This document shows, in pieces, positions 1 to 64,000 of a stretch of DNA of 64,000 nt (position 1 is the first letter of the stretch; every line of letters starts with the position of its first letter). The notes under the pieces are model-generated. The model had not been told where the DNA came from. It did not search any database and saw only the letters and a list, made by a program, of their open reading frames with translations. The translations under genes were made by a program, and so were the position numbers. Source of the DNA: Paenibacillus donghaensis (GTDB lineage: Bacteria; Bacillota; Bacilli; Paenibacillales; Paenibacillaceae); assembly GCF_002192415.1 (NCBI RefSeq), contig NZ_CP021780.1:4340001-4404000 (forward strand), written 5' to 3'.

Positions 1-768
1 TTTAATTATAGTAAGAATGGCCGCCTTGTCATGGGTATCACCCACACCGCGCAGCGAAGGAGCACCTCCGGCTCCTTTCATATCGGCAGCATGGCAGGCG
101 ATGCAGGTCGCCTGCTTGAACAGTGCCATCGCCGGATCATCCTTATCAACAATGGCAATTTCTTTGGTCTGTATAGCACTGGTAGTGGGCAAACCCTTGG
201 CACGTTTCTCCGCCGCCTGCTCCTCACGCTGCACATCCTCCGGAATCTGGTTGGTCTCGGCCATTTCATGCTTGTATTCCGTCCAGGCAGTGTTGGTCAG
301 ATACACAATGGCCGCCAGTGACAGGAACATCAGCGAGGAGGCAATGGGCCTGCGGTAGAAGCGGCGTTCTTTGCCCGTATCGAGGAAGGGGGCAAGCAGC
401 AGCGCTCCGAAAGCGACACCGGTTACGCCAAGTGTGCCGAGCACGATATAATCACCAGAAGCATACGGGAGCTTCAGGTATTGGTAGAGAAACAGAAAAT
501 ACCAGTCCGGAATAGGAATGACCGTGGCACTGGGATTAGCCGGGAATCCGAGCGGAGCCGCTTCGGAAATCGTCAGCACCAGGATTCCAACCAGCACAAC
601 TACACCGACCATCCACTCTTTTAATAGAAAGTTGGGGATAAAAGCCTCCGATTTGCCGGGATACGCCGAATAATCGGGCGGTGAGATAAAGCCGCTGCCC
701 CGGCGGACCCTGGAGTCCCCGACATAGACGATTTTTTCCTTGGAGTTATCTCCCTTTCCATGCGCCAT
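1..768 (-). CDS. qcrC: Menaquinol:cytochrome c reductase cytochrome b/c subunit (3' end outside window)
   Basis: Translating the minus strand from an ATG at 768 gives 256 uninterrupted residues running off the left edge, so the C-terminus is missing. The ribosome binding site GGAGGAAATC lies just upstream. The N-terminal half resembles subunit IV of b6-type complexes, with hydrophobic segments around residues 51-70, 106-128 and 142-159 and a PDWY motif (87-90) matching the PEWY quinol-oxidation signature. A charged linker leads to a C-type heme site CIACH at 222-226. This b/c fusion is the Bacillus-type QcrC that passes electrons from the bc complex to cytochrome c oxidase. It is the last gene of the qcrA-qcrB-qcrC operon. 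Confidence 0.95.
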   Translation of the reverse strand, partial: MAHGKGDNSKEKIVYVGDSRVRRGSGFISPPDYSAYPGKSEAFIPNFLLKEWMVGVVVLVGILVLTISEAAPLGFPANPSATVIPIPDWYFLFLYQYLKLPYASGDYIVLGTLGVTGVAFGALLLAPFLDTGKERRFYRRPIASSLMFLSLAAIVYLTNTAWTEYKHEMAETNQIPEDVQREEQAAEKRAKGLPTTSAIQTKEIAIVDKDDPAMALFKQATCIACHAADMKGAGGAPSLRGVGDTHDKAAILTIIK

Positions 769-799
769 CCGATTTCCTCCTCCTTCGCCTGAGCCCTGT

Positions 800-1471
800 T
801 TAGAGCGGCCCCGATATTCCCTGCTTGCGGATCATCACAAAGTGTCCAACCAGCAGAATCAGCAGCACCGCAGGCAGGAAAAACACATGCAGCGCAAAAA
901 ACCGGGTCAACGTCTGCGCACCCACGATACCGCCGCCCTGCATCAGCTCCTTCAGCACCGGTCCCATCACCGGCACGGAGTTGGCAATTTCCAGCGTAAC
1001 CTTGGTGGCGAAATAGGCCTTGTTGTCCCACGGCAGCAGATATCCGGTCAGGCCAAGACCCAGCATAACGAAAAAGATCAGCATACCCACTACCCAGTTC
1101 ATCTCGCGCGGCGCCTTGTAGGAGCCGGTGAAGAACACCCGCATCGTATGCAGGAACATCATCACAATGACCAGGCTGGCGCCCCAGTGATGCATACCGC
1201 GCACTATTTTGCCGGAGGCTACCTTGGTCTGCAGATATTCCACGCTGGCATACGCATTGATAATATCCGGCACATAATACATGGTCAGGAACATGCCCGA
1301 CAGAATCTGAATAACGGTGATGAAGAAGGTGAGGCCGCCAAAGCAATACACAAAAGCTGAGAAGTGATGGGCAGGGTTGACATGCTCCGGGACCTCATGG
1401 TCGGCAACATCTCTCCAGATCGGCGTAATGTCCAGACGTTCATCAATCCAGTTGTAGACATTCTTAAACAT
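800..1471 (-). CDS. qcrB: Menaquinol:cytochrome c reductase cytochrome b subunit
   Basis: The 223-residue protein matches b6-type cytochrome b in length and layout, with four hydrophobic helices. Candidate heme ligands are visible as His94/His95 and His108 in one helix and His195 and His210 in another. Cys43 sits where Bacillus QcrB and plastid cytochrome b6 attach an extra heme covalently. It is an integral membrane protein that oxidises menaquinol together with the Rieske protein and QcrC. It lies 6 bases downstream of qcrA and about 30 bases upstream of qcrC, consistent with one transcript. Confidence 0.95.
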   Translation of the reverse strand: MFKNVYNWIDERLDITPIWRDVADHEVPEHVNPAHHFSAFVYCFGGLTFFITVIQILSGMFLTMYYVPDIINAYASVEYLQTKVASGKIVRGMHHWGASLVIVMMFLHTMRVFFTGSYKAPREMNWVVGMLIFFVMLGLGLTGYLLPWDNKAYFATKVTLEIANSVPVMGPVLKELMQGGGIVGAQTLTRFFALHVFFLPAVLLILLVGHFVMIRKQGISGPL

Positions 1472-1477
1472 CGGAAT

Positions 1478-2035
1478 CTACGCCTCCTTCCTGGCTACTG
1501 TGTTGGGAATAATATCGCCCAGCAGTACCCAGCCATTTTCAATTTTCGTTTTGTACTGGTCAAGCGGCTTCGGCGACACAATCAGATTCTTGCCCAGCTT
1601 GGTATACCTGGCTCCGTGGCAGGGACAATGGTATTCATCAGGATAAGCCTTATTATTATTCCAGCCAACGGTGCATCCGAGGTGTTTGCAGATCGGTGAA
1701 AGCGCATAAATATCTCCATTCGCCTCTTTGCGGATCCATGCGGTCAGCGTTGCTGTACTGGCATACCATCCGTCTTGCTGGTGCAGCTCAAAGGTAAACT
1801 CCTGCGGCTCTTCGGTAATTTGGCCGGCCTCCGCTACCTTGATAAATTCACCGGCGCCTTTTTTATGTAGAATCGGGTCCACGGCGAAATGGATCATCGG
1901 TAGAAGAGCACCCATACCCATGAAGGCTGAAGCTCCCCCGAGTGTGTACGTTAGGAATTGGCGGCGCGACATCTCATTACGGCTGGGCGGCTGGGCTTCA
2001 GACCCAAGCTCATGTGGCTCATTTTGGCTGCTCAT
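1478..2035 (-). CDS. qcrA: Menaquinol:cytochrome c reductase Rieske iron-sulfur subunit
   Basis: The ATG at 2035 is chosen over an in-frame TTG 24 bases upstream; it follows GAGGGGG and gives 185 residues. An N-terminal SRRQFL twin-arginine motif followed by a hydrophobic stretch marks a Tat-exported, membrane-anchored protein. The two Rieske cluster motifs are present: CKHLGC and, about 20 residues later, CPCHGA. They hold the 2Fe-2S cluster that takes an electron from menaquinol. It is first in the qcr operon, with a promoter and an unusual inverted repeat about 150 bases upstream. Confidence 0.95.
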   Translation of the reverse strand: MSSQNEPHELGSEAQPPSRNEMSRRQFLTYTLGGASAFMGMGALLPMIHFAVDPILHKKGAGEFIKVAEAGQITEEPQEFTFELHQQDGWYASTATLTAWIRKEANGDIYALSPICKHLGCTVGWNNNKAYPDEYHCPCHGARYTKLGKNLIVSPKPLDQYKTKIENGWVLLGDIIPNTVARKEA

Positions 2036-2177
2036 ACTGCAAATAACCCCCTCAATCAAGATACAAGATCAGATACAAGATAAAGGAAACAATCTTAATA
2101 ATGACCAGTCAGAGATGAAGCGGCATTTCCATAACATCCAAGTGTGAGTCAACCCACACGACACTTCAATTAATCTA

Positions 2178-2207
2178 ATCATAGCTTAGCTGTCACAAAA
2201 CCGTCAA
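2178..2207 (-). promoter_or_regulatory. SigA-type promoter of the qcr operon
   Basis: On the minus strand TTGACG (2207-2202) and TATGAT (2183-2178) are separated by 18 bases, upstream of qcrA. A GTGTG/CACAC hairpin (about 2141-2156) lies in the presumed untranslated leader. The start site is inferred, not measured. Confidence 0.65.
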
Positions 2208-2230
2208 GAATATTGTCTAAATTGTGACAG
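2190..2230. promoter_or_regulatory. Inverted repeat flanking the qcr -35 element, candidate operator
   Basis: CTGTCACAA (2190-2198) and TTGTGACAG (2222-2230) are perfect 9-base inverted copies whose centres are 32 bp apart, about three helical turns. They bracket the -35 hexamer of the qcr promoter. TGTGA half-sites occur in sites of CRP/FNR-type, Rex and ResD regulators, but this wide spacing fits none of them exactly. Regulation by ResD, which is encoded in this window, is an inference only. Confidence 0.5.
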
Positions 2231-2286
2231 ACTAAAATGAGCGACAATCAATAAATTGTTGCTTTTTCGTCACATTCACCACCGTT

Positions 2287-2709
2287 TCAGCTCTGCCACA
2301 TCTCTTGGATCCGGCGGCCGATTTCCAGATTCAATTCACTTTTTGTAACATGATCAAATGCAGTCAGGCTAAGGACTAAATCGCTTTCATAAATATCTGT
2401 TGTAGAGAGGGGAATATCCGCACTGGCCATCACAGCGTACTGGAAGTAACTGGATTTGACTTTCCGGCAAATATCATTAATATATTCGCTTCCCGCGGTC
2501 CCTGCTCGGTATTGCACTGCCGGATACACAACGATTCGTCCTCTGTATGGCCGTTCAATTCGATCCAGGAAATCTCGCAGTCGCTCCAGCGCTTCAATGG
2601 TGTCTACAGGATCTTCTGCTCCACTAAGTCCGGTTACCGGAATAAGACAGGTATCGTAATACCTGCCATTCTCTTCCCAGCTCTGCCTGTCAAAATCACT
2701 AAATTTCAT
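2287..2709 (-). CDS. ypiF: DUF2487 family protein, YpiF-like
   Basis: The ATG at 2709 follows GGGGGAGG and gives 140 residues; longer in-frame extensions have no ribosome binding site. The product is a soluble protein of no known function, recognised as YpiF (DUF2487) partly from its sequence and partly from its position directly upstream of qcrABC, as in Bacillus subtilis. No catalytic motif, signal peptide or membrane segment is apparent. It is separated from qcrA by about 250 bases that contain the qcr promoter, so the two may be transcribed both together and apart. Confidence 0.8.
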   Translation of the reverse strand: MKFSDFDRQSWEENGRYYDTCLIPVTGLSGAEDPVDTIEALERLRDFLDRIERPYRGRIVVYPAVQYRAGTAGSEYINDICRKVKSSYFQYAVMASADIPLSTTDIYESDLVLSLTAFDHVTKSELNLEIGRRIQEMWQS

Positions 2710-2810
2710 TTGAGACCTCCCCCTTTTTACTAGCTTGCAGTTATGATAACTCCAATTATAACGCAAAGAAGCTCCCCCGTAAGCCTTACAGCTCGCGGGT
2801 CCCCACACGC

Positions 2811-2843
2811 AAAGAAAACAGGAAGCCCCTATAGGTCCTCCTG
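2811..2843 (-). terminator. Probable rho-independent terminator after the IDEAL-domain gene
   Basis: On the minus strand an imperfect CAGGA..TCCTG hairpin (2819-2843) is followed by the T-rich tract TTTTCTTT. Confidence 0.5.
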
Positions 2844-2872
2844 CCTTGTTCAACCACTACAAACCGCATTCT

Positions 2873-3052
2873 TTAGGCTAAACTCTTCAGTTCTTCTGTA
2901 TATTTCCGGAAAGCCGACTCATCTCCGGCAGCCAGCGCCGTGTCGATCTCCCGGTACAAGATGTCAGTGCGGCGCTTCCGTAGCGCCTCATCCCACACCA
3001 TTTCTGCCGCAAGTCCTAGCATCACTTCATAGGTAGCTTTCATTTTGTCCAT
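2873..3052 (-). CDS. Small IDEAL-domain protein
   Basis: The ATG at 3052 follows GGAGG at 8 bases and gives 59 residues. The C-terminal half (LYREIDTALAAGDES and following) matches the short helical IDEAL domain found at the end of YpiB and ComK-related proteins in Firmicutes. In B. subtilis ypiB precedes ypiF and has a larger N-terminal domain, which is absent here, so this is a reduced relative rather than full YpiB. Its function is unknown. It lies 25 bases downstream of the gamma-carbonic-anhydrase gene. Confidence 0.75.
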   Translation of the reverse strand: MDKMKATYEVMLGLAAEMVWDEALRKRRTDILYREIDTALAAGDESAFRKYTEELKSLA

Positions 3053-3077
3053 TCGATACACCTCCGCTGATTACTGT

Positions 3078-3584
3078 TTAAGAGATTCCGAACTCTTGGG
3101 CCTTGATAACATAACTTTCAGTAGTACGTGCCATCCGCAACAGGTCCTTGTCGGTCAATTCCCGGACCACTTTAGCCGGTGAACCCAGAGAAAGTGTATA
3201 CGGGGGGATGATGGCGTTCTCGGTTATAAGCGCTCCGGCTCCTATTAAAGCATATTCACCAATCTCTGCACCGTTCAGAACAATGGCCCCCATTCCAACT
3301 AATGTGCCTTTGCCTATCCTGCAGCCATGGATAATGGCGGAATGGCCGATGGTAATATCATCCTCCAGCACAAGCGGCAGTCCTTCTGCCACATGGCCCA
3401 CTGCGACATCCTGAATATTGCAGCGTTCCCCAATGATTACAGGTGCCAGGTCTCCCCGGAGTACGGCATTAAACCAGATACTCGAGTGCCGGCCCATTCT
3501 GACATCACCCACCAGCTTCGCTCCTTGCGCCACGTAGACGCCATCGGCAATCTGCGGTATGTAATCCCCATAAGCGATCTGCAT
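3078..3584 (-). CDS. Gamma-carbonic-anhydrase-like hexapeptide-repeat protein (YtoA/YrdA family)
   Basis: The 168-residue protein is built of hexapeptide repeats typical of left-handed beta-helices. It keeps the family hallmarks: RGD near residue 45, NIQD, and histidines in GHVAEG and GHSAIIHG that bind zinc in gamma-class carbonic anhydrases. Members form cytoplasmic trimers, but for most (YtoA, YrdA, PaaY) the true reaction is unproven, so carbonic anhydrase activity is an assumption. GGGAGGGG precedes the ATG. It may be cotranscribed with the gene upstream (13-base gap) and the IDEAL gene downstream. Confidence 0.9.
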   Translation of the reverse strand: MQIAYGDYIPQIADGVYVAQGAKLVGDVRMGRHSSIWFNAVLRGDLAPVIIGERCNIQDVAVGHVAEGLPLVLEDDITIGHSAIIHGCRIGKGTLVGMGAIVLNGAEIGEYALIGAGALITENAIIPPYTLSLGSPAKVVRELTDKDLLRMARTTESYVIKAQEFGIS

Positions 3585-3596
3585 GCTTCCCCTCCC

Positions 3597-4685
3597 TTAC
3601 TGCTGAAGCTGCTTCGGCACAGCTGCACCCATTCCCCAAGGTGTCATTTGGATGACCGGCCCTTCCGGGCTTTCACCCCAGCGGATCATTCCCAGGTGCA
3701 GCATCATCCGCAGAATACGACCTTCCAGAATTGCAGCTGCATCATCGTAATAAAAAGGTTTAATCAGCCAGCTGATTCCCTCCACAATGGAGGATACGCT
3801 CACCCAATCGCCTGCACTGAGGCTTATCCAATAGACAAGCGATGGCAGATTGGGAATAGCACCTTTATACAGTCTTAACCAAAATAAGAACAACTGTACC
3901 ATCGTTTCTGTTTTACCCGCATTAAGCAGCCCTTCTCCTGCCGCAGACAGACGCAGCCGGAAGCTTTCTTCTGTGAGCCAGCGCCGGTGGCGGGCATAAT
4001 CGAACAGCAGGGACAGACGTGGCGGGTAATGCTCTCCGGCCCTCCCGTATCCGAATCTCCAGCCGCCTTTACCCAGCAGTTCCTCCGGGATATGCACAGC
4101 ATTCATCAGCGCCTGCTGATAACGTTTGTACAATGCGCCTTCTTGATTAAGCTCCGGCTCATTGTCCTTGATATAACGCAGCAGCAGCAGCAGATCCCCT
4201 GCCAACAGATCCCCTTCACTGCGGTAAACTGCAGGTTCTCCGCTTACCGTTACCCGGCCCTTAATATGTTCGCCCATCATTTGGCGGAAACGTTCCTTCA
4301 GATCACTGGGGACCTGGAACAGATACCTCGTCTGCTGGGTGTTGCCGCTGAAGAGCCAGCCCGCGCTTTTGAACCGTGCGACCATCTCTCGGACTCCCCC
4401 AGACTTGCCGTCAGGAGTATCGAAGGAGGCCTGCCTCGCTGCTGCCAGCAGATCTTCAAGACTGAAGTAACTGCGTTCATCAAACAACAAGGTGTTCAGG
4501 AAGCGCAAATCTGCCGGAGAATTGTCGCGGATGTGGCTTTCCATGAAATCCCTGCTGCCGAGCCTAATCAGAATGCTTTGAATCAGATCATGTTTGGAGT
4601 TTCGCTTGCAATCGCACTGGTAGCGACCCGCTATGGCAGTCAGCTGACCAATATCCGCATAAGTGAGCATATCCGCCAAGTTCAT
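3597..4685 (-). CDS. Conserved hypothetical protein, 362 residues
   Basis: A soluble protein without signal peptide or clear catalytic motif. It is rich in Leu and Arg, with many predicted helices, and looks like tandem winged-helix units. The architecture recalls the helicase-associated domain found at the C-terminus of some XPB/Ssl2-like proteins, but no helicase motif is present, so this is only a suggestion. The start ATG lies about 90 bases after the stop of the phosphatase gene and beyond its terminator, so it probably has its own promoter. The codon periodicity and its length support a genuine gene. Confidence 0.75.
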   Translation of the reverse strand: MNLADMLTYADIGQLTAIAGRYQCDCKRNSKHDLIQSILIRLGSRDFMESHIRDNSPADLRFLNTLLFDERSYFSLEDLLAAARQASFDTPDGKSGGVREMVARFKSAGWLFSGNTQQTRYLFQVPSDLKERFRQMMGEHIKGRVTVSGEPAVYRSEGDLLAGDLLLLLRYIKDNEPELNQEGALYKRYQQALMNAVHIPEELLGKGGWRFGYGRAGEHYPPRLSLLFDYARHRRWLTEESFRLRLSAAGEGLLNAGKTETMVQLFLFWLRLYKGAIPNLPSLVYWISLSAGDWVSVSSIVEGISWLIKPFYYDDAAAILEGRILRMMLHLGMIRWGESPEGPVIQMTPWGMGAAVPKQLQQ

Positions 4686-4750
4686 CTTTCATCGCCTCGC
4701 CGTTTTACTACCATTATGGGATTTACAGCCTATTTTATTCCCTTACGCGC

Positions 4751-4777
4751 AAAAAAAATAACCCGTAGCACGGGTTA
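4751..4777 (-). terminator. Rho-independent terminator of the histidine phosphatase gene
   Basis: The minus strand reads TAACCCGT-GCT-ACGGGTTA followed by eight T residues. The stop codon of the phosphatase lies inside the stem. Confidence 0.85.
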
Positions 4778-5362
4778 CAGCTGATTCTGGAGGATATGAC
4801 TCGTACAGTTGTAGAGCAGCGGGTTCCAGTCTTGCTCCTGCTTCTCCAATATAGTCAGCGACAAATTACCCAGCCGCTCGGAATACTTGTCCTTGTACAA
4901 AGCAATGTAGAGCTGTGCCAAAAAGCCCCCATGGGAGATGACCAGCACATTCCGATCCGGATGCTGCGCGGCAATATCCTCCATAAAAGCAAGCGCGCGC
5001 ACCTGCAGCTGTTCATCAGTCTCCTGTCCCAGGGACAGCTGATTCCATTCCTTGCCCCACTTTAGTTCACGTTCGGCGGCGGTTAGTCCCTCCACCTGTC
5101 CATAAGCGCGTTCACGAATCCGGTGATCAGGCTCCAGCAGCGGAATACCCAGCTTGGCCGCAATAATCTGCCCGGTCTCCGCAGCACGCGACAAGCTGCT
5201 CGTCACGCAATAGTCCCAGTGGTAAGGCTCCTGAAGCAGCCGCTCTCCCAACAGCTCAGCCTGCTTGCGCCCTTCATTGTTCAACGGAATATCGCTCTGA
5301 CCCTGTATTCTTCCGGCGGCATTCCAGTCCGTCAAACCATGGCGTATCAAGCCAATCAACAC
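4775..5362 (-). CDS. Histidine phosphatase superfamily protein (phosphoglycerate-mutase-like)
   Basis: The 195-residue protein opens with LIRHGLTDWN, the RHG signature whose His is phosphorylated during catalysis. The second conserved His is in VISHGGF near residue 143, and a Glu in RIRERAYGQVEG fits the acid/base residue. It resembles PhoE/CobC-type broad-specificity phosphatases more than the glycolytic enzyme, but the substrate cannot be read from sequence. An in-frame TGA lies two codons upstream, so the start must be GTG (5362) or the next codon, TTG. It is followed by its own terminator. Confidence 0.88.
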   Translation of the reverse strand: MLIGLIRHGLTDWNAAGRIQGQSDIPLNNEGRKQAELLGERLLQEPYHWDYCVTSSLSRAAETGQIIAAKLGIPLLEPDHRIRERAYGQVEGLTAAERELKWGKEWNQLSLGQETDEQLQVRALAFMEDIAAQHPDRNVLVISHGGFLAQLYIALYKDKYSERLGNLSLTILEKQEQDWNPLLYNCTSHILQNQL

Positions 5363-5472
5363 ACCTCATCATCCTTCCTCGCAAGTATTTGCTTCTTAAT
5401 GTACCACGGATGTAAGCAAAAGTCTTCTTTTGCCCCATTCCGGGTGCTGATTCTAGCGGTTAAGCGGGTAAT

Positions 5473-5508
5473 CAAAAAAAGTCCTCTCTGTCATACACAG
5501 AAGGGACT
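5473..5508 (-). terminator. Rho-independent terminator after the anti-sigma factor gene
   Basis: The minus strand folds as AGTCCCTTCTGT with ACAGAGAGGACT followed by seven T residues. It closes the sigma/anti-sigma pair. Confidence 0.8.
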
Positions 5509-5525
5509 CCCATATCAATCCTCAA

Positions 5526-6119
5526 TTATTGTCTACGGTAACGGTTCAGCCGGGTTAGGGTGAACACGGACAAGCCTACGCCCAGCATGGATAACATCAT
5601 CCAATACTGGGGATGGGTCGGACCCATGCTTACAACCAGGGGTTCAATAATGCCGCCCTCGGAAGCCATCTCAGGGAAGGAAGACTGCCATTCCAGCGAA
5701 GTGCCGGCAACGCCAGTTTCAACTATACCGGTTAGAACTGCAACAGGCTCGGTTGATGGTCTAAACATTGTAAAATATAAGAAGCTGGATAAAAATACGG
5801 CAAGAAAACAAGCAATCCACATACTTATCCGGCGGCGCACGATGGCAGAAGTCCCCGGAGACTTTCCGTCTCCCGGCATCAGCCATGGGCTTTCAAGGTA
5901 GATTCGTTCCATAACCTTCAGGTTGATGGCTTCAGCCCGCTCATCGCTAATCTCTACCTTCATATCATGAATAAGCTGGGTGCTCTCCTGCCACAGCGCC
6001 CATTCGGCGGCGCAATATGGACAGTTCGCTGCATGTCTTTCCAGCAATATCCTTCTGGGATGTGTGGGGGGAGCGTCCCACAAGAGCGGAAAACTATCCT
6101 GTGCTTCCCTGCAGTTCAT
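5526..6119 (-). CDS. Membrane anti-sigma factor with zinc-binding N-terminus
   Basis: The 197-residue protein starts with a CREAQ..HAANCPYC pattern (H-x3-C-x2-C) typical of zf-HC2 anti-sigma factors, followed by a cytoplasmic helical part. There is one membrane segment at about 99-118 and a second near the C-terminus (about 172-190), with an extracytoplasmic loop between. It lies 5 bases downstream of the ECF sigma factor gene, the usual arrangement for a cognate inhibitor. The role is inferred from that pairing. A second transmembrane segment is less usual than the single-span form. Confidence 0.85.
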   Translation of the reverse strand: MNCREAQDSFPLLWDAPPTHPRRILLERHAANCPYCAAEWALWQESTQLIHDMKVEISDERAEAINLKVMERIYLESPWLMPGDGKSPGTSAIVRRRISMWIACFLAVFLSSFLYFTMFRPSTEPVAVLTGIVETGVAGTSLEWQSSFPEMASEGGIIEPLVVSMGPTHPQYWMMLSMLGVGLSVFTLTRLNRYRRQ

Positions 6120-6124
6120 AGGCC

Positions 6125-6712
6125 TTACACCCTCTCAGCCTGCTCATCAAATTCAGGCTCATAGAAATAGGATTCGAGCTGAAGCTTCACACTGCTCCGG
6201 GCACGGAACAATAGCGATTTCACGGAGCTTACACTCTGATCCAAAATTACGGCAATTTCCTGATAATCCATCTGGTCATACTCGCGGAGAATCAGCGCCG
6301 AACGTTGCTTCTCGGGAAGGCTGTTGATCGCCTCACGGACCAGATTCATCCGTTCCTTGCGCAGCGCAGCCTGTTCAGGGGCAACATCCAGCGGAGCAAC
6401 CGGGGTATAGCCGCTCTCTTCGAGCGACACATTGCCAGCACGGTTCTTGCGCAGTTCGCTCAGCACGGTATTGCGAGCTATGGTGTACAGCCAAGTAGAG
6501 AAAGAAGCATCCACTTCCCGGAAGGAATGAAGGCTGCGGAATGCCTTATAGAAGGTTTCCGAGCATAGGTCTTCAGCGATCAGCTCCATGTGAGAGTTCT
6601 TCAGCATGTGATAAACAAATGCCAGAATCTTTCTTTGGTACCTGCGCATTAACTCCGAGTATAACTCTGTATCGCCTTGCTTAATTAGTTGGATCAACTG
6701 GGAATCCGTCAT
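6125..6712 (-). CDS. ECF-type RNA polymerase sigma factor
   Basis: The 195-residue protein has region 2 (ILAFVYHMLKNSHMELIAEDLCSETFYKAFRSLHSF) in outline, the WLYTIARN element, a variable linker, and region 4 with SLPEKQRSALILREYDQM and a helix-turn-helix (YQEIAVILDQS..VKSLLFRAR). These are the marks of ECF sigma factors of the SigW/SigX/SigV group. The start ATG follows GAGGAGGG. The next gene encodes a zinc-binding membrane anti-sigma factor. A candidate ECF promoter sits 60-85 bases upstream, suggesting autoregulation. Confidence 0.93.
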   Translation of the reverse strand: MTDSQLIQLIKQGDTELYSELMRRYQRKILAFVYHMLKNSHMELIAEDLCSETFYKAFRSLHSFREVDASFSTWLYTIARNTVLSELRKNRAGNVSLEESGYTPVAPLDVAPEQAALRKERMNLVREAINSLPEKQRSALILREYDQMDYQEIAVILDQSVSSVKSLLFRARSSVKLQLESYFYEPEFDEQAERV

Positions 6713-6770
6713 GGTGAGATTGGCCCTCCTCGCCCTTGCACGTCTACTCCCGTCCGGTCCGTACTTCTTA

Positions 6771-6796
6771 ATACCGGTTAGGGCTTGAAAAGTTGC
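6771..6796 (-). promoter_or_regulatory. Candidate ECF-sigma autoregulatory promoter
   Basis: The minus strand has GCAACTTTTCAAGCCC (6796-6781), which resembles the -35 region of ECF promoters such as that of sigX, then CCGGTAT (6777-6771) in -10 position about 15 bases after the AAC. No alignment was run. Confidence 0.4.
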
Positions 6797-7148
6797 GGTG
6801 TTACTGCAAATTTGTAGCTTTTTTCGAAATACATCTATGTATATTCAAATACCCAATAATTATTGCAATCTAATCTTTGGAAAATAAAAAGAAATGTCAA
6901 ATGTTAGTCGAATCTATAAACATAGCTAATCTATTGTATCACAGATTCTTACAGGATGACATTCATAGACAGGCCTGCTAGAGAAAATCGCCAAGAGAGT
7001 TAATATGAGGTCGAAAAAAGCAGGAAAACAACAAGAAGACACAACTTGATCGTCCTCTGTTAGAGGCGGTATGCGTTAACAGAACCTCGCAGCGGATCAC
7101 AAAAAATTAAAAAGCATCCCTTGCTCCGAATTTAATTTAAATAAACAG
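6797..7148. other. AT-rich intergenic stretch with a dispersed repeat copy
   Basis: No convincing reading frame with a ribosome binding site was found on either strand. The stretch includes a copy of a short dispersed repeat (about 7031-7068; CGTCCTCTGTTAGAGGCGG) that also occurs near 36990. The rest is low-complexity AT-rich DNA that probably holds upstream control sites for the sigma factor and the small RNA gene. Confidence 0.5.
7031..7068 (+). repeat. Short dispersed repeat, copy 1
   Basis: CGTCCTCTGTTAGAGGCGG followed by TATGCGTT and, slightly further, CGCAG. The core CCTCTGTTAGAGG can form a small hairpin. A close copy lies at about 36990-37025 (CGTCCTCTGTAAGAGGCGG). Confidence 0.5.
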
Positions 7149-7177
7149 TTGACAGAATGAAAACGTATACATATAAT
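7149..7177 (+). promoter_or_regulatory. Consensus SigA promoter of a small RNA gene
   Basis: Exact TTGACA (7149-7154), 17-base spacer, exact TATAAT (7172-7177). It faces away from the sigma factor gene and towards a terminator only about 90 bases on. Confidence 0.85.
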
Positions 7178-7183
7178 AAAAGT

Positions 7184-7275
7184 ACAGTATGGTTTCTCTC
7201 CACTCCTATCCAAACACTGTACGGTTCCAATTTATTGTGAACTGTAGCCGCTTACTTTGTAAGCGGTCTTTTTTT
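7184..7275 (+). ncRNA. Candidate small regulatory RNA, about 92 nucleotides
   Basis: A perfect SigA promoter is followed within about 92 bases by a strong terminator, with no reading frame preceded by a ribosome binding site between them. The transcript would start with a GTACAGT/ACTGTAC stem (7182-7188 with 7216-7222) enclosing a pyrimidine-rich loop CTCTCCACTCCTATCC. That loop could pair with Shine-Dalgarno regions of target messages. A GTTC/GAAC mini-hairpin and the terminator hairpin follow. The 5' end is inferred from promoter spacing. It could be a trans-acting riboregulator; no known family was recognised. Confidence 0.65.
7247..7275 (+). terminator. Rho-independent terminator of the small RNA
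   Basis: GCCGCTTAC-TTT-GTAAGCGGT followed by C and seven T residues on the plus strand. Confidence 0.85.
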
Positions 7276-7389
7276 GTCTTTTTTCGGTTTGTGGAGCGTC
7301 GTGATGCCAATGGAGTTCGTGCTTAACGTTGAAGGACGACTGCCAGGAGGGCGGTTACGTACTGGGGGCAATAAACGGAGTTCCCGGCT

Positions 7390-7468
7390 AACGGACCGAG
7401 GAGCCTCTATTTGTCCGTTTTCGCATGATTTGACTAACTTACGGACTCAGGAGCCTAGTTCGTTACGG
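7390..7468 (+). repeat. Two direct copies of an ACGGAC..AGGAGCCT unit
   Basis: ACGGACCGAGGAGCCT (7391) and ACGGACTCAGGAGCCT (7441) recur 50 bases apart. The first copy is also bounded by the inverted pair AACGGAC/GTCCGTT (7390-7396 and 7413-7419). It lies in the space after tyrA and looks like an intergenic repeat family rather than coding DNA. Confidence 0.5.
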
Positions 7469-7501
7469 AGCAAGGTGAAGCACAAGGCGTACGGATCAGC
7501 A

Positions 7502-7541
7502 GCAAAACAGGACCCGGGCAGCCGCCCGGGTCCTGTTTTGC
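7502..7541. terminator. Strong hairpin ending the aromatic supraoperon
   Basis: An 18-base perfect stem (GCAAAACAGGACCCGGGC and its complement) with a 4-base loop, immediately after the tyrA stop codon. The T-rich arms and TTTT on the plus side allow it to act in both directions. Confidence 0.85.
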
Positions 7542-7543
7542 TT

Positions 7544-8638
7544 TTATACATATACCGTGTAATCATTATGCTGCAGCAGCAGCTTGGCCTGCTCCATATC
7601 ATGCTCCTGACGGAAGGACAGCCGCATAATGCCAGGCACATCCTCACGACTCTCGATGATCTGCACGTTGCTGAGGTTGATGCCCTGATCGCCCAACTGG
7701 GTCGTAATGCGCCCGATGATACCCGGATGATCCGGCACATCGATATGAAGGTCGAACAGCGGCATGATCATGCCCTTGCGCCGCTCCGGCAGCTGGCTGC
7801 GGAAGTCATTCGCATCGCCGAATGCTTGCTGGATGCCCTTGCCATCCTCCTGCTCCAGCATGTCGATGAAGGATGCTACCTCTTCATTCCAATCCTTCAG
7901 CAGACGCAGCATCACGGAACGGTTACCCAGCAGAATATCGCGCCAGATCACCGGGTCACTGGAAGCAATCCGCGTAATGTCGCGGAAGCCCCCGGCAGCC
8001 AGCGTGCTGTACAATGAATCGGTATCATCATAAGCAGAGATTTGGTTGACCAAGGCCACCGCGATAATATGCGGCAGATGGCTGATTGCCCCAACAATCT
8101 CGTCATGACGCTCAGGGTCCAGGCGCACAATCTGCGCCCGGGTATGTAGAAGCAGAGTCTCCAGCGCATGGTAGGCTTCCTCCGGCACTCCTGGCGGAGG
8201 GGTCAGCACGTAATACGCATTCTCGAACAGCAGCGAGGACGCGGCCTCCACGCCTGAGCGCTCAGAGCCGGCCATCGGATGACCGCCGATAAAATGTACG
8301 CCCGGCAGCTCAAGCGAAACCGCACAAGCAGCGATGCTGGCTTTGGTGCTGCCAACATCCGTGATGATGCAGCCGGGCTTCAGCGGCAGCTGGCTGAGCT
8401 GCTGCAGATAACCCTCCAGCATGCCGACAGGCACGCACAAAAAGATATAATCGGCATCCAGTGCCGCTTCCTCCACAGAAAGCGTAGCACTGTCGACCAC
8501 GCCTCTGCTGACATATTTCATTGCGGATTCAGGACGGTGGGCATGGCCAACCACGGTTAACCCTTCCTTGCCCTTGAAGCACAGGGCCAAAGAGCCTCCG
8601 ATCAGGCCAACACCAAAGATCGCTATTTTTGTCGTCAT
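7544..8638 (-). CDS. tyrA: Prephenate dehydrogenase with C-terminal ACT domain
   Basis: The 364-residue enzyme oxidatively decarboxylates prephenate to 4-hydroxyphenylpyruvate in tyrosine synthesis. A Rossmann motif IFGVGLIGGSLAL occupies residues 7-19, and the conserved active-site region GGHPMAGSERSG is at about 127-138. The last 70 residues (LHIDVPDHPGIIGRI and following) form an ACT domain, the usual feedback sensor in Firmicute TyrA. It is the last gene of the supraoperon, 47 bases downstream of hisC, and is followed by a strong hairpin. The aroE gene that follows tyrA in B. subtilis is absent. Confidence 0.96.
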   Translation of the reverse strand: MTTKIAIFGVGLIGGSLALCFKGKEGLTVVGHAHRPESAMKYVSRGVVDSATLSVEEAALDADYIFLCVPVGMLEGYLQQLSQLPLKPGCIITDVGSTKASIAACAVSLELPGVHFIGGHPMAGSERSGVEAASSLLFENAYYVLTPPPGVPEEAYHALETLLLHTRAQIVRLDPERHDEIVGAISHLPHIIAVALVNQISAYDDTDSLYSTLAAGGFRDITRIASSDPVIWRDILLGNRSVMLRLLKDWNEEVASFIDMLEQEDGKGIQQAFGDANDFRSQLPERRKGMIMPLFDLHIDVPDHPGIIGRITTQLGDQGINLSNVQIIESREDVPGIMRLSFRQEHDMEQAKLLLQHNDYTVYV

Positions 8639-8685
8639 GTTCTTCGAACTACCTGCCTTCTATAGTTTGTCTGATCTGCTGCAGG

Positions 8686-9783
8686 CTATGCCTGAACGCC
8701 TTGACCCGCCAGGGCCAGCTCCAGGGCAGCGACAAAAGCCTTATTCTGCTCAGTAGAGCCTACAGTAACACGAATATATGTAGGGTACAGGCGGTGCCCG
8801 GCGCGTACTATAATACCTTGCTTCAGCAGAGAATCGAACACCTCAAACGCGGATTTGCGCACATCAACCATAATGAAATTCCCGTGTGCCGGGAAAGCTT
8901 CCAGACCCAGACGCTTGAATTCCGCCTGCAGCTGGACAATACCCGCGCTGTTCAGACGGCGGCATTCCTGCACATACTCCTGATCCTGGAGTGCAGCCAG
9001 TGCGGCCGCCTGTGAGATCCGGGTTGTGTTAAAAGGCTCTCTAACCTGATTAATCAGGGTAATGATCTGCGGACTGGCTACACCATAACCAATGCGCAGG
9101 GCGGCGAGACCGTAGATTTTGGAGAACGTGCGCAGAATGACCAGATTCGGATAACGCTCCAGCAGCTTAACGCCGTCGGAGTAGGACAGATCAGTTACAT
9201 ATTCGCAATAGGCCTCATCCAGCACGACCATCACCTGCGAAGGCACGGAATCCAGGAAGGTGACCAGCGCATCTTCAGGGACAATCGTTCCGGTAGGATT
9301 ATTGGGATTGCAGATCCAGATTATCTTGGTACGATCCGTTACACGGGCCAGCATCGCCTTCAGATCATGGGTGCCCTCGGCAAGCGGGACTTCAATCGTA
9401 ACCGCGCCTTCGATATCGGCATTGCTTTTGTATACGGAGAAGGTCTGGTCAGCCATAATCGTCTCATCACCCGGCAGGAAAAAAGCACGCGCGATCAGCG
9501 CAATGATCTCATCCGATCCGCAGCCGAAGATGATCTGATCCGGCTTCACGTTCAAGTGAGCGGCAAGTGCGGCTGTCAGTTCTGCGGCAGAGCCGTCAGG
9601 ATACAGGAATAGGTTGTCAAGCTCGGCCAGGATAGCCGCTTTGGCGCTGGGGGAGGACCCGTATGGATTCTCGTTGGAGGCAAGCTTGATCACCTCGCTC
9701 AGTCCCAGCTCTTTCTTCACTTCTTCAATCGGCTTGCCCGGCTTGTAGACAGGCAAATCCACTATATTAGGTTTGGGATTCAT
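8686..9783 (-). CDS. hisC: Histidinol-phosphate aminotransferase
   Basis: A 365-residue fold-type I PLP aminotransferase. SNENPYGSSP near residue 36 is the substrate-binding signature of HisC, CNPNNPTG the cofactor-binding segment, and SKIYGLAALRIGYG contains the Schiff-base lysine. It makes histidinol phosphate. In Bacillus the copy embedded in the trp/tyr operon also serves as an aromatic aminotransferase for phenylalanine and tyrosine, which suits its place between trpA and tyrA. The ATG follows GAGGATC. Confidence 0.95.
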   Translation of the reverse strand: MNPKPNIVDLPVYKPGKPIEEVKKELGLSEVIKLASNENPYGSSPSAKAAILAELDNLFLYPDGSAAELTAALAAHLNVKPDQIIFGCGSDEIIALIARAFFLPGDETIMADQTFSVYKSNADIEGAVTIEVPLAEGTHDLKAMLARVTDRTKIIWICNPNNPTGTIVPEDALVTFLDSVPSQVMVVLDEAYCEYVTDLSYSDGVKLLERYPNLVILRTFSKIYGLAALRIGYGVASPQIITLINQVREPFNTTRISQAAALAALQDQEYVQECRRLNSAGIVQLQAEFKRLGLEAFPAHGNFIMVDVRKSAFEVFDSLLKQGIIVRAGHRLYPTYIRVTVGSTEQNKAFVAALELALAGQGVQA

Positions 9784-9806
9784 GGATGATCCTCACTTTC
9801 CATTGA

Positions 9807-10628
9807 TTATGGTCTTAATTGTGCCACAAATTCGCGGATTTGCAACAGTCCCTCATTCCGGGTCGCCGAGTTCTCCAGCAGTGGGATCACCTCTTCAATC
9901 GTGCGGACAATCGCGCTGCCCACGACTACACCGTCACAGACCTGGGAGAATCGCTGCACTTGCTCAGCAGTCGAAATCCCGAAGCCGACCGCAATCGGCA
10001 AATCGGTGGCACGGCGTACGGAAGCAATAAATTCGTCAATTCCGGCATGAAAAGAGGCTCTTTCTCCAGTAACGCCCAAAGAAGATACACAGTAGACGAA
10101 GCCGCTGGCACCCGACACAATGCGGGCAATCCGCTCACTGGAGGTAGGGGCTACCAGCGGGATGAAGTTCACTCCGGCTTCCTTGCTGCGGCGGCGCATC
10201 TCCTCCGATTCCTCGACCGGAAGGTCGGGAATAATCAATCCGCTGATCTCATGGGCCAGCAGCTCCGAGAAAAACTTATCTAGTCCCAGCTGCAGCACCG
10301 GGTTGTAATAAGTGAACAGGATAAACGGCATGTTGCTGCCGGCTTCGCGCGCCTTCAGCGCTGTCTCCATACAGGTACGGAGATGCACCTTGCCGCGCAG
10401 CGCCCGCGAGGACGCCCGCTGAATCACGGGACCGTCAGCCAGCGGGTCCGAGTAGGGAACGCCTAGCTCCAGCATATCGGCTCCTGCGGCTTCAATCTCC
10501 TTGATAATATCCAGCGTTGTCTCCAGATCGGGATCACCTACAGTCAGAAAAGGAATCAATGCCGCCTTGCCCTCCGACTTCAGCTTGCGGAACACCAGAT
10601 CCATGCGGTTGGTGGTTTCGGTTGTCAT
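9807..10628 (-). CDS. trpA: Tryptophan synthase alpha subunit
   Basis: A 273-residue TIM-barrel protein that cleaves indole-3-glycerol phosphate to indole for TrpB. The catalytic acids are in [15 protein letters not shown] (Glu in LELG, Asp in SDP), and the phosphate-binding loops GFGIS and GSAIV are visible near the C-terminus. Its ATG overlaps the trpB stop as ATGA, indicating translational coupling that helps produce equal amounts of the two subunits. Confidence 0.97.
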
Positions 10629-11824
10629 TGTTTACCCTCTCCTTGCTTGTAAGCCATAATGGACTCCACGTCTTTGTCTCCGCGGCCGGACAGGCAGATG
10701 ACCACAATATCGTCTTCGCTGAGCGATGCGCCAATCTTGGCGACATGGGCAATCGCATGCGCTGATTCCAGCGCCGGAATAATCCCCTCAGTCACGCACA
10801 ATAGCTCCAGTGCTTCCAGCGCCTCGGCATCCGTCACCGGCACATACTGTGCCCGCTCGATATCCTTCAGATAGGAATGCTCAGGGCCAACTCCCGGATA
10901 ATCCAGTCCAGCGGAGATGGAATGGGCCTCAATTACCTGGCCATGCTCATCCTGCAGCAGATAGCTCATCGAGCCCTGGAATACCCCGTGGGTGCCCTTG
11001 CTCATCGTAGCCGCATGAAACGGAGTGTCCGTTCCTTTGCCGGCTGCTTCTACCCCAATCATAGCCACATCCTTATCCTCAACGAAGGGATAGAACATCC
11101 CGATCGCATTGCTGCCGCCACCGACAGCCGCCACCAGCATATCCGGAAGTCTGCCTTCAGCCTCCAGAATCTGGCGGCGGGTCTCATCGCCAATGATTCG
11201 CTGGAAATTGCGGACCATCATCGGATAAGGATGCGGGCCTACAGCAGAACCCAGCACATAGAACGTATCGTCCACATGGCTGACCCAGTAGCGCAAGGCC
11301 TCATTGCCGGCATCCTTCAAGGTACGTGAACCTGAGGTCACCGGAATGACCTCGGCTCCGAGCAGCTTCATGCGGAAGACGTTAAGCGCCTGGCGGCGCG
11401 TGTCCTCTTCGCCCATAAACACCTTGCACTCCATGCCCAGCAGGGCCGCCACTGTCGCTGTAGCCACACCATGCTGACCGGCTCCCGTTTCGGCGATCAC
11501 TTTCTTTTTGCCCATGGCTTTCGCCAATATTCCCTGTCCGATCGCATTGTTGATCTTGTGCGCACCCGTGTGGTTCAAGTCCTCGCGCTTCAGATAAATC
11601 TTCGCCTTGCCCAGATGCTTGCTCAGCCGCTCCGCATAATACAGCGGGGTTTCGCGTCCAGAATATTGCTTCAGTAGATAATCGATTTCCGCCTGGAAAG
11701 CAGGGTCGGCCGAATGCTTGCGGTACGCCTCCTCCAGCTCAATCAACGCGTTCATTAAAGTCTCAGGCACGAAGCGTCCTCCGAAAGCTCCGAAACGTCC
11801 ATGCTGGTCCGGTACCTGTATCAT
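10625..11824 (-). CDS. trpB: Tryptophan synthase beta subunit
   Basis: A 399-residue PLP enzyme of the TrpB1 type. HTGAHKINN contains the PLP lysine (Lys90), and GGGSNAIG binds the cofactor phosphate. It joins indole with serine to make tryptophan within the alpha2beta2 complex. Start and stop both overlap the neighbouring genes as ATGA, so trpF-trpB-trpA are translationally linked. Confidence 0.97.
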
Positions 11825-12501
11825 GATTGCTTCACCCTTTCCACAAAAGCTGTCATTTTGAGCAAATCTTTAACGCCGTCACTTTCTACTCCGCTGGATA
11901 CATCCACACCATAGGGAGCATAATGGTCCAGCAGCTGTCCGATATTGATAGGATTCAGTCCTCCGGCTATAAATAAAGGCAGCCCATAGCTTGCTGCCGT
12001 CTCCTGCAAATACGGGATCTTGTCCCAGGCAAAAGCTCTTCCCGAGCCGCCGCTCTGCTGCGCATCGTAGGTATCCAGCAGCACCGCGTCGACAGTGCCG
12101 GCATACCTCGCCAGCTGGCGGCTGCCTTCAGCGGGATCATCCCCGCTGCCTTCTGTCACGCTCAGCGCTTTCCAGACCTCAGCCTGCGGGAAGGCCTGCT
12201 TGATCTCCCGGCAGAAGTCCGGGCTCTCTGCCCCGTGCAGCTGAATAACGTCAAGCGGAACAACGGCAAGCAGCTCCTTCAGCCATGGCAGCTGCGGGTT
12301 GACGAACACACCGGCAGCCTGCGGCGGTCTGCCCGCCTGCCAGCCGGGCAGCTGTGCTACCAGCTCGGCTGCCCGCTCTGCGGTCACTTGGCGGCGGCTC
12401 TTGGCGAACACGAGTCCGATATAATCCAGCGGTAAGTGTATCATAGATTTTAGCACTTCAACGTCCTGAAGTCCACAGATTTTTAGCTTCACCTCAGACA
12501 T
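11821..12501 (-). CDS. trpF: Phosphoribosylanthranilate isomerase
   Basis: The ATG at 12501 ([10 protein letters not shown]) is chosen because family members begin with KICG close to the N-terminus; the longer frame upstream lies within trpC. The 226-residue TIM barrel has the catalytic Cys in KICGL and the Asp in VDVSSGVE near the C-terminus. It catalyses the Amadori rearrangement of phosphoribosylanthranilate to CdRP. It overlaps trpC by 8 bases and trpB by 4. Confidence 0.95.
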
Positions 12502-13324
12502 CAGAAGCACTTCTCCCATTTGCAGGAAGTGGGCCAAGCAGTTCATGAACCGCCTGCTCCACATCGGCCTTCCGCATCAGATACTCGCCCACCAGCACGG
12601 CTGCAGCGCCGGTTGTTCGCAGATAATCGATATCTGTTGGTCCTGTAATTCCGCTCTCGCTGACCACAGGAACTGCAGTTGGGATCAGTGCTGCCAGCTC
12701 TGCCGTTGTCGTAAGGCGTGTCTCGAACGTGCGCAAGTTGCGGTTGTTAATCCCCAGCAGCACTCCCGGATGGGCAGCAAGCCCGGCATCCAGCACGGTT
12801 GTCAGCTCACTGATGTCATGAACCTCCACCAGAATATCCAGACCCAGACTGGCCGCAGTATACGCAAAGGATACCAACTCCTCCGGGGTGAGAATCGCCG
12901 CGATCAGCAGCACCGCATCGGCACCAAGCAGCCGAGCTTCATAAATCTGTCTTTCGTCGATGATGAAATCCTTGCGCAGCAGCGGAAGCTCCACGGCTGC
13001 TCTTACCTGCTGCAGATAGGACCCGCTGCCTTGGAAATAATCTTTGTCCGTTAGCACGGACAGACAGTCAGCCCCGCCCCGCTCGTAAGCTTGAGCTATG
13101 GAGACCGGGTCGAAATCGGCTCGGATCAGCCCCTTGGAGGGAGAAGCCTTCTTCACCTCGGCAATCAGACCCATGGAGCGGTTGCGCCCCTTGACCAGCG
13201 CATTACGGAAATCACGGGTGACCGGCAGACTTGCAATTTCACGCTCTGCCTGTGTCAATGAGAAGGTCTGGCTCAGCGCCTCGACCTCTTTATGTTTGGT
13301 GGCTACAATCTGATCAAGATACAT
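12494..13324 (-). CDS. trpC: Indole-3-glycerol phosphate synthase
   Basis: A 276-residue TIM barrel. VKKASPSKGLI holds the first catalytic lysine, LLRKDFIID the second, and INNRNL and VSESGI close the active site. It cyclises CdRP to indole-3-glycerol phosphate. GGAGGAG precedes the ATG. It overlaps the end of trpD by 11 bases. Confidence 0.96.
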   Translation of the reverse strand: MYLDQIVATKHKEVEALSQTFSLTQAEREIASLPVTRDFRNALVKGRNRSMGLIAEVKKASPSKGLIRADFDPVSIAQAYERGGADCLSVLTDKDYFQGSGSYLQQVRAAVELPLLRKDFIIDERQIYEARLLGADAVLLIAAILTPEELVSFAYTAASLGLDILVEVHDISELTTVLDAGLAAHPGVLLGINNRNLRTFETRLTTTAELAALIPTAVPVVSESGITGPTDIDYLRTTGAAAVLVGEYLMRKADVEQAVHELLGPLPANGRSASDV

Positions 13325-14354
13325 AATTAAGCTCCTCCGTTACGGCTTTTAGCTGCTTCAATTTGTCCAGCGCCTGGCCGGAATCAACTGTAGTGCGGGC
13401 CAATTCTACTCCTGCACCCAGTGTTTCCGCCAGCCCGGCAACATAAATGCAGGCTCCGGCATTGGCCAGAACAATATCCCGGTAAGGGTTAATGGCGCCC
13501 TCCAGTACGGTAGTAATAATCGCTGCATTCTCTGCTGCGCCTCCGCCCATGACAGACGCCAGGGAATGCATGCTCAGTCCCAGATCGTAAGGATTGATCT
13601 CATAAGTCGTTACTTCTCCGTCTTTAAGCTCCGAAACCAGCGTTGGTGCGGAAATGCTGATCTCGTCCAGACCGTCGAAGCTGCTGACTACCATCGCCCG
13701 TTTGGAGCCAAGCTCCTTCAGGACCTTGGCGACAATTTCGGTTTTGCTGCGGTCATAGATCCCCAGCAGTTGCCGGTCTGCACCGGCCGGATTAGTCAGC
13801 GGCCCAAGCATATTGAACACGGTACGCACTCCAAGCTCCTTGCGGGGAGCTGCGGCATGCTTCATCGACGGATGATAGATCTGTGCGAACAGGAAGCAGA
13901 TTCCGATGCTGTCCAGACATTTGCGTGCCTGCTCCGCATTCAGATGAATGTTGACTCCCAGTGCTTCCAGCACATCGGCACTTCCGGCGCGGCCGGAAGC
14001 CGAGCGGTTGCCGTGTTTGGCTACGCGTACGGATGCAGCCGAAGAAATAATAGCCGAAGCCGTCGAGATATTGAACTTATGAATGCCTGAGCCTCCTGTA
14101 CCGCAGGTGTCCAGCAGACGTGCCGTTTCCGTCGTCACATGGGTGCCGAAACCCCGCATCGCCTCCGCGAAGCCGGTAATCTCATCCACCGTTTCTCCTT
14201 TGATCCGCAAGGCGGTCAACAGTGAACCGATTTGCGCCGGTGTAGCGGCCCCTTCCATAATTGTTCCCATAATCTCCCGCGCCTCGGAGCGTGTCAGATG
14301 ATGGCCTTCGATCAGTCCAGATATGGCTGTCTGCATAATTGTTGTGGTCTCCAT
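13314..14354 (-). CDS. trpD: Anthranilate phosphoribosyltransferase
   Basis: The ATG at 14354 follows AGGAGG at 9 bases; a GTG at 14375 overlaps the trpE stop but has no ribosome binding site. The 346-residue protein contains the PRPP-binding CGTGGSG motif and the anthranilate-binding KHGNRSAS segment. It transfers the phosphoribosyl group to anthranilate. It follows trpE after 17 bases. No glutamine amidotransferase subunit (trpG/pabA) is encoded in this operon, as in B. subtilis, where one is shared with folate synthesis. Confidence 0.96.
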   Translation of the reverse strand: METTTIMQTAISGLIEGHHLTRSEAREIMGTIMEGAATPAQIGSLLTALRIKGETVDEITGFAEAMRGFGTHVTTETARLLDTCGTGGSGIHKFNISTASAIISSAASVRVAKHGNRSASGRAGSADVLEALGVNIHLNAEQARKCLDSIGICFLFAQIYHPSMKHAAAPRKELGVRTVFNMLGPLTNPAGADRQLLGIYDRSKTEIVAKVLKELGSKRAMVVSSFDGLDEISISAPTLVSELKDGEVTTYEINPYDLGLSMHSLASVMGGGAAENAAIITTVLEGAINPYRDIVLANAGACIYVAGLAETLGAGVELARTTVDSGQALDKLKQLKAVTEELNYVS

Positions 14355-14371
14355 TATAGTCGTCCTCCTGC

Positions 14372-15925
14372 TCACGGGGTATATTCGAACATATAGTCCT
14401 GGTTGATTACCTGCGGTTCTTTCACCTGTGTTGGAAACATCGCTTCTGCCATCCGGATCGCCTTCAGCATCGCCTTAGCCTTATTAACCGTTTCTTCGTA
14501 TTCCTTCTCAGGCACCGAGTCCCAGACAATCCCGGCACCCGCCTGCACATAAGCCCGGCCCTTGCGGAAAATAATCGTCCGGATCGTGATGCAGGAGTCC
14601 ATATTGCCGGAGAAGCCCAAATAACCGATCGCTCCGGCGTAAGCGCCCCTTGCTTCGTGCTCCAGCTCGGCGATAATCTCCATCGCCCGCAGCTTCGGTG
14701 CTCCCGACACGGTTCCGGCAGGCATGCAGGAGAGAAAAGCATCGAAGAAATCCTTATTCTCATCCAGCTCCCCAGAAACATTCGAGACCATGTGCATGAC
14801 ATGTGAATATTTCTCAATCTCCATGAAGGAGTCGCAGGTAACGGTTCCGAATTTCGATACCCGGCCCAGATCGTTGCGGCCCAGATCGACCAGCATCAGA
14901 TGCTCTGCCCGCTCCTTCTCATCCTCCAGCAGCTCGGCAGCGAGCGCACGGTCCATCGCTTCGTTATCGCCTCTTGGACGTGTTCCGGCGATAGGACGGG
15001 TCTCCACCCGGCTGCCGTCAACCTTCACCAGCGCCTCCGGCGAGGTGCCGACGATGATCTCCTCATCCATTTTTAGATAATACATATATGGGGAAGGGTT
15101 TATGGTACGCAGCATCCGGTAGACATGCAGTGGAGATACCTCCGTATCAATATGCAGCCGCTGGGACAGCACCACTTGAAAAATATCGCCGGCACGGATA
15201 TATTCCTTCGCCTGCTCCACATTGCGGATATACTGCTCCTTCGTCAGATTGGAGTGGATCTCGCCAAGCTCCACATCCTGCGGAATGCTCCGCCGGTTGA
15301 CATTCTCCTTCGGCCCTTCCTTCTGCAGCTCTTCAGCCATAACCTCAAGCCTCGCGCTCAGCTCCTCATAGCTCAACCGGATCTCTTCATCCGTAGCCCC
15401 GGCCTGCACATGAAGGTTGCCGATCAGCAGGATCTGCTGCTTCACATGATCAAACACAATGATGCGGTCGCAGAACATGAAGCGGATATCATCCATCAAC
15501 AGATCATCATGGGCATGAGCTGACAGCTTCTCGTAATACTGCAGCAGGTCATAACCGAAGAATCCAATCGCACCGCCCGTAAACGGCGGCATATCCGCGA
15601 GCTTTGGGCTGCGGTAGGAGCGCAGCAATGCTTTCAGCTCCTCAATAGGCTTGCCGCTCAACTGTTTGACCTCACCGCCGATTTCGACGTTGATATTCCC
15701 CTGCTTGCCGGAGATCATCAGGAAAGGATCACAGCCAATGAACGAATACCGGGCCCACTGGATGCCTCCCTCTACACTTTCTAGCAGAAAAGCGCGGTCG
15801 CGCTCTGCAAAACGCTGGAAGATACGGATCGGCGTCTCCATATCGGCAAGCAGCGTCTTTACTACAGGAATCAGGTTGTACTCTCCTGACAGCTTCACCA
15901 CTTCATCAACATTCGGTTTCGTCAT
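14372..15925 (-). CDS. trpE: Anthranilate synthase component I
   Basis: The ATG at 15925 follows AAGGAGG at 8 bases and gives 517 residues. The C-terminal chorismate-binding half shows GTSPEALV, RPIAGTRPRG, GRNDLGRV and PAGTVSGAPK, the standard TrpE motifs. An LLES element near residue 50 fits the tryptophan feedback site. It converts chorismate and ammonia (from the amidotransferase partner) to anthranilate. As the first trp gene it sits directly downstream of a TRAP-controlled attenuator. Confidence 0.97.
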   Translation of the reverse strand: MTKPNVDEVVKLSGEYNLIPVVKTLLADMETPIRIFQRFAERDRAFLLESVEGGIQWARYSFIGCDPFLMISGKQGNINVEIGGEVKQLSGKPIEELKALLRSYRSPKLADMPPFTGGAIGFFGYDLLQYYEKLSAHAHDDLLMDDIRFMFCDRIIVFDHVKQQILLIGNLHVQAGATDEEIRLSYEELSARLEVMAEELQKEGPKENVNRRSIPQDVELGEIHSNLTKEQYIRNVEQAKEYIRAGDIFQVVLSQRLHIDTEVSPLHVYRMLRTINPSPYMYYLKMDEEIIVGTSPEALVKVDGSRVETRPIAGTRPRGDNEAMDRALAAELLEDEKERAEHLMLVDLGRNDLGRVSKFGTVTCDSFMEIEKYSHVMHMVSNVSGELDENKDFFDAFLSCMPAGTVSGAPKLRAMEIIAELEHEARGAYAGAIGYLGFSGNMDSCITIRTIIFRKGRAYVQAGAGIVWDSVPEKEYEETVNKAKAMLKAIRMAEAMFPTQVKEPQVINQDYMFEYTP

Positions 15926-15958
15926 ATAAGTTGCCTCCTTGACTGAATTTGAAATACA

Positions 15959-15986
15959 GAAAAAACCCCCACCGAAGTAGAGGTTT
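15959..15986 (-). terminator. trp leader attenuator terminator
   Basis: The minus-strand RNA reads AAACCTCTAC-TTCG-GTGGGGG followed by six U, a stable stem with G-U pairs ending 35 bases before trpE. Its 5' arm can instead pair with AGAGUUUA inside the TRAP site (16184-16191), or with AGGUUUAU at 16081-16088, giving plausible antiterminators. Confidence 0.8.
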
Positions 15987-16152
15987 ATGTAAGTAAGTAT
16001 ATGAAATGAGCAAAGATCCGGCTGATACAAGGCTGTGTTGGCAGACTAACCCCTTCATCGGCATTGCACGGGTTCAATAAATAAACCTGCGACAGCCTCT
16101 TGCAAAGTCTCCGCTATTAACATCCCTGGCTGAATCTGATCAATCTCTTGCA

Positions 16153-16205
16153 CTCTGCTCAACTATACTCATCTCGGCTAAACTAAACTCTTCTTCTCTC
16201 GGCTA
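16153..16205 (-). promoter_or_regulatory. TRAP (MtrB) binding site, 11 NAG triplets
   Basis: On the minus strand 11 NAG triplets start exactly every 5 bases: TAG, GAG, AAG, GAG, TAG, TAG, GAG, GAG, TAG, GAG, GAG. TRAP is a ring of 11 subunits and its known sites consist of such triplets with 2-3 base spacers. With tryptophan bound, TRAP would wrap this segment, block its pairing with the terminator's 5' arm, and allow termination before trpE. One triplet (AAG, third) departs from the usual GAG/UAG. Confidence 0.9.
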
Positions 16206-16211
16206 AATACC

Positions 16212-16241
16212 ACTATACATGATGACAAGGGTCATTGACAA
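16212..16241 (-). promoter_or_regulatory. Promoter of the trp leader
   Basis: TTGTCA (16241-16236), 18-base spacer, TATAGT (16217-16212) on the minus strand, just after the aroH stop. The implied start site falls at or within the first TRAP triplet, so part of trp transcription may come from the upstream aro genes. Confidence 0.6.
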
Positions 16242-16256
16242 CCCCGCTGCCTAATT

Positions 16257-16631
16257 TCAAGATTTGTCCTGGGATAAATCGGGACGCAGCTTCTGGGCTT
16301 CGTTTAGATACACATGGCGGATTTCGCGCTGTGTTTTGATCGTATTGACCTGTACCATCAGGCGGATGCACTGCGGCAGGCTGCCCTTGACGGGGATCTC
16401 CACTGAACACATCAATGGCACCATTTCCCAGCCTTCAATCTCACGGATCGCCCGCGCCGGGAAGGTCGCGTCCAGATCCTCCGTCATCGTAATCCACACG
16501 CTGCAGATATCCTCGGCGATCACGTGATTGCGCTCCACAATCTCACGCAGCAGCACAACCGTCTCACGCAGGATTTCAGCTTCGTCATTTCGGGTAACGG
16601 TTGTTGCTCCGCGAATGCCACGGTTTACCAC
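16257..16631 (-). CDS. aroH: Chorismate mutase, AroH class
   Basis: A 124-residue protein of the compact trimeric AroH family. RGIRGATTV near the N-terminus supplies the active-site Arg, and later family residues (VPLMCSVEIPV, IRLMVQVNT, VYLNEA) are present. It rearranges chorismate to prephenate, feeding TyrA downstream. It starts at GTG with GGAGG upstream and overlaps the end of aroB by 7 bases. Confidence 0.95.
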   Translation of the reverse strand: MVNRGIRGATTVTRNDEAEILRETVVLLREIVERNHVIAEDICSVWITMTEDLDATFPARAIREIEGWEMVPLMCSVEIPVKGSLPQCIRLMVQVNTIKTQREIRHVYLNEAQKLRPDLSQDKS

Positions 16632-17728
16632 GGGTTGTCCTCCTTCTTGAGCTGGGCCAGCACCTCTCGCACCAGCTGCTCGTCGATATCATTAACTATG
16701 CTTACGGAGCCAATAGCCTCCGGAATAATGAAGGTCATCTTGCCTTCTTTGAATTTCTTATCATGCTTCATCGCTTCCATCAGGTCATCTTCGCTATATT
16801 GCTCCGGCAATCTTATCGGCAATGACAGCGCAGTAAGCATGGAGACCGTCTCTTCATAGATGGCGCGGTCCCGCCCCAGCTTCGCAGCCAGAAGAGCTGA
16901 GCCGGCCATGCCGATCGCAATGGCTTCACCGTGCAGAAACACGCCGTAACCGCCGACAGCCTCAATCGCGTGACCGATGGTATGGCCGAGATTCAGCACG
17001 GCGCGGAGGCCATTCTCGCGTTCATCGTTGCCCACGACCTTGGCCTTGATGGAGCAGCCAAGCTCCAGCGCATACCCAAGCGCCTCCAGATCCAGAGCCA
17101 GCAGCTCCTCTGCATGCTCACGGCACCAGTAGGCGAAGACCTCATCCGTAATCAAGCCATGCTTGATGGCTTCTGCCAGACCTGAGGATACCTGGCGGGG
17201 CGGCAGGGTCAGCAGCGTATCCAGATCATAGACGACCATAGCCGGCTGGTAGAACGCGCCGATCATATTCTTGGCCAGCGGATGATTGACCGCCACCTTG
17301 CCGCCTACACTGCTGTCATGCGCCAGAATGGTCGTGGGAATCTGCATGAAGCCGATTCCCCGCATATAGGTTGCCGCGACATAACCGGCCAGATCGCCCA
17401 CGACTCCGCCGCCCAGCGCCAGTATGGCAGAATGGCGGTCAAGGCCGCCCTGGATGGCTGTTGTCATGACATCCTCGTAAACGGCAAGGGATTTGGAGGC
17501 TTCTCCTGCCGGGAAGATGTGGGTGACCACCTGGTACCCTTGCGAGCGCAGCGCTTCTTCAACCTGCGGCAGATACAGCGGGGCTACCGTGCTGTCGCTG
17601 ACCACCAGCAGCGGACTCCGCAGCGCAAACCCCGCTTCCTGGCAGTAGGCTCCGATATTCTTCAGTAGTCCACTGCCGATATGAATAGGATAGGAGCGCT
17701 CGCCCAGTTCAACCCTGATGGTGCGCAT
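16625..17728 (-). CDS. aroB: 3-dehydroquinate synthase
   Basis: The ATG at 17728 gives 367 residues beginning MRTIRVELGERSYPIHIG, the canonical N-terminus. NAD-binding GGGVVGDLAGYVAATYMRG and the metal ligands (NLGHTIGHAIE and FLHGEAIAIG) are visible. It converts DAHP to 3-dehydroquinate, the second step of the shikimate pathway. It starts one base after the aroC stop. Confidence 0.97.
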   Translation of the reverse strand: MRTIRVELGERSYPIHIGSGLLKNIGAYCQEAGFALRSPLLVVSDSTVAPLYLPQVEEALRSQGYQVVTHIFPAGEASKSLAVYEDVMTTAIQGGLDRHSAILALGGGVVGDLAGYVAATYMRGIGFMQIPTTILAHDSSVGGKVAVNHPLAKNMIGAFYQPAMVVYDLDTLLTLPPRQVSSGLAEAIKHGLITDEVFAYWCREHAEELLALDLEALGYALELGCSIKAKVVGNDERENGLRAVLNLGHTIGHAIEAVGGYGVFLHGEAIAIGMAGSALLAAKLGRDRAIYEETVSMLTALSLPIRLPEQYSEDDLMEAMKHDKKFKEGKMTFIIPEAIGSVSIVNDIDEQLVREVLAQLKKEDNPW

Positions 17729-17729
17729 C

Positions 17730-18899
17730 CTAGTAGCTCTCCAGCTGTGCCAGATAATTGTTGTAATTGGCCCGGATTTCCTCCAGCGAATCGCCGCCGA
17801 ATTTGTCCAGGAACGCCTTGGCCAGTTCCCAGGCCACAACACTCTCCAGCACTACACAAGCTGCAGGGACTGCACAGGCATCCGAACGCTCCACCTGGGC
17901 AGTGAACGGCTCCTTCGTGTCAATATCCACACTCTGCAGCGGCTTGTACAAGGTCGGAATCGGCTTCATGACCGCACGCACCACCACCGGCATTCCGTTG
18001 GTCATCCCACCCTCGAAGCCGCCCAGCCGGTTGCTAGACCGGTAGTAGCCCTTGGCCGCATCGTACATGATCTCATCATGCACCTGCGAGCCGCGCAGCT
18101 TGCCGGCTTCGAACCCGATGCCGATTTCCACACCCTTGAAGGCATTGATCGACACTACGGCACCTGCGATTGCTGCGTCCAGCTTGCGGTCAGCCTGCAC
18201 ATGGCTGCCGAGGCCAATCGGCAGGCCTTCCACGATACATTCCACGATACCGCCGATGGAGTCGCCCTCTTCCTTGATCTTGTCAATGTAGGCTTCCATT
18301 CTAAGCTCGGTCTCTTTATCTACCACCCGGACAGAGGACTGCTCGGTCTGTTCAATCAATTCATCTATCGGCAGGTTGTTGGCCGGAGCCTCAACTTCAC
18401 CGATGCGGATCACCTGACCGGCTACCTTGACGCCAAATGCGGCCAGCAGCTGTCTCGCTACGGCTCCGCAGGCGACTCGGGCTGCCGTCTCCCGCGCACT
18501 TGAGCGTTCCAGCACATTGCGCAGATCCGTATGGTTGTATTTCAATCCACCGTTCAGATCGGCATGGCCCGGACGTGGGCGGTTGACACGGCGCTTCTCT
18601 TCATCACTGCCCGGTACCGGTTCAACATTCATAATGTTCTTCCAGTGGGTCCAGTCCTTGTTCTCCACAATCAGCGCCACCGGGGCACCTGTGGTATAGC
18701 CATGGCGTACCCCCCCGACGATTTGTGCGGTATCCTTCTCGATCTGCATTCGGCGTCCGCGGCCGTAGCCCTTCTGGCGACGGTGCAGCTGGAAATTAAG
18801 TTCCTCGAAATCCAAGGTCAGATTGCTGGGCAATCCCTCAATAATGGCTGTAAGCTGGGGCCCGTGCGTTTCCCCCGCTGTTAAATAGCGTAAACTCAT
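17730..18899 (-). CDS. aroC: Chorismate synthase
   Basis: The ATG at 18899 ([13 protein letters not shown]) follows AAGGGGG and yields 389 residues. Signature motifs GETHGP, RPGHAD and RSSARET with GG(F)EGGMTNG identify an FMN-dependent chorismate synthase (called AroF in B. subtilis). It makes chorismate, the shared precursor of Trp, Tyr, Phe and, here, menaquinone. It heads the aroC-aroB-aroH-trp block, as in Bacillus. Confidence 0.97.
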
Positions 18900-19031
18900 G
18901 CTGCGTTCCCCCTTCACACTTTTAAACTGTAAACCGCTAAAATCCTAATGATCTTTGCTCATTATAGTATAGGCCATCCGCTTTGACAAGAAACGACTGC
19001 TTCAGAGATGTGATGTAATCCCGCCTAAGGA

Positions 19032-19073
19032 AACAGCGCCGCCGTTACTCCATAGAGCATCGGCGGCGCTGTT
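19032..19073 (-). terminator. Hairpin after cheR, possible terminator
   Basis: AACAGCGCCGCCG pairs perfectly with CGGCGGCGCTGTT across a 16-base loop that itself contains a CTC/GAG pair. The downstream T-tract is weak (TTTCC), so termination efficiency is uncertain. Confidence 0.5.
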
Positions 19074-19150
19074 GAATGAAACCTATAAGACCAAGACCAA
19101 TCCTAAACAGGCTGATGTATTTCCACAGGTTACCACACGCAAAACTCCGG

Positions 19151-19954
19151 TTACTTCTTGCGGTAGAAGAAGGTTTCCGTCGATTCCAGCCCGTATTGGG
19201 CCGGTGTGAAGATCTGCTCCGTGCTGCCCACGAACAGATATCCCCCCGGCCGCAGACTGGCAGAGAACTTGTGGTAGAGCAGATTCTTGGCCTCTTCCGT
19301 GAAATAGATCATCACATTGCGGCAGATAATGAGATCGAAGCCCGTATCGAATTTATCGAGCAGCAGGTTCTGCTTACGGAAATCGATATTTTTCTTAAGT
19401 GTATCGCTGACCTTGAATACAGGTCCTTCCGGCTTGAAATACCGAGCCGCTACATCTTTCGGCACATCCTTAAGGGAACGCTCCAGATATAGGGCTTGCT
19501 TAGCCTTGGACAACGCTCCGTCATCGATATCTGTAGCCAGGATTCCGGTCTGGGCCAAAGAATCCTTGTCTGCCATGATCATTGCCAGTGTATAAGGCTC
19601 CTCACCGGTGGAGCAAGCGGCGCTCCACAACTTCAATCTGCGGTTGCCGTGCTGCAGCTCAGGCAGAATCACATCGCGCAGCACCTCCCAGCGGTTCGGA
19701 TTCCGCCAGAACTCCGACACATTAATCGTCATCCGGTCCAGAAATTCATAGAACAGCGCCTTGTCCTTCATCATGGCCGCAAAAAACTCACGAAAGGTCT
19801 GATAGCCGTTCTTCATTCTCAAGGTAGTCAGGCGACGCTTCATCTGCGCTTCCTTATACTGGGCCAGATCAATTCCTGTGCTTTGCTTGACATTCTGAAT
19901 AAAACCGATGTAATCCGGGTCAGCAACCCCTATTGCTTCTTCACGTTCAGACAT
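19151..19954 (-). CDS. cheR: CheR-type protein-glutamate O-methyltransferase
   Basis: A 267-residue SAM-dependent methyltransferase with the CheR arrangement: an N-terminal helical domain (residues about 12-80), then LWSAACSTGEEPYTLAM as the SAM-binding motif, ATDIDDGAL, and FDLIICRNVMIYF. It methylates glutamates of chemoreceptors. Its position after ndk and hepT, away from che genes, is the conserved Bacillus order. A chemoreceptor gene lies 30 kb away in the window. GGAGG precedes the ATG. Confidence 0.94.
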   Translation of the reverse strand: MSEREEAIGVADPDYIGFIQNVKQSTGIDLAQYKEAQMKRRLTTLRMKNGYQTFREFFAAMMKDKALFYEFLDRMTINVSEFWRNPNRWEVLRDVILPELQHGNRRLKLWSAACSTGEEPYTLAMIMADKDSLAQTGILATDIDDGALSKAKQALYLERSLKDVPKDVAARYFKPEGPVFKVSDTLKKNIDFRKQNLLLDKFDTGFDLIICRNVMIYFTEEAKNLLYHKFSASLRPGGYLFVGSTEQIFTPAQYGLESTETFFYRKK

Positions 19955-19983
19955 TGTTTGCCCCCTGCCTCCCGCCCGGCTCT

Positions 19984-20427
19984 TTATGTCCAGGCTGCGA
20001 TGTCTTTGTTATATACAGCCAGTTCATCCGGCGCAAAGAAATTGGCGATTTCTCTTTCCGCACTTTGCGGAGAGTCTGAACCGTGGATCAGATTAAGCGG
20101 CGTATGACTGGCGAAATCGCCGCGGATGGTACCCGGCAGAGCTTCACTTACTTGGGTCTTGCCGATCGCCATGCGGGATAAGGCTACCACATTGTCGCCT
20201 TCCCATACCATCGCAAACACCGGTCCTGAGGTAATGAAGGCTACCAGCTCCGGGAAGAAATCCTTGCCTTCATGCTCGGCATAATGCCGCTTGGCCTGCT
20301 CCTGCGTCACGGTGATCAGCTTGCCGGCAACCAGCTTGAAGCCCTTCTCCTCGAAACGGGTGATAATCCGCCCGATTAATCCGCGCTGCACTCCGTCCGG
20401 TTTGACCATCAGATAAGTCTGTTCCAT
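19984..20427 (-). CDS. ndk: Nucleoside diphosphate kinase
   Basis: The ATG at 20427 ([16 protein letters not shown]) is chosen because NDKs start with this strand; it is preceded by GGAGAG. The 147-residue protein shows [11 protein letters not shown], the NxxH active-site segment NLIHGSDS with the phosphorylated His, and the GTIRGDF motif. It equilibrates nucleoside triphosphate pools. Confidence 0.97.
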
Positions 20428-20532
20428 AGAACCACTCTCCATTTTCTCTTAAGAATGATAGTTTTTGTAGGTATCTTAACAGAAACATCGCCATCTGTGA
20501 ATTTTAATATTGCGGGTCTGCCGGGAGAAATC

Positions 20533-21501
20533 TTAATAAGCCCGTCCTGTTACGAAAAAAGCGATATCGCGCAGGCTGCGTTTCGTCTTGTTGCTTGGCA
20601 ACTGGTCGAGAGAAGCAAGGGCTTTGGCGATATAGCGCGCAGCCAGCTCCTCGGAACGCCGGATGCCGTCTCCGCTGAGAATCAAGTCAATAGCTCTTCC
20701 TACGCCGAGACGCTCCTCGCGGATGCCCTCAATCTCCTCCAGCAGCGGTGCGCGGAGTCTTGCGTCCTGCAGGCTGTAGATCACGGGCAACGTGATGTTG
20801 CCCTGACGCATATCGCTGCCCGGCGGCTTGCCGATCTGCTTCTCCGTTCCGGACAGATCCAGCAGATCGTCGCGGATCTGAAAAGCCATGCCCACGTTAT
20901 AGCCATAGTTATAGAGCAGCCTTGCCGACTCAGCGTCCGCATCGGCGGCGAGCGCGCCCAGCTGGCAGCTGACGGCAATCAGCAGCGCCGTCTTGCGGCG
21001 AATCCGCCGCAGATAATGGCGCACACTCTGCTCGCTGTTGAAGAAATCACGAATCTGCTCCATTTCGCCGATGGACATCTCCACCATCGCCTTGGACAGA
21101 ATCTGGTGAATGCGCGGATTCTTCAACTCTGTAGTCATCACCAGCGCTTTGGCATAGATGTAGTCCCCGGTATACATCGCAATTCTGTTGCCCCATTTGG
21201 CCTTGACAGTCAGTTCACCGCGCCGCAGCTCAGCATCGTCGATCACATCGTCATGGACCAGGGAAGCGCTGTGAATCAGCTCCAGCGGCACGGCTACCCG
21301 CTTCAACTTCTCCAGATCGTAGTGGCCGAACTTGCCGCCCATCAGCACAAATACCGGACGCAGGCGTTTGCCCCCGGCCTTCAGCAGATGCATGGAGGTT
21401 TCGGTCAGCAGTTCGTCGTCGCCCTGTACGCTTCGGTACAGCTCCTTCTCAATCTGATCCATATCTTTATTCAGCAATCCGAATAGTTGCAGTCGTTTCA
21501 T
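20533..21501 (-). CDS. hepT: Heptaprenyl diphosphate synthase component 2
   Basis: The ATG at 21501 overlaps the mqnA stop as ATGA and gives 322 residues. The two aspartate-rich prenyltransferase motifs are HDDVIDD and RDDLLD; GGKRLRP binds the diphosphate. Together with HepS it elongates FPP to heptaprenyl diphosphate, the menaquinone side chain. It ends the hepS-menG-ubiA-ubiX-mqnA-hepT run. Confidence 0.95.
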   Translation of the reverse strand: MKRLQLFGLLNKDMDQIEKELYRSVQGDDELLTETSMHLLKAGGKRLRPVFVLMGGKFGHYDLEKLKRVAVPLELIHSASLVHDDVIDDAELRRGELTVKAKWGNRIAMYTGDYIYAKALVMTTELKNPRIHQILSKAMVEMSIGEMEQIRDFFNSEQSVRHYLRRIRRKTALLIAVSCQLGALAADADAESARLLYNYGYNVGMAFQIRDDLLDLSGTEKQIGKPPGSDMRQGNITLPVIYSLQDARLRAPLLEEIEGIREERLGVGRAIDLILSGDGIRRSEELAARYIAKALASLDQLPSNKTKRSLRDIAFFVTGRAY

Positions 21502-22358
21502 TCCTTCACCCGTGTCAGCAGGCTGTCGCTCCAAAGCTCCATCTTCACTTCCTGCTGCAGCAGGCCCATCTCATAAGCATGGCGGAAATAGAGGTTCAGA
21601 CCTTCCTGCTGCCTTTCTCCAAAATCATAACATAAATTATGAAAATACCCGTCCCAGTAAGCCGCGGTTCCACCAATTTCGCTGCAGGCTTCACGGACAA
21701 TAGGCTGCAGATGGTTAAGCCCGCTCCGCTTGCTCTTAAGAAAAGCTCCGGCAATTTCGGCAATCGCCTCAGGCTTCTCCCTGGCCGCATCCCGGTTCAC
21801 CGCCCAGACTGCGAAGGTCATCGAAAGACCTGTCCATGATTTCCATAATGCTCCCAGATCCGTGACAATATACCCCTGAGGGTCCCAGGAAGCCCGGATC
21901 GCCTGGTCCCCAATCAGCAGGCAGGCATCGCTGCCGCTCATCATCTGTTCCAGATCAGGCGCGGCCACCTGATACTCAGGCATTACGCCCAAAGCCCTCT
22001 CCATAAGTATCTTCAACAGGTTCACTGAGGTAGCAGATGTATTAGTAACGGCAATCTCAGCCTGGTTCAGTTGCTCCGCAGGTACACGCGAGAACAGTAG
22101 AATCGATCCGACCGGACCGTCCGCACTGACCGACAGATCGGGCAGCAGCAGCAAGCGGTCACTGGCTTCGGCATAAGCAAAGGAGGACAATGCGCCCACA
22201 TGGATCGTCCCCTCGCTCATCCCCCGATTAAGAATGGCAGGCACTTCACTCACCATTTCCGCCGGAGAGCCTAAGGCAGAAGGATGAAAATTGTGAAATA
22301 CCGGCCATGAATTGGTGTAGCTGATCTTGCCGATGATGGTATGGTCACTTACGCCCAT
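21498..22358 (-). CDS. mqnA: Menaquinone biosynthesis protein, chorismate dehydratase (MqnA family)
   Basis: A 286-residue protein of the MqnA/MqnD periplasmic-binding-protein-like fold, with GKISYTNSWPVF at the N-terminus, VGALSSFAYAE, and LLIGDQAI. MqnA forms 3-[(1-carboxyvinyl)oxy]benzoate from chorismate, the first step of the futalosine route. Its position among prenyl- and methyltransferase genes of menaquinone synthesis supports the call. The other mqn genes are not in the window, so the complete route is inferred. Confidence 0.88.
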   Translation of the reverse strand: MGVSDHTIIGKISYTNSWPVFHNFHPSALGSPAEMVSEVPAILNRGMSEGTIHVGALSSFAYAEASDRLLLLPDLSVSADGPVGSILLFSRVPAEQLNQAEIAVTNTSATSVNLLKILMERALGVMPEYQVAAPDLEQMMSGSDACLLIGDQAIRASWDPQGYIVTDLGALWKSWTGLSMTFAVWAVNRDAAREKPEAIAEIAGAFLKSKRSGLNHLQPIVREACSEIGGTAAYWDGYFHNLCYDFGERQQEGLNLYFRHAYEMGLLQQEVKMELWSDSLLTRVKE

Positions 22359-22361
22359 TCC

Positions 22362-22961
22362 TTATTCCCCCCATCTGCGAAATAAAGTATGTTCGATATT
22401 GAAGCTGTCCAGCACCTTGCCCACCATGAAATCGATCAGATCCTCCATGCTCTGCGGGCCGAAATAAAAGGCTGGCATGGCCGGAATCATCCTTACGCCA
22501 AGGCGGGACAGCTTCAGCATATTCTCCAGGTGGATCGCATGCAGCGGAGTCTCACGGGGAACCAGCACCAGCGGGCGGCCTTCCTTCAGCATCACATCCG
22601 CCGCCCGGGTCATCAGGTTGTCCGAGCTGCCGCTGGCGATAGCTGACAAGGTTCCCATTGAACAAGGCATGATGATCATACCCTCCACCCGGAAAGATCC
22701 GCTGGCGATCGAAGCGCCTATATCGGCTACAGGGTGATAGAGCAGCTTGCCGGGGTAACCGCCAAAACGCTCCTGCAGAAACTCTTCCCTGGATGTCACA
22801 TTCAGGCCCATTTCTTCCTTGCAGACACGCCAGCCTGCGTTGCTGACCACCAGATGAACGGTGTATCCCAGTGAGAGCAGACTTTCTATCAGGCGGAAGC
22901 CATAGACTGCTCCGCTCGCCCCAGTGATTCCCACCACATAGCTTTTTGGATTAGGAGTCAT
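22362..22961 (-). CDS. ubiX: Flavin prenyltransferase, UbiX family
   Basis: A 199-residue flavoprotein with GITGASGAVYG at the N-terminus, MPCSMGTLSAIASG and LVPRETPLHAIHLENML, all UbiX signatures. UbiX enzymes make the prenylated FMN cofactor for UbiD-type decarboxylases; in futalosine-pathway organisms this supports the decarboxylation of the naphthoate intermediate. It overlaps the preceding prenyltransferase gene as ATGA. Confidence 0.92.
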   Translation of the reverse strand: MTPNPKSYVVGITGASGAVYGFRLIESLLSLGYTVHLVVSNAGWRVCKEEMGLNVTSREEFLQERFGGYPGKLLYHPVADIGASIASGSFRVEGMIIMPCSMGTLSAIASGSSDNLMTRAADVMLKEGRPLVLVPRETPLHAIHLENMLKLSRLGVRMIPAMPAFYFGPQSMEDLIDFMVGKVLDSFNIEHTLFRRWGE

Positions 22962-23833
22962 TTATAGAACTGCACCACCAGATCAAGCAGAGTAAATGAG
23001 AAGACCACAATGCTGAGTACACCGTTCATGGTGAAGAAGGCAGTCTGCAGGCGACTCAAATCATTGGGTGATACAATATGGTGCTCATAGAACAGTATAA
23101 TGTAAGCAATTACCATTCCGATCACATAAAGCCAGCTTAAATCTGTAATAAAGAGCAGGGATATGAAACCAATCCCCGTCAACACATGACATACACGGGC
23201 AATTCCCAGTGCGCGAGCCACACCGAAACGTACCGGGATAGAATGCAGTCTTTCCCTCTTGTCGAACTCAACATCCTGGCAGGAATAAATAATATCGAAG
23301 CCGGCGGTCCAGAACACAATGGTGAAATAGAAGATCATCGCCGTCCAGTCAATCGTTCCGGTTACCGCGACCCAGCCGCCCAGCGGGGCGAGCGCAATCG
23401 TCAGCCCGAGAATAATATGACAGGCCCAGGTGAAGCGTTTGGTGAAGGAATAGAAGACCAGCAGGAATACCGCTATAGGCAGCAGCTTAGCCGATAAGGG
23501 GTTCAGCTTGAACGCGGCCCAGAACAGCAGGAAGAAGGATATGCCGATAAAAATAACTACCTCTCCGACCTTCAGCAGCCCGGCGGGAATCGCTCTTCCC
23601 GAGGTGCGCGGGTTCTTGGCGTCGCTGATCCGGTCAATCAGCCGGTTCAAGCCCATCGCTGCGCTTCTTGCGCCAAACATGGCGATGACGATCCAGCCGA
23701 TCTTGCCCCAGGAGGGCAGGGAGCCGAACATGACCACCGAACCCAGCAGGGCGCCCATGAACGCGAACGGTAAAGCAAATACGGTATGCTCAAACTTGAT
23801 CATTTGCAAAAAAATGCCGATTTTCTTAAACAT
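22958..23833 (-). CDS. UbiA-family prenyltransferase of menaquinone synthesis (MqnP-like)
   Basis: The ATG at 23833 follows AAGGAG and gives 291 residues with about eight hydrophobic helices. The first Asp-rich site is NRLIDRISDAKNPRTSGRAIP (two motifs split here), and the second is DIIYSCQDVEFDKRERLHSIP in outline. It attaches the heptaprenyl chain to the aromatic ring. It overlaps menG by 8 bases. MenA-type activity on the classical intermediate is an alternative, but the mqnA neighbour favours the futalosine substrate. Confidence 0.9.
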   Translation of the reverse strand: MFKKIGIFLQMIKFEHTVFALPFAFMGALLGSVVMFGSLPSWGKIGWIVIAMFGARSAAMGLNRLIDRISDAKNPRTSGRAIPAGLLKVGEVVIFIGISFFLLFWAAFKLNPLSAKLLPIAVFLLVFYSFTKRFTWACHIILGLTIALAPLGGWVAVTGTIDWTAMIFYFTIVFWTAGFDIIYSCQDVEFDKRERLHSIPVRFGVARALGIARVCHVLTGIGFISLLFITDLSWLYVIGMVIAYIILFYEHHIVSPNDLSRLQTAFFTMNGVLSIVVFSFTLLDLVVQFYK

Positions 23834-24581
23834 CAGAGTTCTCCTTGAGCCCAATATGTAATGCCGCGATGCCTCCGGTCAAGGGATAGGACTCCACGCT
23901 CTTTAGTCCGGTTTCACGGAATATAGCAGCGAGCTGCTCGCGGTCGGGAAATACCGCCAGCGATTCCGGCAGCCATTTGTACTGCTCGTAACGCTTCGCG
24001 AACAATTTGCCCATTAGCGGCAGCACCCGCTGGAAATAGAAATAATAGATCCCCTTGAAGGGTTGTTTCATGGGTTTAGACAGCTCCAGGCAAACCACCA
24101 TTCCACCCGGCTTAACCACCCGTTTCATTTCGCGGAGCACCTGCTCCAGGTCAGGCACATTGCGCAGACCGAATCCGATCGTGGCATAGTCGAAGGAGTG
24201 ATCTCCGAACGGCAGCGCCATCGCGTTGCCCTGCACCAGCGAAATCCGGTCCTGCAGCTGGCGCTCCTCCACTTTGCGGCGGCCTACCTCCAGCATCCCT
24301 GCGCTGAAATCAATCCCCATTACTTCGCCAGACTTGCTGGCTTCTGCAAGGGCAATGCTCCAATCGCAGGTGCCACAGCATAAATCAACAGCGGAATCGC
24401 CTTGTTTTATGGCCATTTTGCGCATAGCGAACTTGCGCCAGGACTTATGTCGGCGGAAGCTCAGAATATCATTCATCAGATCATATTTGCCGGCAATGCT
24501 CTCGAACACTGAATGCACAAACTGTTCTTTGGGCTTGCCGGAATGTTCAGGGACAGGTCTGCTGCCTTGGTCCATAGTCAT
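23826..24581 (-). CDS. menG: Demethylmenaquinone methyltransferase
   Basis: A 251-residue UbiE/MenG-type class I methyltransferase. VDLCCGTCDWSIALAE is the SAM-binding motif, with GIDFSAGML, and DYATIGFGLRNVPD is the conserved UbiE/COQ5 signature. It performs the last step of menaquinone synthesis. GGAGGGG precedes the ATG, which lies 3 bases after hepS. Confidence 0.95.
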   Translation of the reverse strand: MTMDQGSRPVPEHSGKPKEQFVHSVFESIAGKYDLMNDILSFRRHKSWRKFAMRKMAIKQGDSAVDLCCGTCDWSIALAEASKSGEVMGIDFSAGMLEVGRRKVEERQLQDRISLVQGNAMALPFGDHSFDYATIGFGLRNVPDLEQVLREMKRVVKPGGMVVCLELSKPMKQPFKGIYYFYFQRVLPLMGKLFAKRYEQYKWLPESLAVFPDREQLAAIFRETGLKSVESYPLTGGIAALHIGLKENSDV

Positions 24582-24584
24582 TAA

Positions 24585-25451
24585 TTACCCCTCCAGTGCT
24601 GCGTTTGCGGATCTATTCTGCAGGAGGAAGCGGTCAAGCAAAACGCTAAGCTCACTGGCCAGATTCTCGTCGTTCATTCCCTGCAGCAGTCCCTGTATGG
24701 ACTGGACGGAGCGGTGAAGCTTGTCTTTCAGCAGGGAGTCACATTTATATTTCAGCTTCAGCTTGTTCCATTCCTTCAGATCAAAGCTCCGGCTGCGCAA
24801 TAGCTCCCGCTCCTCCGGTGCTGCTGTCTCCAGCAGCCACAGGTAGATGAAGCCGTCTACCGCATCCGGCAGGCCGCAGCTGCGCCGCTGTTCCAGCAGC
24901 AGGGTCTCATACTGGCTGACCTCAGCCAGCAGCCGCTCCCACTGCTCCAGCAGCCGAGCTTCAATCAGCGGAGTAAAAGAAAGGAACAGCTTCATATTGA
25001 GCTGTACCATATGCCGCAAATATTGATCCGCCGAGAGCAGCATGTCCTTCAGCTTGACATACAGATTGGCCTTCAGCACGTTGAAATCAGCAATGGCTGT
25101 GCTGAGAATGCCTACCATCTCGATCTGGCCGCTCTTCGCCAGCAGATGGTAGAACCAGCTGCTGAAATAGTCGCCGGCTAGCACCTTCAGCTGGCGCGAG
25201 CGCATCGGGTCCTTGCCCGGCTCATGGTCCGGACGGTCAATCACCTCGTGCGTGTCCAGCCCCAGCTGCACAAGTGAGGTGACAAGGGTGAACAGTTCTC
25301 CGCTCTGGAGGCCGGCAGCTGATCCGCCGGCAAGGAAAATATATAACAAATGACCGCGACCATCTGAAATCGGCGGCAATTCCGTATGCCGCTGAATCAT
25401 GTCGTAGTCGGTATAAGGTTTAGCGAGTTGCGGTATGCGGTACGGTTTCAT
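24585..25451 (-). CDS. hepS: Heptaprenyl diphosphate synthase component 1
   Basis: The ATG at 25451 is preceded by GGAGG at 5 bases; an ATG at 25475 has no ribosome binding site. The 288-residue, helix-rich protein lacks the Asp-rich motifs, as expected of HepS, the small regulatory component of the two-subunit synthase with HepT. Identification rests on the family pattern (LLYIFLAGGSAAGLQSGELFTL, ADFNVLKANLY) and on the hepS-menG-hepT order. Confidence 0.85.
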   Translation of the reverse strand: MKPYRIPQLAKPYTDYDMIQRHTELPPISDGRGHLLYIFLAGGSAAGLQSGELFTLVTSLVQLGLDTHEVIDRPDHEPGKDPMRSRQLKVLAGDYFSSWFYHLLAKSGQIEMVGILSTAIADFNVLKANLYVKLKDMLLSADQYLRHMVQLNMKLFLSFTPLIEARLLEQWERLLAEVSQYETLLLEQRRSCGLPDAVDGFIYLWLLETAAPEERELLRSRSFDLKEWNKLKLKYKCDSLLKDKLHRSVQSIQGLLQGMNDENLASELSVLLDRFLLQNRSANAALEG

Positions 25452-25507
25452 TTCAGCCTCCGAAGCCATTGACATTGAGAAAAATCACTTTGTTCACAAT
25501 CTTGTCT

Positions 25508-25516
25508 ATTATATCA
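25508..25516 (-). promoter_or_regulatory. Extended -10 promoter upstream of hepS
   Basis: TGATATAAT on the minus strand, an extended -10, about 57 bases upstream of the hepS ATG. The -35 region is poor. Confidence 0.5.
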
Positions 25517-25570
25517 CATGTTTTTTGGTCACGCACGAACGGCCAGTGCGATGTTCAAGCCTCATTTATT

Positions 25571-25598
25571 TTGAAAAAAGCAGGCTCAGCCTGCTTTT
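25571..25598 (-). terminator. Rho-independent terminator of mtrB
   Basis: AAAAGCAGGC-TGA-GCCTGCTTTT then a further T-run on the minus strand, starting at the mtrB stop codon. Confidence 0.85.
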
Positions 25599-25846
25599 CA
25601 GCTTTCACTTTCCAGTTGTCCGTGCTTGCTCCATATTTCGGCCTTGCCGCGGATTTTCATGGCTGAGGTATGATCGGTAAACTGGGCAATCAGCACCTCG
25701 CCCTTATCCAGCTTCTCGGTATGATGAAACCGTGTATCCAGGCCTCTGGTCAGGCCAATAACCTGCACGCCGTTCTCCTTGGCCTTAACTACAATATAAT
25801 CACTGCCTGTAGGCAATGGGTTGCCGCCGTTATTGTTCTCCGTCAT
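25598..25846 (-). CDS. mtrB: Tryptophan RNA-binding attenuation protein TRAP
   Basis: The ATG at 25846 follows GAGGAGG at 8 bases and gives 82 residues. The core [16 protein letters not shown] and [19 protein letters not shown] is nearly that of B. subtilis TRAP, including the residues that hold tryptophan and the KKR-type RNA-contact positions (Lys in DKGE, Lys/Arg in MKIRGKA). TRAP forms an 11-membered ring that binds NAG repeats. The matching 11-triplet site lies in front of trpE. Unlike Bacillus, folE is not next to it, and the gene sits between two terminators. Confidence 0.96.
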
Positions 25847-25893
25847 CTCAGGAACCTCCTCTGGAATCTGTTTGGGACTGTCCACCATCCTGC

Positions 25894-25926
25894 AAAAACA
25901 AATGCCGCCTGGGAGGGCGGCATTTG
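25894..25926 (-). terminator. Rho-independent terminator between hup and mtrB
   Basis: CAAATGCCGCC pairs with GGCGGCATTTG, followed by TTTTT on the minus strand. Only 47 bases separate it from the mtrB start. Confidence 0.85.
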
Positions 25927-25965
25927 TGGTTTACTAAAGACTATGGGATAGATATGTAGAAATCT

Positions 25966-26238
25966 TTATTTGATTCCGTCTTTAAGCGCTTTGCCGGGTT
26001 TGAATGCCGGTACCTTGCTCGAAGGAATTTCGATTTCTTCACCAGTCTGCGGGTTGCGGCCTTTGCGTGCGGAACGTTCGCGCACTTCAAAGTTTCCGAA
26101 TCCAACCAGCTGAACCTTGTCTCCGCCTTGCAGAGCTTCTGCGATCGCTTCAAAAACTGCATCTACAGCTTTAGTTGCATCTTTCTTGGGAAGTTCAGTA
26201 GCCTCTGTAACTACGTTGATCAAATCTGATTTATTCAT
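25966..26238 (-). CDS. hup: HU-type DNA-binding protein
   Basis: A 90-residue nucleoid protein beginning [12 protein letters not shown]. The DNA-binding arm is [13 protein letters not shown] with the intercalating proline, and [15 protein letters not shown] is the dimer core. It corresponds to B. subtilis hbs, with spoIVA upstream as in Bacillus. GGGAGG lies 8 bases before the ATG. Confidence 0.97.
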
Positions 26239-26364
26239 GTCTTCTCACCTCCCTGGGCAAATTTCCGGTATCATACACTGTTTCCGTTTCAACGTAAAAT
26301 ATACGTGATAATCCCGTTTATTACTGCACACTAGCGCCCATAGACCTTAAAGCGCAACAAACTT

Positions 26365-26393
26365 ATAGTAATACAGCCCACTCATAATTTCAA
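26365..26393 (-). promoter_or_regulatory. Promoter of hup
   Basis: TTGAAA (26393-26388), 17-base spacer, TACTAT (26370-26365) on the minus strand, giving a leader of about 120 bases. Confidence 0.6.
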
Positions 26394-26423
26394 GCGTTAC
26401 TCCAAAATGGCGCTCAAACAAAC

Positions 26424-26464
26424 CAAAAAACTGCCCCGGGCCATTGTAATGGCAAGTGGGGCAG
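26424..26464 (-). terminator. Rho-independent terminator of spoIVA
   Basis: CTGCCCC..GGGGCAG outer stem with an inner GCCATT/AATGGC stem, followed by TTTTTT on the minus strand. Confidence 0.85.
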
Positions 26465-26492
26465 CCTTCCTTCTTAGCTGGATTTATCCAAT

Positions 26493-27971
26493 TTAGAGAA
26501 TAATCGCAATCAGTCCGCCGGACCCTTCATTGATGATCCGCCCCAGTGTTTCCTGAAGTTTGTAGCGGGCATTGTCAGGCATCATGGCAACTTTACCCTG
26601 GATACCCTCTCTCACTATGGAGTGCAGGGAACGTCCGAAGATATCCGACTCCCAGATCTTGATCGGGTCCTTCTCGAAGTCCTGCATCAGGTAGCGCATC
26701 AGTTCTTCGCTCTGCTTCTCCGTGCCGATAATCGGCGAGAATTCGGACTCCACATCTACGCGGATCATATGGATCGAAGGCGCGGTGGCTTTGAGGCGGA
26801 CCCCGAAACGGGAGCCCTGGCGGATCAGCTCCGGCTCATCCAGCGCCATTTCGGCCAGCGAAGGCGCCGCGATGCCATACCCTGTGGTTTTGACCATTTC
26901 AAGCGCTTCCGAGAAGCGGTCATATTCCCGTTTGGCATGGGAGAACTCCTGCATCAGCTGCAGCAGATGGTCCTTGCCGCGAATTTCAACACCTACCACT
27001 TCCATCAGCACCTGATCGTACAGCTCTTCAGGGGCATACAGGTCAATCTCGGCGACGCCTTGCCCCATGTTCATACCGCTGAGACCGGCTCTGTCGATGA
27101 AGTCATATTCCGTGAACTGGGCCACCAGACGGTCGACATCCCGCAGACGACGGATATCCTTAACCGTGTCGCGCACCGAGTTCTCGTAGCTGCTGCGCAG
27201 CCAGTGGTTCTCTCCAAGCACCATGACCCAGCTGGGCAGATTGACATTTACTTCGTGTACCGGGAATTCATATAACACTTCGCGCAGGACGCCCGTCACA
27301 TCTTCCTCTGTCATGTTGGCTGCGCTTAGTGTCATTACCGGAATATCGTATTTGAGCGCAAGCTCGCCCCGCAGTTGCTGGGCTTCTTCGCCGCGCGGCC
27401 GTGTGGAATTGATGACCAGCACAAACGGCTTGCCAACCTCCTTCAGCTCGGCAATAACCCGTTCTTCGGAATCTACATAGGAGCTGCGCGGAATCTCCGC
27501 AATCGTCCCGTCTGTAGTGACAACCACGCCCAGCGTGGAATGCTCCTGAATAACCTTGCGCGTGCCGATCTCGGCCGCTTCCTGGAACGGGATCGGGTCT
27601 TCGAACCATGGCGTGGAAATCATGCGCGGACCATTCTCATCCTCATAGCCCTTGGCGCCTTCAACGGCATAACCGACACAATCCACCAGTCTTACGTTGA
27701 CCTCCAGCCCTTCAGCCACCTTGATCTGAACCGCATTGTTGGGCACAAATTTCGGTTCGGTTGTCATAATCGTCTTGCCTGCGGCACTTTGCGGAAGCTC
27801 ATCCACTGCCCTTACACGGTCTGACTCATTCGTGATGTTCGGCAGCACAATTGTTTCCATGAAGCGTTTGATAAATGTCGATTTTCCCGTGCGAACCGCG
27901 CCGACGACGCCAAGATAAATGTCTCCGCCGGTACGCTCGGCAATGTCCTTGAAAATATCCACTTTTTCCAA
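26493..27971 (-). CDS. spoIVA: Stage IV sporulation protein A (spore coat ATPase)
   Basis: Translation from a TTG at 27971, preceded by GGAGGGG at 7 bases, gives 492 residues, the exact length of B. subtilis SpoIVA, and starts with the canonical EKVDIFKDIAERTGGDIYLG. A Walker A motif GAVRTGKST (about 24-32) and the ATPase region with DCVGYAVEGAKGYEDENG follow. SpoIVA uses ATP to polymerise on the outer forespore membrane as the coat basement layer. It is made in the mother cell. Longer in-frame extensions lack a ribosome binding site. Confidence 0.97.
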   Translation of the reverse strand: MEKVDIFKDIAERTGGDIYLGVVGAVRTGKSTFIKRFMETIVLPNITNESDRVRAVDELPQSAAGKTIMTTEPKFVPNNAVQIKVAEGLEVNVRLVDCVGYAVEGAKGYEDENGPRMISTPWFEDPIPFQEAAEIGTRKVIQEHSTLGVVVTTDGTIAEIPRSSYVDSEERVIAELKEVGKPFVLVINSTRPRGEEAQQLRGELALKYDIPVMTLSAANMTEEDVTGVLREVLYEFPVHEVNVNLPSWVMVLGENHWLRSSYENSVRDTVKDIRRLRDVDRLVAQFTEYDFIDRAGLSGMNMGQGVAEIDLYAPEELYDQVLMEVVGVEIRGKDHLLQLMQEFSHAKREYDRFSEALEMVKTTGYGIAAPSLAEMALDEPELIRQGSRFGVRLKATAPSIHMIRVDVESEFSPIIGTEKQSEELMRYLMQDFEKDPIKIWESDIFGRSLHSIVREGIQGKVAMMPDNARYKLQETLGRIINEGSGGLIAIIL

Positions 27972-28347
27972 AAGAGATCCCCTCCTCATATTACTCCGAA
28001 GAAAAAATGCCTGAAGAGCATCGACTTCGCGTTCCGCCGGCAACTGACCCTTGCAGGACATCCACCGGACTTATCGTATGTCCGCCATTACTGAGTCTAG
28101 ACACGCTTAGAGAAGTGCTTGCCCCGCGCTAAACTCCGAATGCTCGGACATGCATTTGGACTAGTATCATCATATGTATCCGGGATGAATTTATGACCTG
28201 TTTTCGCGCGAAACTGATTTGTAATTTCTAATCGGCGGGCTCGTAGGCAGCGAAGCGGGTCAAAAGGCCCGGAAGCTTTCTCATCAAGCATATGAAGCGG
28301 GGATCGGGAGTAGAACAACCATTTGGTGAAGATTGGTGAAGAAAAAT
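27972..28347. other. Intergenic region upstream of spoIVA, no gene seen
   Basis: A minus-strand frame of 73 codons (28097-28318) lacks a ribosome binding site and family resemblance. A CATACGAT element on the minus strand (28080-28073) resembles the -10 of SigE promoters, which would suit mother-cell expression of spoIVA, but no good -35 was identified. Two short GGTGAAGA direct repeats lie near 28325-28345. Confidence 0.4.
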
Positions 28348-29088
28348 TCAGGGCTGGGGAACCGGCTGACCATCCATCCAGAGATACGGCAGTGATTTGA
28401 CAGGCACGAAATAAGAGGCCTGCTCCAGCAGGGGCCGCAGGTCCTGGTCTGCAGAAGCAGCAGGCTCCTGCTGTTCGAGCAGTTGCATAAGGTCCGGCGC
28501 GTAGTCGGCGAACACCTTGCCCTCGCTGTCCATCATCAGCTCCAAGGGCTCGCCGGAGTATACGCTGATGAGCTTCACACTGCCGCCGGATAGCTTGGCT
28601 GTGTCAATGCTGAACAGCCCGGGATACAGCGGTTCTGCAGTTGGAGGCGTTCCTCCATGGGCATTCGTGTACCGGTCGACCTGCCGCTGGACATCATTGA
28701 CGGTCTGCACGGTGACCAGATCCATAAGCTTCACCACAGGCGAGGTTTCTTCATCGAGCAACAGAAAATAGGCACTGCCTCCCTGCTCAAAGGCCACTGC
28801 CGGAATGCTCTCCAGATAACCCTGCTGCTGAAGCTTCACTACATCAACAAGGAACTTCTCGTATCTAGGCGTATCCTGGCTGGCATTAAGAATCGGCAGC
28901 ACGCCCTCCTCCTCCTGATAGGCCTCCACTGCGGCCTGTACACGGTTTATGCTCTCTCGGTAAGCCTTTCCCGGTGTCTTCCGGCTCTCCGGTCCTGGAT
29001 ACATGCAACCGGAAAGCATAGCGGCCAGAAACAACACCAGCAGCACTCTACTGCCGGGAAACGTGCGTAGACTCACGGGTGTCTTCAT
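28348..29088 (-). CDS. yphF: Lipoprotein, YphF-like
   Basis: A 246-residue secreted protein with a short basic N-terminus, a hydrophobic core and a lipobox LSGC (Cys at about residue 28), so it would be lipid-anchored outside the membrane. No catalytic domain is recognised. Length and position between spoIVA and the DUF2768 gene match B. subtilis YphF. AAGGAGG precedes the ATG. The function is unknown. Confidence 0.8.
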   Translation of the reverse strand: MKTPVSLRTFPGSRVLLVLFLAAMLSGCMYPGPESRKTPGKAYRESINRVQAAVEAYQEEEGVLPILNASQDTPRYEKFLVDVVKLQQQGYLESIPAVAFEQGGSAYFLLLDEETSPVVKLMDLVTVQTVNDVQRQVDRYTNAHGGTPPTAEPLYPGLFSIDTAKLSGGSVKLISVYSGEPLELMMDSEGKVFADYAPDLMQLLEQQEPAASADQDLRPLLEQASYFVPVKSLPYLWMDGQPVPQP

Positions 29089-29118
29089 TCTGTCAGGCCT
29101 CCTTACAGCATCGATGGC

Positions 29119-29487
29119 TTACCACAGCTCATCTTCTTCTCCACGGCGTGCTGCTTCCAGCTTACGGCGCACAGCCGCCTTCAAAGGGTCTTCGGGAACC
29201 TGGACAGTCACATCGCTCCAGACGGCAGCCTGGCAGGCTAGGCGAATGCCTGTGTTCAGTGTGCTTCCCAGCTTGCGGCGCTCCACATCGCCTGGAGGCT
29301 GTACGGCAGAAGCCTCGCCGGCTTCAACCGTTACCTTGCACATCAGGCAGCCGGCTTTGCCGCCGCAGCGGGTCGCTATATTCACTCCGGCCTTGCGCGC
29401 AGCCTCCAGTACGGATACGCCCCGGGACACCGTTGCCTGACGGCCGGAGGGCTGGAAGATTACAGTACATCCTTTATGCGGTTTCAT
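29119..29487 (-). CDS. 2Fe-2S ferredoxin
   Basis: The ATG at 29487 follows GAGGAGAGG and gives 122 residues. RCGGKAGCLMC gives the C-x5-C-x2-C pattern and LACQ the fourth cysteine, as in adrenodoxin-like 2Fe-2S ferredoxins. It would be a soluble electron carrier. Its redox partner is not evident. It lies between a nucleotidyltransferase-like gene and yphF, an insertion relative to B. subtilis order. Confidence 0.9.
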   Translation of the reverse strand: MKPHKGCTVIFQPSGRQATVSRGVSVLEAARKAGVNIATRCGGKAGCLMCKVTVEAGEASAVQPPGDVERRKLGSTLNTGIRLACQAAVWSDVTVQVPEDPLKAAVRRKLEAARRGEEDELW

Positions 29488-29503
29488 GGTGTTATTCCTC
29501 TCC

Positions 29504-30127
29504 TCAACCTGATTTGGCTTGCGACAAGGGAGCCTGCAGCCACTCATCCAGCTGCAGGGCAAAGGCCGCTTCCAGCCCATTGCGCTGCACTAGACTCTGC
29601 AGCAGCGGAAGATGCCGGCCTGCATCCTTGCGCATAACTGCGGCAATCCGCTCGTAGCGGTCTGCTCTGCCGCGGATGGCGTTGAATAGAAATTCGTGTG
29701 CCAACGGCATCAGGCGGACCTGGCCGCCTTCCGTGAGCTGCAGGAGCGGAGCATGCGGCAGCAGGCTGCCGGTATCCACAATGTATTGACTTCCGCCATA
29801 GTTCATGCGGAAGCCGCAGATTAGTTCGACGGCCGTTTCTTCTATCCGGTACCGGCTGATCAGCGAATAGCAGCCTCTGCTGAAGTCCTCCTCTGGCTCG
29901 CCCAAGGCGAAGTCGCTAAGCGCCTCATGAAGAGGTTTCGCAGCGGCAAGCTCTGCATACAGATCAACATCCCTAGGTGCTGCCTGCAGCGGTACCTGCT
30001 GCAGCGCCAGGCTGCAGCTGCCCCCAAGCAGCCATACCGGCCGCTCCTCCCGTCCGTTTAAGCTTAACAACTCTGTAACCCGGCCTAACGCTTTTCCCAG
30101 TTCACTTGATATCCCGGCTCTGGCCAT
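29504..30127 (-). CDS. Nucleotidyltransferase-like protein
   Basis: A 207-residue soluble protein. WLLGGSCSLAL followed by PRDVDLY gives the GGS...DxD arrangement of the minimal nucleotidyltransferase fold (about residues 32-57). The rest is helical and has no recognised domain. The substrate is unknown; similar folds occur in AbiEii-like toxins and in tRNA- or sugar-modifying enzymes, but no antitoxin-type neighbour is present. GAGG lies 10 bases before the ATG, and the ferredoxin gene follows after 16 bases. Confidence 0.7.
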   Translation of the reverse strand: MARAGISSELGKALGRVTELLSLNGREERPVWLLGGSCSLALQQVPLQAAPRDVDLYAELAAAKPLHEALSDFALGEPEEDFSRGCYSLISRYRIEETAVELICGFRMNYGGSQYIVDTGSLLPHAPLLQLTEGGQVRLMPLAHEFLFNAIRGRADRYERIAAVMRKDAGRHLPLLQSLVQRNGLEAAFALQLDEWLQAPLSQAKSG

Positions 30128-30192
30128 TGGATCTGCGCCTCATTTCAGCAATTTGTATCTGGATTAGGCTGAACTATATGCTCTGTAACTGC

Positions 30193-30372
30193 TTACATAA
30201 TAGAGGCCGCCCCGCCCAGCAAACCGATCAGCATGATAATAAAAGCTACGACAGACAGCACCCCTCTGAGCAGACCCTTCGTTCTGCTGCGGGCAAAGGT
30301 AATCAGGAACACCGACAACCCCATCACAAGAATTGCAATCAGGGACAGCCACATCTTAGCCATCGGATCCAT
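30193..30372 (-). CDS. Small membrane protein, DUF2768 (YphE-like)
   Basis: The ATG at 30372 follows AGGAGG at 7 bases and gives 59 residues with two membrane segments (about 7-26 and 38-55) joined by a short basic loop. Length, topology and position near gpsA fit the DUF2768/YphE family. The function is unknown. A terminator about 80 bases upstream separates it from spoVIF. Confidence 0.75.
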   Translation of the reverse strand: MDPMAKMWLSLIAILVMGLSVFLITFARSRTKGLLRGVLSVVAFIIMLIGLLGGAASIM

Positions 30373-30450
30373 GGTCAAACCTCCTAGAGAGCTGTAATTT
30401 ATAGGGCTTATTATACCATGAATTATGGGCAGATCACGCACAAAAAGAGC

Positions 30451-30482
30451 AAAAACCCATGGAATCCGCCGGATTCCATGGG
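30451..30482 (-). terminator. Rho-independent terminator of spoVIF
   Basis: CCCATGGAATCC-GGC-GGATTCCATGGG followed by TTTTT on the minus strand. Confidence 0.85.
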
Positions 30483-30517
30483 CCATGCCCTTCACATGCC
30501 ACCTGCGCGTGGCAGAA

Positions 30518-30793
30518 CTATTTTTTCAGCATCATTTTCATTAATGACTCTATCGTGCCTGCGCCTGCGCCGCCTTTTTTGACGGCATTGACGATCTCCT
30601 GCACGGTAGCTTCGCTGACCGGTACTTTAGCCATTGATGACACCTGTTTAATCAACTGGCGGAGCTGGGCCTCGTTCTGTGTGGTTCCCGGCTTGACCGT
30701 TCCGGCCAGCTTTTTGATGGCGCCTTCGGAAATGTTCTTCCCTGTTTTTTTGTTGATTGCATTCAGTGCGTCCTTGGAAAAATCTCTGCTCAT
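30518..30793 (-). CDS. Stage VI sporulation protein F-like protein
   Basis: The ATG at 30793 follows GGAGG and gives 91 residues: a basic, helix-rich protein beginning MSRDFSKDALNAINKKTGK with a Gly/Ala-rich C-terminal helix (VKKGGAGAGTIESLMKMML). It resembles the SpoVIF/YjcC family, whose members act in late spore coat assembly. The call rests on recognised pattern and sporulation context, not on alignment. Confidence 0.7.
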   Translation of the reverse strand: MSRDFSKDALNAINKKTGKNISEGAIKKLAGTVKPGTTQNEAQLRQLIKQVSSMAKVPVSEATVQEIVNAVKKGGAGAGTIESLMKMMLKK

Positions 30794-30859
30794 TCTCATC
30801 CCTCCTCCGTAAGTCCCCAAACTCAGCATATGAGGATTTACGGAAAAAGGTGACCGGGA

Positions 30860-31900
30860 TCAGGAATGCCACTGCTCCCAGGTTTCCTGAGAGATATTCT
30901 CCATCTCCGTCTTGCGGTCCCGGCCCATCAAGGCTTCCACCGCGCTGCGCGGGGTTCGGCCCTTGAAGAGCACATGGTAGATCTGGTCGGTTATTGGCAT
31001 CTGCACACCAAGCTTCAGCGAGATGGCATATGCCGCTTCCGTCGTGCGGATACCCTCTACTACCATGCCCATCGACTCCAGCACCTCCGGCAGCGGTTTG
31101 CCTTGTCCCAGCAGGGAGCCTGCGCGCCAGTTGCGGCTGTGCTGGCTGGTTGCGGTTACGACAAGGTCGCCGATTCCGGCCAGTCCGGCGAAGGTTAAAG
31201 GATTGGCGCCAAGCTCCACGCCAACCCTGGAGATTTCAGCCAGCCCACGGGTAAGCAGCGCCGCCTTGGCATTGTCTCCGAAGCCAAGGCCATCGGAGAG
31301 TCCTGCACCAAGGGCAATAATATTCTTCAGCGCGCCGGCCAGTTCCACCCCTACCTGATCCCGGTTCGTGTAGACACGGAAATCATTGTTGATAAATAGC
31401 TCCTGAGCTGCAGCCGCCAGCTTATCCTCCGGCGAAGCCACTACTACGGTTGTTGGACACAGGCGTACAACCTCCTCCGCATGGCTGGGACCGGAGAGCA
31501 CGACAACCTGCCCTTCACGACAGCCCAGCTCCTCGGAAATCACGGTGGACATGCGCTTCATCGTTTCGGTTTCGAAACCCTTGGTGGCATGAATACAGAG
31601 CATATCATCCTTCCAGAAGGGCTTCAGGCTGCGGGCCACCTGCCGCATGGCAGAAGAAGGGGCCACAATTACAACGGCTTTGGAGCCGTCTACAGCCGTT
31701 TCCATGTCAGTAGTAGCGAATAGATTGGCAGGCAGCTTAATACCCGGCAAATAATGTTCATTGGTATGTAAAGCATTGATTTCAGCCGCCTGCTCAGAGT
31801 TGCGCGTCCATAGCTGCACTTCTGCATGGTTAGCCGCGAGCACACTGGCCAATGCGGTTCCCCAGCTGCCTGCGACAAGTACAGTGACCTTATCAGACAA
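30860..31900 (-). CDS. gpsA: Glycerol-3-phosphate dehydrogenase [NAD(P)+]
   Basis: Starts at TTG (31900) six bases after GGGGGAG, or GTG one codon earlier, overlapping plsY by 8 bases. The 346-residue enzyme reduces DHAP to sn-glycerol 3-phosphate for phospholipid synthesis. SGPSHAEEV, GALKNIIALGAGL (catalytic Lys) and SRNWRAG are present. The dinucleotide-binding loop reads VAGSWG instead of GAGSWG, so the first glycine of GxGxxG is replaced by valine. It forms a glycerolipid pair with plsY. Confidence 0.95.
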   Translation of the reverse strand: MSDKVTVLVAGSWGTALASVLAANHAEVQLWTRNSEQAAEINALHTNEHYLPGIKLPANLFATTDMETAVDGSKAVVIVAPSSAMRQVARSLKPFWKDDMLCIHATKGFETETMKRMSTVISEELGCREGQVVVLSGPSHAEEVVRLCPTTVVVASPEDKLAAAAQELFINNDFRVYTNRDQVGVELAGALKNIIALGAGLSDGLGFGDNAKAALLTRGLAEISRVGVELGANPLTFAGLAGIGDLVVTATSQHSRNWRAGSLLGQGKPLPEVLESMGMVVEGIRTTEAAYAISLKLGVQMPITDQIYHVLFKGRTPRSAVEALMGRDRKTEMENISQETWEQWHS

Positions 31901-32510
31901 CACGTTCTCCCCCTTTGGCTTTGGAGCCGAGCTTGTTCTCCCGGCCTTCCACAATCTTCACAATATTGCTGCGGTGCCGCCAGAAGGCGAATACCGCAAT
32001 AATAAGGCTGGCCCAGAGCACCGGCGCCGCAAAGCCTGTAAGCAGCAGTGCTACCGGAGTCAGCGCCACAAAAATTAAGGAACCGAGCGACACATAACGG
32101 GTGAATACGATAGACAGGATGGCGATGACACCAGCAAGCAGTGCAGGCCATAAGCAGAGAGTAGCCATCACTCCGATGGTTGTGGCAATGCCCTTCCCGC
32201 CGCGGAAATGAAAATAAAGCGGCCAATTATGCCCGATAATGGCGGCAATTCCGCAGAGCGCCGCAGGCCAGCTGTCCCAGCCGCCCACCAAGGTGCCCAG
32301 CCAGACGGCCGCGACCCCCTTCAGGACATCCAGGACAAGGACCAGTACAGCTGGCCCCTTGCCCAGAACGCGCAGTGTATTGGTAGCGCCTGCATTGCCG
32401 CTTCCATATTGGCGGATATCAATTCCCTTAAACAGCCTGGCAAACAGCATACTGAAGCTGACCGAGCCCAGCAAATAGCTTACAACTATAACCAGAACTT
32501 CAAGCGCCAC
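31893..32510 (-). CDS. plsY: Acyl-phosphate:glycerol-3-phosphate acyltransferase
   Basis: A 205-residue membrane protein with about five hydrophobic segments. The three PlsY motifs are visible: YLLGSVSFS..., GSGNAGATNTLR, and HNWPLYFHFRGGKGIAT. It acylates glycerol 3-phosphate at position 1 with acyl phosphate. It starts at GTG with GGGGAG upstream and overlaps gpsA, which makes its substrate. Confidence 0.95.
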   Translation of the reverse strand: MALEVLVIVVSYLLGSVSFSMLFARLFKGIDIRQYGSGNAGATNTLRVLGKGPAVLVLVLDVLKGVAAVWLGTLVGGWDSWPAALCGIAAIIGHNWPLYFHFRGGKGIATTIGVMATLCLWPALLAGVIAILSIVFTRYVSLGSLIFVALTPVALLLTGFAAPVLWASLIIAVFAFWRHRSNIVKIVEGRENKLGSKAKGGERVV

Positions 32511-32522
32511 ACTACTTCTCCC

Positions 32523-33848
32523 CTAACTTTCGTTTTCGGATTTACGCCGTGTAAAGAGGCGGATAGGTGTTCCTTCGAAATTAAACGCCGCACGGATCTT
32601 GTTCTCCAGATAACGTTCATAGGAGAAATGCATCAGAGACGGGTCATTGACAAAAACGACAATGGTCGGCGGTTTAACCGCAACCTGGGTTACGTAGTTA
32701 ATACGCAGACGGCGGCCTTTATCCGTCGGCGGAGGATTGATTGCAATCGCATCGGACACCACATCGTTGACCAGATGGGTTGTAATCCGCAGCGCATGCT
32801 GCTGTGAGACATGCTGAACAACCGGCAGCAACTTCTGCAGACGCTGTTTGGTCAATGCCGAGAGGAAGACCACCGGAGCATAGCTCATAAAGAGGAAATG
32901 ATCCCGTACCTTAGTCTCAAAATTCTGCATCGTCTTGTCATCCTTCTCGACGGCATCCCATTTGTTCACCACAAAGATAGATGCTTTGCCCGCTTCATGG
33001 GCGTAACCGGCGATATGCTTATCCTGATCGATAATGCCTTCCTCACCGTTGATCACAACCAGCACCACATCGGCACGTTCGATTGCCCGCATGGCCCGCA
33101 TGACGCTGTATTTCTCGATGTTCTCGTACACCTTGCCGCGTTTGCGCATACCTGCAGTATCAATCAGTACATACCGCTGGCCATCCCGTTCAAAAGGAGT
33201 ATCTATCGCGTCCCGCGTAGTTCCGGCGACTTCGCTGACAATTACGCGTTCTTCGCCCAGAATCGCGTTTACCAGCGACGATTTACCTACATTCGGACGG
33301 CCGATCAGAGCCACACGAATCACATCTTCATCATATTCATCATCCGTCTTCTCGGGCAGACGCTCAACGACCGCATCAAGCATATCGCCAAGCCCTGTGC
33401 CATGGCTTCCCGAAATTCCGAACGGTTCACCGAAGCCTAGACTGTAGAATTCATAAATGTCATCCGAACGTCTCATGTTGTCCACCTTATTGATGGCTAG
33501 TACAATAGGCTTACCTGAACGGAACAGCAGTTGTGCGACTTCTTCGTCCGAGTTCGTCAGTCCGCTCTTCGCGTCACACATAAAGATGATGACATCCGCT
33601 TCTTCAATCGCCAGCTCCGCCTGAATACGGATTGATTTCAGAATTGCATCCTCACCGTCAATCTCAATACCTCCGGTATCAATTACACTAAAGGACTTAC
33701 CGTTCCAGTCCGAAATTCCGTAAATCCGGTCACGTGTAATTCCCGGCTTATCCTCAACAATGGCCAATCTGTCGCCAATCAGCCGATTAAAGATCGTCGA
33801 TTTCCCGACGTTAGGCCTGCCGACAATTGCCACAACGGGTCTTGCCAT
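32523..33848 (-). CDS. der: GTPase Der (EngA), ribosome assembly
   Basis: A 441-residue tandem GTPase. G1 motifs GRPNVGKST (about 9-17) and GRPNVGKSS (about 184), DTGG and DTAGM switch motifs, NKVD and NKWD specificity motifs, and a C-terminal KH-like domain are all visible. It is needed for 50S subunit maturation. AGGAGG precedes the ATG. It precedes plsY by 12 bases. Confidence 0.97.
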
Positions 33849-33925
33849 ATTCCATTCCTCCTGTCTTTCTTACGCTACTCATCATAGCAAAAAAAATTAA
33901 ACTTAGCTAACCATCCATAGCTTTT

Positions 33926-33969
33926 TAAAACACAATCGGCGAACCCTCGATCACGAGGGTTCGCCGATT
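33926..33969 (-). terminator. Rho-independent terminator of rpsA
   Basis: A 16-base perfect stem (AATCGGCGAACCCTCG and complement) with a 4-base loop, followed by GTGTTTT on the minus strand. Confidence 0.85.
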
Positions 33970-34005
33970 ACTTTACCCGTATAACTTCAAAGTTTCAGAA
34001 AGGGA

Positions 34006-35337
34006 TTAGTTGTTTCCCTTGAACTTATCCAACTTGTCGCCGAAACGTTCAGCCAGCGTGAAGCTGAGGCCTTCGTTGCTAAGCGATACGTTAGGGTTGT
34101 TCAGCACTTCTTTAGGTGCTCTGTCTCTGTTGTTGCTGCTTCTTTCAGGTCTGGCCGAAGGAGCCGGAGCTTCTTCAGTTTCCTTGATGCTCAGGCTGAC
34201 ACGTTTCTCGGACGGGTTGAAGTCCAAGACTTTAACCTGCACTTCTTGACCTTCTTTAAGCACTTCATGAGGAGTTGCGATGTGCTTGTGGGAGATCTGG
34301 GAGATGTGCACGAGGCCTTCTACACCAGGAAGCAGTTCAACGAATGCGCCGAAGTTGACCAGACGTTTAACTTCGCCTGTTACTACATCGCCAATGTTGA
34401 TCTTGCCGGAAGCGGAATCCCAAGGACCTGGAGCAGCCGCTTTGATGCTGAGGCTGATTTTGCCCTTCTCAGGGTCAACCTTCAATACTTTAACACGAAC
34501 CTTGTCACCTTCGGAGACCACATCGGATGGTTTCTCCACATGGTTCCAAGCGATTTCGGAGACATGCACCAATCCGTCCACTCCGCCAACATCAACGAAT
34601 GCGCCGAATTGAGTCAGACGTTGCACAGTACCTTCGATAATCTGTCCTTCGGAGAGCTCGGCCATAATCTTCAGCTTGTTAGCTTCGAATTCTTCTTCGA
34701 GCACTTCTTTAGCGGACAGGATTACTTTGCTGTTCTCACGGTCAAGTTCTTTCACCTTAACACGCAGGGTACGGCCTTTGTAATCACTGAAGTCTTCTAC
34801 GAAATGACGCTCAACCATGGACGCAGGGATAAATCCGCGCGCGCCAACATCAGCTACCAGACCGCCTTTGACTACATCGGCAACGGTAACTTCGAAAGCT
34901 TCCTGGGAAGCAAAATACTTCTCCAGATCTTCCCATGATTTCTCGCTGTCAACGGCACGTTTGGAAAGAACCAGGCTTTCCTTGTTGTCGTTGATGCTAA
35001 CCACTTTGCATTCCACTTCTTGTCCTACTTCCACCGCGGAAGCCGCGTTGTCCAGTTGTACGGAGGACAGCTCGCGGATCGGAATCACACCGTCGTATTT
35101 ATATCCAATGCTTACATAAGCCTGGTTATCTTCAATTTTGACGATTGTTCCTTTCACGGTATCGCCTTTTTTCAAAGTCATGATTTCCAGATCAGCCTGG
35201 TTCGTCACTTCTTCTTCGTTACCGGCAACGGCTTCTTCTGCAGCTGGCACAGTGGCTTCCACAGTTTCCGTTGCTTCTACGGTTTCGTTATTCTCAACGT
35301 TATCCGCAGCTTCCTGATTTCTAGTTTCCTCAGACAT
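34006..35337 (-). CDS. rpsA: 30S ribosomal protein S1 homolog (YpfD-like)
   Basis: A 443-residue protein with an acidic N-terminus, four S1 RNA-binding repeats starting near residues 57, 140, 226 and 313 (KKGDTVKGTIVK, FEVTVADVVKG, GQIIEGTVQRL, IGDVVTGEVKR), and a disordered C-terminal tail rich in Ser and Pro. Four repeats, not six, is usual in Gram-positives. It lies downstream of cmk and plsC, as in Bacillus, and ends at a strong terminator. Confidence 0.94.
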   Translation of the reverse strand: MSEETRNQEAADNVENNETVEATETVEATVPAAEEAVAGNEEEVTNQADLEIMTLKKGDTVKGTIVKIEDNQAYVSIGYKYDGVIPIRELSSVQLDNAASAVEVGQEVECKVVSINDNKESLVLSKRAVDSEKSWEDLEKYFASQEAFEVTVADVVKGGLVADVGARGFIPASMVERHFVEDFSDYKGRTLRVKVKELDRENSKVILSAKEVLEEEFEANKLKIMAELSEGQIIEGTVQRLTQFGAFVDVGGVDGLVHVSEIAWNHVEKPSDVVSEGDKVRVKVLKVDPEKGKISLSIKAAAPGPWDSASGKINIGDVVTGEVKRLVNFGAFVELLPGVEGLVHISQISHKHIATPHEVLKEGQEVQVKVLDFNPSEKRVSLSIKETEEAPAPSARPERSSNNRDRAPKEVLNNPNVSLSNEGLSFTLAERFGDKLDKFKGNN

Positions 35338-35468
35338 GTGATTACCCTCCTCGATTCAAAACCCCATTTATTTAAACCCGCGCATAGCAGAGTTCAAAAC
35401 AATCCATAACTCTAAATAAAAGCATGTGTAATTTCATAATAGTATGTTCTAACAGCCTACCGCTACTT

Positions 35469-36056
35469 CTAGCTCGCACTTGGCTTGCCGGTAGCGATCA
35501 TCTCGCGGATGCGTCCCATGATAACATCGGTGACGGCCTCCAAAGAGTCACTGCCTGCGCCTTCGAACGCGCTGAGATCGACGGGAGCGCCGTAAACAAC
35601 AGTCATTCGGCGGAAGGGCTTGTACTGACCGATAATAGCAGCCGGTATAACGGCAGCGCCGCTGCGCAATGCGAAGCTCGCTGCACCCTTCTTGGCAACG
35701 CCGGCATCAGAATTCCTGGTGCCTTCCGGGAAAATACCCATGACATTGCCGCCGCGGAGCGTATTAAGAGCCGTCTTAATGGATTCTTTGCTTACGCCTC
35801 CACGCTTCACAGGAAAAGCGCCCACTTTCTTGATGAGCCAGCCCAGAACAGGAACCTTGAACAGCTCCGCCTTGGCCATGTACTTTACCTGGCGGTCCAG
35901 CTTAATCCCAATGGTCATGGGATCCAGCAGACTTAAATGGTTGGCGCACAGCAGCACCCCGCCCTCCTTCGGCACATTCTCTTTGCCCACGATATTCAGC
36001 GGGTAAACAATGGCATAAATCAAGCGAAGCAAACCCCGGCAAATTACATAAATCAT
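35469..36056 (-). CDS. plsC: 1-acyl-sn-glycerol-3-phosphate acyltransferase
   Basis: The ATG at 36056 overlaps the cmk stop as ATGA and gives 195 residues. The acyltransferase motifs NHLSLLDP (H-x4-D) and FPEGTRN are present, with a hydrophobic N-terminal anchor. It makes phosphatidic acid from lysophosphatidic acid, the next step after GpsA and PlsY encoded nearby. It corresponds to the gene between cmk and ypfD in many bacilli. Confidence 0.94.
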   Translation of the reverse strand: MIYVICRGLLRLIYAIVYPLNIVGKENVPKEGGVLLCANHLSLLDPMTIGIKLDRQVKYMAKAELFKVPVLGWLIKKVGAFPVKRGGVSKESIKTALNTLRGGNVMGIFPEGTRNSDAGVAKKGAASFALRSGAAVIPAAIIGQYKPFRRMTVVYGAPVDLSAFEGAGSDSLEAVTDVIMGRIREMIATGKPSAS

Positions 36057-36763
36057 AAATGATTTCTCTCCTCGTCCACATGAGTTCTGCAATGGGACAC
36101 AATGGCCTCCACAACCTGATTGATATCCATAAACGTCGTATCCAGAAGAATGGCATCTTCGGCACGGCGCAGCGGAGAAATCTCCCGCCCTTCATCCAGA
36201 CGGTCCCGCTCTGCGATATCATGTTCAAGCTGCTGAAGCGTAACCTGTTCCGCATCTCTCAGCTCATTGTAACGGCGGAGAGCCCGTTCCTCAACACTTG
36301 CCGTCATGAAAATCTTCACTTCGGCATCCGGCAGCACGGTCGTACCGATATCGCGGCCATCCATCACCACGCCTTTGCGGAGCGCCATTTCGCGCTGCAG
36401 ATCGCTCAGTCTGGTTCTGACACCCTTCAGTTTCGAATACTGCGACACCTGGCCGCTGACCTGTAGACTGCGGATATGCGGAGTAATATCTTCCCCATTG
36501 ATCAGCACCTTCTGCACATCCTGTTCAGGAATAAGCTCAATCATGAGGTCGCGGACAACCTGGTCCACTTGCTCCTCATCCAGATAGGAAATTCCTTTCC
36601 GAATCATATACCAGGTTATGGCCCGGTACATGGCTCCGGTATCGACATAGATGTAAGACAGCTTCCGGGCGACCAAGCGGGCTACTGTGCTCTTACCTGC
36701 CCCGGCAGGTCCGTCGATGGCGACGTTAAATCTCTCGTAAGTATGTGTACCCTGCCTATCCAA
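36053..36763 (-). CDS. cmk: Cytidylate kinase
   Basis: A 236-residue kinase with P-loop GPAGAGKST near residue 18, DTGAMYRA, and MDGRDIGTTVLP. It phosphorylates CMP and dCMP. It starts at TTG, ten bases after GGAGG; an ATG between them is out of frame. The N-terminus (DRQGTHTYERF) is about ten residues longer than usual, so a start a little further in is possible but lacks a ribosome binding site. Confidence 0.96.
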   Translation of the reverse strand: MDRQGTHTYERFNVAIDGPAGAGKSTVARLVARKLSYIYVDTGAMYRAITWYMIRKGISYLDEEQVDQVVRDLMIELIPEQDVQKVLINGEDITPHIRSLQVSGQVSQYSKLKGVRTRLSDLQREMALRKGVVMDGRDIGTTVLPDAEVKIFMTASVEERALRRYNELRDAEQVTLQQLEHDIAERDRLDEGREISPLRRAEDAILLDTTFMDINQVVEAIVSHCRTHVDEERNHL

Positions 36764-36837
36764 CGGGGCATTACCTCCTCAAACACTCTTCATCAATCGG
36801 GAAGCCTGCCCACCGAAACACAGTGGCTGGTTCCTGC

Positions 36838-36880
36838 AATATCAGTAAGCACACACAAATTGTGTATGCTTACTGATATT
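36838..36880. repeat. 43-bp imperfect palindrome upstream of cmk
   Basis: AATATCAGTAAGCACACACAA (arm split at 36838-36858) pairs with its complement at 36860-36880 with 20 of 21 positions matched around a single central base. No T-run follows on either strand, so it is unlikely to be a terminator. It lies between the ypfA terminator and the cmk start and could be an operator or an RNA hairpin in the cmk leader. Confidence 0.6.
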
Positions 36881-36884
36881 ATCA

Positions 36885-36907
36885 AGAAAAAAGCAGGCAT
36901 TGCCTGC
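36885..36907 (-). terminator. Rho-independent terminator of ypfA
   Basis: GCAGGC-AAT-GCCTGC followed by TTTTTT on the minus strand. Confidence 0.75.
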
Positions 36908-36989
36908 GACTTATAAAATTATACCACAGAATACGCTTCAGTGCAAAACAGCATAGACTGTTCACACGGTAAGAAGAAACGGTTTCGCC

Positions 36990-37033
36990 GTCCTCTGTAA
37001 GAGGCGGCATCCATTTCTGCGAGAAATAGAAGG
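36990..37033 (+). repeat. Short dispersed repeat, copy 2
   Basis: CGTCCTCTGTAAGAGGCGG then CATCC ATTTCTGCGAGAAAT, matching the copy at about 7031 in its core. CCTCTGTAAGAGG and ATTTCTGCGAGAAAT are each small hairpins. Confidence 0.5.
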
Positions 37034-37040
37034 AAAAATA

Positions 37041-37703
37041 TCAGCGGTTGCGGAAATCAAACTGGCGCTCGAAGCAGAAGCGGATAATTTTCTGGCGCTC
37101 CGAATCGGAAATAGCGGCAAATTTCAGCATCACCAGATTGCGCCCGTTCTCCAGTGTCTTGATGCGGACGATTTCACCTTCGAAATTGACATGCTCCGTG
37201 CTCCCGTTGCGATAGGGCAGCAGCACCCAGCAGAACAGCTTACAGCCAACTTCAAGCTTTACTTTGCCATCTGTCAGAAACGAGGTTCCGCCGCCGCCGA
37301 TGTCGTCGGTACGAACCAGGAAACGGTTTCCTAGCTTGTCTCTGACCGCCAGCTCCAGTTCAGCATTCACACGGAAGAAGCTTCGTCTCTGGATCTTGAA
37401 GATCGATTCGGCAGCAGGCTTGTTGACACGCACCATGCGAATTACATCTTCCTTGAACCCCAGCACATGCGTGTTGAAATAATTCTTGATCCCACCTTCC
37501 GTAATGAAATATACAGAAAGCTCATCCCCTATGAACAGCTTTTTGAGTCGACCATTGCTCTCTTGTATTGGAACTTCAATCCAAAAAGCTTCGTCCTCGT
37601 TCTCCGCAATTCTTGATTTATATTCCACTTCTGCCTCAGCGTCGTCGCTAGACGCAACCTGTATGTATAGATACTCATTGATTTTGGGATACAAAGATGT
37701 CAC
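37041..37703 (-). CDS. ypfA: PilZ-domain flagellar brake protein, YpfA/MotI-like
   Basis: A 220-residue protein with an N-terminal YcgR-like beta domain and a C-terminal PilZ domain. The c-di-GMP-binding signature is RRSFFRV at about residues 106-112 with DIGGGGTSF some 25 residues on. In B. subtilis YpfA (MotI/DgrA) binds c-di-GMP and stops the flagellar motor. Position next to cmk supports orthology. It starts at GTG, with only a weak GAG-type ribosome binding site visible. Confidence 0.9.
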   Translation of the reverse strand: MTSLYPKINEYLYIQVASSDDAEAEVEYKSRIAENEDEAFWIEVPIQESNGRLKKLFIGDELSVYFITEGGIKNYFNTHVLGFKEDVIRMVRVNKPAAESIFKIQRRSFFRVNAELELAVRDKLGNRFLVRTDDIGGGGTSFLTDGKVKLEVGCKLFCWVLLPYRNGSTEHVNFEGEIVRIKTLENGRNLVMLKFAAISDSERQKIIRFCFERQFDFRNR

Positions 37704-37789
37704 CGCCAGCTCGTATAGTGATTATGCTAACATTGATTATAGCATGGCGTTTTATAAGCGGGCGAGAAAAATTTCCCTTGCCTTGCAAT

Positions 37790-37826
37790 AAAAAAGCAGA
37801 GAACACCCTTAATTGGCGCTCCCTGC
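37790..37826 (-). terminator. Rho-independent terminator after ypeB
   Basis: On the minus strand GCAGGGAGCGCC pairs fully with GGUGUUCUCUGC if four G-U pairs are allowed, followed by TTTTTT. On the plus strand the same positions would mismatch, so it is strand-specific. Confidence 0.7.
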
Positions 37827-37838
37827 TTCGCACTTCGA

Positions 37839-39199
37839 TTATTTCTTATCCTTTCCCCCGGTAGAAGTCCTGATCTCCTCCACCGCTTCCTCATGCCCAT
37901 CCTCGGCATTCAGATAAATCCGGTACTGGGACCCGTTGATAGTTCCGCCGTATTCATAGGTCAGCACTTCTGCAGCATCCTCATTCTCAATCCAGGCAAG
38001 CCGTTGATACAGAATTTTGAGCTTCGGATTGAGGAATTTCTCTGCCTGCGCGGAGGTTAGCGCCGGTTTCGGCAGCTCCCGGTTGTCCTTATGCTGGCGG
38101 ACGTAATCGCTGGCCTGAAAGCCGGTAGGCTCCCCGGTGTCCAGACCGACTCGAAGCGTCATTTTCTCGGGATAGATCAGCACACCGTCCTGGCTTGTCA
38201 CAAAAGTGAGATTGCCCATATTATCGAACCGGTCTGCATTGACGGCCGTCATGTTGGGATATCCTTTCTGCTTCAGGAATTCCTGTGACTTCGCTACCGC
38301 CTGTTCCATGGATACTTTGGCCGGCCCCACCTCGCGGCTGTCGCTGTAAGAGATCAGCAGCCCGCCTTCTCTGGTGAAATCCATACTGAGCGCCGGCTTG
38401 TTCTTAGCGCCGCTGACTGTCGCCGTATACGAAGCCCATTCGGTGCCTTTGCCGTTTTCCTTGATCTCAATGCGGGCTTCCGGGCCGGCTTCCGCGAATT
38501 TGCGGGCTTTGCGCTTCACATCCTCGGCAGTTACCGGAGTGCCCCCAGCTTCTTGACCGAACGCTTGTCATAAATACTGGCGACGGATGGGCCCCAATCC
38601 AGCTCTGGATAGGCTGCTACACGCTTGTCCACCGTTTTAAAGCCGTCGATAATAGTGTTGTCCTCCGCCTTCTCTTCTGTAGCCAGCGCTGTCTCCACAT
38701 CCATCCAACGCAGCCGATTGCTGATTACCTTGTTCTGAACATCCTGCAGATCCTTCGAGATTTCACCCGAGTCCTTATAAAGGGTCATCAGATTGGCCAT
38801 TTCGGCCTCGGACAGCGGCTGCTTGTTGAAATCGCGGACAGCAGCCTTATAAGAGAAATTCGCGATCTTGGAGAGGAATTCTTCCGTCTCACTAAATGGC
38901 AGCAGGGTCAGCGGCAGCTGGTTAATCTCATTCTGCGCTTCACTGGTCAGGCGCCACACATTCACCAGCCCCTTGCGGTGCATTCCGCTGGCTGCGGTAT
39001 GCACCGCAAGCGTATTTCCCAGTTCCCCGTGCAGCCGCTCCACATGGTACGACAAGTCGTGGAAGGCCCGCTGGTACTGGTTCTCGGCCTTGATCAGAAT
39101 CGAATTTTTCTCCTGATTCTCCTGATAACCCCAAACCAGCGCTCCAATCAGCAGCAAGGTGGCAAGCGGGAACATGATCGCACTTAATCTTTTGTACAT
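37839..39199 (-). pseudogene. ypeB: Germination protein YpeB, split by a frameshift
   Basis: Two adjoining frames together make one YpeB of about 450 residues. The N-terminal part (39199-38531, 222 residues) has a signal-anchor helix and the DUF4349-like helical region and ends ...KKLGALR. The C-terminal part (to 37839) with YpeB/PepSY repeats continues in another frame. Adding one G to the run of five at 38542-38546 restores KKLGGTPVTAEDVKRKARKF. YpeB is needed with the lytic enzyme SleB for cortex hydrolysis in Bacillus. The break may be real or a homopolymer sequencing error. Confidence 0.85.
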
Positions 39200-39299
39200 A
39201 GGGCAACAAATCTCCTTTCGGTAGCTAATTGCCGTTAGTTTGACAATAACCAGGAAGACTTATGCACTGGGTTGCCCTGTAAATCTTGCTCGCAGGTCG

Positions 39300-39446
39300 T
39301 CAGTAGCGTTCTTCGATCTCAAATCCGCTGCTGCTATTGCACAGGCATTGCTTGAATCCGGTCTGGATTACACCCTGCTCCTTGCTGCCTCTCAATATGT
39401 AGGTTTCACCGCACTGCTTGCAAATAATTCGAATCTTAACACGCAA
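39300..39446 (-). CDS. Small cysteine-containing protein
   Basis: A TTG start at 39446, eight bases after GAGGG, gives 48 residues with two cysteine pairs in the order IICKQCGETY and KQCLC, a possible zinc knuckle. No family is recognised. It lies between prsW and ypeB, where Bacillus has sleB. A longer frame from an ATG at 39482 has no ribosome binding site. Confidence 0.5.
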   Translation of the reverse strand: MRVKIRIICKQCGETYILRGSKEQGVIQTGFKQCLCNSSSGFEIEERY

Positions 39447-39520
39447 AAAAGACACCCTCTCTCCTCTCTGGAATTCCTGCATGCGGAACTACCCTTCGGA
39501 TATAAGTGTGTCCATTTGGA

Positions 39521-40216
39521 TTAGAGGTTAACCTCTTCCTCACGTTTCAAGAAACGGAACGGCGAGCGGCTGTTGGCCCTGGCCACCTTGCCCATGCCCC
39601 CGTACCACAGCAGCGCCATCAACGGAACGATGAACCAAATCCAGTAAATCGTCATGGTCGAGAGGATGAAATCATAGATTCCGTGCCACAGCAGCGGCAG
39701 CAGCAGGGAAAGAGCAAGCGTTCTCCTGGTCTTGGCACCCTTGGAGAACTTAGCTCGGCCCATATGGTAACCCATGATGACTCCAAACATGGCGTGTCCC
39801 GAAACGGGAAGCAGTGCTCTGACAAACATCGTGCCGATAGAAGCTTGACTGTACCAGGCATACATTACATTCTCTATGGTTGCGAAGCCGAGCGAAATCG
39901 CTACGGCATATAGTATTCCATCATAAGGCTCGTCAAATTCAGTATGGTTGTAAACCATATGGTACAGCACAAACCACTTCAGACACTCCTCGACACCAGC
40001 CGAAATCAGAAACGATTCTACATAAGGACCGCCTTCCAGGCCAAGCATCAGACCTCTCTGAATAATCATTACAGGAAAAACAATCAGCAGGCCCAGCAGG
40101 AACACCTTCATAACCATATGAAGCGGCTCCTGGTCATACTTGTCTTTCAGATAAAAGAAGGTCAGCAGAGCAAGTCCCGGCGCCACTGCCGACGAAATAA
40201 CCGATAACAAAAGCAC
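39521..40216 (-). CDS. prsW: Intramembrane glutamic protease PrsW
   Basis: A 231-residue integral membrane protein with about seven hydrophobic segments. The PrsW motifs are visible: EECLKW (catalytic Glu pair), IENVMYAW, SGHAMFG and LWHGIYDF. In B. subtilis PrsW makes the first cut of the anti-sigma factor RsiW. A membrane anti-sigma factor is encoded elsewhere in this window, but a link is only possible. It starts at GTG after GGGAGG. Confidence 0.93.
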   Translation of the reverse strand: MLLLSVISSAVAPGLALLTFFYLKDKYDQEPLHMVMKVFLLGLLIVFPVMIIQRGLMLGLEGGPYVESFLISAGVEECLKWFVLYHMVYNHTEFDEPYDGILYAVAISLGFATIENVMYAWYSQASIGTMFVRALLPVSGHAMFGVIMGYHMGRAKFSKGAKTRRTLALSLLLPLLWHGIYDFILSTMTIYWIWFIVPLMALLWYGGMGKVARANSRSPFRFLKREEEVNL

Positions 40217-40314
40217 CGAAAAACCTCCCTATGCCGCTAAGACACTTTCATCTCAATCTGTAATGCAAACAGCAGGGCCGAACAGCGGTTCAAGCCTGCC
40301 AGCCCTGCCATTCC

Positions 40315-40929
40315 TTATTCCTGACGTTTAAAGTGCGTGCACAGCAGTTCTATGGCGTTCTCCGCCATGACTGTCTTACCGTACTCTTCCAGCACAGCTT
40401 CCGTAACTGGCGAGGAATCCCCGAATTCCGCAAGCACACCGACTAGTCCGGACAATGCGCCCTCTTCAAACTCCTTCGGATCGAAGTATAGATACCACTT
40501 ATCATTATAAGAATACAGTTTCCCCAAGGAAGTAATATTGCCGATGAGCACATGGGCCGCTTCAATCAAAACCTCAAAATCGCGGAATGCATATACAATG
40601 GAGTCGCTTTGTTCAAGAGTAACTTCCATTTCATAAATCTCTTCTGGCAATTCTTCTTCTCCTGAAGCGCCGTATTGATGGTGATCATATTTCCCTCGGG
40701 TCACAATAACGACCATGCCTTGCGCGGGCAATGCGAACACTTCCACAGCCAATGGACCTGTAGCATCAAAGCCAAGCTCACTGTAAGCCTGGTCCATCAT
40801 TTCTGTGAAGAGGTCGTGCACCTTGGGAACCTCCTGCCACATATCTTCCTTCTGGATGCCCCGCTCGCTCAGGTCGTCAAAAGTGAGGAAAATCCGTATC
40901 TTATCTTGACTTAATCGCTCTATTCTCAT
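40315..40929 (-). CDS. ypbH: Adaptor protein of the MecA/YpbH family
   Basis: The ATG at 40929 follows AAGGAGG and gives 204 residues. The N-terminus MRIERLSQDKIRIFLTF and the segment DLSERGIQKED with GPLAVEVFALPAQGMVVIV match YpbH, the paralog of the ClpC adaptor MecA. The C-terminal half has the MecA ClpC-binding fold. Such adaptors deliver substrates such as ComK to ClpCP. It lies near ypbD/E/G homologs, matching Bacillus order. Confidence 0.9.
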   Translation of the reverse strand: MRIERLSQDKIRIFLTFDDLSERGIQKEDMWQEVPKVHDLFTEMMDQAYSELGFDATGPLAVEVFALPAQGMVVIVTRGKYDHHQYGASGEEELPEEIYEMEVTLEQSDSIVYAFRDFEVLIEAAHVLIGNITSLGKLYSYNDKWYLYFDPKEFEEGALSGLVGVLAEFGDSSPVTEAVLEEYGKTVMAENAIELLCTHFKRQE

Positions 40930-40958
40930 GACAGGATCCTCCTTTTGCAAGCTCATTT

Positions 40959-40986
40959 ATTATAATGTATGATGAGTCCTGAGTAA
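40959..40986 (-). promoter_or_regulatory. Possible promoter of ypbH
   Basis: A TATAAT on the minus strand (40964-40959) with a weak TTACTC 16-17 bases upstream, 30 bases before the ATG. Confidence 0.4.
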
Positions 40987-41080
40987 TGAGCCAAAAATGG
41001 TTACTATGTATGTATGTTATCATTTTGCCGCCGTAAATGCACGCAAATAAATATCCAATTGGAAACCACATGAATTTCAA

Positions 41081-41125
41081 TAAAAAGAATCATTTTGCGG
41101 ACAGTTACACCCCCAAAATGATTCT
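41081..41125 (-). terminator. Rho-independent terminator
   Basis: AGAATCATTTTG pairs with CAAAATGATTCT across 16 bases, followed by TTTTT on the minus strand. It ends the hypothetical gene just upstream. Confidence 0.8.
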
Positions 41126-41142
41126 GCTGCAACCCTTTGCGT

Positions 41143-41514
41143 TTACAATCCAGGTATGGACGTATGTGTTTCCTTGAGAATCTGCTCCACTTCGTTTTTC
41201 ACATCAGGGTTGCTGCGGATGAAATCCTTCAGCATACTGAGGTTGGACTCCTTCGATTTCAGCAGTGTTTCATCTTTGTGCCCGTTATCCACGGCATGAG
41301 ACTTTTTGCTGTGGGTATCCTCTCCCGAAGATGCTGTGCTGCCGAATCCGGTCATGGCCATGCCCATAATCTTGTCCTTGGCTTTATCTGCTGCGGAGCC
41401 CATCGAGCCTCCGGATTGTCCCAGCGAGGACATCATGTTGCCGCGTTTCTTGGACATCATCATGCTGGCTGCGGCACCTAATACCACTCCGCATAGAAAT
41501 GACGAAGTATTCAT
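41143..41514 (-). CDS. Hypothetical protein with N-terminal membrane segment
   Basis: The ATG at 41514 follows AAGGAGG at 8 bases and gives 123 residues. The N-terminus (SSFLCGVVLGAAASMMMSKKR) is a short membrane helix followed by a basic stretch, then a Ser/Gly/Met-rich region and an acidic helical tail. The layout is like YtxH-type small envelope proteins. No function can be assigned. It is divergent from the polysaccharide deacetylase gene. Confidence 0.7.
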   Translation of the reverse strand: MNTSSFLCGVVLGAAASMMMSKKRGNMMSSLGQSGGSMGSAADKAKDKIMGMAMTGFGSTASSGEDTHSKKSHAVDNGHKDETLLKSKESNLSMLKDFIRSNPDVKNEVEQILKETHTSIPGL

Positions 41515-41599
41515 ATTTCTAACCTCCTTGTATGGTAAAATCATGTCTAGTGTTCTCTGAAAGATTCCGGCTCATACAATCTAATCACAGGAAAGAGAG

Positions 41600-42517
41600 A
41601 TGAAAAAAGTGGGTAAAATGACATCTGTGCTGCTGCTCGCTACCCTCTTGCTGTCTGCTTGCAGCAACAGTGGAGATGCGAACAACAGTCAGGCGCAGGA
41701 AGCGGATAACCAGTCCACTGCGACTGCCACACCAATGATTGAGGCTACAGCGGCTCCGCAGAGCGCTGCTCCTGCAGCTACACAAGCCCCTGCCGCATCG
41801 CTTGCGCCACAGGCAACAGCGCAGGCAACAGCGCAGGCACAGGAAGCCGTAGCGGCTGCCAATGAGGAAGTTCCGCTGCTGTACCATATGAACAAGAATT
41901 ATGATATTGTCCCCAATGAAGAAGGCACCAATAAGAAGGTCGTTCTGCTGACCTTTGATGACGGTCCCAAGGATGCGGCCATGATCAATCCGCTGATGGA
42001 TATTCTGGACAAGCACAAGGCGAAAGCGATTTTTTTTGTCAACGGCTACCGGGTCAAGGAGCATCCTGAGCTGTTGAAACTGATCCATGAGCGCGGCGGC
42101 ATTCTTGGCAATCACAGCTGGGATCATATTGTGCTGAAGGATAAATCCTACGCCGAAGTGAAGAAGCAGATCGAGGATGTGCAGACGATCGTTAAGGAAG
42201 TCACAGGTGAAGCCCCCAACTTCTTCCGGCCGCCGCACGGCGCTGGCGGAGATGTCGGCAAGAAAGTGGCAGCCGAGAACAATATGCTCTATATGAATTG
42301 GTCTGTTGGATCCCTGGACTGGGAAATGAAAGAAACGGACAGCAACAAAACGGAGAAGCTGATCAGCAATGTGACCGACCAGCTGCATTCCGGCAGTAAC
42401 ATCCTGATGCATGAGCTGCAGTGGACAGTGGACGGGCTGGACCAACTGCTGACCACGCTCGAAGGCAAAGGCTACAGCTTCGTAGATCCGCGCAGCATTG
42501 AGTTGAAGATGCGTTAA
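41600..42517 (+). CDS. Lipoprotein polysaccharide deacetylase (CE4)
   Basis: A 305-residue protein with a lipobox LSAC (Cys about 21), a long low-complexity Ala/Thr/Gln/Pro linker (about 25-90), and a NodB-homology domain. The CE4 motifs are TFDDGP (metal-binding Asp), HSWDH (the H-x3-H pair), RPPHG and LMHE. It would deacetylate peptidoglycan or another N-acetylated glycan outside the membrane. It is preceded by GGAAAGAGAG and followed by a terminator. Confidence 0.93.
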   Translation: MKKVGKMTSVLLLATLLLSACSNSGDANNSQAQEADNQSTATATPMIEATAAPQSAAPAATQAPAASLAPQATAQATAQAQEAVAAANEEVPLLYHMNKNYDIVPNEEGTNKKVVLLTFDDGPKDAAMINPLMDILDKHKAKAIFFVNGYRVKEHPELLKLIHERGGILGNHSWDHIVLKDKSYAEVKKQIEDVQTIVKEVTGEAPNFFRPPHGAGGDVGKKVAAENNMLYMNWSVGSLDWEMKETDSNKTEKLISNVTDQLHSGSNILMHELQWTVDGLDQLLTTLEGKGYSFVDPRSIELKMR

Positions 42518-42556
42518 ACATTGCAGTGAAGTTCATAATAAAGTGAAGTTCATGTC

Positions 42557-42597
42557 AAAGAGGTATCCTCCGCATCTGCGGCCGGATACCTCTTTTT
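42557..42597 (+). terminator. Terminator after the deacetylase gene
   Basis: AAAGAGGTATCC pairs with GGATACCTCTTT, followed by TT on the plus strand. It sits between convergent genes and may act both ways. Confidence 0.75.
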
Positions 42598-42644
42598 GGC
42601 ATTCATTATCATAAACTGCCTTACGCACACACCCGGTGCCCTAT

Positions 42645-43478
42645 TCAGTCCTGTGGACAACGTAGCGTAAGGACATGCATTTCGGCCGGACTGCCCCAGC
42701 GCAGCGGGAGATGCGCGGTACCGAAGCCGCGGCTGATCAGCAGCTGCGCTCTGGCACCGGCAGCACCGACCTGTGGCCATTCATACCAGCCTGCATTATA
42801 GGTACGGTAGAAGTTGTCCACATGACCGTGGCCGATAAAGGGCAGGACCACCTGCCCTCCGTGCGTATGCCCGGCCAGGATCAGATTGGCAGGCTGTGGC
42901 CCGCGCTCTGACAGCCACAACGGATCATGGACCAGAATAATCCGGCAGCTGCCTTCACTGCCTGGCGGAAGCGGCGGCAATGGAGCGTAGCCCTTCTTCC
43001 CCCCTGTGGCGGGGAAGTCTACCCCGGTCAGCCACAGCTGCCCACCGCCGTGCTCAATTACTGTGTTCCGGTCCCGCAGCAGCACTGCTCCGCTGCTGTG
43101 GATTATATCATCGACCTTGCCAATATCGGCGCGGTAATCATGATTGCCGTGGACTGCATAAGTAGGAGCAATGGAGGTAACCAGTTTCATATTCATTCTT
43201 AGACGTTCAAGTGGACTGTTCCTCTCCGTGAGATCGCCGCCGAGAAATACGGCATCCACATGTCCAAGGGAAGACAGCATGGCGGCCGGAAGAGTACGGC
43301 GGTGAATATCGGATATAAACAGGATGCGAAATCCGTCCAAGGCTTCAGGCAGCGAATACAGAACTATTTCCTCGGCAATAATCTGTTTGCCGAAGGCTTC
43401 CGCCACCATTACTGCACCGATTACAACTGCGGCAAGCAGCAGAACGAATCCGGCCATGAGCAGCAGGCCCGTCACCAT
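42645..43478 (-). CDS. ypbG: Membrane-anchored metallophosphoesterase, YpbG-like
   Basis: A 277-residue calcineurin-like phosphoesterase with an N-terminal membrane helix (about 3-25). The metal-binding motifs are SDIHRR, GGDLTE, GNHDYRAD, and GHTHGGQ with a final GHGH. The substrate is unknown. The order ypbD-ypbE-ypbG is as in Bacillus. Its ATG overlaps the end of the preceding gene by 7 bases. Confidence 0.9.
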   Translation of the reverse strand: MVTGLLLMAGFVLLLAAVVIGAVMVAEAFGKQIIAEEIVLYSLPEALDGFRILFISDIHRRTLPAAMLSSLGHVDAVFLGGDLTERNSPLERLRMNMKLVTSIAPTYAVHGNHDYRADIGKVDDIIHSSGAVLLRDRNTVIEHGGGQLWLTGVDFPATGGKKGYAPLPPLPPGSEGSCRIILVHDPLWLSERGPQPANLILAGHTHGGQVVLPFIGHGHVDNFYRTYNAGWYEWPQVGAAGARAQLLISRGFGTAHLPLRWGSPAEMHVLTLRCPQD

Positions 43479-43846
43479 AAATCCTTCAGATCCGGCGCCC
43501 CGATCAGCCCCCAGTAGAGTAAAAAGAGCAGCAGCACCACAAACAGGGCAATCAGGGAATTTACAAATATTTTGCTAAAACGGAAACGGTCTGTATTATA
43601 GGTTTTGGTGCGGGACGGCACATTCTCCCCTTCGCTTACTGTGCTGCCCGCCTGTTTTTGTGCGGCGTCAAGACGGACTTTGCGTGATAAGCCCGCAGAA
43701 GCGGTTGCCCGCCGCGACGGCTGGGCCGGAGCCTGCTGCTTCGTCACGGCAGTCTGCGCGGCTACTTTTTTTTCTTTGACAGCTGGTGGCGTTTGGCGAT
43801 TATACTGTTTCTGGCGGGATTTGACCCGGCTTAGCTGCTCACTCAT
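43472..43846 (-). CDS. Small basic membrane protein, ypbE position
   Basis: The ATG at 43846 overlaps the CPBP gene stop as ATGA and follows GGAGG; the product is 124 residues. A Lys/Arg/Gln/Ala-rich N-terminal region (about 1-90) is followed by one membrane helix (FVNSLIALFVVLLLFLLYW) near the C-terminus. It occupies the place of B. subtilis ypbE but has no LysM domain. The function is unknown. Confidence 0.65.
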   Translation of the reverse strand: MSEQLSRVKSRQKQYNRQTPPAVKEKKVAAQTAVTKQQAPAQPSRRATASAGLSRKVRLDAAQKQAGSTVSEGENVPSRTKTYNTDRFRFSKIFVNSLIALFVVLLLFLLYWGLIGAPDLKDLW

Positions 43847-44436
43847 GACTGCCTCCGGTAACGGATCACAAGGCCCGAGAATAGATCGATGAAGAAATGG
43901 CACAGAATCGGGGCCCAGAGAGTACCGGATATAATGTAAATATAACCCAGGCCATAGCTGCTCAGGAACACCCAGCCTGTCGGGACGAAATGACGCAGGT
44001 AGCGGACGTGAATTACGGCAAATAAAATGCTGGTCCAATAAGGTCCAAACGCATATTGTATAGCTCCGCGGAAGAGCAGCTCCTCACATACCGCCACCAG
44101 TGCGGCAATAAACACTATATGCCAGACCGGCCGATTGCCGAATAACAGCTCGTTGATGCCGCCGTCATCCATGCTGTCTTCCGGTATTACATAGGTTAAT
44201 AAAAAGTCCACAATCAGCATAACGCCTGCCAAACCAAGCCCCCACGCCACAAATTGTACGTTTTCAGGGAAATTTAATACGTGAAACGGATTTCTTTTCT
44301 GAAATAAAATCCATATCAAGCCGATAATTAAGGTAAGCCCTTGTGTAATATAAAGATTCAGAAGTAGCAGACGGTCTGTAAGCTGCGCAGGGTCTACCTT
44401 TTTTATTTTTATCTCGCCAAATTTGAATTTTTTCAT
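43843..44436 (-). CDS. ypbD: CPBP family intramembrane glutamic endopeptidase, YpbD-like
   Basis: An integral membrane protein with about six hydrophobic segments and the CPBP motifs EELLFRG (catalytic Glu pair) and FAVIHV with a later H-x-F (CHFFIDLFSG). The ATG at 44436 gives 197 residues, close to YpbD; an ATG at 44517 would add 27 residues of low complexity, so the start is uncertain. It begins the ypbD-ypbE-ypbG cluster. Confidence 0.85.
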   Translation of the reverse strand: MKKFKFGEIKIKKVDPAQLTDRLLLLNLYITQGLTLIIGLIWILFQKRNPFHVLNFPENVQFVAWGLGLAGVMLIVDFLLTYVIPEDSMDDGGINELLFGNRPVWHIVFIAALVAVCEELLFRGAIQYAFGPYWTSILFAVIHVRYLRHFVPTGWVFLSSYGLGYIYIISGTLWAPILCHFFIDLFSGLVIRYRRQS

Positions 44437-44542
44437 CTTAACCTGCCTGTTCTTGGATTGTTTTCCGGGCGGCCTTTGTGTCTTGCCCTGAGTTGCCGCA
44501 TTATACATAACGATCATTTCCCCAGACAAAGGAGCACTTATT

Positions 44543-45448
44543 ATGAACAGCCGTACCTCCCGCACTCAAATGTTATACTCGCTTGGTTTTATTTTCTTTC
44601 TGATTTCCGCATTTGCCGCTTTTTTTACGGGGGTCAAAGTGGGTGCGGATAAAACTGAAGCCAAATATGAATTGCTGGACACCACAGGCGGGCCCGTGGA
44701 ATTCTCGGGTTCCTATCAGCAGCAGGATCTTGTTACGTTCTATCATAACGTATTTTTGCCTTACCGGGAATTCAAGCGCAACTGGAACCTGGAGGTAGAC
44801 AAGCTCTCCCGCAGCACAGACGCCCGCGAGAATGGAGCAACCCTTAAGAACCTCGGCATCCTGGCTGACAAACAGCATGCCAAGGTCAATCAAGACTCCA
44901 TCTTCACCAATTCACCGCTGCTGCATCAATCCCAGATTAATATTCTGAAGAGCCTGACCCTGTTTTCCCAGGCCACGGCAAAGGTATCAGCGGGTGCTGC
45001 AGGTGCAGAAACGGCCAAGCTGCTTAAGAACGATCCATTTACCGCCGGTGCCGTCAAGTTCGGCTTGCTGGCCCAGAAGGATTATTATGATTCCATGCTG
45101 AAATGGGGCGCCAAGGCGGGCAAGAATATTCCGGCTGAAGCCTCGGTCACCACTACGCTGTCTTTTGTCCAGTGGAAGAAGATGCCTCTGCTGCTCAAGA
45201 ATGCGACCATTGCCGACATGATGCTGAACCGTGGCATCTATGAAGGGTATGACCCTCAGGATGTGACCGCCAAGATTGACGATATGATCTATTCCGGCAC
45301 GGCCAGCTCCCTGAAGCTGACGAACGTCCAGGCCTCCGTGACCCTGATTACTTCCACAGGAGCGGTTCAGGAGCAGGATTTCATTAAATGGCGTGAGCAA
45401 TATTATGGCAAGGAAACGATGCCCCAGCTGCCGTTCTTCTATGAGTAG
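44543..45448 (+). CDS. Membrane-anchored hypothetical protein, 301 residues
   Basis: The ATG at 44543 follows AAAGGAG. A single N-terminal membrane helix (about 11-30) precedes a largely helical extracytoplasmic domain with no recognised motif. It is divergent from the CPBP protease gene. A conserved Paenibacillus-type protein is likely, but no function is suggested by sequence. Confidence 0.75.
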   Translation: MNSRTSRTQMLYSLGFIFFLISAFAAFFTGVKVGADKTEAKYELLDTTGGPVEFSGSYQQQDLVTFYHNVFLPYREFKRNWNLEVDKLSRSTDARENGATLKNLGILADKQHAKVNQDSIFTNSPLLHQSQINILKSLTLFSQATAKVSAGAAGAETAKLLKNDPFTAGAVKFGLLAQKDYYDSMLKWGAKAGKNIPAEASVTTTLSFVQWKKMPLLLKNATIADMMLNRGIYEGYDPQDVTAKIDDMIYSGTASSLKLTNVQASVTLITSTGAVQEQDFIKWREQYYGKETMPQLPFFYE

Positions 45449-45512
45449 AATCAGTTATTGCATCATAACCAAAATTACCGGCCACTTCAAGGCGAACCAT
45501 TCCAAAAGGCTA

Positions 45513-45542
45513 TTGACACACTCTAGCATCGCATGTTACATT
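45513..45542 (+). promoter_or_regulatory. Promoter of the serA T-box leader
   Basis: TTGACA (45513-45518), 18-base spacer, TACATT (45537-45542), about 20 bases upstream of the T-box stem I. Confidence 0.6.
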
Positions 45543-45563
45543 ATGAAAAATTAATCAAGCAAA

Positions 45564-45817
45564 ACCGATGAAGGAACAAAGAACCTGCAAGCCTTCAGAG
45601 AGCCGGTGGTTGGTGCAAACCGGTGGCCTTTCAGCCTTCTTTAGCGCTCCCGAGATATTGTATCGAACTCATGAGTAGGTACAATCGGATCACTCCGTTA
45701 CCAGTGTGGCCTTTGCAGGCCAATGAGGCTGTTATTGAAGTAGCAGCGAATTAGGGTGGTACCACGACAACTTTCGTCCCTTACTACGGCAGTAGTATGG
45801 GGTCGGAAGTTTTTTTG
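45564..45817 (+). promoter_or_regulatory. T-box leader of serA
   Basis: The leader has a stem I closed by CCGAT/ATCGG (45565 and 45685), the distal AGAGAGCCGGTGGTTGG segment, a specifier region GAACTCA (45665-45671), the T-box sequence AGGGTGGTACCACG (45753-45766), and a terminator hairpin with seven T (45769-45817). Such leaders let an uncharged tRNA stabilise an antiterminator. By the usual GAA-codon rule the specifier is CUC (leucine); shifted by one it would be UCA (serine). The T-box TGGT matches a tRNA with A73, as tRNA-Leu has. Confidence 0.88.
45769..45817 (+). terminator. T-box terminator
   Basis: AACTTTCGTCCC pairs with GGGGTCGGAAGTT, enclosing a TACTAC/GTAGTA hairpin, followed by seven T. 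About 200 bases separate it from serA. Confidence 0.8.
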
Positions 45818-46017
45818 TGTCCGGAAATGGCGTCACTGCCTGTCTCAGGACCCGCCTGCCGGCCGGTTTGCAGTATTCCTGCAGCCCGATTCTTTTATAC
45901 GACACCGCGTTGCCCCGTTATTCGAGTCTGTTGTTGTGTACATTCGGTACTGTGGACCGCCCCTTCGGGGCATCCTCGATATATTATGCTTTCTAACTTT
46001 AAGGGGGACAAGAAACC

Positions 46018-47610
46018 ATGTTTAAAGTATTAGTATCGGATCCAATCAGCGATTTGGGCATTCAGAAATTGATGGACGCAAGCGATGTGACTGTTGACAA
46101 AAAAACAGGTCTCAGCGAAGACGAGCTTATTGCAATCATCGGCGAATATGACGGCCTGCTCGTACGCAGCCAGACCACGGTTACCGAGAAGATTATTGCA
46201 GCCGGCAAAAACCTGAAGGTTATCGGACGCGCAGGTGTTGGCGTCGACAATATCAAGCTGGAGGCGGCAACCCAGCGCGGCGTTGTTGTCATTAACGCTC
46301 CGGACGGTAACACCATTACAACCTGTGAGCATGCTTTTGCCATGATGATGGCTCTGGCACGCCATATACCGCAGGCTTATGCCAAGACCATTGGTGGTGT
46401 ATGGGATAAGAAGTCCTTCCTCGGCGTCGAGCTGCGCGGCAAGACCCTGGGCGTGCTTGGCATGGGACGGATCGGCAGCGAAGTTGCGAAGCGGGCTAAG
46501 GCTTTTGGGATGGATATTCTCGCCTACGACCCCTTCCTGACCGTTGACCGCGCTGAGAAGCTGGAGGTGAAGCTGGCCTCAGTTGACGATATCGTCCGTG
46601 GTGCGGATTTCATCACTGTGCATACACCGCTTACTCCGGAAACACGCCATATGATCTCCCGCCCGCAATTCGAAGTGATGAAAAAAGGCATGCGCATCAT
46701 CAACTGTGCCCGTGGCGGCGTAATTGACGAAATGGCCCTTGTGGAAGCCATTGACAGCGGCATCGTGGCCGGAGCTGCCTTTGACGTATTCGAGAAGGAA
46801 CCGCCAGCGGCCGACCACCCGTTCCTGTCCCATCCCAAAATCATCGTGACCCCGCATCTGGGCGCATCGACCGTGGAAGCGCAGGAGAATGTAGCGATCG
46901 ACGTATCTGAGCAGGTGCTGCATATTCTGCGCAACGAACCATTCATCAACGCGGTCAACATTCCGCCGGTAGCCCCAAGCGTAATGAACAAGCTGCAGCC
47001 TTACTTCAATCTGGGCCAGAAGCTGGGCAGCTTCGCCACCCAGCTTACAGACGGAGCGATCCGTGAGATTCATGTAGAATACGCAGGTGACCTGTCTGAC
47101 GTGGACACTCAGCCGCTTACCCGCTATATCGTTAAGGGCGTGCTTTCGCGCTATTTTGCAGATGATGTCAATATCGTCAACTCGATGCACTTGGCCAAAA
47201 CCCGTGACGTCAACGTAGTTGTGACCAAAGCCTCCAAAACCAAAGGCTTCACCAACCTGATTACCGTTACTCTGAAGGCTGATCTGGATGAAGAGCGTCT
47301 GGTTGCCGGAACCCTGCTGCAGGGCTACGGCGAGCGTATTGTACAGGTCAACAAGTTCCCGGTCGATATCGCACCGGAAGGCCATCAGATCGTGGTATCA
47401 CACAATGATAAGCCGGGTATCATCGGACTGGTGGGTACGCTGCTTGGAGAGAACGATGTCAACATCGCATCGATGCAGGTAGGACGCAAAATTGTCGGCG
47501 GTGCGGCAATCATGCTGCTGACGGTTGACAAGGCTGTGCCACAGGCCGTACTGGTCAAGCTGGCCGGCTTGCCGCAGATCAACACTGCGGAAGAGATCAT
47601 TCTGCTGTAA
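46018..47610 (+). CDS. serA: D-3-phosphoglycerate dehydrogenase
   Basis: A 530-residue enzyme that oxidises 3-phosphoglycerate in the first committed step of serine synthesis. It has the NAD-binding [18 protein letters not shown], the catalytic His in TPHLGAST with the acid/base triad (RGGVIDE), an intervening ASB domain, and a C-terminal ACT domain ([18 protein letters not shown] in outline) that senses serine in this family. AAGGGGG precedes the ATG. It is behind a T-box leader and about 200 bases of untranslated RNA. Confidence 0.97.
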
Positions 47611-47650
47611 GGTTGCTCAAGAAGACATATAAATTCTTATATTTTCAAAT

Positions 47651-47694
47651 AGAACAGGCCCTCCCCATTTCACTTCTTGGGGAGGGCCTGTTCT
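47651..47694. terminator. Bidirectional hairpin between serA and the SDR gene
   Basis: A 16-base perfect stem (AGAACAGGCCCTCCCC and complement) with a 12-base loop, between convergent genes. T-runs are weak on both sides. Confidence 0.7.
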
Positions 47695-47724
47695 CTATAC
47701 TGGCAGTTACACCGAAGGCAGCTG

Positions 47725-48585
47725 CTACTCAGGCAGCTCAAACACAGGCACCAGGCGGCCATCGGTATCTGTGAAGCCATATTCCGCTGCCAGCTTGCCA
47801 ACCTGCTGAGGCAAGCCGCTTTTGTCAATAACACCAGGATCAGCGGCAAGTGCGGCTACGGCCCGTCCGATATAAGCAGTCGATTCACTGTCCTTCAGCG
47901 CCTCTACCTCCTGCCAGTGACGCTCATCACTCTGCATGCTGTCCAGCACCAGCTCTGTGCGCATCCAGCCAGGCGAAAGCGGAATGACGGCAATTCCATC
48001 GGCTCTCAGCTCACGGGACAGGCCGTACGCCATGCGCACCAGCGCGTTTTTGGCAAGATCATAGTAGAAATTGCCTACATATCTATCACGGTCCCAGAAG
48101 GTCGTATGGATAATCAGCCCCCCGCCTTCAGTACGCCGCATGAGCGGAATCGCATAATAATTGGTCATCACTTGCGCCCGGACTCCGGAGTCAAACATGT
48201 TGTCCCAATGCCTGACAGGCTGCTCCCAGAACGGCTTGTTCTCAATCGGCAGCGCGTTGCCTCCCCATACATTATTAACCAGAATATCGAGCCTGCCTTG
48301 CTCTGCATCGATCCGGGCAAGCGCCGCTTCCGTCTCCTTGTCACGGGTGTGATCACAACGAATCGACGCTCCCGCTCCTCCATACCGTTCAATTTCCTCC
48401 AGCACCTCTTCCAGAGTACCCGGGCCTGCTGATGGTTCATCCATGCTTGCCGTACTGCTTCTGCCTGTAATGTAGACATAAGCCCCCGCCTGGGCCAGCT
48501 CCAGGGCAATTCCCCGGCCCGCTCCTCTGCTGCCGCCTGTGACAAGCGCTACTCTGCCCTGCAAGGGCTTGGACTGCATCTCCAT
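47725..48585 (-). CDS. Short-chain dehydrogenase/reductase
   Basis: The ATG at 48585 follows GAGGAG and gives 286 residues. TGGSRGAGRGIAL is the NAD(P)-binding motif, NNVWGG stands for NNAG, and YYDLAKNAL supplies the Tyr-x3-Lys catalytic pair. The substrate is unknown. It is divergent from a WYL-type regulator that may control it. The GxxxGxG spacing and the RSS after the second strand fit an NADP-type enzyme. Confidence 0.9.
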   Translation of the reverse strand: MEMQSKPLQGRVALVTGGSRGAGRGIALELAQAGAYVYITGRSSTASMDEPSAGPGTLEEVLEEIERYGGAGASIRCDHTRDKETEAALARIDAEQGRLDILVNNVWGGNALPIENKPFWEQPVRHWDNMFDSGVRAQVMTNYYAIPLMRRTEGGGLIIHTTFWDRDRYVGNFYYDLAKNALVRMAYGLSRELRADGIAVIPLSPGWMRTELVLDSMQSDERHWQEVEALKDSESTAYIGRAVAALAADPGVIDKSGLPQQVGKLAAEYGFTDTDGRLVPVFELPE

Positions 48586-48661
48586 CGTCACTCCACTCCT
48601 CACTGATTATCATACTAAGAACGCAGTTGAACTACCTGCTCCTAAAGTTTATCCTTTATAT

Positions 48662-48680
48662 ATGTCATCCATTGACATAT
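48662..48680. promoter_or_regulatory. Inverted repeat between the SDR and regulator genes, candidate operator
   Basis: TATGTCA and TGACATA are inverted 7-base arms around TCCAT. The right arm covers the -35 of the regulator promoter, so binding there would suit autoregulation. Confidence 0.5.
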
Positions 48681-48700
48681 TAATAAGATAGGCTTAAATA
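48672..48700 (+). promoter_or_regulatory. Promoter of the WYL regulator
   Basis: TTGACA (48672-48677), 17-base spacer, TAAATA (48695-48700) on the plus strand. Confidence 0.65.
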
Positions 48701-48731
48701 AATCAATTCTTATGAAGGAGGGCTTGGAAAC

Positions 48732-49700
48732 ATGAGAGCCGACCGTCTGTTGTCCATCCTGCTCCAGCTGCAGAACCGCGGCAAAATGACTTCGCGGGAG
48801 CTGGCCCAAACGTTGGAGGTCTCGGAACGGACCATCTTCCGCGATATGGAGGCCTTAAGCGCAGCCGGAATCCCTGTGCTGGCGGAGCGGGGCCGCGAAG
48901 GGGGCTGGAAGCTCACTGAAGGCTACCGCACCTCCCTGACCGGCATGAAGCCTCGCGAGGCCGCATCGCTGCTGCTGGCCTCCAATTCCGCTGTCTTAAG
49001 CGACCTGGGTATTGCAGAGGATTATACCTCCGCAATCCGCAAGCTGGAGGCAGCCGCTCCGAAGCAGCCTGACGGCCAGGGAAGTGATATGACCCAGCGG
49101 ATCTATATTGATACGGACGGCTGGCATCCATCGGATGAGGCCTATCCATACCTTTCCATCCTGCAGCAGGCGCTAGGGGAGAACCGCACAGTACAAATGG
49201 ACTATACACGCAGCGGCGAGACCCGGGAACGACTCGTCAACCCGCTCGGACTGGTGTCGAAACGCGGGGTCTGGTACGTCGTGGCCGAATATGAAGGCGA
49301 GCTGCGGACCTTCCGTGTCTCCAGAATCAGCCATGCTGAGCTGACAGGCCAACCCTTCATCCGACCGGAAGACTTCGATCTTATGGCCTATTGGGCCCAA
49401 TCTACACTCGCCTTCAAACAAGCCTTACCCCGTTATCCCGCCAGCCTGCTGGTGAAAGAAACGGTACTGAAGGAGCTGCAGCGGGAACGTTATGTTTCGG
49501 TATTCGCCAGTGAGCCTTCCTCTCAGCCTGGCTGGCTGAAGGTTGAGACCGAATTCAACACCCCCGAGTCGGCTTGCCGGATTCTGCTTTCTTTTGGCGC
49601 GAATATCCGGGTGTGTGCTCCAGCAGAGCTGCGTGAACAGATTCTTGTTATCTTGCAAGAGTCGATCTGTGGATATTTAGACATACAATGTTCTAATTAA
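48732..49700 (+). CDS. YafY-type transcriptional regulator with WYL domain
   Basis: A 322-residue protein. The N-terminal helix-turn-helix (TSRELAQTLEVSERTIFRDMEAL, in outline) is of the DeoR/HTH_11 type, and the central VWYVVAEYEGELRTFRVSRI belongs to the WYL ligand-sensing domain. GAAGGAGGG precedes the ATG. It is divergent from the SDR gene with a shared promoter region, so local control is likely but not proven. The ligand is unknown. Confidence 0.9.
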   Translation: MRADRLLSILLQLQNRGKMTSRELAQTLEVSERTIFRDMEALSAAGIPVLAERGREGGWKLTEGYRTSLTGMKPREAASLLLASNSAVLSDLGIAEDYTSAIRKLEAAAPKQPDGQGSDMTQRIYIDTDGWHPSDEAYPYLSILQQALGENRTVQMDYTRSGETRERLVNPLGLVSKRGVWYVVAEYEGELRTFRVSRISHAELTGQPFIRPEDFDLMAYWAQSTLAFKQALPRYPASLLVKETVLKELQRERYVSVFASEPSSQPGWLKVETEFNTPESACRILLSFGANIRVCAPAELREQILVILQESICGYLDIQCSN

Positions 49701-49813
49701 GTGCCTTTCCTCGCCAAAACAGGATTTATGTCAGTTCTTACAATAGACCAAAGACCCATGAATCCCCTATAATATTACAATACACATATAACTAATGAGG
49801 GGGATATTTTCCT

Positions 49814-51064
49814 ATGAGCTGGATGAACAACCTTCCGCTGAAACAAAGGATTGTTGCCGGATGTTACCTGGTCGCCGCGTTATTTGCTATACCTGTTCTG
49901 ATTACGTTTATTCTTATGGGCAAAATTGTCATTGGTATCATTCTGGTTGCACTGTTGGCCGTGTTAACTTACCCTCTTTCGCGCTTTATTGAGAGAACGC
50001 TTACATCTTCCTTTGATGACATCTCCAACGTGACGCACAGCATCTCCAAAGGAGATTTCACCAGCAGAGCCGACGAGTCCGGTTCAATGGGCGACATCAG
50101 TCGCTCCTTCAATATGATGATTGACAAGCTGAAGAAAATCCTGACCGAGGCTTCACAGATCACCCGCCAGGTTATGGATGCCAGCCAGGGCATCGAGGAC
50201 AAGAATCATAGTCTGAAGGTGGTTATGGCGCAGGTGGCCTCTTCTTCCAATGAGCTGGCGCTTGGAGCCAATGAAATCTCCACAGATATCGCCGATATGA
50301 CGGAATCGATCAAGGATATTGAAACCAAGGTTTCCAATTATACAAGCTCCACCAAAGAAATGAACAAACGCTCGGTACATACGCTGGAACTTGTCGAAAA
50401 AGGCCGCCAGTCTATGGATACCCAAGCCGAGGGGATGCGCAAGAACATCCAGGCTACCCAGAAGGTCGCAGATACGATTGAGGCTCTCTCCCAGAATGCA
50501 CGCGGGATTACAATGATCACCAAGACAATCACTGAAATTGCCGAGCAGACCAACCTGCTGTCATTGAATGCTTCGATTGAGGCCGCACGGGCCGGAGAGC
50601 ATGGACGCGGTTTCGCCGTCGTAGCCCAGGAGGTCCGCAAGCTAGCCGAAGAGTCGACCGCTTCCACCAAGGAAGTATTCGGACTGGTGCGCAGCATTGA
50701 AACGGATATCAAGCAGGCCATTGACCATATCGCAATTAACGAAGAGGTCGTACAGGTTCAGAATGAAATGATTACCGAAACGGCCCATATCTTCGCCCAA
50801 ATTGTGCAGAGTGTACAGTACATAAGCGAGCAGATTGCTTCCTTCTCTGCGGAGAGTGATGTTATGCTGGAGAGTGCGCTGAAGATCTCCAGCGCCATCG
50901 AGAATATCTCGGCGATTACCGAGCAGACTGCGGCTGGTACCGAGGAGGTATCGGCTGCCATGAATGAGCAGATCCATGCCCTGCAATCCGTAGCCGATGA
51001 GACGGAGAAGATGACCCAAGCCGTGTTCAATCTGCAGAAAACGATTCATGTCTTCAAATTCTAA
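49814..51064 (+). CDS. Methyl-accepting chemotaxis protein without an extracellular sensor domain
   Basis: A 416-residue receptor. Two membrane helices (about 12-34 and 38-57) are joined by a very short loop, so no ligand-binding ectodomain exists. A HAMP domain (about 60-112) and a long coiled-coil signalling domain follow, with the hairpin tip [31 protein letters not shown] in outline. It may sense internal signals such as redox state, pH or membrane changes. A ribosome binding site GAGGGGG precedes the ATG, and a strong terminator follows. Confidence 0.93.
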
Positions 51065-51088
51065 AGGGTAGATCGGCATTACAGACAA

Positions 51089-51129
51089 GGCTGCCGCTTA
51101 AGCTTCTGGCTTAGGCGGCAGCCCTTTTT
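51089..51129 (+). terminator. Rho-independent terminator of the chemoreceptor gene
   Basis: GGCTGCCGC..TAAG pairs with CTTAGGCGGCAGCC, followed by CTTTTT. Confidence 0.85.
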
Positions 51130-51204
51130 ATTTGTCAAAATAAGCCTTAAAAAGATATAATTCTACTTTATTCGTCATTTTACGAGTTTATTCTGCAGAA
51201 ATAA

Positions 51205-51233
51205 TTGACAAAACGACAACCGCTTACTATATT
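51205..51233 (+). promoter_or_regulatory. SigA promoter of the small hypothetical gene
   Basis: TTGACA (51205-51210), 17-base spacer, TATATT (51228-51233). Confidence 0.7.
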
Positions 51234-51311
51234 GAAGATTACTCTGCTTGCTCTTTCTGAGTCCAGTCTCCGAAGGAGCCTGTATTATTTCACATCCGGG
51301 AGTGTGCACAC

Positions 51312-51674
51312 ATGGGAACATTTAGTCTGGACACGGATTGTGTCCATAAGATTGTTAAGGTTGAACTGGAAGGCAGCTTCTCTCAGGAGGACGGCCTTAA
51401 TTCCATACTGGCTTACCAGCAAAGAGTGAATCCGATCAACTCCGAAGATTACCGTCTGGAGATCGATTGCCGCCAGTTGCATGTGACTGCGCCGGAAACG
51501 GTGCCGCTGCTTGAGACCTGCTTTGTGATGTTTAAAAGAGATAAGTTCTCCAATGTAAATCTTATCCTGGAGAATAACCCCATACTAAAAATGCAGCTGG
51601 CCCGGCTGGGCCGAAAAGCCGGCTTGGACACACTGGAGATCACTTCAGCGACTAGGATAACCCCCATACATTAG
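51312..51674 (+). CDS. Hypothetical protein, possibly STAS-like
   Basis: A 120-residue soluble protein with its own promoter. Alternating strands and helices (VKVELEGSFSQEDGL, RLEIDCRQLHV, NVNLILENN) recall STAS-type anti-sigma-antagonist folds, but the conserved Ser/Thr phosphorylation motif is not seen, so the assignment is weak. The ATG follows a GGGAG element. The neighbouring chemoreceptor could hint at a signalling role. Confidence 0.6.
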   Translation: MGTFSLDTDCVHKIVKVELEGSFSQEDGLNSILAYQQRVNPINSEDYRLEIDCRQLHVTAPETVPLLETCFVMFKRDKFSNVNLILENNPILKMQLARLGRKAGLDTLEITSATRITPIH

Positions 51675-51685
51675 GTCGATAAAAG

Positions 51686-52110
51686 GTTACTGCTTAGGCC
51701 TCCGTAGGATAAGAACACTTCAGATTCAGTTCCATGATATAGAACGTGAACGTAAGAATGTTATATTCGAATTGTTCGGGTAGCCCCCTATGCACCAGGC
51801 ATTCTGACAACTCCACCGTTTCATTCTTAAGTTCATCTTATATAGTCTCATATGTGTCCAGTCCACAGAATTAGTTGCGAGACTGCATCTATTTAGCCAT
51901 TTTTTTCTGTTTTGGAGGAAATAAGTGCGAAAACGCACCTAATTTCGGATTTTGAGCGTACTAAGCTTGCTTTACTCGAATTTAGTTGCAGATATGCACT
52001 TATTATCCTGATATGGGCGTTTCGGCTGAAATTAGTTGCAGTTTCGCATCTAATTCCACCGAAGGTTCCAGGGCAACACTCTAAATCCTGGCTGATTCCT
52101 AAGCAGTAAC
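51686..52110. mobile_element. MITE-like element, 425 bp, with 13-bp terminal inverted repeats
   Basis: GTTACTGCTTAGG (51686-51698) and CCTAAGCAGTAAC (52098-52110) are perfect inverted copies that bound a segment without coding capacity. Inside are four short palindromic units. No clear target duplication was seen. Related ends recur at 52171, 52216, 52331 and 52403. Confidence 0.55.
51869..52055. repeat. Four hairpin units with TTAGTTGC/GCAxCTAATT arms
   Basis: Units at about 51869-51894, 51919-51945, 51979-52004 and 52029-52055, spaced 50-60 bases, each of the form AATTAGTTGC-loop-GCATCTAATT with one or two mismatches and loops GAGACT, GAAAAC, AGATA and AGTTTC. They can fold as RNA or cruciform hairpins and lie in the MITE-like element. 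Confidence 0.7.
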
Positions 52111-52120
52111 GAAATGTGAG

Positions 52121-52158
52121 AATAAGCCTCTCTTCCTATAGCGGAAGAGAGGCTTATT
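52121..52158. terminator. Bidirectional 16-bp hairpin
   Basis: AATAAGCCTCTCTTCC pairs perfectly with GGAAGAGAGGCTTATT around TATAGC, directly after the MITE-like element. T-runs are short. It may end transcription from the left gene. Confidence 0.55.
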
Positions 52159-52170
52159 TGATGAGGTATA

Positions 52171-52344
52171 GGTTACTACGTAAGGCCCCTTGCCTTCTGA
52201 TAGAGGTTTTAGCTTTCTAAGGAGTAACGCGTAGGGTGGGTGGCTATGGGGAAAAACTACTGTTAATCCCACGGCTAAGGTTCAGTTGCTTTTGCACATG
52301 GGGAAAAGTTGCCGCTAATTCGTCGCTGGACCTAAGTAGTAACC
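52171..52344. repeat. Second copy pair of the MITE-like ends
   Basis: GGTTACTACGTAAGG (52171-52185) and CCTAAGTAGTAACC (52331-52344) are near-inverted copies 174 bp apart, resembling a shorter or decayed element. Another copy, CTTAAGTAGTAAC, lies at 52403-52415 and TCTAAGGAGTAACG at 52216-52229. Confidence 0.5.
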
Positions 52345-52413
52345 ACATTCGCATCTAATTGCGTTGAACATTCTGGTCTAACATTCTAAATTCTCGCTGT
52401 GGCTTAAGTAGTA

Positions 52414-52451
52414 ACGATAAAGAGGCAAGTCCCTCAGGAGACTTGCCTCTT
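52414..52451 (-). terminator. Rho-independent terminator of glpK
   Basis: AAGAGGCAAGTC pairs with GACTTGCCTCTT, followed by TATCG on the minus strand, about 26 bases after the glpK stop. Confidence 0.75.
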
Positions 52452-52477
52452 GCTTTATAAACTATATAAAAGTCCGT

Positions 52478-53971
52478 TTACCGGTAACCCTCATGCTTCT
52501 CCCAGCCCATCGTACGCGATACCGCGTCCTTCCAGGCGTTGTAGCGCCGCTCCCGTTCCTCCGCCTCCATCACCGGGGAGAAGACCTTCTCCGCGCTGTT
52601 GAAGCTCTCCAGCTGCTCACGGGTCCATAACCCGGAGGTTAGCCCCGCCAGCAGCGCCGCACCCAGCGCAGTCGTCTCCGCATACGTGGTCCGCGTCACT
52701 TCACTGCCGAGAATATCAGACTGGAACTGCATGAGCAGATCGTTGCGCACGGCACCTCCGTCGACCCGCAGGCCGGTGAGCGGCATGCCGGCGTCTTTTT
52801 CCATCGCACCGATTACGTCTCTCGACTGAAAGGCCAGTGATTCCAGCGTTGCACGGACCAGATGCGCCGCTGTTGTGCCCCGGGTCAGGCCGAACACAGC
52901 CCCGCGCGCATACATATCCCAGTAGGGAGCGCCCAGACCGGTGAAGGCCGGGACAACTACGACACCCTCGCTATCCTCCACCTCACGTGCTTTGTGCTCC
53001 GAGCCTGCCGGTTCGGTGATCAAGCCAAGGCCCTCCTGCAGCCACTGCACCGCCGCTCCCGCCACAAACACACTGCCCTCCAGCGCATAATACAGCTCAT
53101 CGCCCATTCCCCAAGCTACGGTAGTCAACAGCCCATGCTTCGAGGCGACGGCTTCGGTGCCGGTATTCATCAGGATGAAACAGCCTGTGCCATATGTATT
53201 CTTGGCGCTGCCTGCTTCGAGGCAGGTATGCCCGAACAGAGCCGCCTGCTGGTCTCCGAGCACCGCCCGGATCGGGATATCTGCACCAAACCACTTTGCG
53301 GCCGCGATCCCGAACTCACCGCCGGACATTCGCACCTCAGGAAGAATCACGCGCGGAATCCGCAGTTCCTTCAGCAATTGCTCATCCCACTGCCGTTCGT
53401 GCAGATTATATAACATGGTGCGCGAAGCATTGGTAACGTCTGTGGCGTGTACCTCTCCGCCTGTAAGCTTCCAGATCAGCCAGCTGTCCACCGTTCCGGC
53501 AAGCAGTTCCCCCTGTTCCGCGCGTACCCGGGCGTTCTCCACGTGATCGAGAATCCAGCAGATTTTGGTGGCGGCAAAATAGGCATCGACCACCAGTCCG
53601 GTCTTGGCGGCAATTTCCTGCTCCAGTCCGCGCAGCTTCAGCTGCTCACAATGCTCCGCCGTACGTCTGTCCTGCCATACAATGGCCGGGTATATCGGTT
53701 CGCCGGTTGCTTTATCCCAGACCAGTGCCGTTTCGCGCTGATTGGTAATTCCAATCGCGGAGATCTCCTCTGCGCCCAGCCCGCTGCGAGCAATCGCATC
53801 CCTGGCAGCTGCAAGCTGTGTCTCCCAGATCTGCAGCGGATCATGCTCCACCCAGCCGGGCCGGGGGAAGGACTGTGTAATCTCGTATTGCCCCTGCGAG
53901 AGCATATTCGCTTGCGCGTCGAATAAGATGGCTCTGGAGCTGGTTGTCCCTTGGTCCAATGACAAAATCAT
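52478..53971 (-). CDS. glpK: Glycerol kinase
   Basis: The ATG at 53971 follows AGGAGG at 8 bases and gives 497 residues beginning MILSLDQGTTSSRAILF. An upstream ATG at 54001 (adding MLTKLLGGQE) lies in the repeat and has only AAGGAG three bases away. GITNQRET, WQDRRTA, and DGGAVRN with GTG are FGGY kinase motifs. It phosphorylates glycerol. No transporter (glpF) or glpD lies beside it. Confidence 0.95.
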   Translation of the reverse strand: MILSLDQGTTSSRAILFDAQANMLSQGQYEITQSFPRPGWVEHDPLQIWETQLAAARDAIARSGLGAEEISAIGITNQRETALVWDKATGEPIYPAIVWQDRRTAEHCEQLKLRGLEQEIAAKTGLVVDAYFAATKICWILDHVENARVRAEQGELLAGTVDSWLIWKLTGGEVHATDVTNASRTMLYNLHERQWDEQLLKELRIPRVILPEVRMSGGEFGIAAAKWFGADIPIRAVLGDQQAALFGHTCLEAGSAKNTYGTGCFILMNTGTEAVASKHGLLTTVAWGMGDELYYALEGSVFVAGAAVQWLQEGLGLITEPAGSEHKAREVEDSEGVVVVPAFTGLGAPYWDMYARGAVFGLTRGTTAAHLVRATLESLAFQSRDVIGAMEKDAGMPLTGLRVDGGAVRNDLLMQFQSDILGSEVTRTTYAETTALGAALLAGLTSGLWTREQLESFNSAEKVFSPVMEAEERERRYNAWKDAVSRTMGWEKHEGYR

Positions 53972-53987
53972 CTCTTGTCCTCCTAAA

Positions 53988-54096
53988 AGTTTTGTCAGCA
54001 TTGACTCCTTGAATTTTCTTCGGCAAAACTTACTTCGTAAGCATTATCTTAGTTTTGTCAGCATAAACTTTCTGAGTTTTCTTCGTGCAAAACTTA
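53988..54096. repeat. Two direct repeats spanning the glpK 5' region
   Basis: Copy A (53988-54032) and copy B (54051-54096) are about 80% identical, each of the pattern AGTTTTGTCAGCAT..TTTTCTTCG..CAAAACTTA. Each unit is bounded by the inverted arms AAGTTTTG and CAAAACTT. Copy A reaches the ribosome binding site of glpK. An operator or a dispersed-repeat duplication are both possible. Confidence 0.7.
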
Positions 54097-54177
54097 ACCA
54101 TATCCCGCATAAGTCTGACTCCATGAGCCGATTGATTGCCTTTGTTCCACGTTGAACAAGATTAATGTGTTCGTTTC

Positions 54178-54208
54178 AACAAAAAGCACCTCTGCTGTCA
54201 GAGGCGCT
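54178..54208 (-). terminator. Rho-independent terminator of resE
   Basis: AGCGCCTCTG-ACAG-CAGAGGTGCT followed by TTTTT on the minus strand. It ends the res operon. Confidence 0.8.
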
Positions 54209-54229
54209 GTCATGCTTTGTTTGTATTAT

Positions 54230-55672
54230 CTATTTTTCGACAGGCAGTCGAAGGGTGAAGGTGGTGCCTTCGCCCAGCTTGCTGGCGGCGGAGATATTGC
54301 CGTGATGTGACTCGACGATGTTCTTGACGATCGCCAGCCCAAGTCCCGTGCCGCCCGATTCGCCGCGCACCCGCGCTTTGTCCGCTTTGTAGAAGCGGTC
54401 AAAGATATAAGTCAGATCCTCCGGTGGAATGCCCACACCCTGATCACGGATCTCAATCTCGGCATATCGTTTACCTTCGAGAAGCCTGCTCTCAGCGGCG
54501 ATGCGGATATGATTTCCGCCCGGTGTGTGGCGGAATGCATTGTCGAGCAGATTCGTCAGCACCTGCTCCAGCTTGTCTTCATCTGCTGCCTTCAACAGGA
54601 GCGGCTGCTCCGGAGGACTGAATTCCAGCTGAATCTCCCGATCCTTCGCCCGAACGGCAAATTTGCGGTAGACCCGCTCCAACAGCTCGTTCATGTCCAC
54701 CTCGGCCTTCATGATATCCGTGTGGCCAGCCTCCATACGGGCCAGGTCCAGCAGGTCCTTCACCAGCCGGCCCATCCGCAGGGATTCGTCATGGATCACC
54801 TGGATCAGCTCGCTGCTCTCTTCCGGCGAAGAGGCCATTCCGTCCAGCAGCGCCTCGCTGTAACCTTGCATCATCGAGAGCGGCGTGCGGATCTCATGGG
54901 AGACATTCGCCACGAAGTCGCGGCGCATCTTCTCCAGCCGCACCTCTTCTGTTACGTCCCGCAGCACAGCTACCGCACCGCGGATCGTATTGTCGGAATG
55001 GAGCGGAGCCATGTGCACAGACCATACACCCTGCCGTACATGCACATTGGCGCGCTGATCACCGCCTTGCTTCAGCGTACTGATGAACAACGGCTGCAGC
55101 GGCGGCGGCACTTCTTTGAGGACAGACGCAGCGGAAGCCAGATTAAGCTCCGACTGACTCTCCTGCCCCCAGTCTAGGCCACTCCAGGTTTCCAGCAGTG
55201 TCTGCCCGTGCGGGTTGGTGAGAATAATCCGCCCATCCGTATCGAAGGTTACGACCGCATCACTCATGCTGCGCAGCACACTGGACAGATGCCCCTTCTC
55301 ATGATTCAGGCTGCGGATATTCTCTTCCAGCTCCTCGGCCATGTGATTGAAGGTGGTTGCCAGCTGGCCGATCTCATCGCTGGTCACCAGCTTCAGCCGG
55401 GTGCCGTATTCACCGCGCCGGATATTGTTCGCCGCTGCAATGACACTCTGCAGCGGCTGGGTGATTTTGGTGAATAGAAATAAGGCGAATATAGTCGTTA
55501 AAGCAAAACCAATCATACAGGTATAGGTGAATAATCGTTTGATAGCCCCGGAATTAGCAAAATTACTGTCAATATAAGGCAACAGAAACAGCCCCAGTGT
55601 AACCAGCACGACAGCAACCAGACAGATGATCGTCGCCCACAGCTTGCCTACAAGGCTTCTCCAGAAGTTCAC
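54230..55672 (-). CDS. resE: Sensor histidine kinase ResE
   Basis: A 480-residue kinase with membrane helices at about 9-32 and 49-68, a HAMP domain (about 70-122), a PAS-like domain (about 125-240), a phosphoacceptor VSHEIRTPL (His about 259) and the ATP-binding N, G1, F and G2 boxes (NLLDNAF, DQGVGIPPE, FDRFYK, GGTGLGLA). The segment between the helices is only about 16 residues, so the extracytoplasmic sensor domain of B. subtilis ResE is missing. It starts at GTG directly after the resD stop. Confidence 0.93.
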   Translation of the reverse strand: MNFWRSLVGKLWATIICLVAVVLVTLGLFLLPYIDSNFANSGAIKRLFTYTCMIGFALTTIFALFLFTKITQPLQSVIAAANNIRRGEYGTRLKLVTSDEIGQLATTFNHMAEELEENIRSLNHEKGHLSSVLRSMSDAVVTFDTDGRIILTNPHGQTLLETWSGLDWGQESQSELNLASAASVLKEVPPPLQPLFISTLKQGGDQRANVHVRQGVWSVHMAPLHSDNTIRGAVAVLRDVTEEVRLEKMRRDFVANVSHEIRTPLSMMQGYSEALLDGMASSPEESSELIQVIHDESLRMGRLVKDLLDLARMEAGHTDIMKAEVDMNELLERVYRKFAVRAKDREIQLEFSPPEQPLLLKAADEDKLEQVLTNLLDNAFRHTPGGNHIRIAAESRLLEGKRYAEIEIRDQGVGIPPEDLTYIFDRFYKADKARVRGESGGTGLGLAIVKNIVESHHGNISAASKLGEGTTFTLRLPVEK

Positions 55673-56389
55673 TTATTTGGGCACCTCTAGTTTATAGCCG
55701 ACGCCCCATACCGTTGTGATCATCGCTGCCGACTCCGGAGATACCTTGTTCAGCTTCTCGCGCAGCCGCTTCACATGAGTGTCCACGGTGCGCAGATCTC
55801 CGAAAAATTCATAGTTCCATACATCCTTCAGCAATTCCTCACGCGAGAATACCTTGTCCGGGGAAATCGCCAAATAATGCAGCAGCTCATATTCCTTGGG
55901 CGTCAGGCTCACTTCCTGTCCGCCTGCGGTTACGCGGTGGGCATCGTGTTCAATAATGAGATGCGGAAATACAATATTGTTGCTCGAGTTGCTCTCTTTG
56001 GATAAAAACGCCGTAGCGGAAGAACGGCGCATAATCGCCTTCACCCGGTAGATGACCTCGCGCGGGCTGAAGGGCTTCACCACATAATCATCGGCTCCCA
56101 TTTCAAAACCCTGCACCCGGTTGATCTCCTCGCCTTTTGCCGTAAGCATCAGCACCGGTGTTGACTTGACTCCACGCAGCCTTGTCAGCACTTCAATACC
56201 GTCGATGCCCGGCAGCATCACATCCAGCAGAATCAGGCCATAGTCATTGGCTGTCGCTTTGCGCAGCGCAATTTCGCCATCCTCCGCTTCATCGATCTCA
56301 TAGCCTTCCTTCTCCAGATACATTTTCAGCAGACGGCGGATGCGTTCCTCGTCATCCACCACCAGAATTCTATTATAATGCTCTGCCAT
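55673..56389 (-). CDS. resD: Response regulator ResD
   Basis: A 238-residue OmpR-type regulator. The receiver has DDEE (about 12), the phosphorylated Asp in LLDVMLPGID (about 56), TA and K in KPF; the winged helix contains LTPKEYELL and RTVDTHVKRLREKL. ResDE control respiration genes under low oxygen in Bacillus. GAAGGGG precedes the ATG. Targets in this window are unproven; the qcr promoter is a candidate. Confidence 0.95.
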   Translation of the reverse strand: MAEHYNRILVVDDEERIRRLLKMYLEKEGYEIDEAEDGEIALRKATANDYGLILLDVMLPGIDGIEVLTRLRGVKSTPVLMLTAKGEEINRVQGFEMGADDYVVKPFSPREVIYRVKAIMRRSSATAFLSKESNSSNNIVFPHLIIEHDAHRVTAGGQEVSLTPKEYELLHYLAISPDKVFSREELLKDVWNYEFFGDLRTVDTHVKRLREKLNKVSPESAAMITTVWGVGYKLEVPK

Positions 56390-56469
56390 TTCACAACAAC
56401 CCCTTCATCAAATACACTAGAACGATACTACCTAAATTCATTGTGCTGCTTCAGCAGGTAAACTTGTGC

Positions 56470-57732
56470 TCAGTCCGTCCCCGCATATGAATGAAGCCCG
56501 GCGATGACCAGATTGACACCCACCAGGGTAAACATTACAACTAGAAAGCCAAGTACGGCAAGCCACGCAGATTTGCGCCCCTGCCACCCGCGGGCCAGCC
56601 GCAGATGGAGATACGCGCTGTAGAACAGCCAGGTAACCAGCGCCCAGACTTCCTTGGGGTCCCATCCCCAGAATCGGCCCCAGGCCACCTCAGCCCAGAT
56701 CATTGCAAAGATCAACGCTCCCAGAGTAAAGATCGGGAACCCTATAGCTATGGCCCTGTACGTAATCTCATCGAGATCCCGCTCATCAATGCCATCCATT
56801 ACGGGATGAAGCGCTCTGCCGAGAGGTTTGCGGACAAGAAGACGGATGAAGATATAAAGAACAAGCCCTGAGAGCAGGGACCAGAGCACAGTGTTGAATT
56901 TCCGCCCCGCATTCACCCCGTTCATCCAGGACGGTGCTTCAAAGAGAGGCTGGCGAAGGCCAAGAAATGGCTGGAAACTCTCAATTTCGCCCTGATAAGG
57001 TGCCACAATAGGCGGCATTTTATAACTCACTTTCTCTATTGTACTATTTTCCTGCCCAGGGCTGTCAATCGTTACGTTTGTCCTTACGAAAATGGTTTCG
57101 TATCCTGCCCCCCGAAAAGCGAACACGGTGCCCAGAAACGCAATGATAACCAGGATGGAAAACAGGGTGAATTCGACCAGCCGCTGCTGTTTGCGGTCAC
57201 TGCGCTCCCGGCTTGCAAAATTCACCGTACGCAGCAGATACATCAGCCCCGAAGCAAATCCAACCGCAAAAAACGATTCACCCAGCGCCGCCAGCGTCAC
57301 ATGAATATTAAGATAGATCGATTTCAGCGGAGGAATCAGCGGCTGAACCTCCTGGGGAAATACGGCTGCATAAGCCATCAGGATCAGCGCAATCGGAATC
57401 GCGAACACGCCCAGCACCGTAGTGCGGTAGATCGCATAAATGACTGTAAAGGCTACTATAACCATCATCGATAAAAAAGTCATGAACTCATACATATTGC
57501 TGACCGGAATATGGCCCGAGCCGATCCAGCGGGTGATGAAATACAGCAGATGGCCCAGCAGAGCTACTGAGGAAGCAACAAATGCGATGGTGCCCCAGCG
57601 GGCAGTGTGCTGCTCCGGCTTGCGGCCGGACCATTTGCGGCCCATCACCGCAATCGTGAACAGCATAAAAGCCACACTGTAGAATAAAAAAGCGCCAATA
57701 AAAACATCACTGCTGAAATCAAGCAGGGTCAT
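56470..57732 (-). CDS. resC: Cytochrome c biogenesis protein ResC (CcsA family)
   Basis: A 420-residue multi-spanning protein with the heme-handling WWD-type motif WGRFWGWDPKEVWAL near residue 355 and several conserved membrane histidines (HLLYFI, HVTLAALGE, HLRLARG). With ResB it delivers heme to apocytochrome c outside the membrane, needed for QcrC. Its ATG overlaps the resB stop as ATGA. Confidence 0.95.
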   Translation of the reverse strand: MTLLDFSSDVFIGAFLFYSVAFMLFTIAVMGRKWSGRKPEQHTARWGTIAFVASSVALLGHLLYFITRWIGSGHIPVSNMYEFMTFLSMMVIVAFTVIYAIYRTTVLGVFAIPIALILMAYAAVFPQEVQPLIPPLKSIYLNIHVTLAALGESFFAVGFASGLMYLLRTVNFASRERSDRKQQRLVEFTLFSILVIIAFLGTVFAFRGAGYETIFVRTNVTIDSPGQENSTIEKVSYKMPPIVAPYQGEIESFQPFLGLRQPLFEAPSWMNGVNAGRKFNTVLWSLLSGLVLYIFIRLLVRKPLGRALHPVMDGIDERDLDEITYRAIAIGFPIFTLGALIFAMIWAEVAWGRFWGWDPKEVWALVTWLFYSAYLHLRLARGWQGRKSAWLAVLGFLVVMFTLVGVNLVIAGLHSYAGTD

Positions 57733-59414
57733 GACAGGCCACCTCCGTTGTCCAATGATTGTTCATCGACTGACAGCTCTATTCTGTGCAAAATAGAAAC
57801 GATCTCACGGCGGAAGCCGAACCAGTTCTTGTTCGTATGTCCCCCAAGCACCAGCTCTCCATTCTCCACAATCAGCCAGATGCGGCGATGCTGCCAGTAG
57901 AAGCCCAACACCAGCCCCAGCATCACTATACCCGCCCCCACCCAGACATAAGGCATCGCACGGTCTATCCGCACATTCAGATAGGTTGTGGATTCGGAGA
58001 AATCAACATCTTCCATCCCTTCGACCTCAAGCTCCAGGAAGCGGTCTTCCCCGCCAAGCTTGTCGTTGATGCTGCCCTGCTGAAAGCGTGATTTGTCATT
58101 TTGCTTCGGAAAATAGAAATATTGCTGCCCCTCCGCTGGAAGCTGCGGGCCTTTCAGCAGAAACAGAAATGCCGGCGCGTTCGGATAAGGCGATAAGGAG
58201 ATCGGCTGCCCCTGCTCATTCAGGCCGAAATCCATGTATTTCTCCTTCAGACTGAGACTGTAAGGCCCGGACTGGAATTCCCGCTGCGGGTTCTTCATAT
58301 CCAGTTTAAACTTGCCATAGCTCTTGCCGCTGGCGGTATTCTTCAGCTGCGGCTGGACCGAGCGCAGCACGGGCGTCAGGTCATAGTCAAACTGATACGC
58401 TTTCAAACCTTGGTAATTCAAAGGCGAGTTGACCTGAATGTCATGGGCGGCAACCTGCTTCAGCTTCGGCTCCTTCGCCGGATCGGTGCAATCTGCTGTA
58501 CATTCATAGAGCACGGCCTGTGTCTCGTACAGCTTCGGAAGAACCTTGGTGCCGCGGAATTCCTCCGGCATCTCTTCATCCTTATAGAATTCTACGGTAA
58601 ACTTCTCATTCTGCAGATAGAAGGTGGTGCCGGGTATGGGCGTTACCTCGCCTTGCGGAAAAGCAAGATGCTGGTCCATGCTCAGGCCCGGCAGCCCTCT
58701 CGCCAGCACAGCGAGCAGAAAGATAATCAGGCCAATATGTATCACATAGGGACCCCAGCGGCTGAAACGGTGCTTCTCCGCGAGCAGCGCGCCAGCGTCG
58801 GTCTTGACTCGGTAGCCTCTGCTGCGCAGCGGCTCGACCAGCGAATTCACCCAAGCTTCCGGTTCTGCTTCCACGGGAGTCACCAGTACAGCTTTTTGCC
58901 GGATAAGGAACTGGCGGTGCTTGCGCACCTTCTGGCGGGTCAGCGCCTTGTACAGCGGCAGCACACGGTCCAGACTGCAGATGACAAGTGAAGCGCCAAT
59001 CATCACCAGCAGTGTCACAAACCACCAGGATTCGTAGGTATGCGTCAGGCCAAGCTTGTAATAAATCGCGCCTGCGGTTCCATACTCTTCCTTATAATAG
59101 GTGGCGGCATTGATATTCAGAAAAGTGCTTTCTTGCGGAAAAATCGTCCCCAGCATCGCACCCAGCAGCGTAAGCACGATTAGATAAATCGCAATTCTGA
59201 CCGATGAGAAGAAATTCCACACCCGGTCAATGATCCCCGGATTCACGCGCTGTGAGCGCCTGGCAACCCCGTCATATCGCATCTCCAGATTCTCTGCGGA
59301 CGGTTTCTCCTCGTGCAGAGGCTTGCCGCAGGCTTCGCAGAGCACGGTTCCCACCGGATTGATATGCCCGCATTCACATTTGGCTTCTGCCAGCCAAGGT
59401 CCGCTGCTGGTCAT
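57729..59414 (-). CDS. resB: Cytochrome c biogenesis protein ResB with N-terminal zinc ribbon
   Basis: A 561-residue ResB/Ccs1 protein: three N-terminal membrane helices (about 72-92, 130-150, 223-243), a large extracytoplasmic domain and a C-terminal helix (about 490). An added N-terminal segment has CECGHINPVGTVLCEACG, a CxC/CxxC zinc ribbon not found in classical ResB. It holds heme with ResC. Its ATG overlaps the resA stop as ATGA. Confidence 0.93.
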   Translation of the reverse strand: MTSSGPWLAEAKCECGHINPVGTVLCEACGKPLHEEKPSAENLEMRYDGVARRSQRVNPGIIDRVWNFFSSVRIAIYLIVLTLLGAMLGTIFPQESTFLNINAATYYKEEYGTAGAIYYKLGLTHTYESWWFVTLLVMIGASLVICSLDRVLPLYKALTRQKVRKHRQFLIRQKAVLVTPVEAEPEAWVNSLVEPLRSRGYRVKTDAGALLAEKHRFSRWGPYVIHIGLIIFLLAVLARGLPGLSMDQHLAFPQGEVTPIPGTTFYLQNEKFTVEFYKDEEMPEEFRGTKVLPKLYETQAVLYECTADCTDPAKEPKLKQVAAHDIQVNSPLNYQGLKAYQFDYDLTPVLRSVQPQLKNTASGKSYGKFKLDMKNPQREFQSGPYSLSLKEKYMDFGLNEQGQPISLSPYPNAPAFLFLLKGPQLPAEGQQYFYFPKQNDKSRFQQGSINDKLGGEDRFLELEVEGMEDVDFSESTTYLNVRIDRAMPYVWVGAGIVMLGLVLGFYWQHRRIWLIVENGELVLGGHTNKNWFGFRREIVSILHRIELSVDEQSLDNGGGLS

Positions 59415-59935
59415 CGGCTCACCAGCTTCCCGATTTCACTGTCCAGCGAATTCAAATCGAGCTGGCCGATATGGATGCTGTCGACTTTTCCCTTCGCATT
59501 AATAAAAAACGTAGTGGGCAGCGGGGAAATGCCGTAGCTGCGCACAGCATCACGTCCGGGGTCCATGACGATGGGGAAATCAATCGCCACTTGCTTGACG
59601 AAATTCTCCACGGTCATCTGGTCCTCGCCTACATTCACTCCCACTATCACTACGTCTTGATCCTTCCATTTCTCCCACTGAGTCTGAAGCGCCGGCATTT
59701 CCTTCACGCAGGGCGCACACCAGGAGCCCCAGAAATTGAGCACAACCGCCTTGCCTTCGTATTCCTCCAGCGTATGGGTCTTACCGTCCAATCCAAGCAG
59801 TTCAAAGGAGGGCGCATTGCTGCCCTCCTCGGGTACGCCCCCGCCGCCAAACACGGAGGAGCCAATGGCATAGCCCCCCACCAGTACAATCAGAAACAGA
59901 ATTACGATTTGAATCGGCTTTCTCGCTTTGCCCAC
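59411..59935 (-). CDS. resA: Thiol-disulfide oxidoreductase ResA
   Basis: A 174-residue membrane-anchored thioredoxin-like protein with an N-terminal helix (about 9-27) and the active site WCAPC (about 73-77). ResA reduces the CxxCH cysteines of apocytochrome c before heme attachment. It starts at GTG after AAGGGGG and heads the resABCDE operon. Confidence 0.95.
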   Translation of the reverse strand: MGKARKPIQIVILFLIVLVGGYAIGSSVFGGGGVPEEGSNAPSFELLGLDGKTHTLEEYEGKAVVLNFWGSWCAPCVKEMPALQTQWEKWKDQDVVIVGVNVGEDQMTVENFVKQVAIDFPIVMDPGRDAVRSYGISPLPTTFFINAKGKVDSIHIGQLDLNSLDSEIGKLVSR

Positions 59936-60045
59936 ACGTAAAGCCCCCTTCTGTGACGCAATTCATACTATTGTTATAAGGTGTGAACATCCTATGAACA
60001 TTATAACGAATTTCGCCACAGTTTTCGGGATTTATTTTGTGAACA

Positions 60046-60804
60046 TTATGTGTCTTTGCGTGGTGTTCTTTCTCTAAGCAAACCGGCCTTGGCCATCTGC
60101 TGCAGATGATTGATCTCATCCTTGGTCAGATGGCGGTAGGAGCCGCGTTTCAGGTTCTGCAGCATAATGTCCCCGAAGGAGATCCGCTTCAAGCGGATAA
60201 CCGGGTGGGAAATCGCCTCAAACATCCGCCGCACCTGGCGGTTACGGCCTTCGTGAATCGTGATGCTGATGACCGCTTCCTTATTCGCTTCATCAATATC
60301 CTTGTATTCCACTTCCGCCGGAGCCGTCATTCCGTCCTCCAGCTTGATTCCGCTCTTCAGCTTGTCCAGCGCGGTGCCGTGGGGCACCCCTTTGACAGTG
60401 GCATGATAGGTCTTCGGTACATGATGCTTCGGATGTGTGAGCAGGTTGGCGAACTCCCCGTCATTGGTCAGCAGCAGCAGCCCTTCCGTATCATAATCCA
60501 GCCGTCCTACAGGGTACACACGTTCATTGATTCCCTTCAGGTAATCAGTTACCACCTTGCGGCCTTTATCATCGGAGGCACTGGTAATCACACCTTTAGG
60601 TTTGTTGAACATGATATAGATTTTGTTCTCGCCCCGGATCAATCTCCCGGAGACTTTAATAATATCTTGCCCGGGGTCCACCTTCGTACCCAGCGTAGTT
60701 ACCAGCTCCCCGTTAACTTCCACTTTGCCGGCCAAAATCATTTCTTCACACTTGCGTCTGGACGCGACACCTGCCTGCGCCAGAATTTTCTGTAATCTTT
60801 CCAT
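60046..60804 (-). CDS. rluB: 23S rRNA pseudouridine synthase RluB
   Basis: A 252-residue protein with an S4 RNA-binding domain at the N-terminus (LAQAGVASRRKCEEMI) and the catalytic motif GRLDYDTEGLLLL containing the nucleophilic Asp. The family motif HEGRNRQVRRMFE follows. It modifies 23S rRNA (position 2605 in E. coli numbering). It lies upstream of resA as in B. subtilis. Confidence 0.94.
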   Translation of the reverse strand: MERLQKILAQAGVASRRKCEEMILAGKVEVNGELVTTLGTKVDPGQDIIKVSGRLIRGENKIYIMFNKPKGVITSASDDKGRKVVTDYLKGINERVYPVGRLDYDTEGLLLLTNDGEFANLLTHPKHHVPKTYHATVKGVPHGTALDKLKSGIKLEDGMTAPAEVEYKDIDEANKEAVISITIHEGRNRQVRRMFEAISHPVIRLKRISFGDIMLQNLKRGSYRHLTKDEINHLQQMAKAGLLRERTPRKDT

Positions 60805-60824
60805 ATTCGACTAGTCACCTCAGA

Positions 60825-61169
60825 TTAATGATAACCATCAGAGGGATAAACCACAAGTTCATTCCAAGGAAAAAATGCTCCTGGACAGTAATTATTGTGA
60901 GATTCGATATTTAAAGGAGCAATTTGATAGCGCTCGGCCAGCTCCAGAATCAATTTCCCTGCAGCAAACAACTGCTCTTCGCTGCTGCTCTGCACAGAAG
61001 TTTCGCCTCGGCTGTCAAAATCTCCCTCCAGACAAATATGAATCCGCTGCGCGTCCGTCAGCAGCGGTGCGGCATATACCAGCCCTGTTGTTCCCACCCA
61101 GAAATCGAACCCCTTGCCGTTAATCGACGGGCAGCGGGAATGATGCACAATAAATCCTTCGTATGGCAT
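60825..61169 (-). CDS. Small N-acetylmuramoyl-L-alanine amidase-like protein
   Basis: A 114-residue compact protein. IVHHSRC and ESHNNYCPG carry His and Cys positions that match zinc ligands of the amidase_2/PGRP fold, and HICLEGDF matches the central strand. It is shorter than most members and has no signal peptide, so it may act on muropeptides in the cytoplasm or be a remnant domain. AGGAGG precedes the ATG. Confidence 0.7.
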   Translation of the reverse strand: MPYEGFIVHHSRCPSINGKGFDFWVGTTGLVYAAPLLTDAQRIHICLEGDFDSRGETSVQSSSEEQLFAAGKLILELAERYQIAPLNIESHNNYCPGAFFPWNELVVYPSDGYH

Positions 61170-61256
61170 AGCAGTATAACCTCCTACCTACATATGTCTG
61201 CAATAGCATATGTGGCAGGAAGGGGCGGGGTGACAGCCGGGAGAACAGGTCAGACG

Positions 61257-61790
61257 CTAGCCGAATACTAGCAGACAAACGACGATCGCTGCGATAAAAC
61301 CTACAATATCGGAGAACAGGCCAACCTTAAGCGCATAACGCCCATTGCGAATACCAATAGCCCCGAAATACACCGTCAGGACATACAGTGTGGTATCCGT
61401 GCTGCCCTGAATGGTGGAAGCAATCATCCCGATCAGCGAATCGGGACCGTGGACGCGGATCAGATCGGTGGTGTAGGCCAGCGACCCGGTGCCGGTAAGC
61501 GGACGCAAGAGACCGAGGGGCAGCACCTCTGCCGGAACCCCGAAGCCCTGCAGGGCTGGAGCGATAAAGCCCATCAGGAAGTCCAGTGCGCCGGAAGCGC
61601 GAAACACGCTGATGGCCACCAGCATGCCTACAAGATGAGGGATGATCGCAACCGCTGTACCAAAGCCATCCTTGGCGCCTTCCACAAAAGATTCATAGAC
61701 CGGCACCTTGCGTGCAAAGGCATAAAGCGGGATAAAGGTTATCATGAGCGGGATCGCCCAGGCCGACAGGAGGCTGATTAGCTGGTACAA
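61257..61790 (-). CDS. spmB: Spore maturation protein B
   Basis: A 177-residue integral membrane protein with a nucleoside-transporter-gate-like fold. It is one of the pair SpmA/SpmB, needed with DacB for spore core dehydration in B. subtilis. It starts at TTG after AAAGGG, 7 bases from the spmA stop. GATE-type motifs (SVFRASGAL, TGTGSLAYT) are visible. Confidence 0.92.
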   Translation of the reverse strand: MYQLISLLSAWAIPLMITFIPLYAFARKVPVYESFVEGAKDGFGTAVAIIPHLVGMLVAISVFRASGALDFLMGFIAPALQGFGVPAEVLPLGLLRPLTGTGSLAYTTDLIRVHGPDSLIGMIASTIQGSTDTTLYVLTVYFGAIGIRNGRYALKVGLFSDIVGFIAAIVVCLLVFG

Positions 61791-61797
61791 ATGAGAT

Positions 61798-62463
61798 TCA
61801 CCCTTTCACTGAGGTTGGGGGAAGCGGCGCGTTCCCTGCAGCGGCCGGGCCGCCGCGGATAACCGGCGGCTTCGGCGGCTTGCGCAGCAGGGTCAGCCGC
61901 CTGCATACCCTGTCGGCGGCAATCGCCGCCACGGTAGCCACAGCGGTAGCCGCCAGGGTTGTCCCGACAATGGCTGCCGGATCGGTCGAGCCGTAGTTGA
62001 GCCGGATCGCAATCAATGTGGTCGGGATCAAGGTGATGCTTGCCGTATTCAGCGCCAGCAGCGTGCACATTGCCGGGGTTGCTGTGTACTTGTCCGGATT
62101 CAGCGTCTGCAGCTCCTGCATCGCCTTGATGCCCATCGGGGTAGCCGCATTACCAAGGCCCAGCAGATTGGCACTCATATTGGAAAGTATATAGCCGATC
62201 GCCGGATGCCCTTTCGGCACATCAGGGAACAGAAAACCTACCAAAGGACCCAGCAGACGGGCAATTCGGCGCAGCAGGCCGGCATCCTCGGCAATCCGCA
62301 TAATACCCAGCCAGAAGACGAGCACGCTGATCAGGCCAAAGCTTACAGTGACCCCGTTCTTCGCGCCGTCAAATACAGCAGCCGTAAATTCATCCATCCG
62401 GCCATTGACGGCCGCGAATCCAAAACCGATCACAATCATTCCTAGCCATATGGCATTGATCAT
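61798..62463 (-). CDS. spmA: Spore maturation protein A
   Basis: The ATG at 62463 follows GGAGGGG and gives 221 residues. It is a multi-spanning membrane protein with the family segment NMSANLLGLGNAATPMGIKAM. The C-terminal tail is unusually rich in Pro, Gly and Ala. It overlaps the end of dacB, giving dacB-spmA-spmB as in B. subtilis, all used in spore cortex maturation. Confidence 0.93.
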   Translation of the reverse strand: MINAIWLGMIVIGFGFAAVNGRMDEFTAAVFDGAKNGVTVSFGLISVLVFWLGIMRIAEDAGLLRRIARLLGPLVGFLFPDVPKGHPAIGYILSNMSANLLGLGNAATPMGIKAMQELQTLNPDKYTATPAMCTLLALNTASITLIPTTLIAIRLNYGSTDPAAIVGTTLAATAVATVAAIAADRVCRRLTLLRKPPKPPVIRGGPAAAGNAPLPPTSVKG

Positions 62464-62494
62464 CCTTGCCCCTCCTCTATTCCATCTGCCTGGA

Positions 62495-63715
62495 TCAGTT
62501 TCCGCCCGTTGCCTGCCCGAATAAGGCCCGGAGCACACTTCCCAGCGAATCCAGGAAATGCCGTCCCGAATACGCGGCAGCCTGGGCGCTGCTTATTTGA
62601 CGGACAGAAGGCTCCGGCGGCAGCTTATCCGGGAAATACACCGGAATCCGGCCGATCTCGCGGCCGCCAAGCTGCAGTACGAGTGCTCCTTGTAGACCAA
62701 AGCTGCTGTCATTTCGGGCTCGATCTCTTGCTGAGCTCTGAGCTTGCCGCCGGCTCTGCGGCGCTGTCAGTACCAGCTTGGTAACCAGCCGTGCCTGCTC
62801 TCCTTCGCCAAATGGATACCGGAATGCCTTGGAGGTCACCAGATTATAGCCTTTTACCGGCTCCCCCCGTTCGATCAGGCTTGTCAGCGGATAATGGTTG
62901 AAGCCGTAGTCCAGCAGCGCAGCATGATCATTCCAGTCATTCCCATCATTAATCGTTACAGCAACCAGTTGCTGCCCCTGGCGGGTAGCCGAGCTAACCA
63001 GGCAGCGCAGCGCTTTTTTGGTATATCCTGTCTTGACTCCGTTTGCGCCTTCGTAGAGGCGCAGCATCTTGTTCTTATTGCTCCATTTATAGTCCCATTT
63101 GTCATTGGGATTGTCAGCCGTCTTCTCCGGTGTCTTCACGATCTCCTTAAAGACTGGATTATGCATCGCGTACGCCGTCAGTCGGGCAAGATCATTGGCA
63201 CTGGAATAGTGGCCTTCGGCATCCAGACCGTGCGGATTGGCAAAATGGGTATGGATAAGACCCAGCTCCTCGGCCTTGGCATTCATCAGATACACAAAAC
63301 CCTCCTCCGACCCTCCCACATGCTCCGCAATGGCCGTAGCCGCATCATTGCCTGAACGAAGCATCAGCCCGTACAGCATGTTCTCCAGTGTCATCTCCTC
63401 CCCCAGCTGAAGATACAGTGAGGAGCCCTCCTTGGCAAAGGCATTTTTACCCACCTTGACCTTGGACTCGAGATCACCGTTCTCTATGGCAACCAGTGCG
63501 GTCATAATCTTGGTGAGACTGGCAATCAGCATCGGCTCGTCTCCCCGGCTGCTGTAGAGGATCCGCCCCGATTCCACGTCGATCAGCGCCGCCGCCTTTG
63601 CATGTGTGGATATGGAGCTGTTCTCCGCACGGAGAGAAGGCTGTGGCGCAAGGGTCAGCAGCAGCAAGGTGCACAAGATTAAGGTACATATGCTCTTACA
63701 GGTTATTGTCTTCAT
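62495..63715 (-). CDS. dacB: D-alanyl-D-alanine carboxypeptidase DacB (sporulation PBP5*)
   Basis: The second of two ATG codons (63715) lies six bases after GGAGG and gives 406 residues. A signal peptide (about 1-30) precedes the penicillin-binding domain with SLTK (catalytic Ser), SGN and KTG motifs, and a C-terminal beta-rich domain. In Bacillus DacB trims cortex peptidoglycan. Its position ahead of spmA and spmB identifies it as the sporulation form rather than vegetative DacA. Confidence 0.92.
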   Translation of the reverse strand: MKTITCKSICTLILCTLLLLTLAPQPSLRAENSSISTHAKAAALIDVESGRILYSSRGDEPMLIASLTKIMTALVAIENGDLESKVKVGKNAFAKEGSSLYLQLGEEMTLENMLYGLMLRSGNDAATAIAEHVGGSEEGFVYLMNAKAEELGLIHTHFANPHGLDAEGHYSSANDLARLTAYAMHNPVFKEIVKTPEKTADNPNDKWDYKWSNKNKMLRLYEGANGVKTGYTKKALRCLVSSATRQGQQLVAVTINDGNDWNDHAALLDYGFNHYPLTSLIERGEPVKGYNLVTSKAFRYPFGEGEQARLVTKLVLTAPQSRRQAQSSARDRARNDSSFGLQGALVLQLGGREIGRIPVYFPDKLPPEPSVRQISSAQAAAYSGRHFLDSLGSVLRALFGQATGGN

Positions 63716-63845
63716 CTTCATCCTCCGGCTTCTATCATTCTCAGGACGTTCTTCACCATGGGCTTGTCATAGCTCCCTCTGTTGTACAAGTGTATGCGGT
63801 GAGCACGGTGGGTATGTCCTTATTCACCATACGTAAGCACACCAA

Positions 63846-63880
63846 GAAGGACACTGCCGGTTGTCCGGGCAATGTCCTTC
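63846..63880. terminator. Hairpin downstream of the last gene, possible terminator
   Basis: GAAGGACACTGCC pairs with GGCAATGTCCTTC with one mismatch. No T-run follows on either strand, so it may be only a stabilising hairpin. Confidence 0.4.
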
Positions 63881-63928
63881 TGGTTGAACTGCATTTGAGC
63901 TTTGCCGAGCCATTTAATGCGCGGAAGG

Positions 63929-64000
63929 CTAATGATCGCTTGTGACAACCACAACCGGTGCTGCATCCTTTTTTTGAGGGTCCGGAGTCTGGGTCTGGGT
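63929..64000 (-). CDS. C-terminal end of an unidentified gene (partial)
   Basis: A minus-strand frame open to the right edge ends at TAG (63931-63929). The last 23 residues are polar and Pro/Lys-rich, ending KKDAAPVVVVTSDH, which looks like a genuine protein tail. It is too short to identify. It precedes dacB by about 210 bases. Confidence 0.5.
   Translation of the reverse strand, partial: TQTQTPDPQKKDAAPVVVVTSDH

Follow-up and report, generated by a model that had tools for sequence, protein, structure and literature searches.

RsaI (RsaOG) of Staphylococcus aureus is a stand-alone small RNA (sRNA) that is repressed by CcpA, is derepressed at glucose starvation and represses translation by pairing with Shine–Dalgarno (SD) sequences (PMC9266662, excerpt); its conservation is given as the genus Staphylococcus (PMC8216469, excerpt). 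RosA (S345) of Bacillus subtilis is also a stand-alone sRNA repressed by CcpA (PMC8216469, excerpt). CsfG is read from the strand opposite to the ylbH element, and its CU-rich loops are conserved (PMC3574147, excerpt); Rfam lists RF00516, the 'ylbH leader', as cis-regulatory, and the excerpt of PMC3574147 reports a transcript from the reverse strand. Most instances of the trpB motif lie in 5' UTRs, either of transporter genes or of trpB (PMC11109978, excerpt). For Paenibacillus riograndensis, an RNA-seq study reports 77 intergenic novel transcripts and 27 small RNAs, 3 named (PMC5670726, excerpt). Here we describe an unannotated, deeply conserved sRNA family that is new to Rfam.

The window, that is, the whole stretch of DNA analysed, comprises 64,000 nt of Paenibacillus donghaensis (GCF_002192415.1, NZ_CP021780.1 positions 4,340,001–4,404,000, forward strand). 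At 7149–7275 of its plus strand lie a sigma-A promoter, a non-coding stretch of about 92 nt and an intrinsic terminator (Table 1). The promoter hexamers are separated by a 17-nt spacer and match the consensus at 12/12 positions, the sole such match among six promoter-like sites between 5000 and 10000; because 4.5 ± 1.8 sites are expected by chance at the looser 9-of-12 criterion of the scan, the consensus match alone is weak evidence. RNA spanning 7184–7275 had a minimum free energy (MFE) of −26.4 kcal/mol, against −12.75 ± 2.58 in 200 shuffles (z −5.3), and the terminator stem consists of 9 bp closed by a 3-nt loop. An earlier note on this DNA had proposed a TTGACA-17-TATAAT consensus promoter with a strong rho-independent terminator about 90 bases on, no ribosome-bound frame between them, and a discrete, unannotated sRNA gene placed between an ECF sigma factor operon and tyrA. 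The promoter (7149–7177), the terminator stem with its T tract and both neighbours were found as described, there was no SD-led frame, and comparison of genomes agreed with the proposal of a discrete sRNA gene in its promoter, terminator, exposed loop and lack of an Rfam family.

Table 1. Features of the sRNA unit and its neighbours, in window coordinates.
Feature	Position	Strand	Basis or remark
ECF-type sigma factor gene (sigma-70 region 2/4 protein), neighbour	6125-6712	-	Pfam
-35 hexamer TTGACA	7149-7154	+	part of 12/12 promoter match
cre-like site TGAAAACGTATACA in promoter spacer	7158-7171	+	13/14 to palindromic cre consensus; matches WTGNAANCGNWNNCW
-10 hexamer TATAAT	7172-7177	+	12/12 promoter match
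Predicted sRNA, ~92 nt	7184-7275	+	folding z -5.3; conservation; start placed ~7 nt past -10 by inference
5' hairpin (outer stem window-specific, plus UGG/CCA)	7184-7220	+	MFE
24-nt core TATGGTTTCTCTCCACTCCTATCC, nearly invariant	7188-7211	+	exact in 93/96 loci retrieved without requiring an exact block
Second hairpin, variable among relatives, missing in some	7221-7245	+	MFE; relatives compared by eye
Second, weaker cre-like string TGTAGCCGCTTACT	7243-7256	+	12/14; runs into terminator stem
Intrinsic terminator (stem 7247-7267, then T tract)	7247-7275	+	terminator hairpin at equivalent place in 215/217 distinct loci
tyrA (prephenate dehydrogenase), convergent neighbour, synteny anchor	7544-8638	-	Pfam

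That no known sRNA family would be recognised, as had also been stated, was borne out by Rfam 15, which at the gathering score gave no family at 7149–7275 and nothing for 11 chosen loci of the sRNA family. The weak matches at E up to 10 all lay below their cut-offs, and membership of an Rfam family was rejected. The best of them was the trpB motif (RF04312; 26.1 bits against a cut-off of 59), which like the sRNA has a 5' hairpin followed by a terminator, but its alignment left the loop unaligned and skipped 28 model positions; it too was set aside, as the unit does not occupy a 5'-UTR position and the next genes face the other way. For CsfG (RF00516) the match was on the opposite strand, and its 17.2 bits fell short of the cut-off of 50, which does not support membership. 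RsaI/RsaOG, which presumably has an Rfam family of its own, was not among the matches up to E 10. Elsewhere in the window, a T-box leader (RF00230) was identified at 45559–45784 (+) with 109.3 bits. In the literature searched, the supplementary tables of PMC5670726 lying outside it, no description of the sRNA family was found; the excerpts of PMC8632094 and PMC11109978 hold nothing on the element, and the sRNA may be among the transcripts of PMC5670726 that are listed in those tables.

BLAST with the unit returned one copy in each of 60/60 relatives (the window's own genome included), representing 17 genera. A 71-base query consisting of the promoter plus the 5' end matched 244 of 246 genomes of the order (45 of 46 genera) and 159 of 398 genomes of the class, where some matches span promoter letters alone (G529, G542) and are probably due to chance. 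Profile R1, which was built from 60 sequences, partly from genomes later searched with it, and was run with stricter filters, found 147 of 398 class genomes at E 0.01 (63 of 145 genera); the two class samples are equal in size and their listed rows carry the same handles. In 299 phylum genomes the same profile matched only 5 from the window's own family, with no match in the 6 further class members listed; the other 288 genomes of that sample (14 of them shown) lie outside the class as far as listed. Presence in 60/60 relatives, in 244/246 genomes of the order and in about 150 of 398 of the class means that the element is not due to chance.

A further set of 98 stretches was retrieved by an exact 26-base pattern, which forces block identity in them; counts given here over 143, 187 or 217 loci mix these stretches with others. 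Carriers in this set include Shouchella, Halalkalibacter, Alkalihalophilus pseudofirmus OF4, Halalkalibacterium halodurans and Fictibacillus, together with Aneurinibacillus, Melghirimyces, Marinococcus, a Brevibacillus MAG and two Paenibacillus. From 23 class genomes without a strong match, 20 aroA neighbourhoods were obtained, and a block search over both strands of each whole locus found a variant core with two mismatches in 6 and none in 14. Two of these 14 come from genomes (G409, G428) in which 23 nt of the block are matched exactly at some other place, so that a block missing beside aroA does not mean a genome without it. An exact 21-mer search of IMG/VR viral contigs did not find the family. 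In some Brevibacillus-like genomes (a family label that rests on a named MAG, L191, whose stretch is identical to that of L100) a second copy of the block was seen at another locus (L263 in G492 and L264 in G460; more weakly L265 and L266), with a different promoter, no obvious cre and then a terminator. In one family of the class (L219 and L220, from G303 and G399) the block is not next to tyrA/aroA, its promoter is arranged differently and the RNA is shorter.

At 179 of 204 distinct loci, tyrA, aroA or hisC lies within two genes on one side of the sRNA; some of the other 25 loci are short stretches or reach a contig end. Pfam confirmed representatives of tyrA, aroA and the sigma factor, while the hisC products are class I/II aminotransferases by Pfam and the name hisC is a reading only. 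On the other side the neighbour differs between loci (TPR protein, amidohydrolase-like, sigma factor and others). The tyrA/aroA synteny is the ancestral location of the sRNA, a point that the earlier note, otherwise supported in its reading of an sRNA, had overlooked together with the cre sites described below. Just past the 3' end of tyrA in the window, at about 7508–7541, there is a strong GC-rich palindrome with T on either strand, by eye probably the tyrA terminator. The synteny at 179 of 204 loci might suggest a cis-acting element of the tyrA/aroA operon or of the sigma operon, but the neighbouring tyrA, aroA or hisC always presents its 3' end to the sRNA, on either strand (114 co-directional, 65 convergent), the gene on the other side is not constant and the element has its own terminator, and we regard a cis function as highly improbable.

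The most constant part of the unit is its core (Table 1), a pyrimidine-rich block near the 5' end that is nearly invariant over 20–24 nt and that varies in more distant relatives mostly at its ends (for example TCTGG...TATCA). A −10 element with at most one mismatch lies 5–16 nt ahead of it in 204 of 217 distinct loci. On its 3' side the small hairpin and the terminator vary freely in letters, and the terminator itself is kept in 215 of 217. In the window the core presents a pyrimidine-rich apical loop of 17 nt, UUUCUCUCCACUCCUAU (7193–7209), for which the earlier note had drawn a 7-bp stem and proposed pairing with SD sequences; the loop was recovered, but in place of a clean 7-bp stem the MFE structure has a 5-bp stem (7184–7188/7216–7220) and a 3-bp stem (7190–7192/7210–7212). 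The outer arm is absent from most relatives: in most Bacillaceae-type members the loop is closed by (N)UAUGG/CCAUA(N), whereas the window has UGG/CCA and a separate outer arm. The G–C pair closing the loop was present in the MFE structure of 103 of 143 distinct loci. Among relatives, 84.7% of cells in the 5' stem pair, against 19–50% when the alignment is slid, but only 1 of 6 pairs has a two-sided change and the covariation score was equalled by 173 of 500 shuffles. Of the two tests that had been set for relatives, a conserved loop was thus clearly seen, whereas covariance was weak even though the stem pairs; the support for the sRNA is the invariance of its loop sequence, not stem covariation.

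The core contains an ATG (in TATGG), replaced by GTG, CTG or TTG in several variants, which could be taken for the start of a small or leader peptide gene. However, only 6 of 217 distinct loci have an SD-like string in the 16 nt ahead of the core, the stop positions range from 6 codons to beyond 40, and substitutions fall at would-be wobble positions in 4 cases against 33 elsewhere. A peptide gene was rejected on these counts, and we give it next to no weight. Taken together, the element at 7149–7275 is almost certainly a functional non-coding gene.

A cre at the promoter, as would be looked for in a CcpA-controlled sRNA, was found in the promoter spacer of the window when sequences were scored against a palindromic cre consensus, which we take to be the CcpA operator consensus. 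With the threshold for a strong site set at 13/14, the second string at 7243–7256 falls below it. The string WTGNAANCGNWNNCW was counted over 187 loci: 88 have it in the promoter (shuffle mean 0.05) and 32 in the 3' part (0.35). At 13/14, a cre was present in the promoter at 92 of the 187 loci, in the 3' part at 78 and in either at 155, compared with 0.0, 0.3 and 0.3 in shuffles; within the window's order the promoter carried one in 75 of 76 loci (shuffles 0.3). Outside that order the cre lies mostly inside the terminator hairpin: in the named set of 98 stretches the 3' part had a cre in 68 of 91, and 63 of those 68 overlapped the last hairpin by at least 10 letters. As shuffles do not preserve palindromes or hairpins, other terminators of the same loci (L093–L212) were used as a control, which applies only outside the window's order; a cre at 13/14 was present in 69 of 112 sRNA terminators and in 3 of 588 other terminator-like sites. 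TGWAAACGKATACA, the operator variant of the window's order, recurs in exact form in 11 genomes, at 14 places besides the sRNA gene (1 for the reversed control), and 7 of these 14 lie, by reading of the sequence, in or just ahead of sugar-uptake genes. Catabolite control is not universal in the family, because 26 of 187 loci lack a cre even at 11/14, but that CcpA controls the sRNA gene is very probable.

The cre sites also point, as far as sequence can, to protein binding at the DNA of the sRNA gene, and the block itself might then be conserved as DNA, as an operator of the initially transcribed region with the RNA as a by-product. A near reverse complement of CTCTCCACTCC (within two mismatches) was found in the promoter spacer of 3 of 187 loci (shuffle mean 0.2), as a two-site operator might show; these are L095, L096 and L106, where the string between −35 and −10, a near reverse complement of the core, reads GGAGTGGAGAG. 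Against such an operator, the terminator is preserved at nearly every locus despite its differing letters, the distance by which the block follows the predicted start is nearly constant, and in Brevibacillus-like genomes the second copy has retained the block with another promoter. We therefore consider conservation as DNA very unlikely.

A family of trans-acting sRNAs of the class Bacilli under CcpA control is the reading we develop here. In the presence of a preferred sugar, CcpA bound to the cre between −35 and −10 would block RNA polymerase; on exhaustion of the sugar, repression would be lifted and the sRNA would accumulate. Its loop UUUCUCUCCACUCCUAU could then pair with purine-rich SD or translation-start regions (for example AGGAGUGG or GGAGAGA) and so repress translation of several mRNAs. 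From the overlap of the cre with the promoter, and by analogy with RsaI and RosA, we infer repression in sugar and release on starvation, bearing in mind that CcpA can also activate. The C/U-rich character of the loop likewise suggests control of translation at SD regions: pairing with SD sequences is plausible but unproven, and action on mRNA start regions is, in our judgement, probable. The sRNA probably helps the bacteria to re-tune gene expression when sugar runs out, and the whole chain, from CcpA control to loop binding at SD regions once the preferred sugar is gone, is one we favour with moderate confidence. The sRNA gene and its cre have the support of the sequence, from which we infer expression, direction of control and targets.

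Three complement scans (in 30, 12 and 24 genomes) yielded no conserved target of the loop. The complement of the 17-nt loop with up to two mismatches gave 38 non-self matches in 30 genomes, all of which were read, compared with 28 for the reversed pattern; the short seed AGGAGTGGAG gave 43 in 12 genomes (42 read) against 40 for the control, and the short seed GGAGAGAAACC gave 50 in 24 genomes (all read) against 29. No gene recurred across families in these scans, and a glycosyltransferase-like gene came up twice, in two species of the genus (L421, L431). Sites were also seen in single genomes, with gene names taken from reading of the translations: 16 nt upstream of an acyl-CoA-dehydrogenase-like gene (L397), two stretches of 13 nt, one covering the SD of a biotin-carboxylase-like gene (L301) and the other spanning the start of a TagO-like gene (L344), and, in the window's own genome, a 15/17 match at an iron-siderophore-binding-like lipoprotein gene (L403). 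These sites are suggestive at the level of sequence and we claim none of them as a target.

The lack of a multi-gene target set, and a near-invariance of the loop that suggests a single invariant partner, would suit a CcpA-controlled sponge or decoy, in which the loop would bind not mRNA start regions but a purine-rich partner sRNA or an RNA-binding protein, in the way that RosA takes up RoxS through its G-rich regions. CcpA represses both RosA and RsaI, and each of them interacts with further sRNAs (PMC8216469 and PMC9266662, excerpts). However, no conserved RNA complementary to the 17 nt was found in 30 genomes, a search that a shorter contact would escape, and RosA and RsaI use G-rich regions (PMC8216469, excerpt), whereas the C/U-rich loop is of the regulator type. 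A sponge is accordingly a possibility we hold to be unlikely, and a regulator acting at translation starts is preferred.

If the proposal is true, this is a class-wide regulatory RNA family, conserved more deeply than has been reported for RsaI or RosA; in Paenibacillus-like, Brevibacillus, Aneurinibacillus, Fictibacillus and alkaliphilic Bacillus-type bacteria it would extend carbon catabolite control by a post-transcriptional arm. Precise, testable predictions follow from the cre in the terminator and from a loop that is nearly invariant. The comparison with CsfG concerns the loop. CsfG, said in the title of a 2011 report by Marchais (cited in PMC3574147) to be sporulation-specific, has like the sRNA a CU-rich, highly conserved unpaired stretch, and by eye the stretch GGUUUCUC of CsfG/RF00516 is present in the sRNA. 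The CsfG of the window's own genome reads CCGGTTTCTCCTCTCCC, and GGTTTCTC and a CTCTCC motif are common to both RNAs; this partial match would offer a way into the targets of that orphan sRNA. CsfG nevertheless lies at a separate locus (C1:2533553–2533646; L113 2001–2094; 59 bits) and presumably calls for a forespore sigma-F/G promoter, whereas the sRNA has none and instead a consensus sigma-A promoter with cre, its −10 being kept at most loci. More speculatively, and in our view improbably, the family might be an ancient catabolite-response sRNA of Bacilli, placed next to the aromatic amino acid operon, with CcpA acting at promoter and terminator operators (by looping or as a road-block) and a nearly frozen loop serving as a general anti-SD device partly common to CsfG, so that sugar loss and sporulation would feed overlapping target sets. 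RsaI resembles the proposed sRNA in being stand-alone, in its repression by CcpA and in pairing with SD sequences (PMC9266662, excerpt), but it has two G-rich regions (PMC8216469, excerpt) and the sRNA has none, as three consecutive G occur nowhere in 7184–7275. RosA acts as a G-rich sponge on RoxS and FsrA, and its CcpA site spans −1 to +12; the sRNA differs in its pyrimidine-rich loop and in a cre placed either in the promoter, between −35 and −10, or in the terminator. The sRNA may thus work in the manner of CsfG or RsaI, without belonging to either family.
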